Of a stretch of 64,000 bases of DNA, positions 1 to 64,000 are shown one piece after another. The DNA lies in assembly GCF_000516515.1 (NCBI RefSeq), contig NZ_KI911784.1, forward strand, positions 1,582,881-1,646,880, in the 5' to 3' direction. Each line of letters starts with the position of its first letter. Position 1 is the first letter of the stretch. The notes beneath the pieces are model-generated. The model had not been told where the DNA came from. It ran no database searches and saw nothing but the letters and a program-made list of their open reading frames with translations. The stretch is from Chloroflexus sp. Y-396-1 (GTDB lineage: Bacteria; Chloroflexota; Chloroflexia; Chloroflexales; Chloroflexaceae). Both the position numbers and the translations under genes were made by a program.

Positions 1-2262
1 CTGACTCACGTCGGCAATATTAATACCGGCATCGGCGATCACATTTGAAATATCGCGCCACAATCCTACTCGATCCCAGGCTTCGATCCGCAACGGTACC
101 GGGAAGAACTGATTTGATCCAATGGTATTCCCCCAACATACCGGCATCAGACGATTGCGTTCGGTAGCACTGAGATTCTGGATCGTGCGACAATCGGTGC
201 GATGAACGGTAACACCCCGACCACGGGTTGTAAAACCAACTATCGGTTCACCAAAAACCGGGTTACAACAGCGTGCAAGCCGTGAGGCAATTTTACCGGT
301 ACCTTCGAGATAAATCTCACCACTGGCGCTGACTCGGGCTATTGGTTGGGGAGCACGCGGTAGTTGTAGTTGTTGTTCCTGTTCCGCTTGTTCGCTCTGT
401 GCCTGTGAAAGCTGTTGTTCGCTTAACAGCTTCTGAACGAGTGTCCGCTCGTTTAGGTCATCAACCCCGATCTGGTAGAAGAGGTCATCAATCGAGCGCA
501 CGGTTGGGCCGGCCAGCTCAACCAGCTTCTCGAAACTGACCTGCGTTAAACCATAGCGCTTCAGCTCCTTTTCGAGCATTTCGCGCCCGGCAGCAATGTT
601 TTCTTCACGTTCGAGCCTGCGGAAATATCGCTTAATATGGTTCCGGGCCGAGGGTGTCTTCACAAAACGCAACCAGTCGCGACTGGGGCCGCGCTGGTGT
701 TTCGAGGTTAGAATCTCAACAATTTCACCGTTTCGTAACTCGTAATCGAGCGGTACCAAGCGGTCATTGACTTTCGCACCGATACAACTGTGCCCCACTT
801 CAGAGTGAATACGATACGCAAAATCGACCGGTGTTGATCCTTCGGGGAGATCGATAATTTTTCCTTTTGGCGTGAAAACAAAGACGCGCTCTTCAAATTC
901 GGCGCGTAACATATCGACAAATTCGCGGTCGGTCGTTTCATTGCGCCAGGAGATCAGCTCACGTAACCAGCGAATTTTGTTCTCGTAATCGCGATCACTG
1001 CGGGTATTGAAGCCCTCTTTATAGCGCCAGTGTGCTGCAATGCCGTGCTCGGCTTCTTCGTGCATCTTCGTCGAACGAATCTGCACTTCACAGTGCAACC
1101 CTTCCGGCAAAATGACGGTCGTGTGGATCGAGCGATATGAACTCTCTTTCGGGGCAGCAATATAATCGTCAAACTCCGACATAACCGGCGTCCAATTCAT
1201 CTTGCCGTGTACTACCCCCAGCGCCTGATAACACGCGCCTACCTCATTATTTGGATCGTCAACAATAATCCGCACGGCAAGCTGATCATAGATGCGCTCG
1301 AGAGGCACACCTTTTCGTTCCATTTTGCGCCAGATCGAGTAAATGTGCTTTGAGCGACCGGTCACCTCGGCCTTGATGCCCTCGCGAGCCAACATCTCTT
1401 TCAGTTGGGCAATAATTTTTTGCACGATCCGGTCACGCGCCTCTTTGCGCATCGCCAGACCGCGGGCAATCTCTTGATAGCGATCAGGGTGAAGCGTCTT
1501 AAATGCCAAATCCTCCAGTTCCGACTTCATCTGCCACATCCCGAGGCGATGGGCGAGCGGCGCATAAATGTCGAGAGTTTCACGGGCTACCCGCTGCTGC
1601 TTTTGCGGTGGGGTAGCGTGAATGGTTCGCATGTTATGCAATCGGTCGGCCAGCTTGATCAGCACAACCCGTGGATCGTCGGCAGAAGCAATAATGAGTT
1701 TGCGGTATGTCCCGGCTTGAGCTTCTTCTTTGCTCTTGCTCTCGTAACCGGAAAGCTTTGTAACTCCATCAACCAGACTGGCAACCTGCTGACCGAAGAA
1801 GTGTTCGATGACGTTAATCGGCACACCGCTATCCTCGACCACGTCGTGCAGGAGCGCGGCAGCAATTGATTCGGTGTCGAGACGCAGGTCGAGCAGAATG
1901 ATGGCAACTGCAATCGGATGATCAAGATACGGCTCACCTGACTGTCGGCGTTGTCCTTCGTGGGCAATTGCAGCGAGAGCATACGAACGGCGGATGAGAT
2001 CAAAATCGGCAGAGGGGAGGTAATCACGATGGCGGGCAATCAAGGCTTCAACTGAAGGCGAATGATAGGCTTTCACAAAAGCTGCTTGCACCGCTTCGAG
2101 AGATGTTTGACAGCCACGCTTTTGTTGCTGTTTAACGATAATGTGCATTACCGGGTGCTGAAGCAGTTCGGCTGCCAGTGGAGAAAGGTTATCTGGTTTG
2201 CACTCATCCGGTATCGTTGCCGTTAGCTCAAGTGCTTGAGCGGTAGTTGCTATCTCATCCAT
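1..2262 (-). CDS. rel: RelA/SpoT-type (p)ppGpp synthetase/hydrolase, 3' end cut by window
   Basis: An open frame runs from ATG at 2262 to base 1 with no stop; 754 codons are visible and the C-terminus is missing. Domain order: HD hydrolase (HDVVED at residues 139-144, then LADRLHNMRT), (p)ppGpp synthetase, TGS (DLPEGSTPVDFAY), and the beginning of the C-terminal zinc-finger/ACT region (RCCNPVFGEPIVGF; HRTDC). The enzyme makes and breaks the stringent-response alarmone from GTP/ATP. The synthetase loop reads EFDD (363-366), the EXDD form described for monofunctional RelA, rather than the RXKD of bifunctional Rel proteins, yet the hydrolase motif looks complete. The family is certain; whether it is bifunctional is not. 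Confidence 0.95.
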   Translation of the reverse strand, partial: MDEIATTAQALELTATIPDECKPDNLSPLAAELLQHPVMHIIVKQQQKRGCQTSLEAVQAAFVKAYHSPSVEALIARHRDYLPSADFDLIRRSYALAAIAHEGQRRQSGEPYLDHPIAVAIILLDLRLDTESIAAALLHDVVEDSGVPINVIEHFFGQQVASLVDGVTKLSGYESKSKEEAQAGTYRKLIIASADDPRVVLIKLADRLHNMRTIHATPPQKQQRVARETLDIYAPLAHRLGMWQMKSELEDLAFKTLHPDRYQEIARGLAMRKEARDRIVQKIIAQLKEMLAREGIKAEVTGRSKHIYSIWRKMERKGVPLERIYDQLAVRIIVDDPNNEVGACYQALGVVHGKMNWTPVMSEFDDYIAAPKESSYRSIHTTVILPEGLHCEVQIRSTKMHEEAEHGIAAHWRYKEGFNTRSDRDYENKIRWLRELISWRNETTDREFVDMLRAEFEERVFVFTPKGKIIDLPEGSTPVDFAYRIHSEVGHSCIGAKVNDRLVPLDYELRNGEIVEILTSKHQRGPSRDWLRFVKTPSARNHIKRYFRRLEREENIAAGREMLEKELKRYGLTQVSFEKLVELAGPTVRSIDDLFYQIGVDDLNERTLVQKLLSEQQLSQAQSEQAEQEQQLQLPRAPQPIARVSASGEIYLEGTGKIASRLARCCNPVFGEPIVGFTTRGRGVTVHRTDCRTIQNLSATERNRLMPVCWGNTIGSNQFFPVPLRIEAWDRVGLWRDISNVIADAGINIADVSQ

Positions 2263-2919
2263 AAGAGCCGCTCCTATCTGGACAGACGGTGCGCCACTGT
2301 TCTTCAGCTTTCAGATCAGGCTTGGATGAAACCAAATCCCGCACAGTAAGCTGTCTATCGTTATCACTCAGCCGTCTTTGTTGATGATGAAAGGTCGCTA
2401 GGTCTACGGAAAGAATGTCTGATCAAAAACGCCCGGCGTGCAACGCCAGGCCGCATTCCATCCCAAGCGACGATCTTCCGCGATCGTGACGCACAAGTTG
2501 TCTTTGATTATGTAGCATAACACTCGTGAGCAACGATGTCAAGGCAGGTTGAAGAGGTAGGGGTTTTCAGCCTTATCGGGTTTTGGTCAGGTTCACCAAT
2601 GGAAATCTTTCACGCGCACCGCTATCCCCGACCCACTCGGTTTTCCTGGGTGCGCAGGCCGCTGGCCGGCGTTGGGCAGGAATGCCAGATGCAGCGGGCA
2701 GGTTGAGAACCCGCCCCTCCCGTGGAGTGACAGAACGACGTGGAAGCCGGCGCACGTCTCATCAGCATGCTTGCAGCGCCCCTCAATCTCTGCCTTTACA
2801 TAGGGATCGGAAGGGAGCGTGTGCGACAGGGTTACAACTCGTCCCTACAACCTCCCTATTCTTCTACTTCCTCTGCCGCCATTACCGGATAGAGAACGAA
2901 CCTTGAAAAGTTCTCCAAC
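2263..2919. other. Intergenic region between rel and the prenyl synthase, no supported gene
   Basis: The stretch has ORFs on both strands, but none has a ribosome-binding site or recognisable protein. It holds a hairpin at 2696-2716 (GGGCAGGTT / AACCCGCCC, one mismatch, 3-nt loop). This resembles other G-rich hairpins in the window (18126-18154, 24910-24939). Confidence 0.6.
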
Positions 2920-3957
2920 CTAATATTGACGGCCAATCAGGCTTTGTGTGAGCGCACGCAAACGGTCGCGGGCCGCAGCGGCAGCATCCGTAGATGGATG
3001 GAGACGATCAAGAGCATCGAAGGCGGCCCGATGATACTCGTTGGCTATTGCAGCACAGAAAGATCGTGACCCAGCAGCATCAAGAATGGCCAGGGCCTGT
3101 TTCACCGCATCATCACCAAGCACAGGTTGGCGGTAGAGTTCGGCCAGTCGCTCGCGATCAGGACTATGACTCAGCGCATGCACGACCGGTAAACTCACTT
3201 TACGGCGATACAAATCAGCGGCAAACGGCTTACCGGTTTGTTCTGGTGCTCCCCAAACACCCAAAATGTCATCTTCGATCTGAAATGCTAACCCCACTGC
3301 ACGACCAAAATCAGCTAGAGCTGTTACCGTCTCCTCGGTAGCACCGGCAGCGCGAGCACCAAGTTCAGCGGAGCCAGCAATGAGTGCTGCGGTCTTACCG
3401 CCGATCATCGTCAGATAATCATCGGGTGAGATGCTCAAATCACCCTCGAAACTGAGATCGAGATACTGACCTTCACAGATACGTAAGATGATCTCATCAA
3501 ACCGACGGAGGATCGTCAGCACTCGCTCGGCTGGCAGCCCACGATCGGCCAGCCGATGAATGGCTAAGTGCGCAATGACAAACATTGCATCACCGGCGTT
3601 GATCCCGTGCGCCAACCCCCAGATATGCCAGAGAGTGCGCCGCCCTCGTCGCATGGCACTGTCGTCTTCGATGTCGTCGTGGATAAGCGAGAAATCGTGT
3701 AACAACTGCACACCGGCTGCCAGCGGCAAGGCTCGTTGTGGATCACCACCAGCAGCAGCACATGCTAACAACACAAGCTGTGGACGGATCAGCTTCCCTG
3801 GATCGGCAGTTGTGGGTGTCAGATCTTCGTTTCGCCAACCCAGATGATATTCCTGCATCGCGTAAAACCGGCTTAGCCGTCCTTCAACCACCGGAAATGC
3901 TGCCCGCATTTCCGCCTGAATCTGGTGACGAACGTCGTTCTCTGTTATCATAGGCAT
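2920..3957 (-). CDS. Polyprenyl (geranylgeranyl-type) diphosphate synthase
   Basis: This is a trans-isoprenyl diphosphate synthase that condenses IPP with an allylic diphosphate. The first Asp-rich motif is LIHDDIEDDSAMRRGRRT and the second is FQIEDDILG. With the ATG at 3957 (MPMITENDV) the protein is 345 aa, usual for the family. An upstream in-frame ATG at 3999 would add 14 residues, but it lies inside a perfect inverted repeat (3987-4009) that looks like an operator, so I prefer 3957 (3951 is also possible). It is divergent from a BlaI-type regulator. The product may feed carotenoid, quinone or chlorophyll side chains; chain length cannot be read reliably from the sequence. Confidence 0.9.
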   Translation of the reverse strand: MPMITENDVRHQIQAEMRAAFPVVEGRLSRFYAMQEYHLGWRNEDLTPTTADPGKLIRPQLVLLACAAAGGDPQRALPLAAGVQLLHDFSLIHDDIEDDSAMRRGRRTLWHIWGLAHGINAGDAMFVIAHLAIHRLADRGLPAERVLTILRRFDEIILRICEGQYLDLSFEGDLSISPDDYLTMIGGKTAALIAGSAELGARAAGATEETVTALADFGRAVGLAFQIEDDILGVWGAPEQTGKPFAADLYRRKVSLPVVHALSHSPDRERLAELYRQPVLGDDAVKQALAILDAAGSRSFCAAIANEYHRAAFDALDRLHPSTDAAAAARDRLRALTQSLIGRQY

Positions 3958-3986
3958 TACAAATTGTTTACAGTTTTTAATATCGT

Positions 3987-4009
3987 CTATACGACACACT
4001 ATCGTATAG
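3987..4009. promoter_or_regulatory. Perfect inverted repeat between prenyl synthase and BlaI-type regulator
   Basis: CTATACGA at 3987-3994 and TCGTATAG at 4002-4009 are exact reverse complements separated by 7 nt. It sits 30 nt upstream of the preferred synthase start and in the intergenic region shared with the divergent regulator at 4147. It is a candidate operator for that regulator (inference). Confidence 0.5.
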
Positions 4010-4146
4010 AAAGCGGATTATAGTACTACTAACATGTCATCACTGTGTAATGTTACCCCCTTCTCGAACTGCTTGCTGCGCCGTACACTCGCTTTCAGAA
4101 GGATACGAGCTATCTACTACCGTTAACACAAGAAAAGGGGTGTACT

Positions 4147-4572
4147 ATGGCATTCAACCTACGCTTCCGCTTCAGTCCGACGAAAGATGGGCTTGTCAAG
4201 GTACTGGGGCCACTTGAGACCGAAATCATGCAAATTCTCTGGCAAGAAGGCGCGAGCACAGTGAAGAAGGTTCATCGTAAACTGGCCCAACAGCGTGATA
4301 TTGCATACACAACTGTCATGACGACGATGAGCCGTCTCGCCGATAAGGGTGTGTTACAACGTGAGCGCGATGGGTTGGCGTATGTCTACACTCCCGTAAT
4401 TTCCGAAGATGAATTTGTTAATATGATTGTTCAGCAGGTAATCGATGGCTTGCTCGACGATTACAGTGATGCAGCCATCTCTTATATGGTTGATCATCTG
4501 GCGAAGAACAATCCTACTGAATTACGCCGTTTGCAACAAGAGATCGGTCGGCGATTAAACGGCACGAAGTGA
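4147..4572 (+). CDS. BlaI/MecI/CopY-family transcriptional regulator
   Basis: 141 aa. The N-terminal winged helix (about residues 18-85) carries LGPLETEIMQILWQEG and the recognition-helix segment AYTTVMTTMSRLADKGVL, typical of the penicillinase-repressor family; the C-terminal helical part would dimerise. A GGGG ribosome-binding site lies 7 nt before the ATG. No BlaR/MecR sensor protease is nearby, so the signal is unknown. The divergent placement and the intergenic inverted repeat suggest it controls itself and the prenyl synthase, as BlaI-type proteins often act on neighbours. A perfect hairpin follows the stop. Confidence 0.88.
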   Translation: MAFNLRFRFSPTKDGLVKVLGPLETEIMQILWQEGASTVKKVHRKLAQQRDIAYTTVMTTMSRLADKGVLQRERDGLAYVYTPVISEDEFVNMIVQQVIDGLLDDYSDAAISYMVDHLAKNNPTELRRLQQEIGRRLNGTK

Positions 4573-4589
4573 TCGACTTAACCAATTCG

Positions 4590-4617
4590 TTGGTGGTGCA
4601 ATAATCTGCACCACCAA
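4590..4617. terminator. Bidirectional hairpin terminator between convergent genes
   Basis: TTGGTGGTGCA (4590-4600) and TGCACCACCAA (4607-4617) form a perfect 11-bp stem with a 6-nt loop. It lies between the convergent BlaI-type gene and rimO. There is no long T-run on either side. Confidence 0.65.
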
Positions 4618-4621
4618 TGTA

Positions 4622-5992
4622 TTATCCAACTACTTCACCCCACAAGTCGTACTCGGCAGCTTGCGTAATACGCACAGGTAGCATCTGCCCGATGGGAAAA
4701 TTGCCCCAAACAAAGACCTGACCATCAATTTCGGGTGCATCGCGAAATGATCGACCAACGCTCAACTGGCTCCCATCATCGGCGCTGCCGTTCCCTTCGA
4801 TCAACACCGTCAATGTGCGCCCAATCCAGCGCTGATTACGGGTGAACGAAATCTGTTGTTGTAGGCGCATCAATTCGTGCCATCGTCGCTCGATAACTTG
4901 TGGACGTACCTGGTCGGGTAGTTCGGCTGCCGGTGTACCCGGCTCACGTGAATAGCGGAATGCACCAACCCGGTCGAGTTGGGCCGTTTGCAAGAATTCG
5001 AGGAGTGCATTGAACTCAGCCGTGGTTTCGCCAGGGTAGCCAACAATAAACGTCGAGCGAAGAGCAATATCAGGCATCGCCGCCCGGAGTTCGGCAATGA
5101 GTTTGAGCGTTCGATCGGTATCAGGTGGCCGTCGCATGCGGCGCAAGGTGGCTGGATGGGCATGCTGGAGCGGCATATCGAGGTAGTGGCAAATCTGTTT
5201 GTGAGTAGCCATCGTGGTGATGAGCCGCTCGCTGATACCGTGCGGGTACGCATACATCAGTCTGATCCAGATGTCTGGCGGTGTCACCTGACATAATTCT
5301 TCCAAGAGAAGAGCCAGACCATCCTTCAGACCGAGATCGCGACCATAATCGGTCAGGTGCTGGGCAACCAGAATAATTTCACGGGTTCCCTGCGCAACCA
5401 GCTCTTGTGCCTCGGCCAATACAGCACCGACCGGCTTCGAGCGCATGTCGCCCTTGAAACTGGGGATCGTGCAGAAAGCACAGCGCAGATTACAACCGTC
5501 TGAGATTTTGAGATACGCCGAGGGTGTATGGCGTGTACGTCGAATCTGGGTGGTACGCCAATCGGCATACGATAGCGGTTGACCGTTCGATGACGCCGGT
5601 ATGAGGGGAATGGTCACAGCCGTCTGCCCCGGCGTCAATGGGATCACCGGATGGTCGAGCTGGCTAACCAGCACGTTAATCTGTGTCCATTGTTGAGTAC
5701 CAATTGTCGCATCTACTCCTTGCACAGCCGTAATTTCCTGCGGATGGCTTTGGGCCATACACCCGGCTGCAATGAGTCGCTGGTGGGGCCGTTTACGGTT
5801 GGCCAGTTCTTTTAAGACACCGAGCGTCTCAGCTCGAGCAGCAGCAATAAAGCTACATGTATTGACAATAATGACATCAGCTTCATCAGCCGATGCAACA
5901 GCTTGGTGACCCTGCGTGCTGAGCAGGCTGTCCATGCCTTCGCTATCCACTGCATTTTTGGGGCAGCCTAGCGTCACAATATGATATTTCAT
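4622..5992 (-). CDS. rimO: Ribosomal protein S12 methylthiotransferase RimO
   Basis: A radical-SAM methylthiotransferase that modifies the conserved aspartate of ribosomal protein S12. 456 aa. The N-terminal UPF0004 domain has three cluster cysteines (C10 in TLGCPKN, C46 in VNTCSF, C78 in AAGCMAQ). The radical-SAM site is C167-x3-C171-x2-C174 (DGCNLRCAFCTIPSFKG). A TRAM domain closes the protein. The start MKYHIVTLGCPKNAVDSEG is typical of RimO; MiaB usually has a longer N-terminus. The Shine-Dalgarno sequence is weak. Confidence 0.93.
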   Translation of the reverse strand: MKYHIVTLGCPKNAVDSEGMDSLLSTQGHQAVASADEADVIIVNTCSFIAAARAETLGVLKELANRKRPHQRLIAAGCMAQSHPQEITAVQGVDATIGTQQWTQINVLVSQLDHPVIPLTPGQTAVTIPLIPASSNGQPLSYADWRTTQIRRTRHTPSAYLKISDGCNLRCAFCTIPSFKGDMRSKPVGAVLAEAQELVAQGTREIILVAQHLTDYGRDLGLKDGLALLLEELCQVTPPDIWIRLMYAYPHGISERLITTMATHKQICHYLDMPLQHAHPATLRRMRRPPDTDRTLKLIAELRAAMPDIALRSTFIVGYPGETTAEFNALLEFLQTAQLDRVGAFRYSREPGTPAAELPDQVRPQVIERRWHELMRLQQQISFTRNQRWIGRTLTVLIEGNGSADDGSQLSVGRSFRDAPEIDGQVFVWGNFPIGQMLPVRITQAAEYDLWGEVVG

Positions 5993-6244
5993 TATAGCGT
6001 TCTTTTCGATATATAACCACGAATAATGCTAAAACCGTTGATCATCGACCTCGTTTCATTATAGATCGATTTGTCATTTGAATGTGCACACCATAGACGA
6101 GATAGTGTCCTATTCTGAGTACTCGATACTGACATTCACTAAAGAACCCGGAAAAGCGCTGGAGAAGATGAGCGCTGCCGGCAATGCGGTTCACCGACGC
6201 GCGATCTAGGCCAACAGCGCATATATAGTGTATGCGAACACCCG

Positions 6245-6742
6245 CTAGCGGTAATTTGTCATTTGTAAGGGCACCGGAATCTCACCTTCACGTTCGCGGA
6301 GAAACGCAATAACTGCTTGCAGTTCATCGCGACTCTTTCCTACTACGCGCAGTGAGTCGCCTTGAATACGGGGCTGAACCTTGGGAAAACGTTCCCGGAT
6401 CATTTTGCTCAGCTTTTTAGCCAACTCACTATCGATGCCACGGCGTAAGGTGACGACCTGTCGTACCCGACCACCGCTGGCGTCAGTTGGTTTGCCGTAA
6501 TCGAAGATTTTGAGCGATAATTTTCGCCGTAATGCCTTCGTCTCCAATATATCACGGACACTACGCAGACTCATTTCGCTGTCAGCTTCAATCACCAGTT
6601 CGGTTTTACTGAGCGTTAGCGTTACACCGGCATCTTTCAGATCGTAGCGGGTCTGCGCTTCGCGTAATGTTTGATCAACCGCATTTACTAACTCTTGCTG
6701 ATCGAAGTCTGAGACAATATCAAAGCTATTTTCTGCTGGCAT
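6245..6742 (-). CDS. YajQ-family nucleotide-binding protein
   Basis: 165 aa from ATG 6742 (MPAENSFDIVSDFD), preceded by CTGGAG about 9 nt upstream; a longer frame to 6775 lacks this support. The family has two ferredoxin-like domains. Characteristic segments are VNAVDQTLREAQTRYD near the N-terminus and IRERFPKVQPRIQGDSLRV near the C-terminus. YajQ homologues bind nucleotides, in some bacteria cyclic di-GMP; the role here is not known. It starts 17 nt after the RodZ-like gene and is probably cotranscribed with it. Confidence 0.9.
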   Translation of the reverse strand: MPAENSFDIVSDFDQQELVNAVDQTLREAQTRYDLKDAGVTLTLSKTELVIEADSEMSLRSVRDILETKALRRKLSLKIFDYGKPTDASGGRVRQVVTLRRGIDSELAKKLSKMIRERFPKVQPRIQGDSLRVVGKSRDELQAVIAFLREREGEIPVPLQMTNYR

Positions 6743-6759
6743 TGTTCGTACTCCAGATA

Positions 6760-7566
6760 TTAGTTCGGTGGCCACGACCAGTTTACCGGCTGCCCGGGCA
6801 CGGTACCGAGCGGTCCTTGCTGAAGGCCGTTAACCGTCACTTCAACATCGGTCGGATTACCGGCCCGAATAAAGACCCGGCGCTGAGCAGTGAACGTTCG
6901 TTGTTCGCCAGCGCGCATGATAGATTCAAAGACTGTTGTCCCATCAACCTGCACCCGTACCCAGGAATTCTCATTCCCGCGGACGGCAGGCACCCGTACC
7001 TCAACCACAATGGGCGCCGCAAGCGTTGGCGTCGGCTCAGGCGTGGGAGGAACGGTAGGTGTCACAACAGGGGTTGCCGGCAGAGTGGTTGGCGCACTTA
7101 CGGCAGTTGGTGGTTCAGGCGTTGGTAAAGGTGATGGTGGAACAATGGTTGGTGACGGAACGACAGCGGCAGAGGGGGTTGCCCGTTCGCCAATTTGCCC
7201 AAGAGCGCTTAAACCAACGTATGCTAGCCCGATCAACACCAGGGTAATGAAGAAAATAGCAAAAAAACTGGGCAGAACATACATGCGAGTACGAGGCGGA
7301 TGTGTTGCAGGCACAATCCGAATTTTATCAGTAGCACCGCGCTCGCGCCGGTAGAGTTCGATCATTTCATCAACGGGCAGCCCGAGGTACTGTGAATAAT
7401 TGCGAATGAAACCACGGGCAACAACATCACTTGGCAAACGCTCAAATGCACCCTCTTCCAGCGCTTGCAACGATTGCAAGAGAATACGGGTATCAGCCGC
7501 TGCCTGAGCCAGTGATATACCGTTTGTCTCTCGCGCCCGTCGGAGACGCGCGCCCAACTCACTCAT
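6760..7566 (-). CDS. RodZ-like membrane protein (HTH, one TM, external domain)
   Basis: 268 aa from ATG 7566 (MSELGARLRRARE), with GAAGGAA 8 nt upstream; the frame extends to 7605 without support. Residues about 1-70 form a Xre-type HTH_25 domain (GISLAQAAADTRI, FIRNYSQYLGL). A single TM helix follows at about 95-120, then a Pro/Thr-rich linker and a C-terminal beta-domain like DUF4115 (WVRVQVDGTTVFE, VTVNGLQQGPLG). RodZ proteins link the MreB cytoskeleton to the wall. No mreB is in the window, so the cell-shape role is inferred from the domain plan only. Confidence 0.85.
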   Translation of the reverse strand: MSELGARLRRARETNGISLAQAAADTRILLQSLQALEEGAFERLPSDVVARGFIRNYSQYLGLPVDEMIELYRRERGATDKIRIVPATHPPRTRMYVLPSFFAIFFITLVLIGLAYVGLSALGQIGERATPSAAVVPSPTIVPPSPLPTPEPPTAVSAPTTLPATPVVTPTVPPTPEPTPTLAAPIVVEVRVPAVRGNENSWVRVQVDGTTVFESIMRAGEQRTFTAQRRVFIRAGNPTDVEVTVNGLQQGPLGTVPGQPVNWSWPPN

Positions 7567-7812
7567 ACCGATTCCTTCTATCGCACCACCAGTTTTTTTT
7601 ACCATCCTCCCCTATGGTATGGTGATATTAGATACTTGTGTCCGGCAACAGTATACCACAATTGGATTGTTCGCCAACAAATAATTGATTGAGACGTGAA
7701 AGTGCTATGAAACATGTTATCCTGTTCCATCGTACATCCTGTATCAATCAAACGAGCGACCCGGTATGTTTCTTTGCAACCCGAATCTTGTAGATGCAGC
7801 AAGGAGGGAATC

Positions 7813-8004
7813 ATGCTCAGCACGCTATTCTTCATTGTGATAATTATTGCCGGTTTGATCGTCATCGCCCTAATTGGATCAGGGATCTTCTGGTTCTTAG
7901 TGCAGATTGGTGTTATTGTACAAAAAGCTGCTGAACCACCTACTCAGGATTACGGGAGCTATTCACTTGATCAGGGTCGTGATATTGATGAGCGTGAGCG
8001 ATAG
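7813..8004 (+). CDS. Small membrane protein, 63 aa
   Basis: ATG 7813 follows a strong AAGGAGGG ribosome-binding site. The protein is one long N-terminal hydrophobic helix (LFFIVIIIAGLIVIALIGSG, continuing to about residue 35) and an acidic, charged tail ending DERER. I do not recognise the family. Two nt after its stop begins a second tiny membrane protein, so the two look like a translationally linked pair, divergent from the RodZ-like gene. Confidence 0.7.
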   Translation: MLSTLFFIVIIIAGLIVIALIGSGIFWFLVQIGVIVQKAAEPPTQDYGSYSLDQGRDIDERER

Positions 8005-8006
8005 AT

Positions 8007-8171
8007 ATGTTTAGTTCACGAGAACGAGAAGCAATGATTCTGGGCGTAATCGTAGGGATCGCCGCGTTTACCATTCAAACGATGCTGGCTGAAAGTTCGC
8101 TCTGGCTTCATATATTGGCGATTATCCTGGCAGGCAGCATCATTAGTGGTATTGCGACATTCATCAAATAG
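8007..8171 (+). CDS. Tiny membrane protein, 54 aa
   Basis: ATG 8007 starts 2 nt after the stop of the upstream small membrane gene. The frame gives a charged start (MFSSREREAMILG), a hydrophobic segment (GVIVGIAAFTIQTML), a short polar loop and a second hydrophobic segment (LHILAIILAGSIISGIATF), then FIK and a stop. It has no dedicated strong ribosome-binding site, so translational coupling is likely. Unknown family. Confidence 0.6.
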   Translation: MFSSREREAMILGVIVGIAAFTIQTMLAESSLWLHILAIILAGSIISGIATFIK

Positions 8172-8294
8172 GCCATCACTCAGCGATGGGATAAGCAACA
8201 TTATTCGATCTTCTCGCTGCATACTGTCTCCGCTGCCAACATCGCTAAGTGTAGGTCTGAAAGGCCTCTTTCTGGCGGTTTTCTGATCCAAGCT

Positions 8295-8328
8295 CCCCTT
8301 TACCCTCTCTGTCAAGAGGGTAAAGGGG
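8295..8328. terminator. Perfect 14-bp hairpin between convergent transcripts
   Basis: CCCCTTTACCCTCT (8295-8308) pairs exactly with AGAGGGTAAAGGGG (8315-8328) over a 6-nt loop. It lies between the tiny membrane genes and the 3' end of the amidohydrolase gene, so it could serve both strands. No T-run follows. Confidence 0.55.
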
Positions 8329-8391
8329 CTGGAAGCATCATTTGGGCAGCCTGGCGCAGCGCAGACAAGAGGAGTACCTTTGCGACACTCG

Positions 8392-9729
8392 TTACGTGTC
8401 AGCGGTCAGTTCAGGATACACCGCGATCCGTCGTTCAGTCTGGCGTTGCGTCAGTCGCTCTACTCGCGCCGCCACTTCGCGTAATACCCGTGGCTTATCG
8501 ATGGTGAGCAAAACCCGATCACGCATCACTATCCGTCCGTCGATAATCACTGTAGTGACATCAGTTGACTGAGCGCTGTAGAGTAACGTTGCTACAGGAT
8601 TATGGAGCGGCTGGGTATGAGCTGTTGTGCATTGCACAAGCGCCAGATCGGCACGAGCGCCAACCTGCAAGACGCCAATTCCATCCCATTGGAGGGCACG
8701 CGCCCCGGCAACCGTCGCCAGTTCGAAGGCAGTGTCAATAGGCATACAGCGGGCATCATTGTTACGCAGCTTTTCAAGCAAAGCCAACAGGCGAGCCGCT
8801 TCGAGGATGTCATAGGTATTATTACTGGCCGCACCATCACTACCGAGTGCTACAGTGACACCGGCTGATCGCAACGATAGCGTCGGCGCTACGCCGATAC
8901 CGAGCTTCATTTCGGTCTTCGGAGTGACTGCTACAGCAACGCCGTGGGTGGCCAAGGTTTCGATGTCTTCAGCGGACACATGGGCTACGTGGGCAGCCAA
9001 TGCCGGGACATCAAACAGACCGGCGTCACGCGCTACCAGAACCGGAGAACGGCCATACGTGGCAATGCTCTGTGCCACCTGTGCTGCCGTTTCCGAAAGA
9101 TGAATATGGATTCCGACACCTAACTCACGTGCCGTCTGAGCGACGCGCTGTAACAACGATGGGGTACAGGTATACGGTGAATGCGGCCCCATCCAGACTC
9201 GAATCCGATCATTGGCCGCTCCGTGCCACTGCTCAACAAACTGACGAGCGGTGTTAATCTGTTGCTGATCATCGGCGCCAGAAAAGAGCGTCCACGCGAG
9301 CAACGCCCGCATTCCCGATTCTTGCACGGCGCTGGCAATCGCATCCATCATAAAGTAATGATCGGCAACGCACGTTACCCCGCCTTCGATCATCTCGGCC
9401 AGACCGAGCAACGTTCCCCAGTATACATCTTCAGGGGTCAGATTGGTCTCCAACGGCCAGATATAGCCATTAAACCACTCTTCAATCGGTACATCTTCGG
9501 CTACACCACGAAACAGGCTCATCGCAGTATGGGCATGGCTGTTGATGAGACCGGGAATGGCGAGCTGCCCGTCGGCAGTCAGGGTTTCACGAGCGAGGCC
9601 AGGACTGATCTCGGGAGCGATTGCAGCGATACGTCGGTCGACAATCGCAATATCGTGTTGAGGCAATACTGAAAGGATACCATTAGCGACTTGGAGAACA
9701 GTGGCGTGCTGAATCAAAAGATCATACAT
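8392..9729 (-). CDS. mtaD: Amidohydrolase, MTA/S-adenosylhomocysteine deaminase type
   Basis: 445 aa. A metal-dependent amidohydrolase of the ATZ/TRZ family, most like 5'-methylthioadenosine/S-adenosylhomocysteine deaminase. Visible metal and active-site motifs: NSHAHTAMSLFRG (HxH), HIHLSET (His and catalytic Glu), AAHVAHVS (His) and ALGSDGAASNN (Asp). It would deaminate adenosine-type nucleosides in methionine/SAM recycling; related guanine or cytosine deaminases share these motifs, so the exact substrate is less certain than the family. The gene is divergent from the 220-aa protein at 9914. Confidence 0.88.
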   Translation of the reverse strand: MYDLLIQHATVLQVANGILSVLPQHDIAIVDRRIAAIAPEISPGLARETLTADGQLAIPGLINSHAHTAMSLFRGVAEDVPIEEWFNGYIWPLETNLTPEDVYWGTLLGLAEMIEGGVTCVADHYFMMDAIASAVQESGMRALLAWTLFSGADDQQQINTARQFVEQWHGAANDRIRVWMGPHSPYTCTPSLLQRVAQTARELGVGIHIHLSETAAQVAQSIATYGRSPVLVARDAGLFDVPALAAHVAHVSAEDIETLATHGVAVAVTPKTEMKLGIGVAPTLSLRSAGVTVALGSDGAASNNTYDILEAARLLALLEKLRNNDARCMPIDTAFELATVAGARALQWDGIGVLQVGARADLALVQCTTAHTQPLHNPVATLLYSAQSTDVTTVIIDGRIVMRDRVLLTIDKPRVLREVAARVERLTQRQTERRIAVYPELTADT

Positions 9730-9804
9730 AGCGCTTCACATCAAATTGAGAGCACATCAGGTATTGTTACTATTCTAACCGGAAATTTCAAGATTGACAA
9801 CCAC

Positions 9805-9832
9805 TTGCAAAGCGGAACATTTGTGCTATAAT
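9805..9832 (+). promoter_or_regulatory. Sigma-70-type promoter with extended -10
   Basis: TTGCAA (9805-9810), a 16-nt spacer and a consensus TATAAT (9827-9832) preceded by TGC, an extended -10. It points at the 220-aa gene, leaving an 80-nt leader. A TTGACA at 9794 is too far away (27 nt) to pair with this -10. Confidence 0.6.
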
Positions 9833-9913
9833 GATGATAGCGCCGGCACTGTATGACGACAGGGATCAGGCGCTAGGGGACGAATCGGTACGGAAAGTCG
9901 GAGGAGAATAATT

Positions 9914-10576
9914 ATGCCGGCCAAACCCCAGAGCGAACGCAGCGTTACTCGCACGTATCGGACTGCCATCAAGTTAGGCGACGATTTCATCACGATTGAA
10001 GAGACCATCACTCTTCCAATTGATGCCGACGATCAGATGGTGCAGCAGGCCGTCGATCTCGGTTGGCGTATTTTTCGCAGTCAGCGAGAGGCCGTTGAGC
10101 AACAGATTGCCCACATTCGCGAACAGCATACCGCTACAACTGCCATAACTGTCCGTGATCCTGATGCACCGGCCAGTGAACGTCAGCGCAATTTCATCGC
10201 AGCGCTCCAGCAAGCTCTGGGGTGGTCTGGCGAGCAATTAGCCAGCTTCGCTCAGCAGCACGGGTATGATCTGGTCTCACTCAACAAAGGTCAGGCCTCT
10301 GCATTTATCGATGAATTAAAGCGGTTGAGCGACGAACAGCAGCGGGTTGCCGTCGCTGAAGAGCGGGCACGTTATGCTGGTCAACCAGCCTCAGAGAAGC
10401 AGCGTGCCGCCATTGCATCGCTTGCCCGCGATCTCGGCCTTGACCCTGATGCTGAAGCACAACGCCGGTTTCAGGTGCCAATTGCCCAGCTTTCCAATGA
10501 GCAGGCAGCAACGCTGATCAGCGAATGGCAGACCCTCCAACGCACACTTGCCCGTGAGGGCCGACGGTCAGGATAG
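9914..10576 (+). CDS. Unknown protein with two repeated helical motifs, 220 aa
   Basis: ATG 9914 follows GGAGGAG at good spacing. Residues about 10-70 (RTYRTAIKLGDDFITIEETI) look like a small beta-rich domain. Two related units follow: one begins ASERQRNFIAALQQALG and ends ASAFIDELKRL; the other begins ASEKQRAAIASLARDLG and ends AATLISEWQTL. This K/RQ-x3-I-x2-L...I-x-E/D-L pattern occurs in small helical domains of replication/recombination-associated proteins, but I cannot assign a function. It is preceded by a good promoter and followed by a small hairpin. Confidence 0.75.
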   Translation: MPAKPQSERSVTRTYRTAIKLGDDFITIEETITLPIDADDQMVQQAVDLGWRIFRSQREAVEQQIAHIREQHTATTAITVRDPDAPASERQRNFIAALQQALGWSGEQLASFAQQHGYDLVSLNKGQASAFIDELKRLSDEQQRVAVAEERARYAGQPASEKQRAAIASLARDLGLDPDAEAQRRFQVPIAQLSNEQAATLISEWQTLQRTLAREGRRSG

Positions 10577-10602
10577 AATACTAAGAGTTCATTTCGGTTT
10601 GG

Positions 10603-10621
10603 AAGGTATCGCAAATACCTT
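10603..10621 (+). terminator. Small hairpin after the 220-aa gene
   Basis: AAGGTAT (10603-10609) and ATACCTT (10615-10621) form a perfect 7-bp stem with a 5-nt loop, 27 nt after the stop at 10576. There is no T-run, so termination is only possible. Confidence 0.35.
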
Positions 10622-10717
10622 GCGGATACGCTTCGTGCGTGTTTGAAAGCACTATCTGTCCTTTTTCCTGAAACAGCAACGGAACGCTTTCATAGTCGTT
10701 TAGATGACACATGAGTG

Positions 10718-10892
<175 letters not shown>

Positions 10893-10921
10893 GTTCACCT
10901 TTTTGCAGTGGAGTCACACAT

Positions 10922-10952
10922 GAAACACGATACTGGGCAGGTATCGTGTTTC
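10922..10952. repeat. Perfect 12-bp inverted repeat
   Basis: GAAACACGATAC (10922-10933) and GTATCGTGTTTC (10941-10952) are exact reverse complements with a 7-nt loop. The hairpin stands in a gene-poor region at least 340 nt from any supported gene, next to the CACGGAG-type repeat. Confidence 0.6.
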
Positions 10953-12177
10953 GTGCTGGTCACTACAGCGGTTGGGGCGGGCGCCGAACCTACCTGCTAA
11001 AGTGGACGGAGGCGCCCCGAATGATAACAGTTATGATAGATCCCACAGCTTACGTCAGGATGCGGTCTACCCGTGCCGCTCAAGAGAGCAACGTGCAAAG
11101 TGGGGGTCTTCTGGCTTCATACCGCGACTTTCCTGGCATCGATTTGGGCCTATCCGAAACATCTCGTCGTGGTCGTACCTCTCCGTGCCGATGCGAACGC
11201 AATAGCGCCAGGGTATGCCGATAGCCGAATGACGAACATTCTACCCATCGCCCTCAGTGATGATCGCCGATTGAGACGGTCAACGTGCGTCACAAGACAC
11301 AACACACCAATATTCAACAAACGATGGTTGCTGTGCGTCGCGTGCGACGTACCCGTCTGCCAATGGCGTAGGGGCAGTTTGCAAACCATCCCTAGGTACG
11401 AAGGCACGGATTAGTAGAAACACGGCGCGCTGTGCCCCTACAGACGCTGCCGTGCTCCACCACGTCTTTCCATCTCACCCCATCGGCGCGCTGAACGCGG
11501 CGGTACGTAATACGGACGCCACCGTGCTCCAACGGGTGATCCCGTTGACATCAAGCCGGTCGGCCATCGAGTTCCATCAATACAATCCGTCGTAACTTGA
11601 CAACAAGGAATTCGGATAGGTGCTCATCCTAGCGCTGTCAAGCGGCACCGACTCTTATCGTGCGCATCCTGGGTAGTGCTGTTCATGTCCGTTCATCGCG
11701 TTCTGCTAACCGACGCATGCTTGTGGGAGAAATAATACTCGGTTGTCGCAGACAGGAATTGGTCTAATACCAGTTCTGTCAAGCAAAACCGTGCTTCAGA
11801 GAGGGGTTTGCAGCATTGGCTGCTTCGAGGCGCCGATGCACCGGCGGTAAAACACCGCCGACGATCCCGTACCTGCTCTGCCAATATCTCCCGACCCACG
11901 CGATCACTGGGGTGCGCGAGCTGCCGGTCTGCGGATGCAGTGAACGGCTAGAATCCATCGGGTAGTGCACGAGCGTTCGATTGTCCTCATACCCCCGCTT
12001 GCGGGGGTAATAAGCGTGCTCGGCAAGCTAGCAAACATGCCATCGTTCGTCTGCGCAGTGGAGGATGCGGGTCAAAGGCTCGCGCACCGATATCAGGTGT
12101 TCGCGAACAGATTGGTATTAGAATCTGTCGAAACGAATTTTTAATAATTTTAACTCTAGCCAAAAGCAGTCGAAAAG
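10953..12177. other. Gene-poor stretch with repeat debris
   Basis: I see no convincing gene in about 1.2 kb. All ORFs are short, overlap on several frames and lack ribosome-binding sites. The segment near 11147 (CCTATCCGAAA) resembles the ends of the MITE-like element at 54099. A perfect 9-bp hairpin, TACCCCCGC/GCGGGGGTA, lies at 11990-12009 with a 2-nt loop. The stretch may be decayed mobile DNA. Confidence 0.5.
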
Positions 12178-12186
12178 TGGTACAAT
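12178..12186 (+). promoter_or_regulatory. Extended -10 promoter upstream of the two-component pair
   Basis: TGG directly precedes TACAAT (12181-12186), an extended -10 of the TGn type. No good -35 hexamer is seen at 16-18 nt. The leader to the response-regulator ATG would be about 65 nt. Confidence 0.4.
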
Positions 12187-12257
12187 AAACGCGCCATAGT
12201 TATGGAGACCACCTCATTATATCCAGCAAAGCATCAACATCAAACAGGGAGCGTCGC

Positions 12258-12938
12258 ATGAATATTCTGGTTGTTGACGACGATATTCAGAATGCCAAGA
12301 TGACATCGTTTCTGCTTGAAGAGGCAGGCTATCGTGTATTTCGTGTCCACGATCCCTCAAACATTCTGCAGGTGATTGAACAGCACAATCCTGACCTGAT
12401 CCTTCTTGACATCATGATGCCCAAGATGGATGGGTTCGAGGTCTGTCGGCAGATTCGACGCAATTCAGACATCCCCATCATCTTTCTCTCTGCACGCACC
12501 TACCTCCAAGATCGAGTGATGGGTCTTCAGATTGGCGGTGACGATTATCTGGTCAAACCGTTTGAGCCGTCAGAATTACTGGCGCGGGTCGAAGCGGTAT
12601 TACGCCGTCGCAATGCCGATGTGCTGAATACCTCCACTCGCCTGAGCCAGGGTAACATTACCCTCGATCCGGTCGAACACAAAGTGCTGTTCACCGATGG
12701 CCGCGTTGTTGAATTAACACCACTTGAATTCCGTCTGCTCTACTACCTGATGAAGAACTCTGGACGTATCCTGAATGTCAGTCAAATCTTGACGAAAGTA
12801 TGGGGATACGATTACGAAGGAGAGAGCAACCTGGTAGCGGTCTACATTCGTCGCCTGCGTACCAAAGTTGAAGAAGACCCGGATCATCCGCGCCACGTTA
12901 TTACCGTGCGTAATCTCGGTTACAAGTTTGAACCATAA
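12258..12938 (+). CDS. OmpR/PhoB-type response regulator
   Basis: 226 aa. The N-terminal receiver has the acidic pair at the start (VVDDD), the phospho-acceptor Asp in LILLDIMMPKMDGFE and the conserved Lys in DDYLVKPFEP. The C-terminal winged helix (about 125-226) has LTPLEFRLLYYLMKNSG and VYIRRLRTKVEEDP. It binds DNA when phosphorylated, presumably by the kinase encoded 17 nt downstream. GGGAG lies 8 nt before the ATG. The targets are unknown. Confidence 0.95.
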   Translation: MNILVVDDDIQNAKMTSFLLEEAGYRVFRVHDPSNILQVIEQHNPDLILLDIMMPKMDGFEVCRQIRRNSDIPIIFLSARTYLQDRVMGLQIGGDDYLVKPFEPSELLARVEAVLRRRNADVLNTSTRLSQGNITLDPVEHKVLFTDGRVVELTPLEFRLLYYLMKNSGRILNVSQILTKVWGYDYEGESNLVAVYIRRLRTKVEEDPDHPRHVITVRNLGYKFEP

Positions 12939-12955
12939 TTACCTGAATTACCTGC

Positions 12956-15094
12956 ATGATGCGGCCTGAAACCGAGCAACTGCAAACGATCATCCGTCGC
13001 CTCTTGCCGTTGCCGGCTTTGGGGATAGCCTGGCTTATTACTCAATTCGACCTCACGCCCGTCATAGCTGGCGGACTCGCCGGCTACGGTATCATCAACG
13101 TGATTTTGCTCCTCTTCTTGCGGCGCTACCCCTCTGTAACAAATCGCCTCTTGATCGGTAGCATCGCGAGCGATCTCCTGTTTGTCATCTGGTGTATTAT
13201 TTTCGATGGCCCTGCTGTGCTCACAGTCGTCCAGGGGATCAGCGCCCTACGAGCCTGGCGCTACCGTTTCCATTCACTATGGCCAGCGTTCTTACCGGCG
13301 ATCATTGGCTTCATCTTACCGAGGCTTGGGAACGCTATAACGCTCACCATACCTACGACACTCGCACCGGTTGGCAGCTTCCTTCTCAGTCTCGTTGTGA
13401 TTATAGTCCTGATCTGGTTTGGAAACTGGCGCAATCTGAACGCTCGTGAATGGCGTGCTCGCTACGATAATCTGCGACGTGAACAGAAGCAACAGGTCAT
13501 CAATCTTGAAGCCTCGAACAACGAGCTGCGTGATCGTCTGCGCCGAATGGAAGCCCTCGGTGAGAGTTTGCGCGCTATCAGTAGCTCGCTCAGTCTCGAT
13601 GATGTTTTATACCAAATCCTCGATTCACTCACTCATATGCTGGGAGTGCAGCGTATCGATGATGTTGCACTCACTCTGGCGCGACCCACTGGACTTGAAC
13701 ATCGACTCCTCCACGCCAATGAACATCAGGCTGATTGGGCGACTGTATTAGCTCAGACTGTCATTAACAGTAAGCGCCCGGTTTCGCTCGATGCACAGCA
13801 GATCGAGCAACAACCGGAATGGCAGCCACTGGTCATGCACCAATTTCGGGCCGCACTCAGCGTACCACTATTCGATCCCGACCAACCGGATCACATTCGC
13901 GGTACACTCAGTGTTGTGAGCCGACAGGTCACGGCATTTTCACCTGCCGAAGAACGACATCTGACCTCGTTTAGCATTCAAGCAATGATCGCTATTCGTA
14001 ACGCTGAATTCCATGTCCAGTTGAGCCGTCAACAGGCAGTACTCAGTGCTGTCTTGCACGACATGGCCGATGGCCTGATCGTTTATGATCAGCAGGGAAC
14101 GGTCTATCTCGACAACGTGGTGGCCCGTCAGATTATTACGCAGAGTACGACACGCAATGGCGATCTCGCGAATCGTCTGATCGAACTGGCCCTCCGTGTC
14201 CATGAAGAGGGGAATGCGTTGAGCCAAGAGATTACGGATGGCGAAACCGAACAGGCGCGGTTCTATCATGTCCATGCCACGTTGGTAAACCCTTCGGCCG
14301 ATACCCGGCTGGCCGTTCTGGTCTTGCACGATATTACGGATCAAAAAGTACAGGAACGGCAACGCCGTGAGTTTATTGCGAAACTAGCCCACGAGCTACG
14401 TAACCCGCTGAATACGCTCAAAGGATTTCTCTCTATTGTCTTAAAGGAGGGTGACAACGTTGGTAAGCTAACTGAACGACAACGTGAGTTTCTAGGTGAG
14501 GTGGAAGATAGCGCCAATCGCTTGAAAAAACGGGTTGAAGAACTCATTGAGATTAATCGGAATGGTACCAGCCAGCTTAAGTTGCGTCCGACACGGGCGA
14601 ATATCATCGATCTCATTATTACTACCTGCATCAAGCAACAGCAGCACGCGCAAGAGCACGGAGTCGATCTGGGCTGGGATGTGCCCGATCGATTACCCGA
14701 TGTGATCATCGATGAGGAGCGCATTGGTCAGGTGCTGACGAATCTGATCGAAAATGCTATCAAGGCCACGCCCGGCGGTGGGCGGATCGTGGTGAGCGCC
14801 GAGCAGCATCACCAAGACATCTACGTGCATGTGACAGATACCGGTGTGGGGATCCCGGCCGATCAGATTGAGAAGGTGTTCCTCCCCTTCTATCAAGTCG
14901 ATAACGGGATAAAGGTGAAAAAGACGCATCTTGGTCTGGGACTAGCAATCTGTAAACAGTTTGTAGAAGCCCATGGCGGCAAGATATGGATCGCGTACAG
15001 TGAGGTAGGAAAAGGAACGCGCTTCTCGTTCTCTCTGCCACTGCCGGACAAAGCTGCATTTGATATGCCAATTAGCGATCATGCTTCTGTGTAA
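12956..15094 (+). CDS. Membrane sensor histidine kinase (GAF, HisKA, HATPase)
   Basis: 712 aa. The N-terminal region (about 15-165) has several hydrophobic segments forming a membrane sensor. A short coiled coil (about 165-195) leads to a GAF-type domain (about 200-345) and a PAS-like region (about 355-465). The HisKA H-box is KLAHELRNPLNTLKGFL. The ATPase has NLIENAIKA (N-box), DTGVGIPADQI (G1) and LGLGLAI (G2). The kinase would phosphorylate the response regulator encoded just upstream in the same operon. The signal is unknown. Confidence 0.94.
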   Translation: MMRPETEQLQTIIRRLLPLPALGIAWLITQFDLTPVIAGGLAGYGIINVILLLFLRRYPSVTNRLLIGSIASDLLFVIWCIIFDGPAVLTVVQGISALRAWRYRFHSLWPAFLPAIIGFILPRLGNAITLTIPTTLAPVGSFLLSLVVIIVLIWFGNWRNLNAREWRARYDNLRREQKQQVINLEASNNELRDRLRRMEALGESLRAISSSLSLDDVLYQILDSLTHMLGVQRIDDVALTLARPTGLEHRLLHANEHQADWATVLAQTVINSKRPVSLDAQQIEQQPEWQPLVMHQFRAALSVPLFDPDQPDHIRGTLSVVSRQVTAFSPAEERHLTSFSIQAMIAIRNAEFHVQLSRQQAVLSAVLHDMADGLIVYDQQGTVYLDNVVARQIITQSTTRNGDLANRLIELALRVHEEGNALSQEITDGETEQARFYHVHATLVNPSADTRLAVLVLHDITDQKVQERQRREFIAKLAHELRNPLNTLKGFLSIVLKEGDNVGKLTERQREFLGEVEDSANRLKKRVEELIEINRNGTSQLKLRPTRANIIDLIITTCIKQQQHAQEHGVDLGWDVPDRLPDVIIDEERIGQVLTNLIENAIKATPGGGRIVVSAEQHHQDIYVHVTDTGVGIPADQIEKVFLPFYQVDNGIKVKKTHLGLGLAICKQFVEAHGGKIWIAYSEVGKGTRFSFSLPLPDKAAFDMPISDHASV

Positions 15095-15243
15095 GAGATT
15101 AAAATTTCTTTATAGAAATTGTGTATGAAACATGATATATTTTGTGGCAATCAGTATCTAGCATTTCGTGCAATTTTCTCAACTATTTCCTACGTAATCA
15201 AAAATGTACTTTCTGCTCCTGCACGGTTGTTGGGAGAAATGAC

Positions 15244-16320
15244 GTGAAGATTGCGCTCATCGCTCTACCTAGTAAACAACAAAACCGGCTACCACCGCTT
15301 ACCCTGGCGTACATCGCGGCAATCCTTGAGCAGCGGCGTGCCATCGTGCGTCTCTACGATCGTGCGCTCGACTCGGCAGGAAGTTGGAATGATATTCGAC
15401 GACGGTTACAGACATTTCAACCCCAACGGATGATTATTGCTGGCGACGATAACCGTGTCATCGAACAGGCGGTTACCCATTTTCATCAAACCTACCCTGA
15501 CATCTTACCACTGCTCGTCCAACGCACTGGTAGAGAAGCTCCAACAATCGTCAACAATGTTATGGCCTGGCTCGATGGCACCGATACGACCACCGAACTG
15601 TCAGCCGATGCCCTTCCTTATCCGGCCCGTCATCTGCTCTCACTCGAACGCTATGCCCTACGTGCACCAGGTGGTGAAGTACAAACACCGGTAGTCATCG
15701 GGTGGTCTGACCGCGGTAAATGGGTCATGCGTTCACCGCACGCCATCGGACAAGAGATTCAGGCCGTGATGGCCGAGTTCGGGATTCGGAATGTGCTCTT
15801 TTGTGAACCTGAGTTGACGATTGACCAAAGCTGGCTGAACGATTTGCTCGATTACTTCATTAAGGCCAACCTCAATGTCAGATGGCAAGCTACCGTTACG
15901 CTTGAGGACTTACGCGAAGAAACATTGCTGCGGCTGGCGCAGGCCGGCTGCGAAGCGCTGACGTTTTCGATTGCGGCAAGCAGTATGTTCGACTCAGCGC
16001 AGAGTCGCCAGCAGGTACGGAAACTGATTAACAGCGCTAGCGAGCTTAGTATCTATACCCACGCAACCGTCTTGCTCGAACCTCCCTACGAGGCGATTGC
16101 CCGCTTGATTGACGTCGCTTCCACATTTGGTTTAAACGATGTCTCGTTTGAACTTATGCAGACACTGCGCGTGGGTGATGATGAACAACAAATACAGCGC
16201 TTTGCTCGTCAACGGTATCAGCAAGGCCGTAGCCGTCAGCGTTTGATTGATCGCTTTGGCCCGGCGCTAGGTGGTTTACTCTGGCAATTGCGGGTGCAGC
16301 ATCTGGCCGAAGATGAGTAG
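15244..16320 (+). CDS. Radical-SAM-like protein lacking the cluster cysteines
   Basis: 358 aa from GTG 15244, which follows GGGAG; an in-frame ATG at 15142 has no support and adds an atypical Cys-rich stretch. The N-terminus (PPLTLAYIAAILEQ, VRLYD) matches cobalamin-binding-like domains of BchE-type radical-SAM enzymes. LPYPARHLL, KWVMRSPHAIGQEI, NVRWQATVTLEDL and LRLAQAGCEALTFSI are landmarks of the same superfamily. Where the CxxxCxxC should be, the sequence is TPVVIGWSDRGKW with no cysteine. It is therefore probably not a radical enzyme; a binding or regulatory role is an inference. It follows the two-component operon by 149 nt. Confidence 0.7.
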   Translation: MKIALIALPSKQQNRLPPLTLAYIAAILEQRRAIVRLYDRALDSAGSWNDIRRRLQTFQPQRMIIAGDDNRVIEQAVTHFHQTYPDILPLLVQRTGREAPTIVNNVMAWLDGTDTTTELSADALPYPARHLLSLERYALRAPGGEVQTPVVIGWSDRGKWVMRSPHAIGQEIQAVMAEFGIRNVLFCEPELTIDQSWLNDLLDYFIKANLNVRWQATVTLEDLREETLLRLAQAGCEALTFSIAASSMFDSAQSRQQVRKLINSASELSIYTHATVLLEPPYEAIARLIDVASTFGLNDVSFELMQTLRVGDDEQQIQRFARQRYQQGRSRQRLIDRFGPALGGLLWQLRVQHLAEDE

Positions 16321-16399
16321 AGGGTGTGGCATATAGCACCTCACGCGGAGCGATCACCGACAACCTCAACCACTACACAGCGCAGAGCGCCACTTCCCC

Positions 16400-17188
16400 T
16401 CAAACTACTACTGTTTGCCGCACCGGTACGCCTCGCTCAGCCAGGTACTTCTTGACATCGGCAATGGAATAGTCACCGAAGTGGAAAATCGAAGCCGCCA
16501 GCACGGCATCAGCTCCCCCTTCAACGATCCCGCGATACATATCGTGTGGCGAACCAACTCCCCCTGATGCGATCACGGGTACCGACGCTATAGCGGTGAT
16601 TGCCTGCAACAGCTCAAGATCGTAACCGGTACGCGCGCCGTCGGCGTCCATACTGTTAATGCAGATTTCGCCGGCGCCCAATTCGATCCCCCGCTTGATC
16701 CACTCGATAGCATCAAGACCGGTTGGACGTGGATTAGCCCCGGTATGGGTGAAGACTTCCCAGCGCGGTGGCTCGCCAGGTGCATTGACCCGCCGAGCGT
16801 CCACCGATAGTACGATACACTGACTACCAAAGCGCCGCGCACCCTCGGCGATCAATTGTGGGTTGTAGACCGCAGCCGTGTTCAGGCTCACCTTATCGGC
16901 GCCGGCCCGTAGCATTCGATACATATCTTCAACACTGCGTAACCCGCCACCAACAGTCAGCGGAATAAAGACCTCGGCGGCAGTTCGTTCAACCACCTCA
17001 ACCATGATCGCCCGCTCGTCACTCGAGGCAGTAATATCGTAAAAGACCAGCTCATCGGCACCTGCGGCATTGTACGCCGCGGCCAGCTCTACCGGATCAC
17101 CGGCATCGCGGTGATTGAGGAATTTCACCCCTTTAACCACTCGCCCTGCTTTCACATCGAGGCAGGGGATGATACGTCGTGTCAGCAT
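16400..17188 (-). CDS. hisF: Imidazole glycerol phosphate synthase cyclase subunit HisF
   Basis: 262 aa, a full-length TIM barrel. It cyclises PRFAR with ammonia from HisH to make imidazole glycerol phosphate and AICAR in histidine synthesis. Catalytic Asp residues are visible in [16 protein letters not shown] and IVLSVDARR. The phosphate-binding loops are [10 protein letters not shown] and [10 protein letters not shown]. No other his genes are nearby; the gene is 28 nt downstream of a membrane-protein gene on the same strand. Confidence 0.97.
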
Positions 17189-17216
17189 ATGTCACCTTTT
17201 CTTCCAGTTACTGGTA

Positions 17217-18005
17217 TTACTTCGGCCGAACCTGCCCACGCCGACCACGCTCTTCAACCGGTGTTGTTGTCGCCGCTTCAGTCGCCTGCTTGTTCTGCAC
17301 TTCATCAATCAACAACTGGGTTGCCCGCACTCCCCAGAGAGCGAGGAATGATACGCTGAAGAGGAGAAATGGGACAATAAGCACCAGACTGCTCACCACT
17401 AAGATGATCCCCATTAAGAGCATCGTAACCAGGGTATACAACGGTCGCATAAGGATGAGCAGGAGGGCATTACGGGCAATCTGCCGTAATGAAGGTTGAT
17501 CGAGCAAAACCATCAGTGGGAAAGCATAGATAATGAGTGCTGACCAGAGCATAAACAGGTAGAGAAAAAAGCCAATCAGCACACCTCCAAGCAAGCCGGG
17601 AACACCAGAATAGAACGCCAGATTCCACAAAATCAAGGCCAGACCGGCCATCCAGCTTCCGTACAGACGCCAGGCAGGCAGGGCATACGCCCGCATCCCG
17701 GCAAAAAAGTCGGTTAGCTTGCAGGCCCTACCTTCTATGATCCGCTTGCTCAAAGCGTACAGGCCGGCAAAGGCCGGAGCTGCGGGTAATACACCAGCCA
17801 ATGCTGCTGCCGCTGCCGGTAGCGCGGCATTACTCACCATCGCGACGTAAGCAATACTGAAAAGGGGCACACTCAGCGCTGCCCAGATAATGTTGGCAAA
17901 GGTAAGTAGGAGGAACTCGTCGAACAGGTCACGCAGAGCACTCCAGAATACGCGAAACGGTGCTGTTATTGCTGATGTACTGATGATTGGACGTTGGTTA
18001 TCCAT
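17217..18005 (-). CDS. Multi-pass membrane protein, DUF624/YesL-like
   Basis: About 262 aa if translation starts at ATG 18005 (MDNQRPIIST); the frame is open up to 18062, so the start is uncertain. I see about six hydrophobic helices. A segment reading SKRIIEGRACKLTDFFAGM resembles the DUF624 family of Gram-positive membrane proteins, found near sugar transporters but biochemically uncharacterised. The C-terminal tail is polar and charged. It is transcribed just ahead of hisF, but nothing shows a link to histidine synthesis. Confidence 0.7.
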   Translation of the reverse strand: MDNQRPIISTSAITAPFRVFWSALRDLFDEFLLLTFANIIWAALSVPLFSIAYVAMVSNAALPAAAAALAGVLPAAPAFAGLYALSKRIIEGRACKLTDFFAGMRAYALPAWRLYGSWMAGLALILWNLAFYSGVPGLLGGVLIGFFLYLFMLWSALIIYAFPLMVLLDQPSLRQIARNALLLILMRPLYTLVTMLLMGIILVVSSLVLIVPFLLFSVSFLALWGVRATQLLIDEVQNKQATEAATTTPVEERGRRGQVRPK

Positions 18006-18125
18006 ACCAAAACCATGATAACCCAGACGGCGAGGTATAAACGCTGGGGAGGCAGATAACACGTAAGCGTTACAACGACCATGATCCTGGGCAGCTATCG
18101 GGTAAGCTGTTCTCTAGCCGAATAG

Positions 18126-18154
18126 GAGGGGCAGGTTTCAGAGCCGAACCCCTC
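18126..18154. repeat. G-rich imperfect hairpin in an intergenic gap
   Basis: GAGGGG and CCCCTC arms at either end enclose AGGTT and GAA segments. The layout resembles hairpins at 2696-2716 and 24910-24939. It could act as a terminator downstream of the 18200 gene. Confidence 0.35.
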
Positions 18155-18199
18155 TTGCGTGTGAGATATTCTTCTCAATTATACCTGAAGTCGTTCCTT

Positions 18200-18700
18200 C
18201 TATGGCGCATCCTCGGCCCACAGTACCACAACACGTCGTTCATCAAATGCGAACAAACCATGATCTAACGGCGCCTCACTGAGTGAACGCCACCCCACCA
18301 CTTCATTCCCGTGAATGTCGTAGACGGCAAAACCACCGCTCACCGCACCGTTTGTGAAAAAGCGTGCTCTAGCATCGAGCAGCGCCAGGACCCGTCTGGC
18401 TAGCTCGGTTGCCTGTGCTTCGGGAACAATCTCATCAGGATACGCCAGATCATGAGCAATAATATGGGTTGCAATCTTGAGTGCAATCCGTCGCGGTATC
18501 TCGATCCAATGTTTACCAAGCGGCTGAAAATCAAGTTCACGCGCTACTGCATCGAGAACGGTGTACGGATCAGATGGTGGCCGGTACAACCGAAAAGCAG
18601 CTCCGATGAGAGGATAACTCGCGGCGCGGGCCGTTTCGATAGCTACCCATAGCCCTTCGATTTCCGGATCGGTCTCAAGGCTTATTATTGATTGCGCCAT
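18200..18700 (-). CDS. Unknown soluble protein, 166 aa
   Basis: ATG 18700 opens a frame with no signal peptide or membrane segment and mixed helix/strand character. Features include RLYRPPSDPYTVLDAVARE, a basic stretch WIEIPRRIALKIATHIIAHD and an aromatic, acidic end RRVVVLWAEDAP. I do not recognise the family. It is divergent from transketolase. Codon use resembles its neighbours, so it is probably a real gene. Confidence 0.6.
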   Translation of the reverse strand: MAQSIISLETDPEIEGLWVAIETARAASYPLIGAAFRLYRPPSDPYTVLDAVARELDFQPLGKHWIEIPRRIALKIATHIIAHDLAYPDEIVPEAQATELARRVLALLDARARFFTNGAVSGGFAVYDIHGNEVVGWRSLSEAPLDHGLFAFDERRVVVLWAEDAP

Positions 18701-18863
18701 AATACCTCACTTCGTTAGAACCTGTTACAGGTGCAATAATAGCAAATTCGGGCGCTATGGTAACAGTCGCCGTGCAGTGAATGTCGGTGACAGTGGTATG
18801 ATTGAAAGAGTAGGGAATATCAGAACACCGCGATGAGTGTTTGCAAAGAGGAGATGCCACTTC

Positions 18864-20876
18864 ATGAACGAACCTACTACCGCCACTCTTGATCGGTTGT
18901 GCGCTAACGCGATACGGGCGTTGGCTATTGACGCAGTCCAACAGGCGAATAGTGGGCATCCCGGTATGCCGCTGGGAATGGCAGATGCTGCCTATGTGCT
19001 CTGGACGCGCTTTCTCAAGCACAATCCAAGTGATCCGCACTGGCCGAACCGTGATCGGTTCGTCCTTTCTGCCGGTCATGGGTCAATGCTGCTTTATGCG
19101 TTACTTCACCTCACCGGCTACGATCTCTCGCTCGACGACCTGAAGCAGTTTCGGCAATGGGGCAGTCGAACGCCCGGTCATCCCGAATACCACGAAACAC
19201 CTGGTGTTGAAATGACGACCGGTCCACTTGGGCAAGGCTTTGCCACCGCCGTTGGGATGGCCATTGCCGAACGCTGGCTCGCAACCAAATTCAATCGGGC
19301 CGGGTTTCCCATCGTTGATCATTACACCTACGTTATCGCCAGTGATGGCGATTTGATGGAAGGGATTTCGCACGAAGCAGCCAGCCTGGCTGGGCATTTG
19401 CGGTTAGGCAAGCTGATCGTCCTGTACGATAGCAACGATATTTCTCTGGTTGGACCAACCAAACTATCCTGGAGCGAAAGCGTCGCCGACCGGTTTGCCG
19501 CCTATGGCTGGCAGGTCTTGTATGCCGATGGTCATACGATGTCGTCGGTTGCCCTAGCGCTGGCAGAAGCGATCGCCGATGACCAACGCCCATCGCTCAT
19601 TATTACCCGTACCATTATTGGGTATGCAAGCCCGCGCGCAGGGAGCCATAAGGCGCACGGCGAACCACTGGGCGTCGAAGGTGTCAAAGCGACCAAAGAG
19701 GCATTAGGATGGCCAACAGAACCATCCTTCTACGTACCACCTGAAGTCTACGAACATATGCATCTGGCCGTAGAGGTTGGTGAAGCGCGTCAGCGTGAAT
19801 GGGAGGCGATGCTGAACCGTTACCGGGCTTCATACCCTGATCTGGCGGCTGAATGGGATCTGCTGCAACAAGGTGGACTGCCGGCGAACTGGCAAGCAGC
19901 GTTGCCGGTCTTTCCGCCTGATCCGAAAGCAAAAGGCACGCGGGTTGCGTCAGGGGCGGTGTTGCAAGCGCTGGCGCCCATCCTTCCCGGTCTCCTCGGT
20001 GGTTCAGCCGATCTTCACACCTCGGATTTTACCTATCTCGAGGGCTATGGCTCGATCAGCGGCGAAGACTTTCGTGCTCGCAACCTGCATTTCGGTGTTC
20101 GAGAGCACGCCATGGGCGCTATTCTCAATGGCATGGCATTGCACGGCGGCATTATTCCGTATGGTGGAACCTTTCTCGTGTTCAGTGACTATATGCGCCC
20201 CGCTATTCGTTTGGCGGCGCTGATGAAATTACGGGTCATCTATGTCTTCACCCACGATAGTATTGGTGTTGGTGAAGATGGGCCAACCCATCAGCCGGTC
20301 GAGCATTTAGTTGCATTGCGCGCTATTCCTAATGTATTGGTTGTGCGTCCAGCAGATGCAAATGAGGTAGCAATGGCCTGGCGCTTAGCCCTTCAGCGGA
20401 CCGATGGGCCAACCGCGATTATTCTGTCGCGCCAGAATGTGCCGACCCTCGACCGCAGCAAGCTGAGTGCTGCCGAAGGTGTGCTTCGTGGAGGGTATAT
20501 CTTGCGTGATGCTGTTTCAGCACAGACGTTGATCATTGCAACCGGTTCAGAAGTAGCACTGGCTCTTGCCGCTGCCGATCAACTCGAAGCGGAAGGGATT
20601 GCGGTACGGGTCGTGAGTATGCCCTGCCGTGAACTCTTCGATCAGCAAGAGGCATGGTATCGCGAGAAGGTGCTTCCCTCATCGATAACAGTACGGGTAG
20701 CGATTGAAGCCGGACGGTCTATCGGTTGGGAACGCTATGTCGGTTGTGAAGGGACGATTATCGGCGTGGATCGTTTTGGAGCATCGGCGCCGTTCCAACG
20801 CATCTATACTGAGTTTGGTCTGACTGTTGAACGGATTGTTGCCGTTGTGAAGCAACGTCTCTCAGCTACAGCTTGA
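18864..20876 (+). CDS. tkt: Transketolase
   Basis: 670 aa from ATG 18864 ([12 protein letters not shown]), with GAGGAG 9 nt upstream; the frame opens at 18837. It transfers two-carbon ketol units in the pentose phosphate pathway and needs thiamine diphosphate. Seen: [17 protein letters not shown], the ThDP/metal site [19 protein letters not shown], and the second-domain motif [19 protein letters not shown] with the catalytic histidines. The length is full. A strong hairpin follows 31 nt after the stop. Confidence 0.97.
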
Positions 20877-20907
20877 TAGTCTGTACAACCCATGAGCATC
20901 ACTGCCT

Positions 20908-20944
20908 CCCCCCTTCCGCCTCAATATTGGCAGCGGAAGGGGGG
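20908..20944 (+). terminator. Terminator after transketolase
   Basis: CCCCCCTTCCGC (20908-20919) pairs perfectly with GCGGAAGGGGGG (20933-20944) across a 13-nt loop, followed by a T-rich tail (AACTTCTTTTAT). Confidence 0.75.
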
Positions 20945-21099
20945 AACTTCTTTTATCTTCCCTTGTTCGAGATTGAGATGAGTCCGAGTGTCACCTGTCG
21001 TGCGCACCTGATAAGGAGGTATCCGAAACCGTTCGTCTGCTTTTGACAATTTTGTCACATTCTTCGCAACTAGCCATTCATTCTCCCTACACCTGCTAA

Positions 21100-21115
21100 C
21101 GGTATGCTCATACCG
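21100..21115. promoter_or_regulatory. Short palindrome upstream of the HYR-repeat gene
   Basis: CGGTATG and CATACCG are exact inverted arms with a 2-nt centre, 70 nt before the ATG at 21185. It is a possible operator or leader hairpin. No clear -10 is visible; a TTGACA lies near 21045. Confidence 0.35.
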
Positions 21116-21184
21116 AGTACGTTCCCATTAGCGTTACATCCTGTGCTCTATAGCCCTGTATAAGCTCGCAACGGAAGGAAGGTT

Positions 21185-24100
21185 ATGCGATTCCTGTCTA
21201 CCATCACATTGCTGGTCGCACTTGGAGTAATGCTTGGAGCGATGCCAGAGATCGGTAATGCGCAGCGATCCGACAAGCCGATGTCGTCAGAAGGTTCATT
21301 TCCGGGTGGCAATCGCACGCTGAATAGTGTGATCGGTGACAATGATCAACGAATCAGTTTTGTTGCGCCATTACGCGATGCTTTTGAGCCAGATATTGCC
21401 TACAATCCGGTGACCAATCAGTACCTGGTCGTGTACGCTCGTCCTCGTGAGGGCGGTGGCAGCAATGAGTTTGAGATTTATGGTCAGTTTATTGATGCTA
21501 CCACCGGTGAGCCGGTGCCACCTACTGCACCTGGTGCTGAAGTGAGTGGGACTGCGTTTCGGATCAGTCGGAATGGAAATGATCTGGCTACCGATCCGTT
21601 TGATGCTTACAGTCCGGCGGTGAGTTACAGTGCACGCGATAATGTGTTTTTGGTGACCTGGACTGCCGACAACACCAATCCCTATATCGACTGTAGTAAC
21701 CCTGCTGCTGGTCGTGCCGGTTATCGAGCCGCTGGCGCCTATGAAATCTACGTACAGGTGGTTGCTGCCGATGGTGATTTGCTGATCCGTGATGAGTGCG
21801 GTAATCCGCAGGATGATCGCATCAGCGAGATTAATGTCTTGTTCTACCGAACTAATTTCGGTGGAAGGAATCCTGATTGGGATGCGTTCTCTCCCGACGT
21901 TGCCTACAATAGTCAGAATGGTGAATTTCTGATTTGTTGGTCAGATGACCGGGCGAATGGGTTTCTCACTCAATCTTTTGCCGAGCAAGGTGGAGAGTTT
22001 GAAATTCGCTGTCAGCGCTTTTCGCTCGATCCCCATCCGAACAGACGCTTCATCGGCCAAATCGGACCAAACGATTTTCTGGTGAGCCGTGCTGGCTTTA
22101 ATACCGGCGCTACCGGCTACGTTCGCCCCGATTATGATGCCGTGACACCGGCAATTGCTTACAATAGCGTTGATAACCAGTGGTTTGTGGTCTGGTCGGC
22201 CGATAACAATGCTAGTGGCGTCGAAGACGGTGAATTCGAGATTTATGGCCAAGTACTCGCGGCCGATGGCACACAAGCCCACCTCTTGCCTGGGATTGGA
22301 TCTAACTACCGTGACGATCACCGCATCAGTCAAACCGGTGAAACAACCGGATGTGCTAACGCTAGCTGTGATGCGTACCGCCCGGCTGTAGCATATAACC
22401 CGGACCGCAATCAATATCTGGTGGCCTGGTTCGGCGATGACGTAAATGGCTTTGAAGAGGTCTACGTTAGTTTGCGTCAGGCAACCGGCTTTGGTACTTC
22501 GGTAAGCAATCAGCGGGTCAGTTTTAGTTCTAACGGTATTGATAATCGCTTCAAGGGACTTGATGTCGATGTGGCTTACGATCCGTTCAACCGTGAATGG
22601 TTGGTCGTCTGGCGTGGCGATCCGACGGTGAATGACCGCTTCGAGATCTACGGTCAACGGTTTAATGCTGATACCGATGGGAGTATTCCGCTGACGCCGG
22701 TTGGCGGTGGTAACTTCCAGATCGGTAACACCCCGGCGCTTGCGCCGAATGCCTTTCAAGCGAGCAGCAGTGGCCTGACCCGTCCATTACCGGGAGGTGA
22801 AGCAGAAACTGCTGGCTCGACCCTGCTCAATCCGGTCAACTGGCACCGAGTTGCGCCACAAGTTGCGGCAACCGGCAGCGGGCGCTATATGGTAGTTTGG
22901 GCAGGCTATCTTGATGGAGTGGCGTCTAATCGTCAGTTCGAGGTCTTTGGGCGTCGTTTGAGTTTTGTTCCACCGACGGTACAGGCTGCTACACGTAGTG
23001 ACGGCACCACCATCACACCATTAAATAGTGGTGACCTGATCAATGCTTCAGTTAGGGAGTTGGGCTTAACCTTCGCAGAACTGTTACGCAACGGTGCCGA
23101 TGTCGCCAACTATCGTCTCGTTAGTGGTTCAGTGACTTCGTGCAGTAGCGCCGGTAGTAGTTTGATTGCCGGTGTTAATGTGAATCTGTTCACCGTAACA
23201 ATTCAGCCAACCATTCAACCATTACCTGATGGACAATATACACTGATCGCTTGTGCCACGCTGACAAGCGCTGGTGGAATTACATTGGGGAGTGATGTGG
23301 CGATCACCTTTACCATCGATACTACCGCACCGTCGCTGAGCTTGCCCGACAATATATCAGTGGAAGCTACCGATGCAAGTGGTTCAGTTGTCACCTACAC
23401 CGCTACCGCCAGCGATGCCGTGGCGGGGGCGGTTCCGGTCACCTGTACTCCGGCCAGCGGCAGCACCTTCCCGCTCGGCGTCACCACCGTCACCTGCACG
23501 GCGAGCGATCCCGCCGGGAACACGGCGACCGGCAGCTTTACCGTCACCGTCGTCGATACCACGCCACCATCACTGAGGCTGCCGGACAATCTCTCGCGTG
23601 AGGCGACCGGCCCCGCTGGAGCGGTTGTCACCTACACCGCTACCGCCAGCGATGCCGTGGCGGGGGCGGTTCCGGTCACCTGTACCCCGGCCAGCGGCAG
23701 CACCTTCCCGCTCGGCGTCACCACCGTCACCTGTACGGCGAGCGATCCCGCCGGGAACACGGCGACCGGCAGCTTTACCGTCACCGTCGTCGATACCACG
23801 CCACCATCACTGAGGCTGCCAGGCAATCTCTCGCGTGAGGCGACCGGCCCTGATGGAGCGGTTGTCACCTACACCGCTACCGCCAGCGATGCCGTGGCGG
23901 GGGCGGTTCCGGTCACCTGTACCCCGGCCAGCGGCAGCACCTTCCCGCTCGGCGTCACCACCGTCACCTGCACGGCGAGCGATCCCGCCGGGAACACGGC
24001 AACCGGCAGCTTTACCGTCACCGTCGTGGATACCACGCCACCATCACTGAGGCTGCCGGACAATCTCTCGCGTGAGGCGACCGGCCCCGCTGGAGCGGTT

Positions 24101-24802
24101 GTCACCTACACCGCTACCGCCAGCGATGCCGTGGCGGGAGCGGTTCCGGTCACCTGTACCCCGGCCAGCGGCAGCACCTTCCCGCTCGGCGTCACCACCG
24201 TCACCTGCACGGCGAGCGATCCCACCGGGAACACGGCGACCGGCAGCTTTACCGTCACCGTCGTGGATACCACGCCACCATCACTGAGGCTGCCGGACAA
24301 TCTCTCGCGTGAGGCGACCGGCCCCGCTGGAGCGGTTGTCACCTACACCGCTACCGCCAGCGATGCCGTGGCGGGGGCGGTTCCGGTCACCTGTACCCCG
24401 GCCAGCGGCAGCACCTTCCCGCTCGGCGTCACCACCGTCACCTGCTCGGCGAGCGATCCCGCCGGGAACACGGCGACCGGCAGCTTTACCGTCACCGTCG
24501 TGGATACCACGCCACCATCACTGAGGCTGCCGGACAATCTCTCGCGTGAGGCGACCGGCCCCGCTGGAGCGGTTGTCACCTACACCGCTACCGCCAGCGA
24601 TGCCGTGGCGGGAGCGGTTCCGGTCACCTGTACCCCGGCCAGCGGCAGCACCTTCCCGCTCGGCGTCACCACCGTCACCTGTACGGCGAGCGATCCCGCC
24701 GGGAACACGGCGACCGGCAGCTTTACCGTCACAATCACGCCGTCTGGAGCGCCACAGATACCGCCTCATCGTCTTTTCATCCCGATCATTACCAGGGTAT
24801 AA
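21185..24802 (+). CDS. Large secreted protein with propeller-like repeats and six HYR domains
   Basis: 1205 aa; AAGGAAGG precedes the ATG. The signal peptide has a core near LLVALGVMLGAMPEIGNA. Residues about 50-590 contain repeats of the form AYN..NQYLVVW..D..FEIYGQ, suggesting a beta-propeller. About 600-710 is a linker domain. About 711-1180 are six HYR (hyalin repeat) domains of 79 aa with paired cysteines (VPVTCTPASGS, TVTCTASDP), five nearly identical. The end reads RLFIPIITRV, a hydrophobic-Pro-Arg tail that may be a sorting or anchoring signal (inference). A surface adhesion or binding role is likely; no catalytic domain is seen. Confidence 0.85.
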   Translation: MRFLSTITLLVALGVMLGAMPEIGNAQRSDKPMSSEGSFPGGNRTLNSVIGDNDQRISFVAPLRDAFEPDIAYNPVTNQYLVVYARPREGGGSNEFEIYGQFIDATTGEPVPPTAPGAEVSGTAFRISRNGNDLATDPFDAYSPAVSYSARDNVFLVTWTADNTNPYIDCSNPAAGRAGYRAAGAYEIYVQVVAADGDLLIRDECGNPQDDRISEINVLFYRTNFGGRNPDWDAFSPDVAYNSQNGEFLICWSDDRANGFLTQSFAEQGGEFEIRCQRFSLDPHPNRRFIGQIGPNDFLVSRAGFNTGATGYVRPDYDAVTPAIAYNSVDNQWFVVWSADNNASGVEDGEFEIYGQVLAADGTQAHLLPGIGSNYRDDHRISQTGETTGCANASCDAYRPAVAYNPDRNQYLVAWFGDDVNGFEEVYVSLRQATGFGTSVSNQRVSFSSNGIDNRFKGLDVDVAYDPFNREWLVVWRGDPTVNDRFEIYGQRFNADTDGSIPLTPVGGGNFQIGNTPALAPNAFQASSSGLTRPLPGGEAETAGSTLLNPVNWHRVAPQVAATGSGRYMVVWAGYLDGVASNRQFEVFGRRLSFVPPTVQAATRSDGTTITPLNSGDLINASVRELGLTFAELLRNGADVANYRLVSGSVTSCSSAGSSLIAGVNVNLFTVTIQPTIQPLPDGQYTLIACATLTSAGGITLGSDVAITFTIDTTAPSLSLPDNISVEATDASGSVVTYTATASDAVAGAVPVTCTPASGSTFPLGVTTVTCTASDPAGNTATGSFTVTVVDTTPPSLRLPDNLSREATGPAGAVVTYTATASDAVAGAVPVTCTPASGSTFPLGVTTVTCTASDPAGNTATGSFTVTVVDTTPPSLRLPGNLSREATGPDGAVVTYTATASDAVAGAVPVTCTPASGSTFPLGVTTVTCTASDPAGNTATGSFTVTVVDTTPPSLRLPDNLSREATGPAGAVVTYTATASDAVAGAVPVTCTPASGSTFPLGVTTVTCTASDPTGNTATGSFTVTVVDTTPPSLRLPDNLSREATGPAGAVVTYTATASDAVAGAVPVTCTPASGSTFPLGVTTVTCSASDPAGNTATGSFTVTVVDTTPPSLRLPDNLSREATGPAGAVVTYTATASDAVAGAVPVTCTPASGSTFPLGVTTVTCTASDPAGNTATGSFTVTITPSGAPQIPPHRLFIPIITRV
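23318..24735 (+). repeat. Six tandem 237-bp repeats coding HYR domains
   Basis: Unit boundaries recur every 237 bp (for example at about 23553, 23790, 24027, 24264, 24501). Copies 2-6 differ by only a few bases. Copy 1 diverges in its first third, then becomes nearly identical to the rest. 237 is a multiple of 3, so copy-number change keeps the frame. Confidence 0.93.
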
Positions 24803-25266
24803 GGGCTACTCAAATGTGGTGAGTTGTGATTATTGGTGACGAACGCAGACGATACATACCGTTGGTCATCGCTCGATAGGACCTCGTCGAGTAAAGTAAT
24901 TCCTCAGAAGGGAGGGGTGGGTTTCAATCCGCTCCTCCCAACATTACTACTATGGAGCAAAGTTTCTAGTTTTCGGCTGTGATTGACATGTCAATAAACA
25001 TCATTCACGTACTCACAGTGACCCCCAACCTGGCATCTCTCACCCTCCTCCCAGCCTTTTTCGACTCCCAAACACGGAGCGGAAAGGGGATCTTGAGGCG
25101 GTTTAGTAACCCAACCCCTTCCACTGCGGTGATTGGCAGGTAGTTCGGGCGATAGCCTAGCTGCGGGCAGGTTAGGAAGCCAATTCTCCTGTTTACTTCT
25201 CTTTCTTTATCTCCTTCACCATCACCAGCAGGCAGGCAAAAACTTTGCAAACCTCATAATTGGAAC
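24803..25266. other. Intergenic region without a supported gene
   Basis: It holds a hairpin at 24910-24939 (GGGAGG / CCTCCC arms around a G-rich, T-rich middle), probably the terminator of the HYR gene, and more G/C-rich repeat-like sequence near 25160. ORFs here lack ribosome-binding sites. Confidence 0.5.
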
Positions 25267-25583
25267 CTTAGAGCGTGATCAAAAACCTGGACTGTTGATG
25301 AGTCTCGACCACGACATCGTCATAATGGTCAGGGAAATGTTGGCAGGCAACGCTTGCGTCTCCGCGACGCGCTGGAGCAGGGTTGCAATGCTTTCAGCGT
25401 CTGTGCTGCGGCACAAGCCCGGCGGCCCTCACCTTCCCCCTGGCCCCTTCCTCTTACCGTGTGGGCGAGGAAGGAGGAAAGCGGGGTGCGGGAACGAAAG
25501 AATATTGGCAACCTCCCACGCAATGGTTGCACAGGCACGGTACGTACCCGATGAGAAATCCTTGTTTTTGATCAGACTCTTAG
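25267..25583. mobile_element. MITE-like element A, 317 bp with terminal inverted repeats
   Basis: The left end (25267-25290, core TGATCAAAAACCTGG) matches the reverse complement of the right end (25560-25583, core of the complement TGATCAAAAACAAGG) with few mismatches over 24 bp. The interior has an inverted-repeat block at about 25436-25488. A second, truncated copy lies at 54218-54431. There is no transposase gene, so this is a non-autonomous element. Confidence 0.65.
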
Positions 25584-26039
25584 GGCTTTTCAACGTTTTC
25601 ACCCTACCTGGCAGAGGTACAGAGAGAGGAGAGAGAAACGAAAGTAGCAAAGGAGGGAGTCTTACCTTCTCGACAATACGTGTAGCGGTATTCAGTTTCC
25701 CATTCCGACAGCGGTCTCCCCACGCCACGCTTCTCGCGTTATTTATGTCGCTTGCGTATGGGAGGGGCAGGCGCCCTACCCGCAACACTGCCGTCGCCGA
25801 GAGCACCGGCAGGTCACCCGATTGTAGGGCCGGATACTCACCCCGCCCGCAGCCGGGGCGGTGTTCCGCACCACCAGGCCGCAGTAATGTCTGTCGCCAG
25901 CAAATCATCCATCTATCGGGATTCATTCCCCGCAATTGTAGGGGTAGGTTCCTAACCTATAAGCAGGAGGAGCTGGGGGACTGGAACCTGGCGGGTGATA
26001 GTCGGTGATGCGCCAACCGATAGGCTCCCTCTGTACATC
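25584..26039. other. Intergenic repeat-rich stretch
   Basis: 25585-25608 (GGGCTTTTCAACGTTTTC then ACCCTAC) is closely related to 61697-61720. A long ORF crossing this region (25133-26008) starts upstream of element A and reads straight through it, so I do not accept it as a gene. The rest shows no gene. Confidence 0.45.
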
Positions 26040-26047
26040 GCACATGC

Positions 26048-26155
26048 GGGCCGGAGGCCCGTGCAACCAGATACTGATGGGTACCGCATGCCGGTATCAC
26101 CCGTCGGGCGGGGATGTTGGGGCCGGAGGCCCGCGCACCCAGATACTGATGGGTG
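26048..26155. repeat. Two copies of a 72-bp repeat with a GGCCGGAGGCC palindrome
   Basis: GGGCCGGAGGCCC occurs at 26048 and 26120, each followed by a shared CCAGATACTGATGGGT. The palindromic core is related to those in the arrays at 45661 and 57294. Confidence 0.6.
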
Positions 26156-26244
26156 AGGTTCGTCGGTGTTCCGCCGCTGATATATCGTCTGGTCATCAAA
26201 GATGACCCGAAGCTAAAAACCCCTTATTGAAACCTTCAAAGGTC

Positions 26245-26273
26245 TTTTCATCTGGCGACGAATGTGATACACT
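26245..26273 (+). promoter_or_regulatory. Candidate promoter of the RRM protein gene
   Basis: TTTTCA (26245-26250), a 17-nt spacer and TACACT (26268-26273) preceded by TGA. The match to sigma-70 consensus is moderate. It implies a leader of about 220 nt. Confidence 0.4.
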
Positions 26274-26442
26274 ATAGCCGTTACACAGCGTCACGTTGCC
26301 GCGAGAGTCCGTTCGTCCGTTTGAGGCCCGATCGACTCCCCCGTCCGCAAGACCTCCACGCCAGAGGAACAGCACGCGGCGCTGTGGGCCGCCGCCCGCT
26401 CTGAGGCGAAGCGTGCGGTGTTCGTTTCGGAGGCGTGGTAGT

Positions 26443-26490
26443 GGGTACGATACCCGTGAGTGACTGCGTTGCTTATCAACGCGGAGGGAG
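26443..26490 (+). promoter_or_regulatory. Two leader hairpins just before the RRM-protein start
   Basis: GGGTA/TACCC (26443-26455, 3-nt loop) and GCGTT/AACGC (26466-26482, 7-nt loop) are followed at once by the GGAGGGAG ribosome-binding site at 26483-26490. The layout suggests post-transcriptional control, for instance by temperature or by the RNA-binding product; this is an inference. Confidence 0.4.
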
Positions 26491-26501
26491 TGGGACCGGA
26501 C

Positions 26502-26804
26502 ATGTACGTGAAGCTCTTTGTCGGCAATCTGGCCTGGAGTGTTGACGATGCAACACTTGAAGCCTTCTTTCAGGACTACGGCAATGTACGAAGTCCACGA
26601 GTGATCAATGATCGGGAGACCGGTCGATCACGTGGTTTTGGCTTTGTCGAGATGGAAGTCGCCGATGTGGCAACTGTGATTAGCCAAACCAATGGCCGTG
26701 CAATTAATGGGCGCGAAATTCGGGTAAACGAAGCGGAGGACAAGGGTTCCCGCGGCCATCGTTCTGGTGGTGATCGCGGCGGCTTCGGCGGTCGGCGTTA
26801 TTAA
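26502..26804 (+). CDS. Small RRM-type RNA-binding protein
   Basis: 100 aa from ATG 26502 (MYVKLFVGNLAW), after a GGAGGGAG site; the frame opens at 26460. A single RRM spans residues 1-80, with RNP2 KLFVGNL and RNP1 RGFGFVEM. The tail is Gly/Arg-rich (GGDRGGFGGRRY). This plan matches the cyanobacterial Rbp and other bacterial glycine-rich RNA-binding proteins, many of them cold-induced. It binds RNA in the cytoplasm; its targets are unknown. It has an unusually long leader and is followed by a strong hairpin. Confidence 0.92.
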   Translation: MYVKLFVGNLAWSVDDATLEAFFQDYGNVRSPRVINDRETGRSRGFGFVEMEVADVATVISQTNGRAINGREIRVNEAEDKGSRGHRSGGDRGGFGGRRY

Positions 26805-26857
26805 CGCTTCCCTTCGAGCCGGTCGCGCCTCAACTGGCTCGTTTGCGGGAACTATCT

Positions 26858-26880
26858 GCCCCCTGTCTGTGACAGGGGGC
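26858..26880 (+). terminator. Hairpin after the RRM gene
   Basis: GCCCCCTGTC (26858-26867) and GACAGGGGGC (26871-26880) form a perfect 10-bp stem with a 3-nt loop. The next gene starts within 21 nt, so the hairpin could also affect its translation. Confidence 0.6.
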
Positions 26881-26900
26881 GCATTGTGTCAGGACATACC

Positions 26901-27986
26901 ATGGTTATCGTCCTCTTTATTGCAGGGATTGTCCTGCTAGTCTTTGGCGCCGATCTGCTCGTGCGTGGCGCGGCTAGCCTGGCGGCCAGCCTGGGTGTTT
27001 CGCCTCTCATTATCGGTCTGACGATTGTGGCCATCGGTACCAGCTCACCGGAAATTGCAGTGAGCCTGCAAGCTGCATTCAACGCTCAGGGTGCGATCGT
27101 GTTGGGGAATATCATTGGAAGTAATATCGCGAATATCATGCTCATTCTGGGAATGGCCGCTATGTTCGGGCCGCTTCCGGTTGATCGAGCGATTCTTCGC
27201 CGCGATCTACCGGTTATGATCGGCGCTTCACTGCTCACATTCTTGCTGGCGCTTGACCGCACGCTATCGCGAATCGATGGTATTATCATGCTCCTCGGTC
27301 TGACAGCGTATCTCTGGGTAATGTGGCCGCGCAACGAACATCACGACGCGCTTCATCAATCACACCTACCACAGCGACGATTGCGCGCTCTGCTACTGCA
27401 ACTGGCGATGGTTGCTGGAGGTCTGGCTCTTCTCATTGTAGGAGCACGCTGGTTGGTCGATGGGGCAGTAACCTTTGCAACCTGGCTTGGGGTAAGTGAG
27501 TTGATCATTGGGCTAACTATCGTGGCGGTTGGTACTTCGCTACCAGAGATTGCCACGTCGGTGATTGCTGGTCTACGCGGAGAACGAGACATTGCTGTTG
27601 GTAATGTGGTCGGCAGTAATGTGCTCAATTTGTTACTGGTGCTTGGCACAACGATGGTGTTATCACCACAGCCAATCGCTGTTCCCGAGGTTACTATCGC
27701 ACTCGATCTACCGGTGATGGTCGGCGCAGCGCTGATTTGTCTGCCGATCTTCTTTACCCGTCGGATCGTTTCTCGGCGCGAAGGCAGTCTCTTGCTGGTG
27801 TACTACCTAAGCTATACCCTGTATCTAGTATTGAGTGCCACCGGCAGTGATGAATTACCGGTGTACAATACTATTGTCGGTCTGATTTTGATCCCATTGA
27901 CCGTTGTTTTGCTGGTCGTGCGTGCCTTACGCTGGTTAGGTGAAGAGCGTCGGCAGCAACGCTTGTCTACCAATACTCGTGAATAG
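26901..27986 (+). CDS. CaCA-family sodium/calcium-type exchanger
   Basis: 361 aa from ATG 26901 (MVIVLFIAGIVLLVFGADLL), with AGGA 8 nt upstream; a GTG at 26886 is an alternative, but its Shine-Dalgarno lies inside a hairpin. Ten or so TM helices carry the two inverted alpha-repeats: GTSSPEIAVSLQAA with LGNIIGSNIANI, and GTSLPEIATSVIAG with VGNVVGSNVLNL. These are the ion-binding motifs of K+-independent or -dependent Na+/Ca2+ antiporters (YrbG type). It sits in the cytoplasmic membrane. The next gene starts 1 nt after its stop. Confidence 0.92.
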   Translation: MVIVLFIAGIVLLVFGADLLVRGAASLAASLGVSPLIIGLTIVAIGTSSPEIAVSLQAAFNAQGAIVLGNIIGSNIANIMLILGMAAMFGPLPVDRAILRRDLPVMIGASLLTFLLALDRTLSRIDGIIMLLGLTAYLWVMWPRNEHHDALHQSHLPQRRLRALLLQLAMVAGGLALLIVGARWLVDGAVTFATWLGVSELIIGLTIVAVGTSLPEIATSVIAGLRGERDIAVGNVVGSNVLNLLLVLGTTMVLSPQPIAVPEVTIALDLPVMVGAALICLPIFFTRRIVSRREGSLLLVYYLSYTLYLVLSATGSDELPVYNTIVGLILIPLTVVLLVVRALRWLGEERRQQRLSTNTRE

Positions 27987-27987
27987 C

Positions 27988-28884
27988 ATGCGTGTCTTCT
28001 ATTCTGACACATTTGTCTTACCATTACCGCCAGGACACCGCTTCCCGATGGAGAAGTATGCCCTGCTGCGCGAACGGGTACTGAACGAGCGCATTATCAC
28101 CGCCAATCAGTTGCATATCCCGGAACCAGCCAGTATCACCGAGCTAGCCCGTGCTCACGATCCAGCCTATATTGAGCGGGTATTGAATGGTCAATTAACG
28201 AGTGCTGAATTACGCCGGATTGGTTTCCCGTGGTCGCCACAAATGGTTGAGCGTTCACGGCGTTCAGCGGGTGCAACCATCGCCGCCTGTCGTACCGCTC
28301 TCAGCGAGGGTGTCGGAGTTAACCTGGCGGGTGGTACGCACCACGCTTTTTCCGATGCTGGCGCAGGCTACTGCGTCTTTAACGACGCGGCGGTGGCAGC
28401 GCGAGCGATGCAGGCCGAAGGTCGTGCGCAGCGGATCGCGATTATCGATTGTGACGTGCATCAGGGTGATGGGACAGCCGCTATTTTAGCTGGCGACGAG
28501 ACGATCTTCACATTTTCGATCCATGGCGCCAACAATTTTCCGTTCCGTAAACAGCAGAGCGATCTGGATATTGCTCTTCCCGATGCGACGGGAGATGCTG
28601 CTTATCTCGATGCACTGGAATGGGGGATTCGCCAGGTCTTTGCAAGCGCTCGCCCCGAACTGATCATTTATCTGGCCGGCGCCGATCCGTACTACGATGA
28701 TCGTCTGGGACGGCTGAGTCTGACCAAAGCCGGTTTAGCCGAGCGAGATCGGTTGATCTTTTCGTTCTGTCGGGCAGCAGGAGTACCGATTGCTATCACG
28801 ATGGCTGGCGGCTATGCCCGCCAGATCGTCGATACGGTTGATATTCATGCCCATACTGTAGCAATGGCGGCCATGCTGCATTAA
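27988..28884 (+). CDS. Histone-deacetylase-family protein, class IV-like
   Basis: 298 aa from ATG 27988 (MRVFYSDTFVLPLPPGHRFP), which begins right after the exchanger stop, so translation is probably coupled; the frame opens earlier at 27940. The zinc-hydrolase motifs are GGTHHAFSDAG, DCDVHQGDGTA and LAGADPYYDDRLG, with the catalytic His pair and metal-binding Asp/His/Asp present. Bacterial members deacetylate acetylpolyamines, acetoin-related or protein lysine substrates; the substrate here is unknown. Confidence 0.88.
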   Translation: MRVFYSDTFVLPLPPGHRFPMEKYALLRERVLNERIITANQLHIPEPASITELARAHDPAYIERVLNGQLTSAELRRIGFPWSPQMVERSRRSAGATIAACRTALSEGVGVNLAGGTHHAFSDAGAGYCVFNDAAVAARAMQAEGRAQRIAIIDCDVHQGDGTAAILAGDETIFTFSIHGANNFPFRKQQSDLDIALPDATGDAAYLDALEWGIRQVFASARPELIIYLAGADPYYDDRLGRLSLTKAGLAERDRLIFSFCRAAGVPIAITMAGGYARQIVDTVDIHAHTVAMAAMLH

Positions 28885-29021
28885 CGACACCCACCTGCCA
28901 AAAACAGGCAAAAAAATCCCTGTCCATTCTGAGATCCAAAAACGTAAAACCTTCGCAGAGATTTAGTGAAGGTACATGCGTCGGCATGTACTGTTAGCAA
29001 TCTGAAAGCGGAGGTAACACT

Positions 29022-29756
29022 GTGACAGCAGAACACACCAAGCAGGGAGTATTCTCACGTCGTACTTTGATCAAGGGCGTTGCCGGTTTAGGTGGTGGAC
29101 TGGTCGTTGCAAGCTTTGCAAATCTGTTTGGAATTCAGCCAGCATCAGCCGATCATGACCGCAAAGATGATCCGCAGCTTATCTTAAATCTGGCCGCAAC
29201 TGCCGAGACATTAGCAACGACCTTCTACTACGCAGCTTTAACCTCAGCCCAATTCAAACTCGACGAAGAGGACATCCTCTACCTCAAGTTTGCTCTCGAT
29301 GCCGAGAAGTATCATCTTGATTTCCTGGTTAGCAACGGTGGGCGGGCACTGACGAACCAGTTTTACGTTCCGGCTAATCTGCTGCGCGATCCGGCCCTCT
29401 TTGTTCAGGTAGGAGCTGATGCAGAAACAGCCTTCGTAGGAGCATATCTGGCCGCCACTCGTCGCTTTGCCGAGTTAGGGGCCGACCGCCTGGCAGGTAC
29501 CACTGCACAGCATGCATGCAGTGAAGCGCAGCACCTGGCGCTGATCCGTGAAATTGGCGGATTTGTACCAAATAATCTGCCGTTGCCGTTACCGATTTAC
29601 TACAATGTATCCGATGCTGTTCCGACACTTGCACCATTCCTCCAGGGTGGACAAGGCTTTATTGGCCCGGTCATGGCACCTACTGCTGATCAGATTATGC
29701 GTGCCCTTGGCGGTGTGAAGTCTGACCGAACGGAACCATACACAAGAGTATTCTAA
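29022..29756 (+). CDS. Tat-exported ferritin-like domain protein
   Basis: 244 aa from GTG 29022, with GGAGGT 6 nt upstream. The N-terminus has a twin-arginine signal (SRRTLIKGVAG, then GLVVASFANLFGIQPASA). The mature part is a four-helix Ferritin_2-type domain (ETLATTFYYAAL, LDAEKYHLDFL, CSEAQHLALIREIGG) with Glu and His residues placed for a di-iron site. Family members are linked to desiccation or stress, mostly without biochemistry. Cofactor loading before Tat export would fit. A hairpin follows, then an ECF sigma/anti-sigma pair. Confidence 0.83.
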   Translation: MTAEHTKQGVFSRRTLIKGVAGLGGGLVVASFANLFGIQPASADHDRKDDPQLILNLAATAETLATTFYYAALTSAQFKLDEEDILYLKFALDAEKYHLDFLVSNGGRALTNQFYVPANLLRDPALFVQVGADAETAFVGAYLAATRRFAELGADRLAGTTAQHACSEAQHLALIREIGGFVPNNLPLPLPIYYNVSDAVPTLAPFLQGGQGFIGPVMAPTADQIMRALGGVKSDRTEPYTRVF

Positions 29757-29780
29757 ACAACTTCGAGTAATATGCCAGCC

Positions 29781-29810
29781 GAGCCTGCCAGCCTATTTGC
29801 TGGCAGGCTC
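29781..29810 (+). terminator. Perfect 12-bp hairpin after the ferritin-like gene
   Basis: GAGCCTGCCAGC (29781-29792) and GCTGGCAGGCTC (29799-29810) with a 6-nt loop, 25 nt after the stop. No T-run. Confidence 0.65.
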
Positions 29811-29885
29811 ATGTACGTCTGTAAGACGCACAGCAGGGAGAGTACATGTGGATGGCGGTTTAGATTGTATCTTAGCCAACTCGGT

Positions 29886-29891
29886 TATAAT
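29886..29891 (+). promoter_or_regulatory. Consensus -10 element before the ECF sigma gene
   Basis: TATAAT at 29886-29891, 43 nt before the preferred ATG at 29935. The upstream -35 is poor (TTGTAT with a 15-nt spacer). Confidence 0.4.
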
Positions 29892-29934
29892 ACAGCGTTA
29901 CAGATATACTGAAAAGAAAAAGGTTTCGAGCCTA

Positions 29935-30525
29935 ATGCCGCCGCGACAATCTGAAGATACCGGTCTACCTAACCTGACTGATGAACTACTGATAGACTTA
30001 ATCGTGCAGCGCGATGAAGCTGCACTCGGCGAATTGTACGATCGGTATGCTTCGTTAGTATATTCCATCGCACTCCGTATTACAGGAGATCGGCAAACCG
30101 CCGAAGAGGTTATGCAAGATGTCTTCCAAAACATTTGGCAGACAGCCGGTGGATTTCGTCACCAGTCAGGAGCAGTTGTCGGATGGATTATTGGCATTAC
30201 CCGTCATCGCGCAATTGATACGCTCCGTAGCAAGCGAGAACGGGCTCGTAATCGTGAGTTGACAGGAATTGAAGCGGCTTACCCCTTACCCAACAGCTCA
30301 GGTGTTGAACAAGACCTAGAGCAGCGAGCTTTACGTCAAGCAGTCCAGGCAGCCCTGGCTGATTTGCCACCAACTCAACGTCAGGCAATTGAGATGGCCT
30401 ATTATGGTGGTATGACCCAAACAGAGATCGCCAAACAACTTGGCGAACCCCTTGGAACCATTAAAACCAGACTACGTCTTGGTTTATCGAAATTGCGTGA
30501 GCTTTTGCGCACGCTTGCGGAGTAA
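29935..30525 (+). CDS. ECF RNA polymerase sigma factor
   Basis: 196 aa from ATG 29935 (MPPRQSEDTGLP); the frame opens at 29797 but only the part after 29935 has family similarity. Region 2 is LYDRYASLVYSIALRITG and AEEVMQDVFQNIWQ; region 4 is LPPTQRQAIEMAYYGGMTQTEIA and GTIKTRLRLGLSKLRELL. It redirects RNA polymerase, probably in response to an envelope signal. The next gene encodes its likely anti-sigma factor, starting 4 nt after the stop. Confidence 0.94.
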   Translation: MPPRQSEDTGLPNLTDELLIDLIVQRDEAALGELYDRYASLVYSIALRITGDRQTAEEVMQDVFQNIWQTAGGFRHQSGAVVGWIIGITRHRAIDTLRSKRERARNRELTGIEAAYPLPNSSGVEQDLEQRALRQAVQAALADLPPTQRQAIEMAYYGGMTQTEIAKQLGEPLGTIKTRLRLGLSKLRELLRTLAE

Positions 30526-30529
30526 GGCA

Positions 30530-31309
30530 ATGGAGTCTTCACCGGAGTATTCCGACGAAATAGTTGAATTGCTGGCAGCTTACGCCCTCGATGCACTCGA
30601 ACCGGCAGAACGAGCCAAAGTACAACAATTGCTGTCAGAACGACCAGAATTGCAGAAGATTCTGGCCGAATTACGTGCTGCTGCTGATTTGTTGCCATTT
30701 GCCCTGGAACGACCAGTTCTACCACCCGAATGGCGTCAACGAACGATTGATTACGCACTCGGTCGCCAGAGGATAGAGTCAAAGCAGAAGCATTTCTTCC
30801 CACATTCGCGGCAACCCTGGTTAATAGGACTTGGCAGTCTGGCAACTGCACTTATTATTGCCGTGTTTGGTCTCATTGGATATATCAACAACCTGCACAG
30901 TCAGTTGACAACTGCTATTCAACAACGCGATCAAGCGCAAGCCCTAGCCGCGACTGCTCAAGCTGCATCCCAACAATTGGCGACGGTACTCGTTGATCCA
31001 GTGCTGCTTGCATCGCTTCAAGGTAATACTGGTGAGGGATCAGTATATCTCGATCCAACAGGAGAGCTGCTGTTAATAGCTGCACTACCTCCGTTGACCG
31101 AGAATCAAGTCTATCAACTCTGGGTCATTGAAGAGAATGCAGCGCCGGTGAGTGGTGGAGTCTTCACTATTGATACAAGTGGTTACGGCATTATTCGATT
31201 ACCGGCAGCGAGAGTGCCTGACGGCAGTACTCTAGCAATCACGGCTGAACCATCCCCTGGTAGTGATGGACCTACAGGGCCAATACTGATTTCTGGCAGA
31301 ATAACGTAG
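30530..31309 (+). CDS. RskA-type membrane anti-sigma factor
   Basis: 259 aa from ATG 30530, coupled to the sigma gene. The cytoplasmic N-terminus (about 1-85, VELLAAYALDALEPAERAKV) is the RskA-like sigma-binding domain and lacks the HxxxCxxC zinc motif. One TM helix follows (about 102-122, LIGLGSLATALIIAVFGLIG), then a coiled linker and the external RskA domain (GSVYLDPTGELLLIAALPP, VYQLWVIEENAAPVSGG). It would sequester the upstream sigma factor until a signal triggers proteolysis. Confidence 0.92.
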   Translation: MESSPEYSDEIVELLAAYALDALEPAERAKVQQLLSERPELQKILAELRAAADLLPFALERPVLPPEWRQRTIDYALGRQRIESKQKHFFPHSRQPWLIGLGSLATALIIAVFGLIGYINNLHSQLTTAIQQRDQAQALAATAQAASQQLATVLVDPVLLASLQGNTGEGSVYLDPTGELLLIAALPPLTENQVYQLWVIEENAAPVSGGVFTIDTSGYGIIRLPAARVPDGSTLAITAEPSPGSDGPTGPILISGRIT

Positions 31310-31606
31310 GATAAAGATGATTGCCAAAAGTGAGAGTTGTGATCTGAACGCCTCGTTGCTTGCAAAGGTTGAGCACTATCGGTATCGAACTGTATCAGCA
31401 TGCCATAGCAGACCGGTCAGGAATACATCCTGATTCACATAATGGTCAGTCGTCATTAACACATTGTCAGTCCGGGCAGCAAGGCGTACAAGAACATTTT
31501 CTTGCTCTGGGCTTTCTATATCACACCTTAATCAATGAGCTTTCTTTCCCTCTCTCCACCAGAAGCGATATGTCATATTTTTCATCGAGCAGACCTGTAT
31601 CTGTGC
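31310..31606. other. Intergenic gap, nothing clear
   Basis: I see no gene or strong hairpin between the anti-sigma gene and the promoter at 31605. Confidence 0.4.
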
Positions 31607-31612
31607 TATACT
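31605..31612 (+). promoter_or_regulatory. Extended -10 promoter of the adenylate cyclase gene
   Basis: TGTGC precedes TATACT (31607-31612), the same extended -10 pattern as at 9827. No clear -35. The leader is about 25 nt. Confidence 0.45.
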
Positions 31613-31642
31613 GAAGGGGAGAACCGCTCAGGGGGGATGTGT

Positions 31643-34591
31643 ATGCCCGAGCCTGCCCACATTCTAGTTGTTGAAGATGACAACGACATCCGGCGTATTT
31701 TTCAAGTCATCCTCAGCCGGCATGGGTTTCGGGTGTCGGTAGTGACAACAGGTGAGGAAGCGTTAAGTTTTCTGCAACTTATCACCCCTGACTTAATCCT
31801 GCTCGATTTAGCGCTTCCCGGTGTTGACGGCGCCGAAATTACGCGACGCATCAAGGCAGATCGCACAAAACCGTTTATCCCTATCATCATTGTATCAGCG
31901 CACGCCGATCTCAACACCAGTATCAGCAATCTCGATGCTGGCGCCGATGACGTTCTGCTCAAACCGGTCGATCACAATCTGTTGGTAGCACGGGTTCGTG
32001 CTCTGTTACGCCTCCAGCGAGCACAACGTAGCCTTCAGCAAGAGCAGCGAAAAACCGAATTACTCTTGCATCTATCGCGTGACTTGGGCGCCAGTATTGA
32101 TCTGGATGTGCTGTTGACTCGGTTTTTAAACCACTTAGCCGACGCGGTTGGTGCGATTCGGGCCAGTATTATTTTAACCGGTTTCATTGAAGATAAAATC
32201 TTACTCTATTCGAGCAGTCAGCATCCGGCCTCAACAGAACTACAGGACATTGTGCGCTATGGTGTGGCCGGCGCCGCGTTACGTCAGCGCAGCCCGATAC
32301 TGATTACGGATACACGTCTTGACTCGCGCTGGCTGGCAACATCCGACTATCACCAGGAAGTGCGTTCAGTAGCGGCAATGCCGATCATTCGCGATAACCG
32401 TACCTGGGGCGTTATCACCCTGGTACACCATACCCCAGGTTATTTTACGAATGAACATCTCGAACTACTCTCATCGGTTGCCGCCCAGAGTGCCGTTGCA
32501 CTGGAAAGTGCCCGCCTCTACCGGTTAAGCGAACAACAAAAAGAGCTGCTGGCGAAACGCGCCGAAGAGCTGCGCCAAATCAACGAACTCAACCAGATGC
32601 TCTCTGAACTCATGCAGATGGATCAGTTGAGTCGGCTGTTGGTGCAAATGCTCCATCACCAGTTTCAGTACCCGTTAGTAGCGCTCACCTTATATGAGCA
32701 CAATCAGTTTGTGCTGAAAGCCCTCGCTAGCGCAGAACGAACTGTTCCAACGAGGTTGACGTTCGGTGTAGAGCAAGGGATCATTGGTTGGGTCTACCGC
32801 TATCGCGAACCGCTTCGGATCGACGATTTGTCGCAAGATGCGCGATTTACACCGTTATTACCCGGTGAAGCACAGATGCGATCGGCGCTGAGCATTCCAG
32901 TGCTCCTGGCCCGTGAAGTATTTGGTACCATCGAGGTACGCAGTCCACACATCAGTGCTTTCAGCTCAAACGATGAAGCAATTCTTCAGGCAGTGGCTAA
33001 CCAGTTAGCGATTGCCATCAGCAATGCCCGCATGTTCGAGAGTGAACAGCGCCGAATTAAACAATTGAGTGACATCAATCGGCTATCAATTGCCTTAACC
33101 GCGCAGTTTATCGCTCCCTCTAACCTGCAACGCATTATTGCGGCAGTGGCACAGATTTTTCAAGTAGAACAGGCAGCGATGATTCTGTTTGGTCCACAAC
33201 CTGCTGATACGATCGTTGCTTTAAGTGGTCAATCAGCACCTAACGACGCTGACCTTCGTCAACTGCTCCAACAACATCCGTACCTTGCTGCAAAGATTGC
33301 CAGGCTAAATCAACCGCGCTATGTGAACGTAGCAGAACAATCTGACCTGACACTGTTACAATCGTTTTTCGCGGCTCGTCGGTTGAAAACTATCTTAATG
33401 GTACCACTCAAAGTAAAGCAATATACGCAAGGGGTCATCTGTCTCGATGTCAGCCAGCGTGAACCCCTTCAACCAGCCGAACTAGAACTAACCACGACGG
33501 TTGCCAGTCTGATTGTGCAAATATTGGAAAATAGCCGCCTCTACCGGGTTGTTAATGATGAACGCTCGACCCTCAACGCCATTTTGCAGAGTGCCACCGA
33601 CCCAATCCTGTTAATTGACTCTGAACGGCGCTTGTTGTTGGCTAATTCGGCTGCCCACCATCAATTACAGATCGATCAAAAAACTCACTGGGGACAGATT
33701 GTCGATCACTTTCCAACTTTTCAGGCTATTCTCCCATTTCTGAGCCGTTCTGACCCAACCACTATTGAGATAGAACCGAAACCCGACCTGCATTTTAGTG
33801 TGAGCATTGCACCCGTGCAAAGTGTTGATAAAAAAGCATTAGGGCGAGTCGTTGTATTTCGCGATATTAGTGCTATCAAACAGCTTGAAAAGCAAGAACG
33901 TGAACGGGTACGTAGCGTCTTCCGTCGTTATGTATCACCACAAGTTGCCGAGCAATTGCTTAGCGCCGGGAGCGATTTCGGTACTCCGACCGAACGGACG
34001 GTAGCGGTACTGTTCGCCGATATGCGAGGATTTACTACATTAACCGAACAGATAGATGCCCACATTCTAGTTGAGCGCATTCTCAATCGCTATTTCACTG
34101 CAATGACCGACGCGCTCTACGCTTACGATGGCACGATCGATAAGTTTCTCGGTGATGGCTTGATCGGTGTCTTCGGAACCCCTATCAGTCACCCAGATGA
34201 TCCTCAGCGCGTGATACTGGCGGCAGTTGCCATGCAACAAGCTTTTGCCCGCCTGTCCAAGATATGGCAGGAAGAATTAAACCTCCAGATCGGAATGGGC
34301 ATCGGGATCGGCTACGGTTCAGCAGTTGTGGGCAATATCGGCTCAGAACAGCGCCAAGACTATACTTTGATCGGTGATGTGGTGAACACTGCTTCGCGAC
34401 TATGCAGCATTGCCCAGGCCGGTCAGATCATTGTTTCATCACATTTGGCGCACGTGCTTGCCGATCAATCACCTTACCCCCTACGTGAACTGGGCGCAGT
34501 TCGGTTGAAAGGAAAACAGGAAGCTCACTTCATCTACGAAGTCGTGGTAGAGCAATCGCTAGCCAGAATGGTCAATCAAGAGCAACCGTAG
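31643..34591 (+). CDS. Multi-domain adenylate cyclase: receiver, GAF domains, PAS, class III cyclase
   Basis: 982 aa from ATG 31643 (MPEPAHILVVEDD), after a run of six G; the frame opens at 31535. Order: receiver (phospho-Asp in LILLDLALPGVDG, Lys in DDVLLKPVD), three GAF-type domains between about 150 and 640, a PAS-like domain (about 650-765), and a class III nucleotide cyclase (about 790-970). Cyclase residues seen: metal Asp in VLFADMRGFT and FLGDGLIGVFG, substrate-selecting Lys in TIDKFLGDG and Asp in LIGDVVNTASRL, which favour ATP. No cognate kinase is adjacent. It would make cAMP in response to phosphorylation and ligands. Confidence 0.92.
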   Translation: MPEPAHILVVEDDNDIRRIFQVILSRHGFRVSVVTTGEEALSFLQLITPDLILLDLALPGVDGAEITRRIKADRTKPFIPIIIVSAHADLNTSISNLDAGADDVLLKPVDHNLLVARVRALLRLQRAQRSLQQEQRKTELLLHLSRDLGASIDLDVLLTRFLNHLADAVGAIRASIILTGFIEDKILLYSSSQHPASTELQDIVRYGVAGAALRQRSPILITDTRLDSRWLATSDYHQEVRSVAAMPIIRDNRTWGVITLVHHTPGYFTNEHLELLSSVAAQSAVALESARLYRLSEQQKELLAKRAEELRQINELNQMLSELMQMDQLSRLLVQMLHHQFQYPLVALTLYEHNQFVLKALASAERTVPTRLTFGVEQGIIGWVYRYREPLRIDDLSQDARFTPLLPGEAQMRSALSIPVLLAREVFGTIEVRSPHISAFSSNDEAILQAVANQLAIAISNARMFESEQRRIKQLSDINRLSIALTAQFIAPSNLQRIIAAVAQIFQVEQAAMILFGPQPADTIVALSGQSAPNDADLRQLLQQHPYLAAKIARLNQPRYVNVAEQSDLTLLQSFFAARRLKTILMVPLKVKQYTQGVICLDVSQREPLQPAELELTTTVASLIVQILENSRLYRVVNDERSTLNAILQSATDPILLIDSERRLLLANSAAHHQLQIDQKTHWGQIVDHFPTFQAILPFLSRSDPTTIEIEPKPDLHFSVSIAPVQSVDKKALGRVVVFRDISAIKQLEKQERERVRSVFRRYVSPQVAEQLLSAGSDFGTPTERTVAVLFADMRGFTTLTEQIDAHILVERILNRYFTAMTDALYAYDGTIDKFLGDGLIGVFGTPISHPDDPQRVILAAVAMQQAFARLSKIWQEELNLQIGMGIGIGYGSAVVGNIGSEQRQDYTLIGDVVNTASRLCSIAQAGQIIVSSHLAHVLADQSPYPLRELGAVRLKGKQEAHFIYEVVVEQSLARMVNQEQP

Positions 34592-34848
34592 GAATGCGCT
34601 AAGAACCTAGCCGAATCAGATGCAATGTGCGCTGCTTCCCACATGAAGAGAGTCTCCTTCCCTCGTATCATCCTCCTCGTGTAAGCAAGAGCGAGCATCT
34701 GGGGCGTCTATCATCTTGAGACAGGACCCCTGCGCACCACCGCATACACGGCGAAGGAAGTGAGTATTGCGCTCTTCCTATCTCTCCACATTGAACCTCT
34801 GTTGGGTCAGGTAAAACCTTAAACAGCCCTGACCATCTCTCTTCTCAC

Positions 34849-34877
34849 TTGACAGCCGCCTGTGAGCCTCTTAAGAT
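34849..34877 (+). promoter_or_regulatory. Near-consensus promoter of the 692-aa lipoprotein gene
   Basis: TTGACA (34849-34854), a 17-nt spacer and TAAGAT (34872-34877), 60 nt before the ATG at 34938. The rest of the 34592-34848 gap shows nothing clear. Confidence 0.65.
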
Positions 34878-34937
34878 ACCCCTGACTGGTACACATTTTG
34901 ACCGGTCCCTCATTCTAACTAAAGGAGCCCGTGAACC

Positions 34938-37016
34938 ATGGTGTTATTTGCGCGGCGAGTTATTCGCCTCTGGTCGATCTGCATTCTTTGCGTAATATTC
35001 CTAATCAGTTGTACGTCGCAACCTGTTGTATTGACCGGTATCGTAACTGATGCTTACACTGGTGCACCAATTCCCAATGCAACAGTATCCATCGGGGATC
35101 TGACATTAACCACTGATGATCAGGGCCGCTTTCAGACCGAACGCTGGCGGCTTGAAGACACACTGGCGCTACAGGCACCGGCTTACGAACCGACAAGTTT
35201 ACCACTGGCCGACCAACCCGGTGTTGGTGTAAGTGGCGTATTGACCGTAACTATCACCACTGCCTTACGCCCCAATACGCTCGTTGGTCAGGTCATCGAT
35301 GCCTATACCGGCCAACCCATTCGCAACGCTGAAGTCATCCTGAACGATACAGAACCACCACTTACCACGACGAACGAGAATGGACAATATACGTTAACTG
35401 ATGTGCTGGAGACGTTTAGTATTACGGTACGTGCTGATGAGTATGCATCGGTTCGCGAGACACTCTCGCGGACAACGACCTTTGATGTTAAGCTCCGCCC
35501 TAATATCCTGCGCGGTCAGGTAACCAATATGTATACGGGTGAACCGGTGGCAGGGGCGACGGTCAAGCTATCCGATCTGAGTGTAACAACTGATGCTGAG
35601 GGGCGTTACGTATTGCACGGTGTAACAGAAACCGGTGAGATTATCGTCGAAGCGGATGGTTTTGCGACGGTTACGCGACCGTTTACCCGCACGACAAAAC
35701 TTGACGTTGCCATCAGACCGGACACTCTCTTTGGGCAATTAATCGACGCCACCACCGGAAAGCCTGTTCAGAATGCAGCGATTATTGCCACTGAAACCCT
35801 CACCTCTACTGCCTTGACGTTTGTGCGCATCAACGACAGTATTGAAGGCCGTTTCCGGCTACCCAACTTGCCCGAACGCGGATTTGTGCAAGTGTTAGCA
35901 CCAGGGTATGCCAAACGAGTAATCCCCATTGAGCCAGGCAATATGCCGCAGCAGATCGAATTGGAACCTTTCTACGTGCGTGGTATCTATATCACGGCAG
36001 CGGTCGCTTCAGTGCCAAGATTAGTTGATCGCTTCCTGGATTTAATCGACCGCACCGAACTTAACACGCTGATCATCGACATCAAAAGCGATCTGCGTGA
36101 CGACCTAGGTATGGTCTATTACGATTCACAGGTGCCGCTTGCAAAGGAATTAGGGCTCAGTACACCTAGAGTTGATTTCCGATCAATTCTTGCCAAAGCG
36201 AAAGAACGCGGCATCTACACGATTGCCCGTGTTCAGCTCTTCTCACACGATAATGCGCTATCGGACGCCCGACCTGAATGGTCGATTCGTCTGCGCTCAA
36301 CCGGCGAGGTGTACGCCGATTATCCCGGACCGGGGATTCGCTACGCTTATCTTGATCCAACCAATCAAAATGTCTGGGATTACAACATCGCCCTGGCAGT
36401 TGAAGCCGCGCAGATGGGTTTTGATGAGATTAACTTTGATTACATCCGCTTCCCTGACTGGTTTGGAACCAGGGATGAATTTCGTGATAAGCTCTTATTC
36501 AGCGAACCAATTGATCCTGTTGGTAATCCGGGCCGAATGTACGAGGTGATTCTCGAATTTATGCAACGTGCTCACCAGGCTGTCAATGCTGCTGGCGCCT
36601 TCATGTCGGTTGATATATTCGGGCGGGTAGTGAACGGTCCGTCACTAACCATTGCGCAAGATATGACGCGGATGGGTGAGCACACCGACTACGTTTGTCC
36701 AATGCCGTACCCGTCGTTATGGTGGAGCGGATTAGACAACATTGCCGTACCGGTGAAGTACCCGTATGAGACCATTCAGATTGCGGTGCGAAAGGGTGGT
36801 CGGCTGATGGCAGATAGTTATGCCCGGCAACGTCCATGGCTGCAAGATCACACCGATCCATGGGCGCCAGTGGTGGTCGAGTACGGACCGGCTGAGGTGC
36901 GCGCTCAGATTAATGCGACTGAAGAGCAACCTGAAGCAGCAAGCGGTTGGATGTTGTACGATTCGGCTAATATCTATAAAGGGGCGTTTAACGGTGCAGT
37001 GCGTCCGGCACCGTAG
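34938..37016 (+). CDS. Lipoprotein with carboxypeptidase-regulatory repeats and a DUF4015 glycosidase-like domain
   Basis: 692 aa. The signal peptide ends in a lipobox-like FLISC, so it is probably lipid-anchored outside the membrane. About 32-350 are four carboxypeptidase-regulatory-like beta-sandwich repeats (GIVTDAYTGAPIPNATVSI, GQVIDAYTGQPIRNAEVIL, GQVTNMYTGEPVAGATVKL, GQLIDATTGKPVQNAAI). About 350-690 is a TIM-barrel DUF4015 domain, a predicted glycoside hydrolase (LNTLIIDIKSDLRDDLGMVY, FDEINFDYIRFPDW, DIFGRVV). The acidic residues in those strands are candidate catalytic ones. The next gene is another exported envelope protein, 49 nt on. Confidence 0.85.
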   Translation: MVLFARRVIRLWSICILCVIFLISCTSQPVVLTGIVTDAYTGAPIPNATVSIGDLTLTTDDQGRFQTERWRLEDTLALQAPAYEPTSLPLADQPGVGVSGVLTVTITTALRPNTLVGQVIDAYTGQPIRNAEVILNDTEPPLTTTNENGQYTLTDVLETFSITVRADEYASVRETLSRTTTFDVKLRPNILRGQVTNMYTGEPVAGATVKLSDLSVTTDAEGRYVLHGVTETGEIIVEADGFATVTRPFTRTTKLDVAIRPDTLFGQLIDATTGKPVQNAAIIATETLTSTALTFVRINDSIEGRFRLPNLPERGFVQVLAPGYAKRVIPIEPGNMPQQIELEPFYVRGIYITAAVASVPRLVDRFLDLIDRTELNTLIIDIKSDLRDDLGMVYYDSQVPLAKELGLSTPRVDFRSILAKAKERGIYTIARVQLFSHDNALSDARPEWSIRLRSTGEVYADYPGPGIRYAYLDPTNQNVWDYNIALAVEAAQMGFDEINFDYIRFPDWFGTRDEFRDKLLFSEPIDPVGNPGRMYEVILEFMQRAHQAVNAAGAFMSVDIFGRVVNGPSLTIAQDMTRMGEHTDYVCPMPYPSLWWSGLDNIAVPVKYPYETIQIAVRKGGRLMADSYARQRPWLQDHTDPWAPVVVEYGPAEVRAQINATEEQPEAASGWMLYDSANIYKGAFNGAVRPAP

Positions 37017-37065
37017 CCCTATATCAACAGAGCACAATCGACGGTTTAGCAGCAGGGCATGATCT

Positions 37066-39465
37066 ATGAACCAACGAACGGCACCGAGTATTAGTCTGCT
37101 CGTCATTCTGGCCGGAATACTGACCTGGGTATTGCCGGTTGCCGCCCACCCGGTAACTGATATGGCTCAGGTATCAAGCTGGCGCTTGAGCAGCGTGAAT
37201 GACTGGACTGCCGGTGAGGTAAACGGACTGCTGGTCACGAACAATGCCGGTGGTGAATTGCGCCTAGCTGCCGACGCCAGTGAGGGTAGCTTTATCTCGG
37301 CGCCGTTTGCTACGGCGTTTGCTACCAATGCGGCTGGCGCTGTCTGGCGCGCCGATCTGGTAACCGGAACTGCGCTGCGGCTTGAACTGCGCGCCCGCTC
37401 AACCCCACCTGGCAATGGTGATGATGGTTGGGGACCGTGGTTGCCGTTGGTTGTCGCTGATGAACCGCCGGCTACCGATCCAGATGCGTTTACGACCGCT
37501 GCGCCATTGGCGTTACCAGAGGATACCCGCTATCTCCAGTTACGCGCTATCTTCACCAGCCAGATCCCACGCGCCTCAGCTATGCTTAATGAGGTAACTG
37601 TTTCATATCTGGCAACCCAGATCACGCCGCCAATCTTTGCCGCTGGCCTACCGCAACGGCCAATACTGTTTGGTCAACCGGTACTAACCCCGCGACCTCT
37701 CCAGATCAGCCGCGCCGATTGGGCACAACTGGCCGCAGCACGCCCGGATCGTCGTGATCCACAAGGAATAGTCATTCACCAACTGGCCGTTGATGTTTCC
37801 CCGGCCACTACGCTGGCTTACCTGCGTGCCCTGCTTGTCTATCAGACAAAGGTGCTTGATTGGGATGATCTCATTTACCACTACCTCATTGATAGCGAAG
37901 GTAATCTGTTTGAAGGCCGACTAGGCGGGCCGACATCGCTGGTGCGACAGGTGAGCGGCAGCGATGCCGATGTCCAGATCGCTCTGCTCACCCCTGCCGA
38001 CCAACCACCAACACCGGCAGCTCAGGATCGGCTGGTGGCACTGCTGGCATGGCTGACGCAAACCTACAACATTGCACCTACCACTCTACAACCGAAAGCC
38101 GGCGGTGACGGATTACGTCCTGCCATTGCCGGTCATTTTGAAATCAATAGCGCGGCGCTTGATCCCTACCCGGCATTCCGCGAACTGCTGCCACTATTGC
38201 GCACACGTATCGACACCACAACCGTTCGTGCTCGCTGGTATTTTGCCGAAGGTAATACCGCAGGTTACAGCCAGCGTCTGAGTTTATACAACCCGGCCAC
38301 TCGTCCGGCTACTGCCCGCATCACACTACTTCCGGATTCGGGTCAGCCCATTGTGCGCGAACTACAAGTGCCCGGTGGTGGGAGGGCCGACCTGAATATC
38401 AATGAGATTGCGCCTGCCGCTAACTCTCTACCGGCAGTCGTTGAAGCAAACGAGGCGATCCTGGCTGAACGATCAATGGCGTTAACCACCGATATTGATA
38501 GCGGGCCAGGCATTGATCGTCTCTCGCGGGTCTGGTACTTTGCCGAGGGAAGCACGATCAATCAAACTCAAACCTATCTGATTATTTTCAATCCCCAACC
38601 CAGCACGACCAGAGCGCAGATCACGTACATGCGTCGTGATGGTACCGTCTTCGAGCAAGAGGTACAGATCGGCGCTCAAAACCGCCTGGTCGTCTCGGTA
38701 CACGATATAACCCTCCCTGACGGAAGCCGACCGCTGGCTGACGCCCACTTTGGCATGCGCGTGATTGCCGATCAACCGGTGGCGGTTGAACGCACGATGC
38801 GGTTCGGTAATCGCGGGAGCGGCTTACATACCGGACGCGGAATTGATACACTCTCACGCCGCTGGCTGTTCGCCGAGGGTACCACCGAGGGAGAGTTTCG
38901 CACGCAGTTCCTGGTTCTGAATCCGAACAACCAACCAACAAACGTCGAAGCCATTTTCCGTGGGCCTACCGGCGTTGCTGCTACTCGACGCTATGCGATC
39001 CCGCCAAGAGCGCAACTCGCGATTGATGTCAATGAAGTTGTGCCCAGTCTCGGAATTGCTACCGAGGTGATTGCTGACCGTCCGGTGGCGGTTGAACGGG
39101 TTATGAGTTTCGCAGGTGGGACTGCCGGAACGATTAGTACCGGAGTACGTGCACCAGCTTACCGCTGGGCCTTTATTGATGGGCGCACCAATGATGCAAG
39201 CTACTACCTCTGCTTACACAACGTGAGTCCGCTCACAAGCATTGTCACCGTGGAAGTCATTTTTGGTGATGGTACTAAAACCAACCTGAGCATCCGAATT
39301 CCGGCTAGCGCCAGGTATACGCTGGCACTACACGAGGCATTTCCGGGCGAAACAGCAGTAGCGACGATTGTGCGCAGCAATCAACCGATTGTCGCCGAGC
39401 GTTCGCTTTATCCCGGCGGTGGTGCGCGTGGTGGAAGCACCACCCCCGGCATTCCATTGCCATAA
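37066..39465 (+). CDS. Exported PGRP/amidase-like protein with repeated beta domains
   Basis: 799 aa. The signal peptide has a core ISLLVILAGILTWVLPVAA. About 200-385 resembles the N-acetylmuramoyl-L-alanine amidase/PGRP fold: GIVIHQLAV (zinc His), LIYHYLID (Tyr), and AGHFEINSAALDPYP (second His and a possible Asp ligand). About 390-799 has four copies of a domain beginning WYFAEGNT, WYFAEGST, WLFAEGTT and WAFIDGRT, each with a paired L-x-L-x-NP strand. It probably binds or cuts peptidoglycan, but catalytic competence is not shown by sequence. It follows the DUF4015 lipoprotein and is probably coexpressed. Confidence 0.8.
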   Translation: MNQRTAPSISLLVILAGILTWVLPVAAHPVTDMAQVSSWRLSSVNDWTAGEVNGLLVTNNAGGELRLAADASEGSFISAPFATAFATNAAGAVWRADLVTGTALRLELRARSTPPGNGDDGWGPWLPLVVADEPPATDPDAFTTAAPLALPEDTRYLQLRAIFTSQIPRASAMLNEVTVSYLATQITPPIFAAGLPQRPILFGQPVLTPRPLQISRADWAQLAAARPDRRDPQGIVIHQLAVDVSPATTLAYLRALLVYQTKVLDWDDLIYHYLIDSEGNLFEGRLGGPTSLVRQVSGSDADVQIALLTPADQPPTPAAQDRLVALLAWLTQTYNIAPTTLQPKAGGDGLRPAIAGHFEINSAALDPYPAFRELLPLLRTRIDTTTVRARWYFAEGNTAGYSQRLSLYNPATRPATARITLLPDSGQPIVRELQVPGGGRADLNINEIAPAANSLPAVVEANEAILAERSMALTTDIDSGPGIDRLSRVWYFAEGSTINQTQTYLIIFNPQPSTTRAQITYMRRDGTVFEQEVQIGAQNRLVVSVHDITLPDGSRPLADAHFGMRVIADQPVAVERTMRFGNRGSGLHTGRGIDTLSRRWLFAEGTTEGEFRTQFLVLNPNNQPTNVEAIFRGPTGVAATRRYAIPPRAQLAIDVNEVVPSLGIATEVIADRPVAVERVMSFAGGTAGTISTGVRAPAYRWAFIDGRTNDASYYLCLHNVSPLTSIVTVEVIFGDGTKTNLSIRIPASARYTLALHEAFPGETAVATIVRSNQPIVAERSLYPGGGARGGSTTPGIPLP

Positions 39466-39480
39466 CGCGGACATTCGTAC

Positions 39481-40104
39481 CTACACCTGCTGCCGCCAGC
39501 GTCGCCATACCGCCAGCACTGCCGCTACAACCGCCAGTGCCGCTGCAAGCATCGTTGCCCCCGGTATGAGCAAGGGGGGCAGCATTGCCGTTAGCTCAGA
39601 GGGTGGCTCGGTGACTACCTGCACATCTGCGGGCGGTGGTGCATTCACCATCCGGGCCAGATTTGCGAGGGTCGGAGTCATCGAATCGGCGTAACCTTGC
39701 CCTATCTTCTTGCGCAACAACGAAAACGGAAAGAAGGTCGGCAGCGCATACACCAACGCCACTCCATTGGTGACGCGCGTCCCGTTGGCTTCTGGTTGCA
39801 AACGAAACATCCATATCTGCGCGATACCCGGTGCAGCCGGTAAACCAACTCGCCAGGCAAAACGGTAGGGTGGCTCCCAAATCACGACCCGATTCGCCGT
39901 CACATAATGGATACCACGCATATACTGCTGTGACTCAAACACTGCACCGACAGTCAGTGGCCGTCCATCACGAATAGTCACTGCCTGAACTTCTCCGCTA
40001 CCGGCAATCTGGGGATGGCGCTCAACATCACTCACCAGCTCCCAAAGCGCTTCCAGGGGAGCATTAATGCGTGCACTCACTGTAGCGCCCGTATAGGCAA
40101 TCAT
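39481..40104 (-). CDS. SRPBCC-family protein with C-terminal membrane anchor
   Basis: 207 aa. Residues 1-145 form a START/polyketide-cyclase-like fold (ISSEP-type start SARINAPLEALWELVSDVERHP, WEPPYRFAWRV). A Pro-rich linker then leads to one TM helix (PGATMLAAALAVVAAVLAVW) and a basic tail, so the pocket is tethered to the membrane. Such domains bind hydrophobic ligands; the ligand is unknown. The gene converges with the PGRP-like gene, 15 nt apart. Confidence 0.78.
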   Translation of the reverse strand: MIAYTGATVSARINAPLEALWELVSDVERHPQIAGSGEVQAVTIRDGRPLTVGAVFESQQYMRGIHYVTANRVVIWEPPYRFAWRVGLPAAPGIAQIWMFRLQPEANGTRVTNGVALVYALPTFFPFSLLRKKIGQGYADSMTPTLANLARMVNAPPPADVQVVTEPPSELTAMLPPLLIPGATMLAAALAVVAAVLAVWRRWRQQV

Positions 40105-40168
40105 ACGCTACATACTCCTTACATCTGCTACAAAGCCTGCTTCACCGACACAGGAACCGTTCATCATT

Positions 40169-40999
40169 TCAGGAACGGCGCAAACGCGCCACCAGTTGGC
40201 TGTAAAATTGATTACTCGGCCGGAGCCTGACGAACGTACAGACCTGTGGACTACGTCGCACAATGACTTCATCTCCTTCAATCAGATCAATATTTTCGCG
40301 CCCATCTATTGCCAGCAGGGCATGGTGTCTTGAACGGAGCTGCATCGTGACCACTGCATCTTCATGTAAAACCATCGAGGGAATATGGGTTAAATGCGCT
40401 GCAATTGGCACTAGCACTAATGCCTGTGAGCGCGGATCAACAATTGGCCCACCGGCGGCCAGCGCGTAGGCGGTTGAACCGGTCGCGGTTGCCACAATCA
40501 CACCATCGGCGTGATAGGTTGTAATCGGGCTATCGTCAATCGTCACATAAACATTCACGATCCGACTTAGATCACGGCGCGAAATCACCACCTCGTTCAG
40601 GGCCGTATACTGACCGAGCTTCTGCCCATTCCGCCAAAGCTGTGCCCGCACCAGCGTTCGTTCATCGAACCAGCCACCGCCGTTCATAATCTGTTCGCAA
40701 CTGCTGTACACTTCGTCAGGGCCGATTTCAGCCATAAAACTAAGGTGACCAAGGGCTACCGGTAATACCGGAATATTGTGCGGAAAACAAAGCCGGGCTG
40801 CGCGCAAGACGGTACCATCACCACCTAGCGCGATCATTAAATCGCAATCGGCGACCAGTTGCGGTTGATCGCGAAACTCTTGCGATACGCCACGTATCGC
40901 TTTTACACCACGCGCCGTAAGCCAGTCGGCGAGTTCGTGCGATAGCTTGATCGAAGCATCGCTTAAGGGGTTGTACAGAACCGCCACGCGCTCGAGCAT
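40169..40999 (-). CDS. nadK: NAD kinase
   Basis: 276 aa from ATG 40999 (MLERVAVLYNPLSD), with GGAGG 8 nt upstream; the frame opens at 41173 through G-rich repeat sequence that is unlikely to be coding. It phosphorylates NAD+ to NADP+. Seen: LGGDGTVLRAARL, the catalytic Asp in GGDGT, and YHADGVIVATATGSTAYALAAGGPI. Confidence 0.95.
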   Translation of the reverse strand: MLERVAVLYNPLSDASIKLSHELADWLTARGVKAIRGVSQEFRDQPQLVADCDLMIALGGDGTVLRAARLCFPHNIPVLPVALGHLSFMAEIGPDEVYSSCEQIMNGGGWFDERTLVRAQLWRNGQKLGQYTALNEVVISRRDLSRIVNVYVTIDDSPITTYHADGVIVATATGSTAYALAAGGPIVDPRSQALVLVPIAAHLTHIPSMVLHEDAVVTMQLRSRHHALLAIDGRENIDLIEGDEVIVRRSPQVCTFVRLRPSNQFYSQLVARLRRS

Positions 41000-41091
41000 T
41001 GCCAAACCTCCGTGTAACGCTGTTTGCATCAGGATACCACAAGCTGATGAATATAGGAAAAACGGCAGCGTGGGATTAGAAAGCTGCGATA

Positions 41092-41139
41092 CCCCCCATT
41101 CCCCCCGCTTGCGGGGGGGTAGGGGGGTAGGGGGGTGGA
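41092..41139. repeat. C/G-tract hairpin with runs of G
   Basis: CCCCCCGC (41101-41108) and GCGGGGGG (41111-41118) flank TT, followed by two more runs of six G separated by TA. The + strand could form a G-quadruplex. Related CCCCCGC/GCGGGGG hairpins occur at 11991 and 54732. No gene is seen between 41000 and 41422. Confidence 0.6.
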
Positions 41140-41279
41140 GGTACCGCTCCCACCGCACACTGTCGGCCCCCACGCTCTCTGGAAAACCCCACGAGGCAGG
41201 GGCGCCGCCAGCAAGGGCGTAACGTGCATTGGTGTCGTGTTTCTATCTCCCTTTTCCGGCAATCACGTTAACAACCGGC

Positions 41280-41285
41280 TATAAT
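41280..41285 (+). promoter_or_regulatory. Consensus -10 upstream of the STAND/TPR locus
   Basis: TATAAT at 41280-41285, 137 nt before the ATG at 41423. No good -35 is visible. Confidence 0.35.
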
Positions 41286-41422
41286 GATGAGAGGTGACAG
41301 AACTCTCGCCCACGTCACGGCAAACAGCATCAGATGATGAACCTGGGCATTGGATGGCGCACTAAACGCATGGTTTAGGTTACACAACGTACCCTGTTCA
41401 TTACCAGAGGAATGACCCCGCT

Positions 41423-42154
41423 ATGACGAACCAAACCATTCTGGTCAACGGTAAGCCCTTCTTTGGTCGGGTTGAAGAGCAGAAACGATTCCGGGATGCG
41501 CTGAGCGAAACGATAAATCCACCTTCCGGTGAAAACCCGCCCTACGTCTTTCTCGTCTACGGCGACGGCGGTATCGGCAAAAGCACGCTTTCACGGCGCT
41601 TCTGCGATATTGCGACCGAGAAACACTCTTTGTGGTGTCCGAATCCATACATTACATTGTGGATTGATTGGGAAGAGGCCCGTCGCCGTCTCCCCGCGCT
41701 GCAGGTTGGCCACGATGCTATCGCACCAGAGACGGTGTTTGACGTTATTGTTCACACGGCGCAGACGCAACGCAGGGGCTGGCATGGATACTTTACCGCC
41801 TACCACGAGACGCAGCAGCGGCGCGCCAGCGCCGAGCATACTGCTCACCAGGTTCTGGATAGCGCCACCGAACGCCCCGAATTGCGAGAGTTGCGCAGTG
41901 CCGGCGCTACAGCGCTGGCAAAGATTCTCCGCATCGGGTCGTCGCTGGCAGGTCTGCCCATCGGCAACAGCGGTGAACAACTGGCTAAAGCCTTTCTGGA
42001 GGCCGGCATTCAGATTGGCGCAGAAGCAGCGGTCGGTCTGCGCCAGCGCCTCGCCGATCTGCTGCGTGCTCAAATGGGGGCCGACACCTACGACCTCTTG
42101 TCAATCCTCTCGAACACCTGGCCCATGCGTTGGCTGATGGTCTCCGACGGATAG
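41423..42154 (+). CDS. N-terminal piece of the STAND NTPase, Walker A region
   Basis: 243 aa. AGAGGA precedes the ATG. FFGRVEEQKRFRDAL leads into a P-loop (VYGDGGIGKSTL), then a helical region. The last 20 or so residues (SILSNTWPMRWLMVSDG) are out of frame relative to the homologous continuation, so the stop at 42152 is premature. Alone it has Walker A but no Walker B. Confidence 0.6.
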   Translation: MTNQTILVNGKPFFGRVEEQKRFRDALSETINPPSGENPPYVFLVYGDGGIGKSTLSRRFCDIATEKHSLWCPNPYITLWIDWEEARRRLPALQVGHDAIAPETVFDVIVHTAQTQRRGWHGYFTAYHETQQRRASAEHTAHQVLDSATERPELRELRSAGATALAKILRIGSSLAGLPIGNSGEQLAKAFLEAGIQIGAEAAVGLRQRLADLLRAQMGADTYDLLSILSNTWPMRWLMVSDG

Positions 42155-42585
42155 CCGGGCGTGGTGCGCTGCTCGTCGTGCTAGACACCTACAAAGTAGT
42201 GGACGCAGTTGACCCCTGGTTGCGCCTGGTTATACGGGACAGCGGGCCACACGTGCTTTGGGTGCTCAGTGGGCGCAACGATCTGGTCAATAGTCGCCGC
42301 TACGGAGACACCTACTTCAAAGGGTACGCCGAAGAGTGGCCGCGTCGCCTTGTGCCGGTGAACGTCACCCAACTGGCCCGCGATGATGTAGCCGCCTACT
42401 TCGCAGCAACTGTCCCAGAGCGTCCGCTTGACGATACCGCTGTGGATGCAATACGGCGGACAACCCGTGGCATCCCGCTGGCAATCGTACTGGCAGCCGC
42501 AATGTGGCAGAAGGGCATTGCGCTGGAAGAGATCGTTGGTCATAGCAACGAAGACACCCCGCGCAGCAGATCGTTGACCAGATGA
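42130..42585 (+). CDS. Middle piece of the STAND NTPase, Walker B region
   Basis: The frame continues the NTPase: GALLVVLDTYKVVD (Walker B), VLWVLSGRNDL (sensor, GRN) and TRGIPLAIVLAAAMW (GxP-like motif). The TTG at 42130 has no ribosome-binding site and is almost certainly not a start. It ends at the second frameshift. Confidence 0.5.
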   Translation: MADGLRRIAGRGALLVVLDTYKVVDAVDPWLRLVIRDSGPHVLWVLSGRNDLVNSRRYGDTYFKGYAEEWPRRLVPVNVTQLARDDVAAYFAATVPERPLDDTAVDAIRRTTRGIPLAIVLAAAMWQKGIALEEIVGHSNEDTPRSRSLTR

Positions 42586-44501
42586 CCGAGCGTTATCTGT
42601 TGCACGCGGTAACCACTACCGACCGCTACGCCCTCTACGCCATCGCCCTGGCCCGCGGTGATCGCGCTGTGTTACAGGGAATGCTCACCCCCACTGATGC
42701 ATCAGGCTTCAATGTAAACGATGAACTACGCCGCCTGGAACGCGCTTATGCCTCGGTATACGCTGGTGAAGCCCGCCTGCACGACGACCCCCAGGCATTT
42801 TTCGAGGCATACCTGCGTCAGGACGCCCAACTGAGCGATCCTAGCGTGCGACGCCTGATTGAACGAGGGGTGGTCGTGTTAGAAGAGCGGCTGGAACGGA
42901 TCGCAGCCGACTACGATCTGATTGAAGAGCGCTTAACCGATGACGACTATCTCACCACCACACTCACACTGAGCGACTACCTCTTCTGGCTTGACGAAGA
43001 GCGCGCCTGGCGCTGGCTGATCCCCCGTTTCGTCGAGGCGCTGGCCTATAGCGACAACCTGCGCCGAGGTCTGCCGACCGAGGCCGGGCGCTGGCGGAGG
43101 CGGCTGAGCGCTCGTGGCAAACGGCGGCTGGAAGCCCTGCAAACGCTCACAAGTCTGCGAGATGAAGCAGCAGCCACCGGCCTGAGCGAGCTAGAACGCC
43201 TGGCCGAGCGTGGCTATCTAGCGGGTGACGGCGAGGCTGAACGGCGCGCCATCCTACGCTGGCAGCGCGGACGACTGTACTACTACCAGCAGCGTTATGC
43301 AGAAGCAATGACCGCTCTTGACCAAGCCGAACAAGGTCTCCCTGCCGGTGGTCAGGTTCTGCGCGACCACCTGGCCGAAGCGTATGAAGACCTCGGCGAC
43401 CAACTGGGTTGGCGACGAGCAGCGGGACGTACCGTTGATGCACAGGCTTCTCCGGACGCCGAGGATGCCTACCAGAAAGCTCTTCGCTTGGGTCGTGTCA
43501 GTGCTGCGCTTTACCATGCCCTGGGTGCAGTGCAAGCGAAACTAGGGAAGTACCAGCAGTCGTTGGAAAATCGCAAGAAGGCGTTGGAAATGAACCCACA
43601 GAATGCTTACGCCTGGAACGGGCTGGGGTACGTGTATGCTGCCCTGCGCCACTACGACGAGGCCATCACCGCTTACCAGCAGGCGCTTCAGCTCGACCCG
43701 CAATTCGCTGCCCCCTGGCACGGGCTGGGGAACGTGTATCGTGCCCTGCGCCGCTACGACGAGGCCATCACCGCCTTCCAACACGCGACTCGGCTCGACC
43801 CGCAAGACGCCTATTCCTGGAACGGGCTGGGGAACGTGTATGCTGCCCTGCGCCGCTACGACGAGGCCATCACCGCTTTCCAGCAGGCGCTTCAGCTCGA
43901 CCCGCAATTCGCTGCCCCCTGGCACGGGCTGGGGAACGTGTACTACGACCTGCGCCGCTACGACGAGGCCATCACCGCTTTCCAGCAGGCGCTTCAGCTC
44001 GACCCGCAATTCGCTGCCCCCTGGCACGGGCTGGGGAACGTGTATCGTGCCCTGCGCCGCTACGACGAGGCCATCACCGCCTTCCAACACGCGACTCGGC
44101 TCGACCCGCAAGACGCCTATTCCTGGAACGGGCTGGGGCTGGTGTACACCCTTCAAGGCAAGCTGGAACAGGCGCTGAATGCCTGGCAACGGGCGCTGGA
44201 ATTGGCACCAACAGAGGGTTCGTATCACGCTGCACTGGCCAACGTCTTGCGGCGGCTGGGAGGCGAGGAGGAGGCGCGCCGTGCGATTGAAACTGTCCGG
44301 CCATTGATGGAGCACGAGAGTGAGTATAACCGCGCTTGTTTCGCCGCGATCTGCGGTGATCATGAAGAGGCGTTGCGTCTGCTCCAGATTGCTCTCGACC
44401 AACATCAGGTGTCACGGGATTGGGCGCGCCTCGATCCCGATTTTTCATCATTGCACCACGATCCACGCTTCTGGGCATTGGTGGCCGATCGTGAGGCGTG
44501 A
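42582..44501 (+). CDS. TPR-repeat C-terminal piece of the STAND protein
   Basis: 639 aa in its own frame. The first 250 residues are helical. TPR units run from about 260 to 600; six between about 338 and 535 are highly alike (AWNGLGYVYAALRHYDEAIT, APWHGLGNVYRALRRYDEAI). The DNA behind them repeats in 102-bp units, with a longer 306-bp duplication (about 43711-43831 and 44017-44137). TPR arrays bind proteins; in STAND proteins they are the sensor. It could be translated alone only if the ATG at 42582, which overlaps the previous stop, is used. Confidence 0.75.
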   Translation: MTERYLLHAVTTTDRYALYAIALARGDRAVLQGMLTPTDASGFNVNDELRRLERAYASVYAGEARLHDDPQAFFEAYLRQDAQLSDPSVRRLIERGVVVLEERLERIAADYDLIEERLTDDDYLTTTLTLSDYLFWLDEERAWRWLIPRFVEALAYSDNLRRGLPTEAGRWRRRLSARGKRRLEALQTLTSLRDEAAATGLSELERLAERGYLAGDGEAERRAILRWQRGRLYYYQQRYAEAMTALDQAEQGLPAGGQVLRDHLAEAYEDLGDQLGWRRAAGRTVDAQASPDAEDAYQKALRLGRVSAALYHALGAVQAKLGKYQQSLENRKKALEMNPQNAYAWNGLGYVYAALRHYDEAITAYQQALQLDPQFAAPWHGLGNVYRALRRYDEAITAFQHATRLDPQDAYSWNGLGNVYAALRRYDEAITAFQQALQLDPQFAAPWHGLGNVYYDLRRYDEAITAFQQALQLDPQFAAPWHGLGNVYRALRRYDEAITAFQHATRLDPQDAYSWNGLGLVYTLQGKLEQALNAWQRALELAPTEGSYHAALANVLRRLGGEEEARRAIETVRPLMEHESEYNRACFAAICGDHEEALRLLQIALDQHQVSRDWARLDPDFSSLHHDPRFWALVADREA

Positions 44502-44534
44502 GGATGTTGCTCTCGCTCGAGCCGGTAATCGTGG

Positions 44535-44543
44535 TATACTGCC
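44535..44543 (+). promoter_or_regulatory. Extended -10 promoter of the MoxR gene
   Basis: CGTGG followed by TATACT about 40 nt before the MoxR start; the same CGTGGTATACT string occurs at 48412-48422. Exact -35 unclear. Confidence 0.4.
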
Positions 44544-44581
44544 CATGCATCCAGACAACAGCCTTCTGAATTGAGGTGTCC

Positions 44582-45556
44582 GTGGAAGAGGTTCAGCAAC
44601 TGGCTGCGCGGATTATCGCGAACGTCGAGCAAGTTATTGTCGGAAAACGTCGGATCGTTGAACTTGTCCTGGTGGCACTGTTGTGCCGCGGGCACGTCTT
44701 GATCGAAGATGTGCCCGGTACCGGCAAGACCATGCTGGCACGAAGCATCGCTCGCTCTATCGGATCGAGTTTTAAGCGTATTCAGTGTACACCCGATCTG
44801 TTGCCAAGCGATGTCACCGGAGTTTCGATCTTCAACCAGCAAACCCGCGAATTTGAGTTTCGCCCCGGCCCGATTATGGCGCAGATTGTGTTGGCCGATG
44901 AGATCAATCGGGCGACACCGAAAACGCAATCGGCCCTACTCGAAGCGATGGAGGAGCGGCAGATCACCGTTGATGGCGTGACCCACTCGTTGCCGCAGCC
45001 GTTTATTGTGCTGGCGACGCAAAATCCTATCGAGTACGAAGGGACGTTTCCGCTGCCTGAGGCGCAGCTCGACCGCTTCCTGCTGCGGGTTCATATCGGC
45101 TATGCGGATCGGCTTGATGAGATTGCGATTTTGAAACGCCAGCGCGATGGGCATCCGATTGAAACGTTACCGAATGTCGTTGATGCTGCTGAATTGCTGC
45201 ATCTGCAAGAGGTGATTAAGCAGGTTCACGTTGATGACCTGATTGTCGAATACATTGTCTCCCTGGCCGTTGCCACCCGCGAGCACGGCGACGTGTACCT
45301 CGGCGCAAGTACACGGGGAGCATTAGCCCTCTATCGGGCTGCGCAGGCATGGGCAGCGATGAATGGGCGTGATTTTGTGATCCCTGATGATGTCAAATTG
45401 CTCGCTCAACCAGTGCTCGGCCATCGCCTGATCATCAGTCCGGCAGCTCGTGTGCGCAATGTGACGGCACAGGCAATTATTGATGAGGTGCTGGCCGCCG
45501 TACCGGTGCCGGGCGCACGCGCCGGTCGGCGCTTTGAACGTATAGCAGGAGGGTAG
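44582..45556 (+). CDS. MoxR-family AAA+ ATPase
   Basis: 324 aa from GTG 44582, with GAGG 5 nt before it; GTG 44576 is an alternative. Walker A is [12 protein letters not shown], Walker [21 protein letters not shown], sensor 1 [23 protein letters not shown], all of the MoxR type. These ATPases act as chaperones that activate partner proteins, usually with a DUF58 and VWA-domain protein next door. No such partner follows here; instead there is an 87-bp tandem array and then a small gene. Confidence 0.93.
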
Positions 45557-45660
45557 CGGCGATGGCGATGGCTCACCGATTATGCCTGTCACTAGTTGGG
45601 ATGAGTGCTACCCTCGCCGCAAGCGAGGGTCTGAAGGATACACCGGTTCCACCAATACCA

Positions 45661-46045
45661 GTGCAGCACGCGGGCCGGCGGCCCGCGCTCCCAGGCCCGT
45701 AGGGCGTTGGGCGGTGATATGCACCCCAAAGCGTTCCACCGATACTCGTGCAGCACGCGGGCCGGCGGCCCGCGCTCTCAGGCCCGCAGGGCGTTGGGCG
45801 GTGATATGCACCCCAAAGCGTTCCACCGATACCAGTGCAGCACGCGGGCCAGAGGCCCGCGCTCCCAGACCCGCAGGCCGTTGGGCGGTGATATGCACCC
45901 CAAAGCGTTCCACCGATACCAGTGCAGCACGCGGGCCAGAGGCCTGCGCTCCCAGGCCCGCAGGCCGTTGGGCGGTGATATGCACCCCAAAGCGTTCCAC
46001 CGATACCAGTGCAGCACGCGGGCCGGCGGCCCGCGCTCCCAGGCG
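45661..46045. repeat. Tandem 87-bp array with a GCGGGCCGGCGGCCCGC palindrome
   Basis: The unit GTGCAGCACG recurs at 45661, 45748, 45835, 45922 and 46009, exactly 87 bp apart; the fifth copy is partial. Each unit holds a GC-rich palindrome and GATATGCACCCCAAAGCG. 87 is a multiple of 3, which keeps long frames open on both strands, but there is no other sign of coding. The array sits between moxR and the next small gene. Confidence 0.9.
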
Positions 46046-46058
46046 TGGAGGTAACTCT

Positions 46059-46259
46059 ATGTCGGATCGGGAAAACGAGGTGCTGATAGACCAACGGGCG
46101 AACGCAATCCGAATTGCATTGCAGCGGATCGTCCTGTTGCGCGAAACCGGGCCAAAAAGTGCAGCCTGGCAACGGGCACGAATCAAAACGATGTGGCGAT
46201 TACAACAGCAACTGACGGCGGATACCAAACAGCATCAGGCTAACGATAACGATGAGTAA
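46059..46259 (+). CDS. Small charged protein, 66 aa
   Basis: ATG 46059 follows GGAGG at 7 nt, right after the 87-bp array; the longer frame to 45582 is just array read-through. The product is mostly helical, with Arg and Gln (IALQRIVLLRETG, RIKTMWRLQQQL) and an acidic tail (NDNDE). I do not recognise it. Its stop overlaps the start of the next gene by 8 nt, which suggests the two proteins are made together and may interact. Confidence 0.7.
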   Translation: MSDRENEVLIDQRANAIRIALQRIVLLRETGPKSAAWQRARIKTMWRLQQQLTADTKQHQANDNDE

Positions 46260-48264
46260 CGATCTGGTACACTGGTTAACCAACGCCGGAAGTGTGGCGT
46301 ACAGTTTTGCACTGGCGTTGACCCCTGATGAACGGACAGCCCAGCGTCTGCTGCAACTGTGGGTGCGCACACTCCGCGAACAGCCACCTGCGGTCTGGCG
46401 TGACGACGAGCTGATTACCCGTCTCTACCGGCTCGCATTCAGCAAATACGCCGATCAACCGCGTGAGCGCCGTCCGGCGCCACCAACGGCACCGATCCTG
46501 GGGCCACTACGGACACTGCCACTCGATCAGCGGATGGCAGTGCTGGCGTACAGTTTACTCAGCGCCGATTATGCCCGACTCGCCGCAATGCTGAATACCA
46601 GTCCTGATAATGCACTGGTGACATTCCAACAAGCGATCACGGCATTGGCCCCTGCCCTCGGTCACCATCTCACGCAGCAAATCCAGAGTGATGCGTGCGT
46701 CACCGTTCGGCAGGCGCTGATCAACCCGACACAGCACCTGCAACTGTTCGAGACCGTCCGCCGCCACCTCAGCACCTGTACTCACTGTCGGCTCTTTGAT
46801 CGCGAATGGCAGGCGGTAACTCACGAGCTGACAGCGATCCTCCGCCGAATACGGGACAATCAGCCGTTGCCGACGCGATTGCTGAATCGTTTGCTGAAAA
46901 GTGCTCCTGCGCCACGGCAACGTTTTGTGCAATGGTCATTGCTGATACCGCCACTTGTCCTGATCATCTTAATCCTGACTCTCATCCTACCGGGATTGCT
47001 TCGCAATCCTCTCACCGTGGTGACAACGGGAGCGGCAGAACCCGGTATAACCGCCGGGGAACTGGTCAATCGTGCGCTGGTTCATGGCGGCATCCCCGAA
47101 CCAGAAGGCCCTCCCATCTGGTACGCTCGCTATCAAACGATCTGGTATTTCAACAATCGCACCATCGCCCCGCTCTTCGCCGAAATCTGGCACGACCGCG
47201 ATAATCCGGCCCGTCATCGCTTACAACTGCGCCACATCGAGGGTGGTGCGCCCTACGAGTTTCAGTTGGGCGATGGAACACGCCGTTTCTACTACGCGCT
47301 CGATGGTTCGTATGCACCAACGTTGTACGGCGATCTGCCAATACGTGCAGCGCCGAATGAGCCGGAGTTGGTGGTGAGTCTGATGTCTGCTGAACAACAG
47401 CAGGCTGCCTTCTTTGCTCGACGCCAGACCGGGCCATGGCGGATTGTGCCATTGTATCTGCAACAGGCAGCAGAGGCCCCTGATCTGCGCTTGCTTGGGC
47501 AACAGCGTATCGGAAACCGTCTGGCCTATATTGTCAGTTTCCGCGGCTTCAGCCCTCTTGATTTACCGGCTGAAGCCGCTGAACCGGTTATGGTCTTGAT
47601 GACCATTGCTGGGCAAGACGGCCGTGTTCTGAGTATCACTGAGCTGGTCGGCCCACCCGGCGGCACGCAGACGAGTCGGGTGGTCTGGCGACTGGTAGAG
47701 TTCAACTGGCTGGTTACCGGTGAACAGATTCGCGATGCGTTCACCTTCGAGCGGGCGTGGAATGGTCGGGCCGAAGCTGAAGGATTAGCGCCCCAACCGC
47801 TCATTGATCCGGGCTGGCCGCTGCTACGCAGAATGAACGTGATCGAATTGGAGCAGATTTCTCGTGTATCAGAGCCGTTCGTCCTGCCAGCGACGATCCC
47901 GGTCGGTATTGAGCAGGCAGTGTTGTTACAGTTGCGTGGTTCCACGATGAACGGTGTGCTGTATACGGGGCGCAACAAACGCCTGATCCTGACCTTCGAC
48001 CGGATACCCGATATTGATTCCACAGTACCCACTGAAGTGATCGATCGCTGGCAGGTACGGATCGAACCGGTACGCGGCCAGCGCTATCGGGTAGCGATTG
48101 AACCGATTTCTGCGCGTCGCAGCTCTGGCCCGCGTATTGCCATCGATGCCCAGGGTTTCACCACTGATGAACTTCGAGCAATAATTGCCTCCTTACAGCC
48201 GGTCTATCAGATTGATCTTACCACGCAACAGGCATTTTTCGTCCCGACCGCTACAGTACGTTAG
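46252..48264 (+). CDS. Fusion of ECF-sigma-like region, zinc anti-sigma motif, TM helix and external domain
   Basis: 670 aa. Residues about 1-80 resemble a degenerate sigma region 2 (SVAYSFALALTPDERTAQRL, LITRLYRLAFSKYADQPRER). About 85-140 resemble region 4 (LPLDQRMAVLAYSLLSADYA, RLAAMLNTSPDNALVTFQQA). Then comes HLSTCTHC, an HxxxCxxC zinc anti-sigma motif, at about 175. One TM helix lies at about 225-250 (SLLIPPLVLIILILTLILPG). The external part (about 260-670) has no domain I can name. Sigma and anti-sigma parts in one polypeptide are unusual. The overlapping 66-aa gene upstream may be a partner. Confidence 0.65.
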   Translation: MSNDLVHWLTNAGSVAYSFALALTPDERTAQRLLQLWVRTLREQPPAVWRDDELITRLYRLAFSKYADQPRERRPAPPTAPILGPLRTLPLDQRMAVLAYSLLSADYARLAAMLNTSPDNALVTFQQAITALAPALGHHLTQQIQSDACVTVRQALINPTQHLQLFETVRRHLSTCTHCRLFDREWQAVTHELTAILRRIRDNQPLPTRLLNRLLKSAPAPRQRFVQWSLLIPPLVLIILILTLILPGLLRNPLTVVTTGAAEPGITAGELVNRALVHGGIPEPEGPPIWYARYQTIWYFNNRTIAPLFAEIWHDRDNPARHRLQLRHIEGGAPYEFQLGDGTRRFYYALDGSYAPTLYGDLPIRAAPNEPELVVSLMSAEQQQAAFFARRQTGPWRIVPLYLQQAAEAPDLRLLGQQRIGNRLAYIVSFRGFSPLDLPAEAAEPVMVLMTIAGQDGRVLSITELVGPPGGTQTSRVVWRLVEFNWLVTGEQIRDAFTFERAWNGRAEAEGLAPQPLIDPGWPLLRRMNVIELEQISRVSEPFVLPATIPVGIEQAVLLQLRGSTMNGVLYTGRNKRLILTFDRIPDIDSTVPTEVIDRWQVRIEPVRGQRYRVAIEPISARRSSGPRIAIDAQGFTTDELRAIIASLQPVYQIDLTTQQAFFVPTATVR

Positions 48265-48269
48265 TGGTT

Positions 48270-48345
48270 AGAGACTGACCGAAATATCCTCTCGTAGAAG
48301 AAGAGCGGTCGCAGCACAGCGGCGCCGTGCCCGTCCATCGGGATG
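48270..48345. repeat. Remnant of MITE-like element B
   Basis: The stretch AGACTGACCGAAATATCC... with TCGTAGAAGAAGAGCGGT and CAGCGGCGCCGTGCCCGT closely follows the left two-thirds of the element at 54099-54221. The right inverted end is missing. Confidence 0.55.
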
Positions 48346-48394
48346 CGCTCGTGGGGAAAAGGGGTCGTCTGTCCTCACCATGTACCTTCCCCGT

Positions 48395-48422
48395 TTGTTC
48401 GTTGCGCAACTCGTGGTATACT
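48395..48422 (+). promoter_or_regulatory. Promoter upstream of the split photolyase genes
   Basis: TTGTTC (48395-48400), a 16-nt spacer and TATACT (48417-48422) preceded by TGG. The leader to ATG 48641 would be about 210 nt and contains no convincing gene. Confidence 0.45.
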
Positions 48423-48640
48423 CGAAGAGAGCAATGATCTCAACCGGAACACTCATCGTAGAGACGCGAAATGCACAGAACGAGTTATGTCGCGTCATAC
48501 CTGTTAGAGTTCAGGTTTTACACAAGAATGTCTGTGGTGAATGATTGAAAGATCGTACCGCGACCGACAGCAGGACAATGCACGATGCTCTCATCGGTGG
48601 TAGAGCAGACTTGTTGGCCGCAGCAGCGTGACTGAAATTC

Positions 48641-49456
48641 ATGCAACTCCGTACCGATTTACAAACTCGTGAAGAACAGGCAGCGTATTTGGCGGAAGCA
48701 CTTGCCGGTCTTTTTGCGGGGCCAGTTCAGCCGTCGCCTATTCGGGGCGGGCGACGGGCAGCGCTTCGTCAGTTGCGTGCGTTTCGTGTTCAGCATTACG
48801 CCCGCACACGTAACGATGTGGTGAATCGTGGAGTTTCCATGCTCTCACCGTATATTCGCCACGGCGTTCTGACGCTGGCCGAAGTGCGCGACTCAATCTT
48901 GAGTCGGTTTGGACACACTCCCGATACGGAAAAGTTTGTCAATGAGCTAGCCTGGCGGGCGTTCTGGCAACTCGTGTATGCTCACCTCGGTGATCGAATT
49001 CATCAGGATATTGAGCCGGCCAAATATCGGACTCGTGTCCCACGTCGTCGTCTCCCATCAGAGGTGATGTCGGCCACGACCGGCCTGGTGTGCATCGACG
49101 AGTCGCTGCGCGAACTGTACACAACCGGTTACATGCACAACCATGCCCGCATGTGGGTGGCCGCGTATCTGCAACACTGGCTAGGTGTAGATTGGCGCGA
49201 GGGCGCCGATCTCTTCTACCGCCATCTGCTCGACGGCGATCCTGCCTCGAATAGCCTGTCGTGGCAATGGGTGGGCAGCACCTTCAGCCACAAACCGTAC
49301 ATTTTCAACCGCCAGAACGTAGAACGCTTCAGCGCCGGAACCTACTGTACGCGCTGCCCACTAGCTCACGATGGTTGCCCATTCGACGACAGTTACGAGA
49401 ACCTGGCCCAACGGCTGTTTGGGGTGTCACTCGCGGAACTGGAGGGACGGCGATGA
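48641..49456 (+). CDS. Cryptochrome/photolyase FAD-binding domain as a separate protein
   Basis: 271 aa, only the helical FAD domain; the usual N-terminal alpha/beta antenna domain is absent. Seen: SMLSPYIRHGVLTLAEV, NELAWRAFWQLVYAHLGD, GYMHNHARMWVAAYLQHWLG and GDPASNSLSWQWVGSTFSHK, which match the FAD-site landmarks of photolyases. The C-terminus has a CxxC and a third Cys (YCTRCPLAHDGCPFD), a possible metal or cluster site. Its stop overlaps the start of the next gene, which encodes an antenna-like domain. The start lacks a strong ribosome-binding site. DNA repair or photoreception is possible. Confidence 0.82.
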   Translation: MQLRTDLQTREEQAAYLAEALAGLFAGPVQPSPIRGGRRAALRQLRAFRVQHYARTRNDVVNRGVSMLSPYIRHGVLTLAEVRDSILSRFGHTPDTEKFVNELAWRAFWQLVYAHLGDRIHQDIEPAKYRTRVPRRRLPSEVMSATTGLVCIDESLRELYTTGYMHNHARMWVAAYLQHWLGVDWREGADLFYRHLLDGDPASNSLSWQWVGSTFSHKPYIFNRQNVERFSAGTYCTRCPLAHDGCPFDDSYENLAQRLFGVSLAELEGRR

Positions 49457-49923
49457 ACGGGGTGATTGTCTGGCTGCACGGTGATAGCCTTAGCCCGACC
49501 GATCCGGCATTGCTGGCAAACCCCGATGCGCCCGCCATATTCGTCTTCGATGAGCCATTTCTGGCGGCGGCTCAGTTGAGCTTTAAGCGGCTCTTTTTCC
49601 TCTACGAATGTGCGCTTGAAGCAATTGCTGATAGGAATGGTAGTATCCGGCGTGGTGTCGTGGTTGATGAAGTGCGAGCATTTGCCGCAGAGCATCAGGC
49701 TTCAACCGTCCACGTAACTGCCAGTGTTGCGCCGCGTTTTCAACAGTATGTAGCTGAACTACAGACCACCGGCCTACAGGTGGTTATTCATCATCCACCG
49801 ACATTCGTCTCGTGGCGTGGCGAACCACCGCGTCGTTTCAGTGCCTTCTGGCGGCGCGTAGCGGAAGAAGCTCTCCGACCGGGGGGTACAGGGCCGGAGC
49901 TGCCGTCAGAAGAGGTGGAGTGA
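49453..49923 (+). CDS. Photolyase-type alpha/beta (antenna) domain as a separate protein
   Basis: 156 aa from ATG 49453, overlapping the previous stop by 4 nt (ATGA). The pattern VIVWLHGDSLSPTDPALL, AIFVFDEPFL, LFFLYECALEAI and HASTVHVTASVAPRF-like segments (AAEHQASTVHVTASVAP) follows the N-terminal domain of photolyases, which binds the light-harvesting cofactor. The usual order in one chain is antenna then FAD domain; here they are two genes in reverse order. Together they could rebuild a photolyase-like complex (inference). Confidence 0.7.
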   Translation: MNGVIVWLHGDSLSPTDPALLANPDAPAIFVFDEPFLAAAQLSFKRLFFLYECALEAIADRNGSIRRGVVVDEVRAFAAEHQASTVHVTASVAPRFQQYVAELQTTGLQVVIHHPPTFVSWRGEPPRRFSAFWRRVAEEALRPGGTGPELPSEEVE

Positions 49924-49926
49924 GCT

Positions 49927-50697
49927 ATGGAATTTCAGGGGAAAGTTGCTATCGTAACCGGCGGCGCCCAAGGTATTGGACGGGCAACTGCGCTGGCATT
50001 AGCGCGTGAGGGGGCCAGTGTAGTGATTGCCGACCGCGACGAGGCGGCCACAGCAGCGTTAGTCGCCGGTATTAATGCCTGGGGTGGTCGGGCGCTAGCA
50101 GTAATCGCTGATGTCAGTGACGAGGCTGATGCCGCCCGGATTGCCAATGAAACGGTATTGGCGTTCGGTGGCATTGATCTGTTAGTGAACAACGCCGGTA
50201 TTCAACAACCGGGCACGATTGAAAGTACGACGTTACAGCTCTGGAACGAGATTATCGCAGTCAATCTCACCGGTGTTTTTCTTGTCTCACGCTTCGTCAT
50301 GCCCGAATTGCGGCGACGGGGTGGCGGCGCGATTGTCAATGTTGCATCAGTCTATGGTTTACGAGCTGAACCAGGTTGGGCAGCCTATTCGGCCTCTAAG
50401 GGTGGGGTGATTGCGCTGACCCGTGCAATGGCAGTTGATGGCGCGACTGATGGGATTAGGGTTAATTGTGTCTGCCCCGGTTTGATAGACACTTCATTGC
50501 TGCGGGCCAACGTAGCACTGATCAATGCCCAACGCCCGGATGAAGCACTGCGCGCCTTTGCCCGCCGTATACCTCTCGGTCGGCTGGGTACGCCAGAGGA
50601 GATTGCTGACATTATTCTCTGTCTGCTCAGTCCGACTGCCGGGTATCTGACCGGCGCCGTCATTACCGCCGACGGTGGATTTGAGGCCCGATTGTAA
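49927..50697 (+). CDS. Short-chain dehydrogenase/reductase
   Basis: 256 aa. Rossmann fold with TGGAQGIGRATALAL, the NNAG motif (LLVNNAGIQQPG) and the Ser-Tyr-Lys catalytic set (NVASVYG, YSASKGG). The C-terminus YLTGAVITADGGFEARL is typical. It resembles 3-oxoacyl-ACP reductase or glucose dehydrogenase-type SDRs; the substrate is not evident. The gene starts 3 nt after the antenna-domain gene, so it is probably in one operon with the photolyase pair. Confidence 0.9.
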   Translation: MEFQGKVAIVTGGAQGIGRATALALAREGASVVIADRDEAATAALVAGINAWGGRALAVIADVSDEADAARIANETVLAFGGIDLLVNNAGIQQPGTIESTTLQLWNEIIAVNLTGVFLVSRFVMPELRRRGGGAIVNVASVYGLRAEPGWAAYSASKGGVIALTRAMAVDGATDGIRVNCVCPGLIDTSLLRANVALINAQRPDEALRAFARRIPLGRLGTPEEIADIILCLLSPTAGYLTGAVITADGGFEARL

Positions 50698-50711
50698 GCA
50701 GGAGATCGTCT

Positions 50712-50975
50712 ATGATCACAGTTACAGTGCGTTTCTTCGCCGGTCACCGCGATATTGTCGGGCGTGCCGAGGCACAATACGCTCTGACTGAGGGAACAAC
50801 GCTGGGTCAGTTATGGGAACAGTTGATAGCCGAATACCCGCGGCTTGCCGGCTACACTGGTAGACTGCTTTTCGCCGTGAATCAGCAGTTTGCGCAACCA
50901 TCAACCGTGTTAGCCAATGGCGATGAAGTCGCCTTCATCCCGCCTGTCAGTGGCGGACGGAGTGATGACGTATGA
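50712..50975 (+). CDS. moaD: MoaD-type molybdopterin synthase small subunit with C-terminal extension
   Basis: 87 aa, beta-grasp fold (MITVTVRFFAGHRDIVG, LFAVNQQFA, VAFIPPVSGG). MoaD must carry a free C-terminal Gly-Gly that is thiocarboxylated to donate sulphur to precursor Z. Here RSDDV follows the Gly-Gly, so a protease would be needed or the protein is inactive in this form. The stop overlaps the moaE start by 4 nt. A GGAG site precedes the ATG. Confidence 0.9.
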   Translation: MITVTVRFFAGHRDIVGRAEAQYALTEGTTLGQLWEQLIAEYPRLAGYTGRLLFAVNQQFAQPSTVLANGDEVAFIPPVSGGRSDDV

Positions 50976-51385
50976 TTGAACCATTTGTAATAACAACTGA
51001 GCCGCTTGATCCGGCGCCATTGGTAGCGGCGGTACAAACACCAGATGATGGCGCTGTAGTAACGTTCAGTGGTGTCGTGCGCAACCAATTCGGTGGCCGT
51101 CCAACAGCATTTCTGGTCTATGAAGCCTATGCCGAGATGGCGGTACCAGTGCTCCGCCAGATTGCCGATGAAGCACGGGCGCGCTGGCCTATCGGGCGTG
51201 TGTGTGTGCATCATCGGGTGGGTCGGTTGGAAATCGGCGAGACAGCAGTCCTGGTAGTCGTTGCCGCGCCGCACCGCGATGCAGCCTTCGCTGCTGCTGC
51301 ATACATTATGGATCGGATCAAAGAAATTGCGCCAATCTGGAAGCAGGAACACTGGGCCGATGGAACCGCCGAGTGGCGTGAGTAA
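50972..51385 (+). CDS. moaE: Molybdopterin synthase catalytic subunit MoaE
   Basis: 137 aa, overlapping moaD (ATGA). It uses thiocarboxylated MoaD to turn cyclic pyranopterin phosphate into molybdopterin. Seen: GAVVTFSGVVRNQFGG, VCVHHRVGRLEIGE, and the catalytic lysine region RIKEIAPIWKQEHW. Confidence 0.95.
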   Translation: MIEPFVITTEPLDPAPLVAAVQTPDDGAVVTFSGVVRNQFGGRPTAFLVYEAYAEMAVPVLRQIADEARARWPIGRVCVHHRVGRLEIGETAVLVVVAAPHRDAAFAAAAYIMDRIKEIAPIWKQEHWADGTAEWRE

Positions 51386-51450
51386 TTGCCGTTTTTCGAC
51401 AAAATACAACTAGCTCAGACGTATCTTCCTCGGAGTTGAACACTTATACT

Positions 51451-52287
51451 ATGCCGGAACTACCTGAAGTCGAGACTGTCGCCCGTTCCCTTGTACCACA
51501 GCTTCAGGGCCGTATCATTGTGAGTTTGGCCAAACTCGACTGGCCGAAAATGATCACGCCGCCTCCTGCCGAATTTACTGCGCTGATCACTGGCCGACGG
51601 ATCGAGACTGTCGGACGGCGAGCGAAGTGGCTTCTTCTCACCCTTGATCGTGGATGGACAATGGCAATCCATCTGCGTATGTCAGGGCACTTGCTGGTTA
51701 CCGAACCGACTGCGGCTCATGAACCGCACGTGCATTTTGCCCTCGAACTTGATAATGGTCGTTGCCTGATCTTCAACGATCAACGCAAATTTGGGCGAGT
51801 TCATCTCCTCGATCAGCAGGGGCTGGCGGCGCTTGATCGATCCCATGGCCCAGAGCCACTGACAGATGATTTCACACCGGACACCCTGGCTCAACAACTG
51901 CAACACCGACGCGCACCGATTAAAACCTTACTCATCGATCAGCACCTGATCGCCGGAATTGGTAACATCTACGCCAATGAAGCCCTTTGGCTTGCCGGTA
52001 TCCATCCGCTGACACCAGGTGCGGCGCTCTCGCCAGAGCAGATCAACCACCTGCATCGCGCCATTCGTGTCGTTCTTCAGGAAGCAATTGCCAACCAGGG
52101 CAGCTCATTACGCAATTATCGCGATAGTTACGGCCAACGCGGCTCGCAACAAGAACATTTTAACGTCTATGACCGGGCAGGTAAACCTTGCCCACGTTGC
52201 CAGACCCTGATCGAGCGGATCGTTGTCGCTCAGCGTAGTACCTACTTTTGCCCGTTATGTCAGCGAGGCATGCAACCGGTAACGTGA
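51451..52287 (+). CDS. mutM: Formamidopyrimidine-DNA glycosylase
   Basis: 278 aa from ATG 51451; the mature protein begins PELPEVETVARSL with the catalytic N-terminal Pro and Glu. It removes 8-oxoguanine and formamidopyrimidines and nicks the DNA. Other residues: Lys in GRRAKWLLL, GIGNIYANEALWLAGIHP and the C-terminal zinc finger CPRC...CPLC. The TTG at 51436 is not the start. Confidence 0.96.
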   Translation: MPELPEVETVARSLVPQLQGRIIVSLAKLDWPKMITPPPAEFTALITGRRIETVGRRAKWLLLTLDRGWTMAIHLRMSGHLLVTEPTAAHEPHVHFALELDNGRCLIFNDQRKFGRVHLLDQQGLAALDRSHGPEPLTDDFTPDTLAQQLQHRRAPIKTLLIDQHLIAGIGNIYANEALWLAGIHPLTPGAALSPEQINHLHRAIRVVLQEAIANQGSSLRNYRDSYGQRGSQQEHFNVYDRAGKPCPRCQTLIERIVVAQRSTYFCPLCQRGMQPVT

Positions 52288-52372
52288 TTATGTACAATAC
52301 ATCTGTATTAAACAGCAACTCAGCACCAGCCTGATAGTATCTCTGGTGCACGACATACAGTGGAGCAATCAA

Positions 52373-53014
52373 GTGCACGAACCAATCCTGCTGGTAGAAG
52401 ACGATCCAATTATCCAGTTATCCCTAACCACCATGCTGCGACGCGATGGCTATGCCGTTGATACTGCCCGTAATCTTGCTGAGGCACGTCAAATGATCGC
52501 TTCGCGGCGACCACGGGTCATCTTGCTCGATCTCGGTCTGCCAGACGGAAGTGGCTTTGAGCTACTGAAATGGCTGACCAAGGAACCGGATCGACCATTG
52601 ATCATTGTCACCACGGCGAATGATACCCCAAAAGCCATCCTCGAGGCCATAGCACTCGGCGCGTTTGATTATCTGACCAAGCCCATCAACAGTGACATCC
52701 TTCGCTACACCATGCAGCGTGCATTGAATTATGATCAGCTTTGGCAACAGGCGCGAAACTGTGAAGAACTACAAAGTGAACTCCAGCAAACACGTCAGAC
52801 CATTCGTGATATGGCTCATCATATTAGCCAAGTCTTAACAGTTATTATGGGTGAAGCGCAACTGGTTCACGAAGAGGTTACCGATCCGACACTACGCGAG
52901 AGTCTCAACCGCATTGTCCGCATGGCCGAGGATGCAGCACAGACCCTCTCGGCGCTCCGTGCGCTGCGTCTTTTAGGGGCACAAGAAAGTAATAGTGAAT
53001 TGTCACATGAATAA
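52373..53014 (+). CDS. Receiver domain fused to a histidine-kinase DHp-like region
   Basis: 213 aa from GTG 52373, preceded by GGAG at 9 nt; an in-frame GTG lies at 52346. The receiver (about 1-120) has VEDD, the phospho-Asp in VILLDLGLPDGSG and Lys in DYLTKPIN. A coiled linker leads to a DHp-like helix pair with an H-box-like sequence DMAHHISQVLTVIMGEAQLV. No HATPase domain follows: the frame ends at 53014. It could be a phosphotransfer or sink protein (inference), or a kinase remnant. Confidence 0.8.
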   Translation: MHEPILLVEDDPIIQLSLTTMLRRDGYAVDTARNLAEARQMIASRRPRVILLDLGLPDGSGFELLKWLTKEPDRPLIIVTTANDTPKAILEAIALGAFDYLTKPINSDILRYTMQRALNYDQLWQQARNCEELQSELQQTRQTIRDMAHHISQVLTVIMGEAQLVHEEVTDPTLRESLNRIVRMAEDAAQTLSALRALRLLGAQESNSELSHE

Positions 53015-53339
53015 TGATCTGTTATCTATGTTGTGTATAGATAAATACCGCTCAAACCTACCCTTGATCTGCGAGGAACGTGAAGACTGCTCGAGAAATA
53101 CCGGCGAAGAACGCCGTCCAGATGCGCAAAACACCCCTCAGCCGACACGGTGGCCTGGGGACGCGAGCTTCTGGCCCGCAGTGACAAGCATGACCGGTGA
53201 GCTGCCGAGCGTGTGGCTGCAAACGACCATTAAAACGGGAAGCTGTCCATCTCTGCACGCACGGCAAATGGGTTGGCAACCTGACGCACTCATTTCACTC
53301 TTCTCCTCGCCGTTACCATTGCCGAGTCGGGAAATAATG
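53015..53339. other. Intergenic gap, no supported gene
   Basis: An ORF at 52995-53378 overlaps this gap but has no family resemblance and no ribosome-binding site. Nothing else is clear apart from the promoter that follows. Confidence 0.4.
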
Positions 53340-53368
53340 TTGAAAATCCCTCGAGGCGTGCATACTAT
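53340..53368 (+). promoter_or_regulatory. Promoter of the HD-domain gene
   Basis: TTGAAA (53340-53345), a 17-nt spacer and TACTAT (53363-53368), 21 nt before the ATG at 53390. Confidence 0.55.
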
Positions 53369-53389
53369 TCAATCTTGAAAGAAAACTCC

Positions 53390-53947
53390 ATGGAACCCTC
53401 TGCGCTGAGTAGCCTGATTCCACGTTTGTTATCTTTGAAACTTCTGCCACGCACCGGCTGGTTGCAACGTGGAGTGCGTGATGCAGAGAGTATTGCCGAT
53501 CACTCATTTGGTGTGGCCGTACTCTGTCTTTTAATCGGTGATCAAATTGAAGGCATTGATCGCGGACGACTCCTCGCAATTGCACTGTTGCATGACCTGG
53601 CCGAGTCGCTGTTAGGTGATTTGCCAGCGTCGGCTACCCGTCTGCTCGGTAGTGAAACCAAGCGCAAGGCTGAACGAGACGGTCTAACGAACCTGATCGG
53701 AAATCTGGCGCGCGCTGATGAATATCTGGCGCTATGGGATGAATACGTCAACGGAACTTCCCGTGAAGCACGGCTGGTCAAGGCAATTGACCGACTGGAA
53801 TTGATGGCGCAAGCGTTAGCCTACGAACGAACCGGTATTCGCGGCCTCGATTCATTCTGGCCGGACCACGACGATTGGGCAGCAGAGTTTCCCCCCGTGG
53901 CTGCATTAGCTTCTTATTTACGGGCCGAACGAAGCCGGTTGATCTAA
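53390..53947 (+). CDS. HD-domain phosphohydrolase, YfbR-like
   Basis: 185 aa from ATG 53390 (MEPSALSSLIPRLL). HD metal motifs: RDAESIADHSFGVAVL, ALLHDLAESLLGDLP, and a distal Asp in LVKAIDRLELM. The layout matches HD_3/YfbR-type 5'-deoxynucleotidases, which dephosphorylate dNMPs; the exact substrate is not proven. It stands alone behind its own promoter. Confidence 0.85.
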   Translation: MEPSALSSLIPRLLSLKLLPRTGWLQRGVRDAESIADHSFGVAVLCLLIGDQIEGIDRGRLLAIALLHDLAESLLGDLPASATRLLGSETKRKAERDGLTNLIGNLARADEYLALWDEYVNGTSREARLVKAIDRLELMAQALAYERTGIRGLDSFWPDHDDWAAEFPPVAALASYLRAERSRLI

Positions 53948-54098
53948 CCACCGTACAAAGGCATAGCATATGCCTGTCCTTATGACCACCCAATCCGCTT
54001 GCTCTCATCGTGTAAAGGGTGTTTGAAAAAAGCTCCTGTCCCCCGCAGGTCGCTGCCCTGCGTTGGGTGATGGGCGGTTCACCCATCGGTTGATGTAT

Positions 54099-54221
54099 TA
54101 AGAGTCTATCCGGAATACCCTTTCGCAGAAGAAGATCGGTTGGGCGCAGCGGCGCTGCGCCCGTACATCGATCAGGTTTCATCTGCTGTACCGTGAGACG
54201 ATTATTCGGATAGACTCTAAG
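54099..54221. mobile_element. MITE-like element B, 123 bp with terminal inverted repeats
   Basis: The left end TAAGAGTCTATCCGGAAT (54099-54116) matches the reverse complement of ATTCGGATAGACTCTAAG (54204-54221) over about 17 bp. A remnant is at 48270-48345, and end-like sequences appear at about 54434 and 11147. No transposase. Confidence 0.65.
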
Positions 54222-54431
54222 AGCATGATCAAAAACCTGGGCTTTTGATGAGTCTCGACAATGGTACGCAATATTAGTGTTTAAGGGAACACTAGCAGAC
54301 AACGCATGCGTCTCCGCAACGCGCTGGAACAGGGTTGCAACGGTTTCAGCGTCTGTGCTGCGGAGCACGCTTGGCGGTCCTCACCTTCCCCCAGCCTCCT
54401 CCCTCTCCCCGTGTGGGAGAGAAAGGGGGAA
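54218..54431. mobile_element. Truncated copy of MITE-like element A abutting element B
   Basis: It starts like the left end of the element at 25267 (TGATCAAAAACCTGG) and stays similar through GTCTCCGCAACGCGCTGGAA and TTTCAGCGTCTGTGCTGCGG to a CT-rich inverted-repeat block. The right terminal repeat is missing; instead an element-B-like end (TTAAGAGCCTATCCGAAA) follows at 54434. Confidence 0.6.
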
Positions 54432-54669
54432 ATTAAGAGCCTATCCGAAATGTCTCATTCTAGAACGTGACAGTCAGCGTTGGACGCCTCTCGCCGTCCT
54501 GATGCGACCGCTGTGGCGTCAGGGTACCCGACGGCCACCGTGCCAGGATGGGAAGCAGCGGTCACTACGCGGGATACCGACGCGATGCACTGCTATCCAG
54601 ACTACACCGGTTGCAGGTTAGAATGGGAATACACGCCTCTACCTGAGCCGCAGATAGGCACTTAGTGCG

Positions 54670-54752
54670 CCATCCCCCCAGCCCCCCCGCATGCGTCACC
54701 CCCCAGCCCCCCCGCATGCGTCACCCCCCAGCCCCCCCGCATGCGGGGGGGG
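54670..54752. repeat. Three 25-bp C-tract repeats ending in a hairpin
   Basis: AGCCCCCCCGCATGCG recurs at 54680, 54705 and 54730, 25 bp apart. The last copy folds into a CCCCCCCGC / GCGGGGGGG hairpin (54732-54750). The minus strand has G-quadruplex potential. Rest of the 53948-54793 gap: the two MITE-like elements and no gene. Confidence 0.75.
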
Positions 54753-54793
54753 TAGTGGGGGGTCCCCCGCTCTCTCCTCTTTGCTCCTGCTAT

Positions 54794-55918
54794 TTATAGA
54801 CGTGCTGCCTCACGCATCGCCGTATCGAGATCGTACCAGAGATCATCAACATCCTCGATCCCGACACTCAGCCGTAACAATGATGGCGGTAGATGCTCTT
54901 GCCCTGCAACCGCTGCTCGCCGCTCCATTGTCGACTCAACGGCTCCCAAACTGGTTGCGTGGCGGATCAACCTGACACGCCGACAGACGGCATCGGCAAA
55001 TGCAGCATCACCTTTCAGATCAAACGAGATGATCGTACCGAAGTCCTTGAGAACGCGACAAGCAACCTGATAAGTCGGATGAGAGGGTAAACCCGGATAA
55101 CGCACACAAGCAACCAGCGGATGGGTTTGCAGTCGTTGCGCCAGCTCCAGCGCATTACGCTGTGCTCGTTCAAGGCGCAACGCCAACGTGCGCGCACCAC
55201 GTGTTGCCAGAAATGCTTCTAAAGCGCCAGGTATCGAACCATTCAGTGCCCGCGACTGCCGCAGCTTCTGCCAGAGCTGCTCGTCACGAGTAGTAATCAC
55301 TCCGGCCAGAAGATCAGAATGCCCACCGATAAATTTGGTAGCCGATTGTATCGCAACCGTGGCCCCAAACTCAAGTGGCTGCTGATTAAGCGGAGTAGCA
55401 AAGGTATTATCAACTGCAATAATGGTGCCGGCTTTGCGCGGTGCAGCACAGATCGCCGGGAGATCGGCAACCGTCAACAGCGGATTTGATGGCGACTCAA
55501 GCCAGATCAGATCGGCAACTGCACAGGCCTGCCGCCATGCTTCGGTATCGTCCAGTGGCAGCCGCTGCACCGACCAACGACCACGGGTTGCGCCGGCCAC
55601 TGCCAACCCGACGACCCCCTGATAGCAATCATCCGGTAAAACGACGTGCGCACCGACGGGCAACTGATCGAACACGGCTGCTACGGCTGCCATACCTGAA
55701 GCAAACGCAAGCGCCTGTCCACCTTCCAGACCACCTACAATCTCTTCAAGGGCTTCCCAGGTTGGTGTAGCATCACTCCGCGCATACGAGCGCTCTTGCC
55801 CGATGATGAAGTTTGAAGCAGGAATTGGCGGTACATTCAGTGGCTCACCGCTTGCAATCATTCTACCGGCGGCAACTAACCATGACTCTGGTTTGAGATG
55901 GAGGGGATGTTTCGACAT
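54794..55918 (-). CDS. Cys/Met-metabolism PLP enzyme, cystathionine gamma-synthase/lyase type
   Basis: 374 aa from ATG 55918 (MSKHPLHLKPESW); the frame opens at 55960. PLP fold type I: GGLEGGQALAFASGMAAVAAV, the Asp that holds PLP in IIAVDNTFATPLNQQ, and the PLP-binding Lys in IQSATKFIGGHSDLLAG. Family members make or split cystathionine, or act on methionine or homoserine esters; I cannot pick one from the sequence. It is divergent from the glycosyltransferase gene. Confidence 0.9.
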   Translation of the reverse strand: MSKHPLHLKPESWLVAAGRMIASGEPLNVPPIPASNFIIGQERSYARSDATPTWEALEEIVGGLEGGQALAFASGMAAVAAVFDQLPVGAHVVLPDDCYQGVVGLAVAGATRGRWSVQRLPLDDTEAWRQACAVADLIWLESPSNPLLTVADLPAICAAPRKAGTIIAVDNTFATPLNQQPLEFGATVAIQSATKFIGGHSDLLAGVITTRDEQLWQKLRQSRALNGSIPGALEAFLATRGARTLALRLERAQRNALELAQRLQTHPLVACVRYPGLPSHPTYQVACRVLKDFGTIISFDLKGDAAFADAVCRRVRLIRHATSLGAVESTMERRAAVAGQEHLPPSLLRLSVGIEDVDDLWYDLDTAMREAARL

Positions 55919-56101
55919 AGAAGACCTGTCAGCTTCTTGTAGAAATGCAGAACAAGCCACAAAACCTGGGTGATTATCGCACCAACAACTGGTGCTGTCA
56001 ATCGATCAGGCTGCTACGGGATCGGTAAAATCGGCTATCATAAGAGCAAACAATCGTATCATCAACTTTCCCCCTCCTTTTGGAACTTTGAGGAGCTTGC
56101 T

Positions 56102-57274
56102 GTGCAGATCGTGATCAACGGCAGCTTTTGGTCTCAACCAACCGTAGGTATTGGTCAATACCTGCACAATCTCGTACCCTGGATGCATCGCCAGGCACCT
56201 CAACACCGCTACCTGATGGTGTTACCAGGCCATTCACCTACACCGGCTTTGCCGGGCGGTGTCGAGCGGATAACCGTCACCATTGGTGGGCCACGCCAGA
56301 TAGCAAAGGTTATCTTCGAGCAAATTGCCGTACCGATGATCGCACAGCGACTGGCGCGAAACGGTGAGCCAACCGTGATCTTTGTTCCCTACTTTGCCCC
56401 TCCATTGCGTTCACGCCAACCGGTGGTAACGACCATCGGCGATCTGATCCCGCTACTCCTTCCAGCGTATCGTGGAAACTGGTCGGTTCGGTTGTATATG
56501 GCGCTGGTGCGTCGGGCCGCGCTGCACAGCACGCACGTATTAACCTTCTCGAAGTTTAGTCGTAATACGATTTTGAACTATCTCGCTATCCCACCAGAAC
56601 GTGTTACCGTAACCTATCTGGCTGCCGGTGAGCAGTTTCGTCCGGCTGCCGATGTTACCGCAGCCCAGAATCTGGTGGCTGCTCGTTATGGAGTACCATC
56701 GCCATTTATTTACTACGTAGGAGGCCTTGACGAACGTAAAAATCTCTCGACCTTGTTACGAGCCTTTGCCCTGGTACGTAACCGCTATCCACACGTAACC
56801 CTGGCCATTGCCGGGCGAGCACTAGGACGCGATCCACGTCTCTTCCCGGATATCGATCAATTGATTGCCGACCTTGATCTCACGACGGCAGTACGGCGCA
56901 TCGATGTACCACCCGAAGATGGCCCGTTACTCTACCAGGCGTGTACCATCTTTACCTACCCCTCGCGATATGAAGGTTTTGGTTTACCACCGCTAGAAGC
57001 GATGGCCTGCGGTGCACCGGTGATTGTCAGTGATGCGAGTTCGCTGCCCGAGGTCGTCGGTGCGGCTGCTATTCGGATTGCCCCCGACGATGTGGCAGGT
57101 TGGGCAGCAGCGATACAGCGCCTTTTAAGTGATGAGAGCTTGCGCGCCGACTTACGTACCCGTGGTCTGGAACAGGCTGCCAGTTTTTCGTATCAGCGCA
57201 CTGCAACCCAGACCCTCGTCGTGCTTGAACAGGTTGCGCAGGCACGGCGCGTTATGCTGAGAAGTGAGAAGTGA
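56102..57274 (+). CDS. Group 1 (GT4-type) glycosyltransferase
   Basis: 390 aa from GTG 56102 (VQIVINGSFWSQPTVGIGQY), with GAGGAG 7 nt upstream; the frame opens at 55970. GT-B fold: N-terminal IGQYLHNL and FSKFSRNTIL, C-terminal YYVGGLDERKNLSTLLRAF, PSRYEGFGLPPLEAMACGAP and VVGAAAIRI. It transfers a sugar from a nucleotide donor, probably to a surface polymer. The acceptor is unknown. Confidence 0.9.
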   Translation: MQIVINGSFWSQPTVGIGQYLHNLVPWMHRQAPQHRYLMVLPGHSPTPALPGGVERITVTIGGPRQIAKVIFEQIAVPMIAQRLARNGEPTVIFVPYFAPPLRSRQPVVTTIGDLIPLLLPAYRGNWSVRLYMALVRRAALHSTHVLTFSKFSRNTILNYLAIPPERVTVTYLAAGEQFRPAADVTAAQNLVAARYGVPSPFIYYVGGLDERKNLSTLLRAFALVRNRYPHVTLAIAGRALGRDPRLFPDIDQLIADLDLTTAVRRIDVPPEDGPLLYQACTIFTYPSRYEGFGLPPLEAMACGAPVIVSDASSLPEVVGAAAIRIAPDDVAGWAAAIQRLLSDESLRADLRTRGLEQAASFSYQRTATQTLVVLEQVAQARRVMLRSEK

Positions 57275-57293
57275 GTGGTAAACGTAGCCGCGA

Positions 57294-57547
57294 CCCTGGG
57301 TACGCGGGCCTCCGGCCCGCATCCTACGGTGAACGCAGACACACCCCTGGGTACGCGGGCCGTTCCCCCACATCCTGCGGTGAGCGCAGACACACCCCTG
57401 GGTGCGCGGGCCGCCGGCCCGCATCCTACGGTGAACGCAGACACACCCCTGGGTGCGCGGCTGTTCCCCTGCATCCTACGGTGAACGCAGACACACCCCT
57501 GGGTACGCGGGCCTCTGGCCCGCATCCTGCGGTGAGCGTGCGGAGAC
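57294..57547. repeat. Tandem 51-bp array with GCGGGCC/GGCCCGC palindromes
   Basis: CCCTGGG starts at 57294, 57345, 57396, 57447 and 57497 (51, 51, 51 and 50 bp apart). Each unit has a GC-rich half and a conserved CGGTGAACGCAGACACACC half. Some copies keep the palindrome, some have lost it (copies 2 and 4). It begins 20 nt after the glycosyltransferase stop. Confidence 0.88.
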
Positions 57548-57598
57548 AGCGCACGTCTTATCAACACACTGTCTGGAGTAAGTTACCAATCTACCGCA

Positions 57599-57738
57599 AG
57601 CTCCCCCTCCTCTCCCTTAGTGGAAAAGGAAGAGGGGCGAGGGGAAAGATGATAACGTCCCGCAGCCACAAACTATTTCCCCTTCCTCTCCCCTAGTGGG
57701 AGAGAAAGGGGGCTAAGGGGAAGGTGAGGGGATTCTCA
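57599..57738. repeat. Two CT-rich/GA-rich inverted-repeat blocks
   Basis: CCTCCTCTCCC...GGAAGAGGGG near 57603-57640, and CCCCTTCCTCTCCC with GGGAGAGAAAGGGGG near 57679-57721, each folding around a TAGTGG-like loop. Similar blocks close the copies of element A at 25436-25488 and 54381-54431. They may terminate sdh transcription. Confidence 0.5.
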
Positions 57739-57763
57739 GAACCACCCTCACGCACCAGAACCG

Positions 57764-58546
57764 TTACCTGGTTGTGGCTGGCGCGATCGGCACATTTGGT
57801 TCAATACCGCGTAGCGCTGCCATTACCAGATCGCGGTTGAGCTGGGCAATAGTGTCGAGGCTGATCTCTTTAGGACAAACCGCCGCACACTCACCAATAT
57901 TGGTGCAGTTTCCGAAGCCCTCGAAATCAGCCTGAGCAACCATATTCACGACCCGCTGGTAGCGTTCAGGTTGACCCTGCGGTAGTAATGCCAGATGAGT
58001 AACTTTGGCAGCCGTAAACAACATCGCCGACCCATTTGGACAGGCTGCGACACAAGCCCCACAACCGATACAAGCAGCGGCATCCATTGCCCGATCAGCA
58101 GCCGCCTTCGGTACCGGAATAGTATTGGCGTCAGGCGCCGAACCGGTGCTGACACTTATATAGCCACCGGCTTGAATAATCCGGTCGAAAGCACTCCGGT
58201 CAACGACCAAATCCTTGAGGATAGGGAACGCGGCAGCGCGCCAGGGTTCGACCGTAATTGTGTCGCCATCGTTAAAGCTGCGCATGTGCAACTGACAGGT
58301 CGTGATGGCGTTCTTGGGGCCATGTGCCACGCCATTGATCATTAGCGAGCACATGCCACAAATACCTTCACGGCAGTCATGGTCAAAAGCAACCGGCTCT
58401 TCACCACGTGACATAAGTTCCTCGTTTAATACATCGAGCATCTCGAGGAACGACATATCAGGGCTAACGTTGTCCATCACGTAGGTCTTGAACTCGCCAG
58501 GAGTGTTGCGGTTCTTCTGTCGCCAGATCTTCAGTGTGATCTTCAT
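57764..58546 (-). CDS. sdhB: Succinate dehydrogenase/fumarate reductase iron-sulphur subunit
   Basis: 260 aa. Three Fe-S clusters: [2Fe-2S] in [20 protein letters not shown] plus a later Cys, [4Fe-4S] in [17 protein letters not shown], and [3Fe-4S]/Cys set in [15 protein letters not shown]. It passes electrons between the flavoprotein and the membrane quinone site. It is last in the sdhC-A-B operon, 74 nt after sdhA. In Chloroflexus succinate oxidation serves both the TCA cycle and the 3-hydroxypropionate bicycle (established knowledge of the genus; organism identity here is inferred). Confidence 0.95.
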
Positions 58547-58559
58547 ACTCTATACTCCG

Positions 58560-58588
58560 GTCACCGGCTGGTGAGGCCAACCGGTGAC
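58560..58588 (-). promoter_or_regulatory. Hairpin between sdhA and sdhB
   Basis: GTCACCGG...TGG and CCA...CCGGTGAC arms form an 11-bp stem with one internal mismatch (5-nt loop) in the 74-nt gap upstream of the sdhB start. It may stabilise or process the mRNA. Confidence 0.45.
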
Positions 58589-58620
58589 AGTAAAATTAAT
58601 CTCAGACAACGATAGTCGGA

Positions 58621-60594
58621 TCACTTATAGCTGCGCTGAGTCGGCTTCACGTACTCAAAGATCAGCGGCTCTTTATGCAGACGTGGCTTAGCAAGATCGC
58701 CGGTAAACTCCCATGCAGCTACATAAGAAAACTGCTCATCGTTCCGCAGTGCTTCACCTTCTGGCGTTTGATACTCTTCGCGGAAGTGACCACCACAGGA
58801 CTCTTCGCGATGGAGGGCATCGAGACACATCAGCTCGGCCAGTTCAAGAAAATCGGCGACTCGCCCCGCCTTTTCCAGCGCCTGATTGAGGTCGCTTGCT
58901 TCGCCGGGTACGTTAACATTCTCCCAAAACTCGGCGCGGATCTCTGGGATTCGTTGCAATGCTTCACGCAAACCGGCTGCATTGCGCGCCATCCCACACT
59001 TGTCCCACATCAACTTCCCCAGCTCGCGGTGGAACGAGTCAACGGTACGCTTGCCACGAGCGTTCAGCAAGCGATGAATTCGCTGATTAACTTCAGCTTC
59101 TACTTCAGCAAACTCAGGCCGATCAATGCTGATGCCACCGGGCTTCACCTGGGCAAGGAAATTCGCGATGGTGTAGGGTAGGATGAAATATCCATCGGCC
59201 AACCCCTGCATCAACGCCGATGCACCGAGCCGATTAGCCCCGTGATCCGAGAAGTTAGCCTCGCCGATTACAAACAGACCGGGGATCGTACTTTGCAGGT
59301 TATAGTCAACCCACAAACCACCCATTGTGTAGTGAGGTGCGGGATAAATCCGCATCGGCGTCTCATACGGATCCTCGCCGGTAATCTGCTTGTACATATC
59401 GAAGAGATTACCGTAGCGTTCAGCGATCTTCTGTCGTCCAAGGCGCTTAATGGCATCGGAGAAATCCAGATAAACCCCTAGTCCGCCAGGGCCAACACCG
59501 CGGCCTTCATCACAGACCTGCTTGGCAGCCCGTGAGGCAATATCGCGCGGAACCAGATTACCGAAGCTAGGATAACGCTCTTCAAGGTAGTAATCGCGCT
59601 CGGATTCAGGAATATCTTGCGGACGACGGGTATCACCTTTCTTCTTCGGCACCCAGATGCGACCATCGTTGCGCAGTGACTCCGACATCAATGTCAGTTT
59701 GCTCTGGTATTCACCGCTCACCGGAATACAGGTCGGGTGAATCTGCGTAAAGCAAGGATTGCCAAAGAAGGCGCCACGGCGATGCGCACGCCAAATGGCA
59801 GTCGCATTGCAACCTTTAGCATTCGTACTCAGGTAGAAGACATTACTATAGCCACCGGTCGCCAGTACAACTGCATCGGCTGCATAGCGCGAAATCTTAC
59901 CGGTAACCAAATCACGAACAATAATCCCACGTGCCCGACCATCAACTACAACTAGATCGAGCATCTCGGTGCGGGGGAACATCTTCACCGTACCGGCCGC
60001 AATCTGGCGACTGAGCGCCTGATAAGCGCCGAGCAATAACTGCTGACCGGTCTGACCGCGAGCATAGAAGGTACGGGCCACCTGCGCGCCACCGAACGAG
60101 CGGTTGTCAAGCAAGCCGCCATATTCACGGGCAAACGGCACCCCTTGGGCAACACACTGGTCAATAATATTCACCGAAACCTGCGCCAGACGATAAACAT
60201 TGCTCTCGCGGGCGCGGAAATCGCCACCCTTTACCGTATCGTAAAAGAGGCGGTAAATGCTGTCACCATCGTTTCGATAGTTCTTCGCCGCGTTGATACC
60301 ACCCTGGGCAGCAATACTATGCGCACGGCGCGGACTATCTTGATAGCAGAAACAGAGCACATTGTAACCAGCTTCACCCAGAGTAGCCGCTGCCGAAGCT
60401 CCGGCCAGGCCAGAACCAACCACGATGATCGTGTATTTGCGTCGGTTGGCCGGATTTACCAGCTTCATCTCGAAGCGATGCTTATCCCAGCGCTGCTCGA
60501 TTGGCCCCGTTGGCACCTTGGAATCCAGCGCGCTGACAAACTCTATTTGCCGCGTACCGGTGCGAACTGTCGTTTCGTTCTTCGTCTCGCTCAT
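58621..60594 (-). CDS. sdhA: Succinate dehydrogenase/fumarate reductase flavoprotein subunit
   Basis: 657 aa. FAD-binding start [20 protein letters not shown], covalent-FAD His in [18 protein letters not shown], and the active-site segment [18 protein letters not shown]. It oxidises succinate to fumarate (or the reverse). Middle gene of the operon, 39 nt after sdhC. Length and motifs match the type-B enzymes. Confidence 0.96.
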
Positions 60595-60633
60595 GCGGGT
60601 TTCCTCGCTCTTCTAGCGTTGGTCGGTGATCCT

Positions 60634-61353
60634 CTACGCGACAAAGCCAAAGTAGACTGCCAATGGGAATGAAACGTTACCAATAAAGACGGCTGCTGCA
60701 ATCAAAATGGCCAGACCGCGCAACAGGCGATCATATGTGCGGCTATTCCAACCCAACGTTTGAAACATGCTCCAGACCCCATGGTACAGATGTAAGCCGA
60801 GGAATACCATGGTTAGAAGATAAAAACCAACGATGAATGGGTTCTGAAAACCATTCACTACGTTGCTGTACGTTTCATATACATCGCCGTGAGGATGGAT
60901 AAATTGACCTGGCTCATAACCGACGACACCAAAGGTAAGATGCAGGATGTGATAAATAATGAAGAAGAAGATCAGCACACCACCGAACCGCATCGTGTAA
61001 TCGGCATACCCTGACTGACGCTTATGCTGACCATAACGGCGCACCGTCGAAATGCTACTTGCCCGGATACTACGCTGGCTTTGTAGGGTCAGACTGGTAG
61101 CTGCCCAAATATGGAGAAAGACCGAGGCAAGCAACACAAACCGTGCGATCCAAAGCAGATGCTCGTGACCAAAGATCGGATAACCAAGTTCGCGCAAGCC
61201 GGCTGCGTAAGCGTTGTACACTTCAGGGCCCTGATACATCTTCAGATTGCCGTACATGTGAAAGACGACAAAGCCGACGAGAATGAAGCCGGTCAGCGCC
61301 ATTATCACCTTTTTACCGACCGACGTGCGGGTGAGGGTGAGCACTCCTGTCAT
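60634..61353 (-). CDS. sdhC: Succinate dehydrogenase cytochrome b subunit, type B
   Basis: 239 aa from ATG 61353 (MTGVLTLTRTSVGKKVIMAL), with GGAAGGA upstream; the frame opens at 61389. Five TM helices with His residues placed for two hemes (VVFHMYGN, FGHEHLLWI, FLHIWAATS, YHILHLTFG, LHLYHGVWSM). One large subunit replaces the separate C and D anchors, which is the type-B, menaquinone-linked plan. First gene of sdhCAB, behind a strong promoter. Confidence 0.94.
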   Translation of the reverse strand: MTGVLTLTRTSVGKKVIMALTGFILVGFVVFHMYGNLKMYQGPEVYNAYAAGLRELGYPIFGHEHLLWIARFVLLASVFLHIWAATSLTLQSQRSIRASSISTVRRYGQHKRQSGYADYTMRFGGVLIFFFIIYHILHLTFGVVGYEPGQFIHPHGDVYETYSNVVNGFQNPFIVGFYLLTMVFLGLHLYHGVWSMFQTLGWNSRTYDRLLRGLAILIAAAVFIGNVSFPLAVYFGFVA

Positions 61354-61472
61354 CGTTCCATCCTTCCCAGAACAACATCTGCACAACAAAACAGATGATC
61401 AGTAGCTGCCAGCAAAGGCCAGCAGCAGGGAAATATCTGTGATTTGCCCCACGAAGTATCTTGTTCTACAGA

Positions 61473-61501
61473 ATTATAACGGAATTACGATCAATTGTCT
61501 A
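61473..61501 (-). promoter_or_regulatory. Near-consensus promoter of sdhCAB
   Basis: On the minus strand TAGACA (61501-61496), a 17-nt spacer and TATAAT (61478-61473). The leader to sdhC is about 110 nt. Confidence 0.7.
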
Positions 61502-61696
61502 CCGAATGCAACGATGCAGCAATACCTTGTGAAGAAAGACGCGAGGCTTTACAAAGCGCTAGATCGCTGTCTTAGCCCAAGCCAGTAGAACCGTGCAGAA
61601 CCCTTCGATCTTGAATCGATAGCAAAAAAGTCTGCAAGGAAGTGCATATTATGCCGCAAACGACCGTGGATGGCTAGAGGTGTTAGGAAGAGGTTA

Positions 61697-61766
61697 GGGT
61701 TTTTCAACGTTTTCGCCCTACACAGGAGTGGTGCGGAGTCTTGACCATGAAAACGTTGAAAACCCC
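61697..61766. repeat. Inverted repeat with a TTTTCAACGTTTTC core
   Basis: 61697-61714 and 61749-61766 are reverse complements with one mismatch in 18 bp (34-nt loop). A related single arm lies at 25585-25608. It is downstream of the AAA ATPase gene on its strand and may end its transcript. Confidence 0.5.
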
Positions 61767-61809
61767 TCTGGATGAGACCTGATCAGGCACAGATAGCAGT
61801 GTAGAATGA

Positions 61810-63432
61810 TTACAGATCCAGCCGAACCTTAGCCCCGAAGTTCTTCTTCTCTTTACTGGGGAAGTACGAGAGGCAGGCTGCATCAAGCAAATCAGGACTC
61901 AGGGTGGGCGTCTCCATATTGTAACGGGCAATAGCGATTAATTGATCAAGAATATCGCGCGGCTGACACATCCGAAACGGCCGTTGATCAGGACGAAACC
62001 ACTTCGCGATCAAGTAATCGATACTCCGATCGTCATAGGGTACCTTCCGTACCCGACACATAATTTTCCAAATCTCTCGCCATTGTTCTTCCGTCGGATC
62101 GATAATCTCAATCTTAAACTTGATCCGACGCAGGAGTGCATCATCACCCAAGTCTTTTGGATCAAGATTTGTACTAAACATGATGAGCTGATCGAACGGA
62201 ATCTGTATCTTCTGTCCTGAAACAGTGTTAAGAAAGTCATAACGTTTTTCCAACGGCACAATCCAGCGATTGAGGAGATCGAAAACCCGCACTTGTTGCC
62301 GACCAAAGTCATCGATGAGGAAGATGCCACAGTTTGCTTTCATCTGAAACGGCGCTTCGTACACTTTTGAGGTCGGGTTATACACTAGATTGAGTTGTTC
62401 GAGGGTTAATTCACCACCGACAATCACCACCGGACGACTGATCCGAATCCAGCGATGGTCGTACTCGGTATCTTCTGGCAAAGGACGGCGCGGCGGCTCG
62501 TGGATGACCGAGTCGTACAACTTGATAATCGCACCATCGGCGTATACTGCATACGGGATAAAGATATCGTCACCCATCAGATAGGTAATCCGTTCGGCAA
62601 TCGTGGTCTTGCCGTTGCCAGGATACCCAAACAGCATGACCGACGAACCAGAGTTTACCGCCGGCCCCACCATGTTCAAAATAGACTCATCGATCACCAA
62701 CCCCTCGAACGCATCACGGATGTTGCGCCGGGTGACCTTCACATTCTTGACCGTCTGCGCCTTCACCGACTCGATCCAGTGTTCAAGCGGCACCGGACAA
62801 ACACCTGTGTAGTGCACCTTTTCCATTGCCGCTTGCGCTGCGGTCTGACCACGCGGCGTCAAAACATATTCGTAATTGACGTCGCCAAAGCCACGTTGAC
62901 CGACAATATCGATCTGTTCAACATTCCGCAAATCGATAATAATCTGCTCAATGATCCGGTAAAACAATCCCATGGCTGCGGCCAGCTCCATACCGGTAGC
63001 CCGTCCCTTATTGTAGAGAATGCGCAGAAACTGCTCGGTGAGAAAGGTGCGGTTCAGTCCGGTTTCCTCTAGGGTTGTCGGTTGTGCGGGTAAGAACGAA
63101 TTGCTCAGTTGGGGACGAGCTTCATCATCGGTGGGTGGAGGATCACCAAGCATACGCAGCGTCGCTACATTTTCACCTCGTGCCCGTGCTTCACCGATCA
63201 AGCGTTCGAGATCGCTGACGTGCATCTGAAGATGGAGCAGGGCATCGATATCATTTTTGGCTTGTGCTTCTTTTAAGCAAGCATATACGGCACGAGCAAC
63301 GGTGTATTTGACACCGTCAATATAAAGGTGATGACAATACTCCTGATTACGCACATAACAATCGCGTGGATGACTCTTGCGCGCCAGCATTTCATCATAC
63401 GAACGTTGATCGAGTAGATAGCGCATATACAC
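61810..63432 (-). CDS. AAA-type ATPase with N-terminal helical region, 540 aa
   Basis: About 1-240 is helical (YLLDQRSYDEMLARKSH; a winged-helix-like FRILYNKGRATGMELAAAMG-type segment near 150). About 260-450 is the ATPase: Walker A LFGYPGNGKTTIAERI, Walker B GIFLIDDFGRQQVRVFDLL, sensor MFSTNLDPKDLGDDALLRR. The C-terminus holds FRMCQPRDILDQLIAIARY. No family name is certain; it recalls MoxR-like or helicase-loader ATPases. It is divergent from the partial gene at 63734, with an inverted repeat between. Confidence 0.8.
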   Translation of the reverse strand: MYMRYLLDQRSYDEMLARKSHPRDCYVRNQEYCHHLYIDGVKYTVARAVYACLKEAQAKNDIDALLHLQMHVSDLERLIGEARARGENVATLRMLGDPPPTDDEARPQLSNSFLPAQPTTLEETGLNRTFLTEQFLRILYNKGRATGMELAAAMGLFYRIIEQIIIDLRNVEQIDIVGQRGFGDVNYEYVLTPRGQTAAQAAMEKVHYTGVCPVPLEHWIESVKAQTVKNVKVTRRNIRDAFEGLVIDESILNMVGPAVNSGSSVMLFGYPGNGKTTIAERITYLMGDDIFIPYAVYADGAIIKLYDSVIHEPPRRPLPEDTEYDHRWIRISRPVVIVGGELTLEQLNLVYNPTSKVYEAPFQMKANCGIFLIDDFGRQQVRVFDLLNRWIVPLEKRYDFLNTVSGQKIQIPFDQLIMFSTNLDPKDLGDDALLRRIKFKIEIIDPTEEQWREIWKIMCRVRKVPYDDRSIDYLIAKWFRPDQRPFRMCQPRDILDQLIAIARYNMETPTLSPDLLDAACLSYFPSKEKKNFGAKVRLDL

Positions 63433-63601
63433 CTCATCGGTACATCCTATACAGAGTGGAAAAAACCGCTGCTTTCATGGGAACGGAGAGGCAACATTGC
63501 CAGAGAGGTTTACTAGCTTCTATTGTACCGTATTCGGCGAACCACCATACTACCACGGCAGTGTTTTGCAGCGAATGTACAGATCGTCATCAAAAACGGG
63601 C

Positions 63602-63630
63602 TTGACGAGTGCCACGGTTTCCGTTAGAAT
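63602..63630 (+). promoter_or_regulatory. Promoter of the partial gene at 63734
   Basis: TTGACG (63602-63607), a 17-nt spacer and TAGAAT (63625-63630). The leader is about 97 nt and contains the palindrome listed next. Confidence 0.65.
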
Positions 63631-63656
63631 TAGAACAAAAGTTCTAATTTTAGAAC
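63624..63656. promoter_or_regulatory. TTAGAAC half-sites with GAAC-N4-GTTC core, candidate LexA (SOS) box
   Basis: AATTAGAAC (63628-63636) and GTTCTAATT (63641-63649) are perfect 9-bp arms around AAAA. Further half-sites are TTAGAAT (63624-63630) and TTAGAAC (63650-63656). GAAC-N4-GTTC is the core of the Bacillus-type SOS box (established for Firmicutes). It overlaps the -10 and likely start of the + strand promoter, a classic repressor position. LexA as the binder is inferred. Confidence 0.5.
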
Positions 63657-63733
63657 TGTGCGATGCTGCTATCCGGTGGATAATTCCACCATTGCGTAAA
63701 CAGGATGGCACCTGCCAGTTAAGGAGGGCTGGA

Positions 63734-64000
63734 ATGGCCGTTACCAGTCGTGAAATCCCACCGGTGCGACAAGTTTACACCTTTGGTCGGTTGCTACGAG
63801 GCTTCATGCTCATCCTAGCCATCGTTGCACTGACGATGCTGATCAGTATCATCGCCGAATCTGGTCGTGTCTTCCTCGACGATTGGCGCTACGGACGACC
63901 ACGAACAACCCATTTATCCGGCTACGCTGGCTTACCTGCCGAACGATCTGGTCAGCCGTCACGATTCATTGCGCTCAACCTTGACCGACAAGTTATCATC
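63734..64000 (+). CDS. Membrane protein, partial (cut by window end)
   Basis: ATG 63734 follows a strong AAGGAGGG. 89 codons are visible with no stop. After a short polar start (MAVTSREIPPVRQVYTFGRL) comes one hydrophobic helix (GFMLILAIVALTMLISIIAE), then a basic external or cytoplasmic part (DDWRYGRPRTTHLSGYAG) ending in ALNLDRQVII at the edge. I do not recognise the family. It lies under the candidate SOS box. Confidence 0.7.
   Translation, partial: MAVTSREIPPVRQVYTFGRLLRGFMLILAIVALTMLISIIAESGRVFLDDWRYGRPRTTHLSGYAGLPAERSGQPSRFIALNLDRQVII

What the first reader, a model, noticed from the sequence alone, without database searches (positions are those of the whole stretch)
48641..49923. Photolyase/cryptochrome split into two overlapping genes in swapped order
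The FAD-binding domain (271 aa) and the antenna-type alpha/beta domain (156 aa) are separate proteins. In normal photolyases they are one chain with the antenna domain first; here the FAD gene comes first and the two overlap by 4 nt, which implies coordinated synthesis. The FAD half also has a C-terminal cysteine cluster (YCTRCPLAHDGC). A two-subunit light-responsive enzyme in a phototroph would be a new architecture. The operon continues into an SDR and molybdopterin genes.
Basis: partly seen in the sequence, partly recalled or inferred. Interest (0 to 1): 0.75.

Follow-up and report, generated by a model that had tools for sequence, protein, structure and literature searches.

The report
Two-gene, reversed-order DNA repair photolyase
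An enzyme of the light-driven DNA repair family that is usually one protein is here encoded as two separate proteins in swapped order; the same two-gene design was already reported in marine cyanobacteria, and this survey finds that the two genes nearly always occur together in a genome, even when they lie far apart.

Summary
48641-49456 encodes a photolyase FAD domain (271 aa). 49453-49923 encodes a photolyase-type alpha/beta domain (156 aa). They overlap by 4 nt, FAD first. It is not a local frameshift: the other seven congeners searched also have the halves as separate genes, and both genes are under purifying selection.

The architecture is not new. A heterodimer was proposed for marine Synechococcus in 2012 (PMC3441193) and the pair described as phr4/phr5, with a fused phr6, in 2022 (PMC9426592), which left open one frameshifted chain or two chains.

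My survey favours two chains. In 388 genomes of a cyanobacterial class, 86 of 86 with the FAD half also have the alpha/beta half, against 2 of 302 without it; in 11 the halves lie 88 kb to 4.9 Mb apart. FAD-first fusions also occur, and one is modelled with pTM 0.90.

Four presumed Fe-S cysteines are kept together in 103 of 104 distinct FAD halves. Active-site residues are of the CPD type.

Best reading: a two-subunit, inverted photolyase, probably for CPDs. Against it: in E. coli the UV-C protection by Synechococcus phr4/phr5 was not light-dependent. Whether the alpha/beta chain is an antenna is unresolved.

The parts
48641..49456 (+). FAD-binding (catalytic) subunit, 271 aa
   Evidence: PF03441 E 2.4e-26; start MQLRTD shared with congeners; catalytic-type residues conserved
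49453..49923 (+). alpha/beta (photolyase N-domain type) subunit, 156 aa
   Evidence: PF00875 E 3.8e-6; AF2 pLDDT 86.3; Foldseek best hits are photolyase chains, 1qnf E 1e-4, PhrB 6dd6 TMq 0.70
49453..49456 (+). 4-nt ATGA overlap of the two genes
   Evidence: sequence; the same overlap in 4 other congeners
49441..49446 (+). GGAGGG, ribosome-binding-site-like, ending 6 nt before the alpha/beta ATG
   Evidence: sequence
49091..49093 (+). codon of C151, first presumed Fe-S ligand
   Evidence: Cys in 108 of 109 FAD rows (five rows are duplicates), Ile in 10 of 10 canonical rows
49346..49378 (+). C236-x2-C239-x6-C246, remaining presumed Fe-S ligands
   Evidence: each Cys in 108 of 109 FAD rows, in none of 10 canonical rows
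49837..49872 (+). C-terminal helix (residues 129-140) of the alpha/beta subunit, candidate docking helix
   Evidence: F129 and W133 invariant in the 21 rows of A3; pLDDT blocks 64 and 63 alone, 91 and 86 for the matching helix in the natural fusion (another species and alignment)
49927..51385 (+). following genes: SDR (49927-50697), MoaD/ThiS-like (50712-50975), MoaE (50972-51385); neighbours, not part of the enzyme
   Evidence: Pfam; order kept in Chloroflexus loci

Best explanation
The two genes encode the two subunits of an inverted-order photolyase. Shown: the 271-aa chain is a photolyase FAD domain with CPD-type active-site residues and four extra conserved cysteines; the 156-aa chain is a photolyase alpha/beta domain; the two co-occur almost without exception, also when unlinked. 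Inferred: the chains assemble into a heterodimer resembling a normal photolyase whose two domains are no longer joined in the usual order; the alpha/beta subunit closes over the FAD domain, perhaps through its conserved C-terminal RFSxxW helix; the FAD chain binds FAD and an Fe-S cluster and, when lit, donates an electron to split cyclobutane pyrimidine dimers, perhaps mainly in single-stranded DNA as stated for the related SPL/NewPHL proteins. The 4-nt overlap and the internal ribosome-binding site would give coupled synthesis, but are not essential, because unlinked pairs are kept.
For: Domain identity. Co-occurrence: 86 of 86 FAD-half genomes against 2 of 302 others in 388 genomes of the class of a Fischerella genome (E 1e-45 and, chosen afterwards, 1e-20); 43 of 43 against 8 of 115 in 158 genomes of the window's class, hits in decayed copies included; 17 of 17 against 1 of 284 in 301 genomes of its phylum, partly the same genomes. 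Of 80 named loci, 65 carry the partner downstream or fused, and 15 of 15 other genomes carry one match elsewhere. FAD upstream in all 64 linked pairs. Natural fusion: pLDDT 89.6, pTM 0.90. E102, N167, N204 and W210 in 109 of 109 rows, W105 in 108, M171 in 105. Four cysteines together in 108 of 109 rows, 103 of 104 distinct. Inverted SPL/NewPHL proteins repair CPDs in ssDNA (statement in PMC13274461, passage). In Synechococcus 9916 a phr4 insertion lowers survival after UV-C 20 to 30 times (PMC9426592 section 8).
Against: In E. coli the UV-C protection given by Synechococcus phr4/phr5 was not significantly different in white light and dark, unlike phr1-3 (PMC9426592 section 9); a photolyase should need light. 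No effect of phr4 was seen after UV-B in Synechococcus or in E. coli. No biochemistry exists for the window proteins that I know of. Their two-chain complex was not predicted; only a fused cyanobacterial relative was, without interface coordinates. PMC9426592 predicts (6-4) repair from the cysteines and UV-C data, against my CPD reading. The distal Trp of the class I electron chain is missing. Some genomes show the alpha/beta half without a FAD half: G049, G062, G073, G076 and G246, G506 (in G506 the match starts at base 1 of its contig).
Confidence: 0.65

Rival explanations
1. One chain is made by programmed frameshifting between the two genes, as suggested for phr4/phr5, so the split is only apparent.
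For: FAD-first fusions exist (9 of 80 loci; two Chloroflexota genomes in one open frame). Spacing is tight in many genomes, and PMC9426592 notes a precisely kept spacer.
Against: In 11 of 388 cyanobacterial genomes the halves lie 88 kb to 4.9 Mb apart on one contig, and in 11 more on other contigs of drafts. Gaps of 450, 936 and 1624 nt occur within the window's class. The alpha/beta gene here has its own ATG and GGAGGG.
Confidence: 0.06
2. Same heterodimer, but a (6-4) photolyase like the Fe-S bacterial photolyases.
For: Four conserved cysteines; PMC9426592 predicts this from cysteines and UV-C phenotypes. Foldseek and VIA list PhrB-type chains among the best matches.
Against: N167 and M171 are those of the class I CPD enzymes in the alignment. 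The only Pfam family found for the FAD half is PF03441. Related SPL/NewPHL proteins are described as CPD enzymes (passages).
Confidence: 0.2
3. A two-chain flavoprotein that protects DNA or senses damage without light-driven repair, cryptochrome-like.
For: UV-C protection by phr4/phr5 in E. coli did not depend on light. The window genome already has two other photolyase-family genes in single frames. The distal Trp is missing.
Against: Residues that contact the CPD in class I enzymes (roles recalled) are conserved in nearly all rows. SPL/NewPHL relatives are described as CPD-repairing.
Confidence: 0.15
4. A decaying pseudogene of a canonical photolyase.
For: Some relatives carry broken or shortened copies (G005, G007, G014, G016).
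Against: The domain order is reversed; dN is far below dS where dS could be computed; conserved across phyla.
Confidence: 0.02

Closest known systems
Phr4/Phr5 (and fused Phr6) of marine Synechococcus/Cyanobium, PMC9426592; heterodimer proposed in PMC3441193
   Same: FAD gene first, alpha/beta gene second, adjacent; Fe-S-type cysteines; fused versions exist; Synechococcus and Cyanobium loci fall on the same side of the tree, apart from canonical rows.
   Different: Chloroflexus copies overlap by 4 nt; reported there as separated by seven G-C pairs with a possible +1 frameshift; substrate predicted there as (6-4).
Short photolyase-like (SPL) / NewPHL proteins (Xu 2021; Emmerich 2020, both recalled, not held)
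   Same: Inverted order, or FAD domain without N-terminal alpha/beta domain; described as CPD enzymes.
   Different: Two alphaproteobacterial inverted proteins (Ruegeria, Peteryoungia), which I take for this type, lack the C-terminal cysteines and have a tail not detectably related to this alpha/beta domain.
Class I CPD photolyases
   Same: Both domains; active-site residues.
   Different: Single chain, alpha/beta first, no such cysteines in the 10 rows compared.
Fe-S bacterial (6-4) photolyases (PhrB)
   Same: Four cysteines (PhrB ligands recalled); fold match of both domains.
   Different: Single chain, alpha/beta first; only PF03441 was found here for the FAD half.
Fused FAD-alpha/beta proteins on Deinococcus plasmids (WP_114673394.1, WP_151845379.1)
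   Same: Same two domains and cysteines, FAD first.
   Different: One chain of 472 and 456 aa.

Membership tests
Photolyase/cryptochrome superfamily | FAD-binding domain PF03441 | tested here: met
   92.9 bits, cut-off 27
Photolyase/cryptochrome superfamily | alpha/beta domain PF00875 | tested here: met
   27.4 bits, cut-off 26.6; 7 of 21 members of A3, the window included, reach E 1e-3; fold match
Canonical class I photolyase | one chain, alpha/beta domain first | tested here: not met
Canonical class I photolyase | Trp triad (W306, W359, W382 in E. coli numbering, recalled) | tested here: not met
   W185 in 109 and W208 in 108 of 109 rows; distal Trp not found in an uncertainly aligned stretch
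Split inverted photolyase (Phr4/Phr5/Phr6) | FAD gene followed by alpha/beta gene | tested here: met
Split inverted photolyase (Phr4/Phr5/Phr6) | four cysteines for an Fe-S cluster | tested here: met
   present in the window and in 108 of 109 rows; the cluster itself is not testable
Split inverted photolyase (Phr4/Phr5/Phr6) | groups with marine Synechococcus copies apart from canonical enzymes | tested here: met
   canonical rows on one side of a branch, SH-aLRT 100; the Synechococcus rows were identified by organism and gene order, not by accession; the tool warned of long branches at this join
Split inverted photolyase (Phr4/Phr5/Phr6) | raises survival after UV-C | not testable with these tools
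   reported for Synechococcus phr4/phr5, in E. coli without light dependence
SPL / NewPHL | FAD chain without N-terminal alpha/beta domain | tested here: met
SPL / NewPHL | C-terminal Z-domain related to this alpha/beta chain | tested here: inconclusive
   Ruegeria/Peteryoungia tails against A3: E 0.09, probability 0.6%
SPL / NewPHL | repairs CPDs in ssDNA | not testable with these tools
   -
Fe-S bacterial (6-4) photolyase | single chain, alpha/beta domain first | tested here: not met

The most novel reading that the evidence does not exclude
'Short photolyases', put forward as antenna-less ancestors of the family, are in this large Fe-S-type branch not short at all: they are the catalytic half of an obligate two-chain enzyme whose alpha/beta half is encoded in trans, often far away in the genome, as well as fused in several lineages. 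The alpha/beta chain would then be needed mainly to complete and close the FAD/DNA site rather than as a light antenna.
Probability: 0.4. Interest if true: 0.55.

Novelty: new member of a known kind. Interest (0 to 1): 0.38.

Why it matters
The design itself is known, so the locus is not a discovery of a new enzyme kind. The useful part is comparative: retention of both halves when they are unlinked is a natural test of the question left open in PMC9426592 (one frameshifted chain or two chains), and it speaks for two. It also questions the reading of FAD-only 'short' photolyases as ancestral enzymes. I found no paper saying this in searches, which cover an open-access library only.

Tried and rejected
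Local frameshift of a normal photolyase: rejected (order reversed; congeners have separate halves too). Chance ORF pair: rejected (selection). 8-HDF antenna: made unlikely by no CofH match in the own genome at E 1e-3; MTHF, lumazine or flavin antennae were not tested. Sequence search of the alpha/beta profile against PDB sequences gave only a weak cryptochrome match (E 0.0014) and a chance-level one; the single window sequence gave nothing. Phage hits of the FAD half (10 records) are 31-33% identical over 64-71% of the query and were not followed up. The VIA-align rows for the fusion nearly all span only residues 1-290, so they do not test the position of the alpha/beta domain. A first tree with the long-branched own paralogue L003 (end branch 9.64) needed 5 changes of the fused and 10 of the unlinked label; I rebuilt without it, with 15 instead of 17 rows labelled unlinked and seven ambiguous rows set aside, and got 3 and 8. 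Folds not listed are not excluded.

Full report
Observation. Two forward ORFs lie at 48641-49456 (271 aa) and 49453-49923 (156 aa from ATG 49453) and overlap in ATGA. The first is a photolyase FAD domain (PF03441, E 2.4e-26) and the second a photolyase alpha/beta domain (PF00875, E 3.8e-6, just over the cut-off). The FAD half aligns to residues 205-424 of the Anacystis photolyase. The alpha/beta model (pLDDT 86.3) finds photolyases as its best PDB matches, 1qnf E 1e-4 and PhrB 6dd6 TMq 0.70.

Not an accident of this genome. All seven other genomes of the genus that were searched match both halves. Of the 30 best alpha/beta loci fetched from the class (51 genomes had a match), 19 had the FAD half on the same contig among the loci at hand, with gaps from -4 to 1624 nt; 2 had it on another contig; for 9 the FAD locus was not among those fetched. 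dN is 0.08-0.11 for both genes against four congeners; dS is 1.47-1.75 for the FAD gene and, for the alpha/beta gene, 2.9 once and not computable three times. GGAGGG ends 6 nt before the alpha/beta ATG. Over 56 split loci, 17 alpha/beta starts have such a core, against 396 of 3360 background positions; of 80 FAD starts, 11 have one. In one congener, G007, the FAD frame is broken in two, and G014, G016 and G005 carry shortened or decayed copies.

Spread. With my profile, 65 of 80 hold the alpha/beta half in the locus: 56 as a separate downstream ORF (gap below 0 in 21, exactly -4 in 14, largest 2562, by my choice of start codons) and 9 fused in the same ORF (one, L118, cut by the contig end), FAD first in every case. 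The genomes of the other 15 each hold one alpha/beta match elsewhere: 15 of 15. For L104 and L112 the FAD contig ends just behind the gene, so they may be adjacent in reality; for L071 and L089 it ends 1.4-1.5 kb behind.

Co-occurrence. G170 is the genome of the Fischerella locus L110; its class (by inference Cyanobacteriia) was sampled with 388 genomes. The FAD half was found in 86 (E 1e-45) and the alpha/beta half in 88 (E 1e-20, chosen after seeing the gap in the scores). Both: 86. FAD only: 0. Alpha/beta only: 2 (G246, G506). Neither: 300. The species are related, so the Fisher value (6e-85) is not a probability of independent events. Of the 86 pairs, 64 are adjacent or fused with FAD upstream, 11 are on one contig 88 kb to 4.9 Mb apart, and 11 are on different contigs. 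In 158 genomes of the window's class all 43 with a FAD hit also had an alpha/beta hit. Eight had only the latter: G005 (remnant with stops), G049, G062, G073, G076, G080, and G097 and G098, which are weak matches in frames of full photolyase size. A looser look found what may be FAD fragments in G080 and no FAD half in G049, G062, G073 and G076, where any match was to a frame of full photolyase size. In 301 Chloroflexota genomes, partly the same ones, 17 had both, G049 only the alpha/beta half, and two (G815, G821) carry both in one open frame.

Two chains, not one. Unlinked pairs cannot give one chain by frameshifting. On the FAD tree of 119 rows the unlinked state needs at least 8 changes and the fused state at least 3; the 10 canonical rows stand apart at SH-aLRT 100, with a warning about long branches at that join. 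Fusions often mark proteins that work together. The natural fusion L125 of a Synechococcus (453 aa) is modelled with mean pLDDT 89.6 and pTM 0.90. Its C-terminal helix, which carries the conserved RFSxxW motif, has pLDDT 86-91 there, against 63-64 in the isolated window alpha/beta chain.

Chemistry. In 109 FAD rows (104 distinct) aligned with 10 canonical rows, E102, N167, N204, W185 and W210 are invariant, W105 and W208 are in 108, and M171 in 105, all as in the canonical CPD enzymes. The distal Trp of the class I chain (W314 in Anacystis; function recalled) is not seen, and W172 (109 of 109) is not shared with the canonical rows. C151, C236, C239 and C246 occur together in 108 of 109; L131 has lost all four. 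Loss as a set fits a shared cluster. These residues point to CPD repair, while PMC9426592 predicts (6-4) repair from the cysteines and from UV-C survival. I keep CPD as more likely but unproved. The own genome has two other photolyase-family genes with both domains in single open frames of 495 and 511 aa, and no CofH match, which speaks against 8-HDF as an antenna.

The result most against a simple photolyase. In PMC9426592 the phr4 mutant of Synechococcus 9916 survived UV-C 20 to 30 times less well but UV-B normally (section 8). In E. coli lacking phr and lexA, phr4/phr5 raised survival after UV-C, but, unlike phr1-3, without a significant difference between light and dark, and did nothing after UV-B (section 9). 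Either the enzyme was helped by stray light, or it lacked a cofactor in E. coli, or part of its effect is not photorepair.

Prior art. PMC3441193 (passages) proposed in 2012 that SynWH7803_0266/0267 form a heterodimeric photolyase. PMC9426592 (passages, sections 8 and 9, and part 1 of 2 of the Discussion) described phr4/phr5 and the fused phr6 with reversed order and left frameshift or heterodimer open. PMC9649867, PMC9178010, PMC9498864 and PMC13274461 (passages only) mention SPL or NewPHL proteins. Xu 2021 and Emmerich 2020 are not held; what I say of them beyond those passages, such as a C-terminal domain that seals the FAD site, is recalled. The Ruegeria and Peteryoungia inverted proteins lack the C-terminal cysteines, and their tails show no detectable relation to this alpha/beta domain, while two Deinococcus plasmid copies are fused versions of it.

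Neighbours. SDR, MoaD-like, MoaE and, as the fourth gene downstream, MutM follow. The run from the upstream AAA ATPase gene to the HD-like gene at 53375 (names are my own reading for these two) is kept in a Chloroflexus MAG (L063), and in another genus of the family (L043) the alpha/beta gene is still followed by moaD, moaE and mutM although the FAD gene is on another contig.

Verdict. A real, conserved two-gene inverted photolyase-family pair; a new member (Chloroflexus) of a kind already reported in cyanobacteria. The survey adds good evidence that it is made of two chains.

Noticed in passing
45582-46259: Long near-repeats (ORFs on both strands full of CCTGIGGTLWGAYHRPT-like units) between the AAA ATPase gene and the 46252 gene; probably a non-coding tandem repeat.
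   Followed up: no
L016 / L039 (G007): FAD gene broken into two overlapping frames while the alpha/beta gene is intact; G007 has the size I recall for C. aurantiacus J-10-fl. Real pseudogene or sequencing error not decided.
   Followed up: partly
L131: An Anaerolineae copy has lost all four presumed Fe-S cysteines at once but keeps the partner gene and most active-site residues.
   Followed up: partly
L043 1504-3435; window 50712-52287: moaD, moaE and mutM follow the alpha/beta gene in several loci of the family, even where the FAD gene is on another contig.
   Followed up: partly
G225, G238, G249, G261, G323, G418, G425, G426, G456, G462, G468: A second, more distant group of pairs in cyanobacteria (alpha/beta E 5e-25 to 4e-31, FAD 1e-98 to 5e-56) that may be a separate subfamily.
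   Followed up: no
L115, L124, L138: Copies labelled Paceibacterota, Tatlockia and Acidimicrobiia sit inside Verrucomicrobia, cyanobacteria and Acidobacteria in the tree: probably misbinned contigs or gene transfer.
   Followed up: no
46252-48264: 670-aa protein with no Pfam match at E 0.01, found upstream of the pair in several Chloroflexus loci.
   Followed up: no
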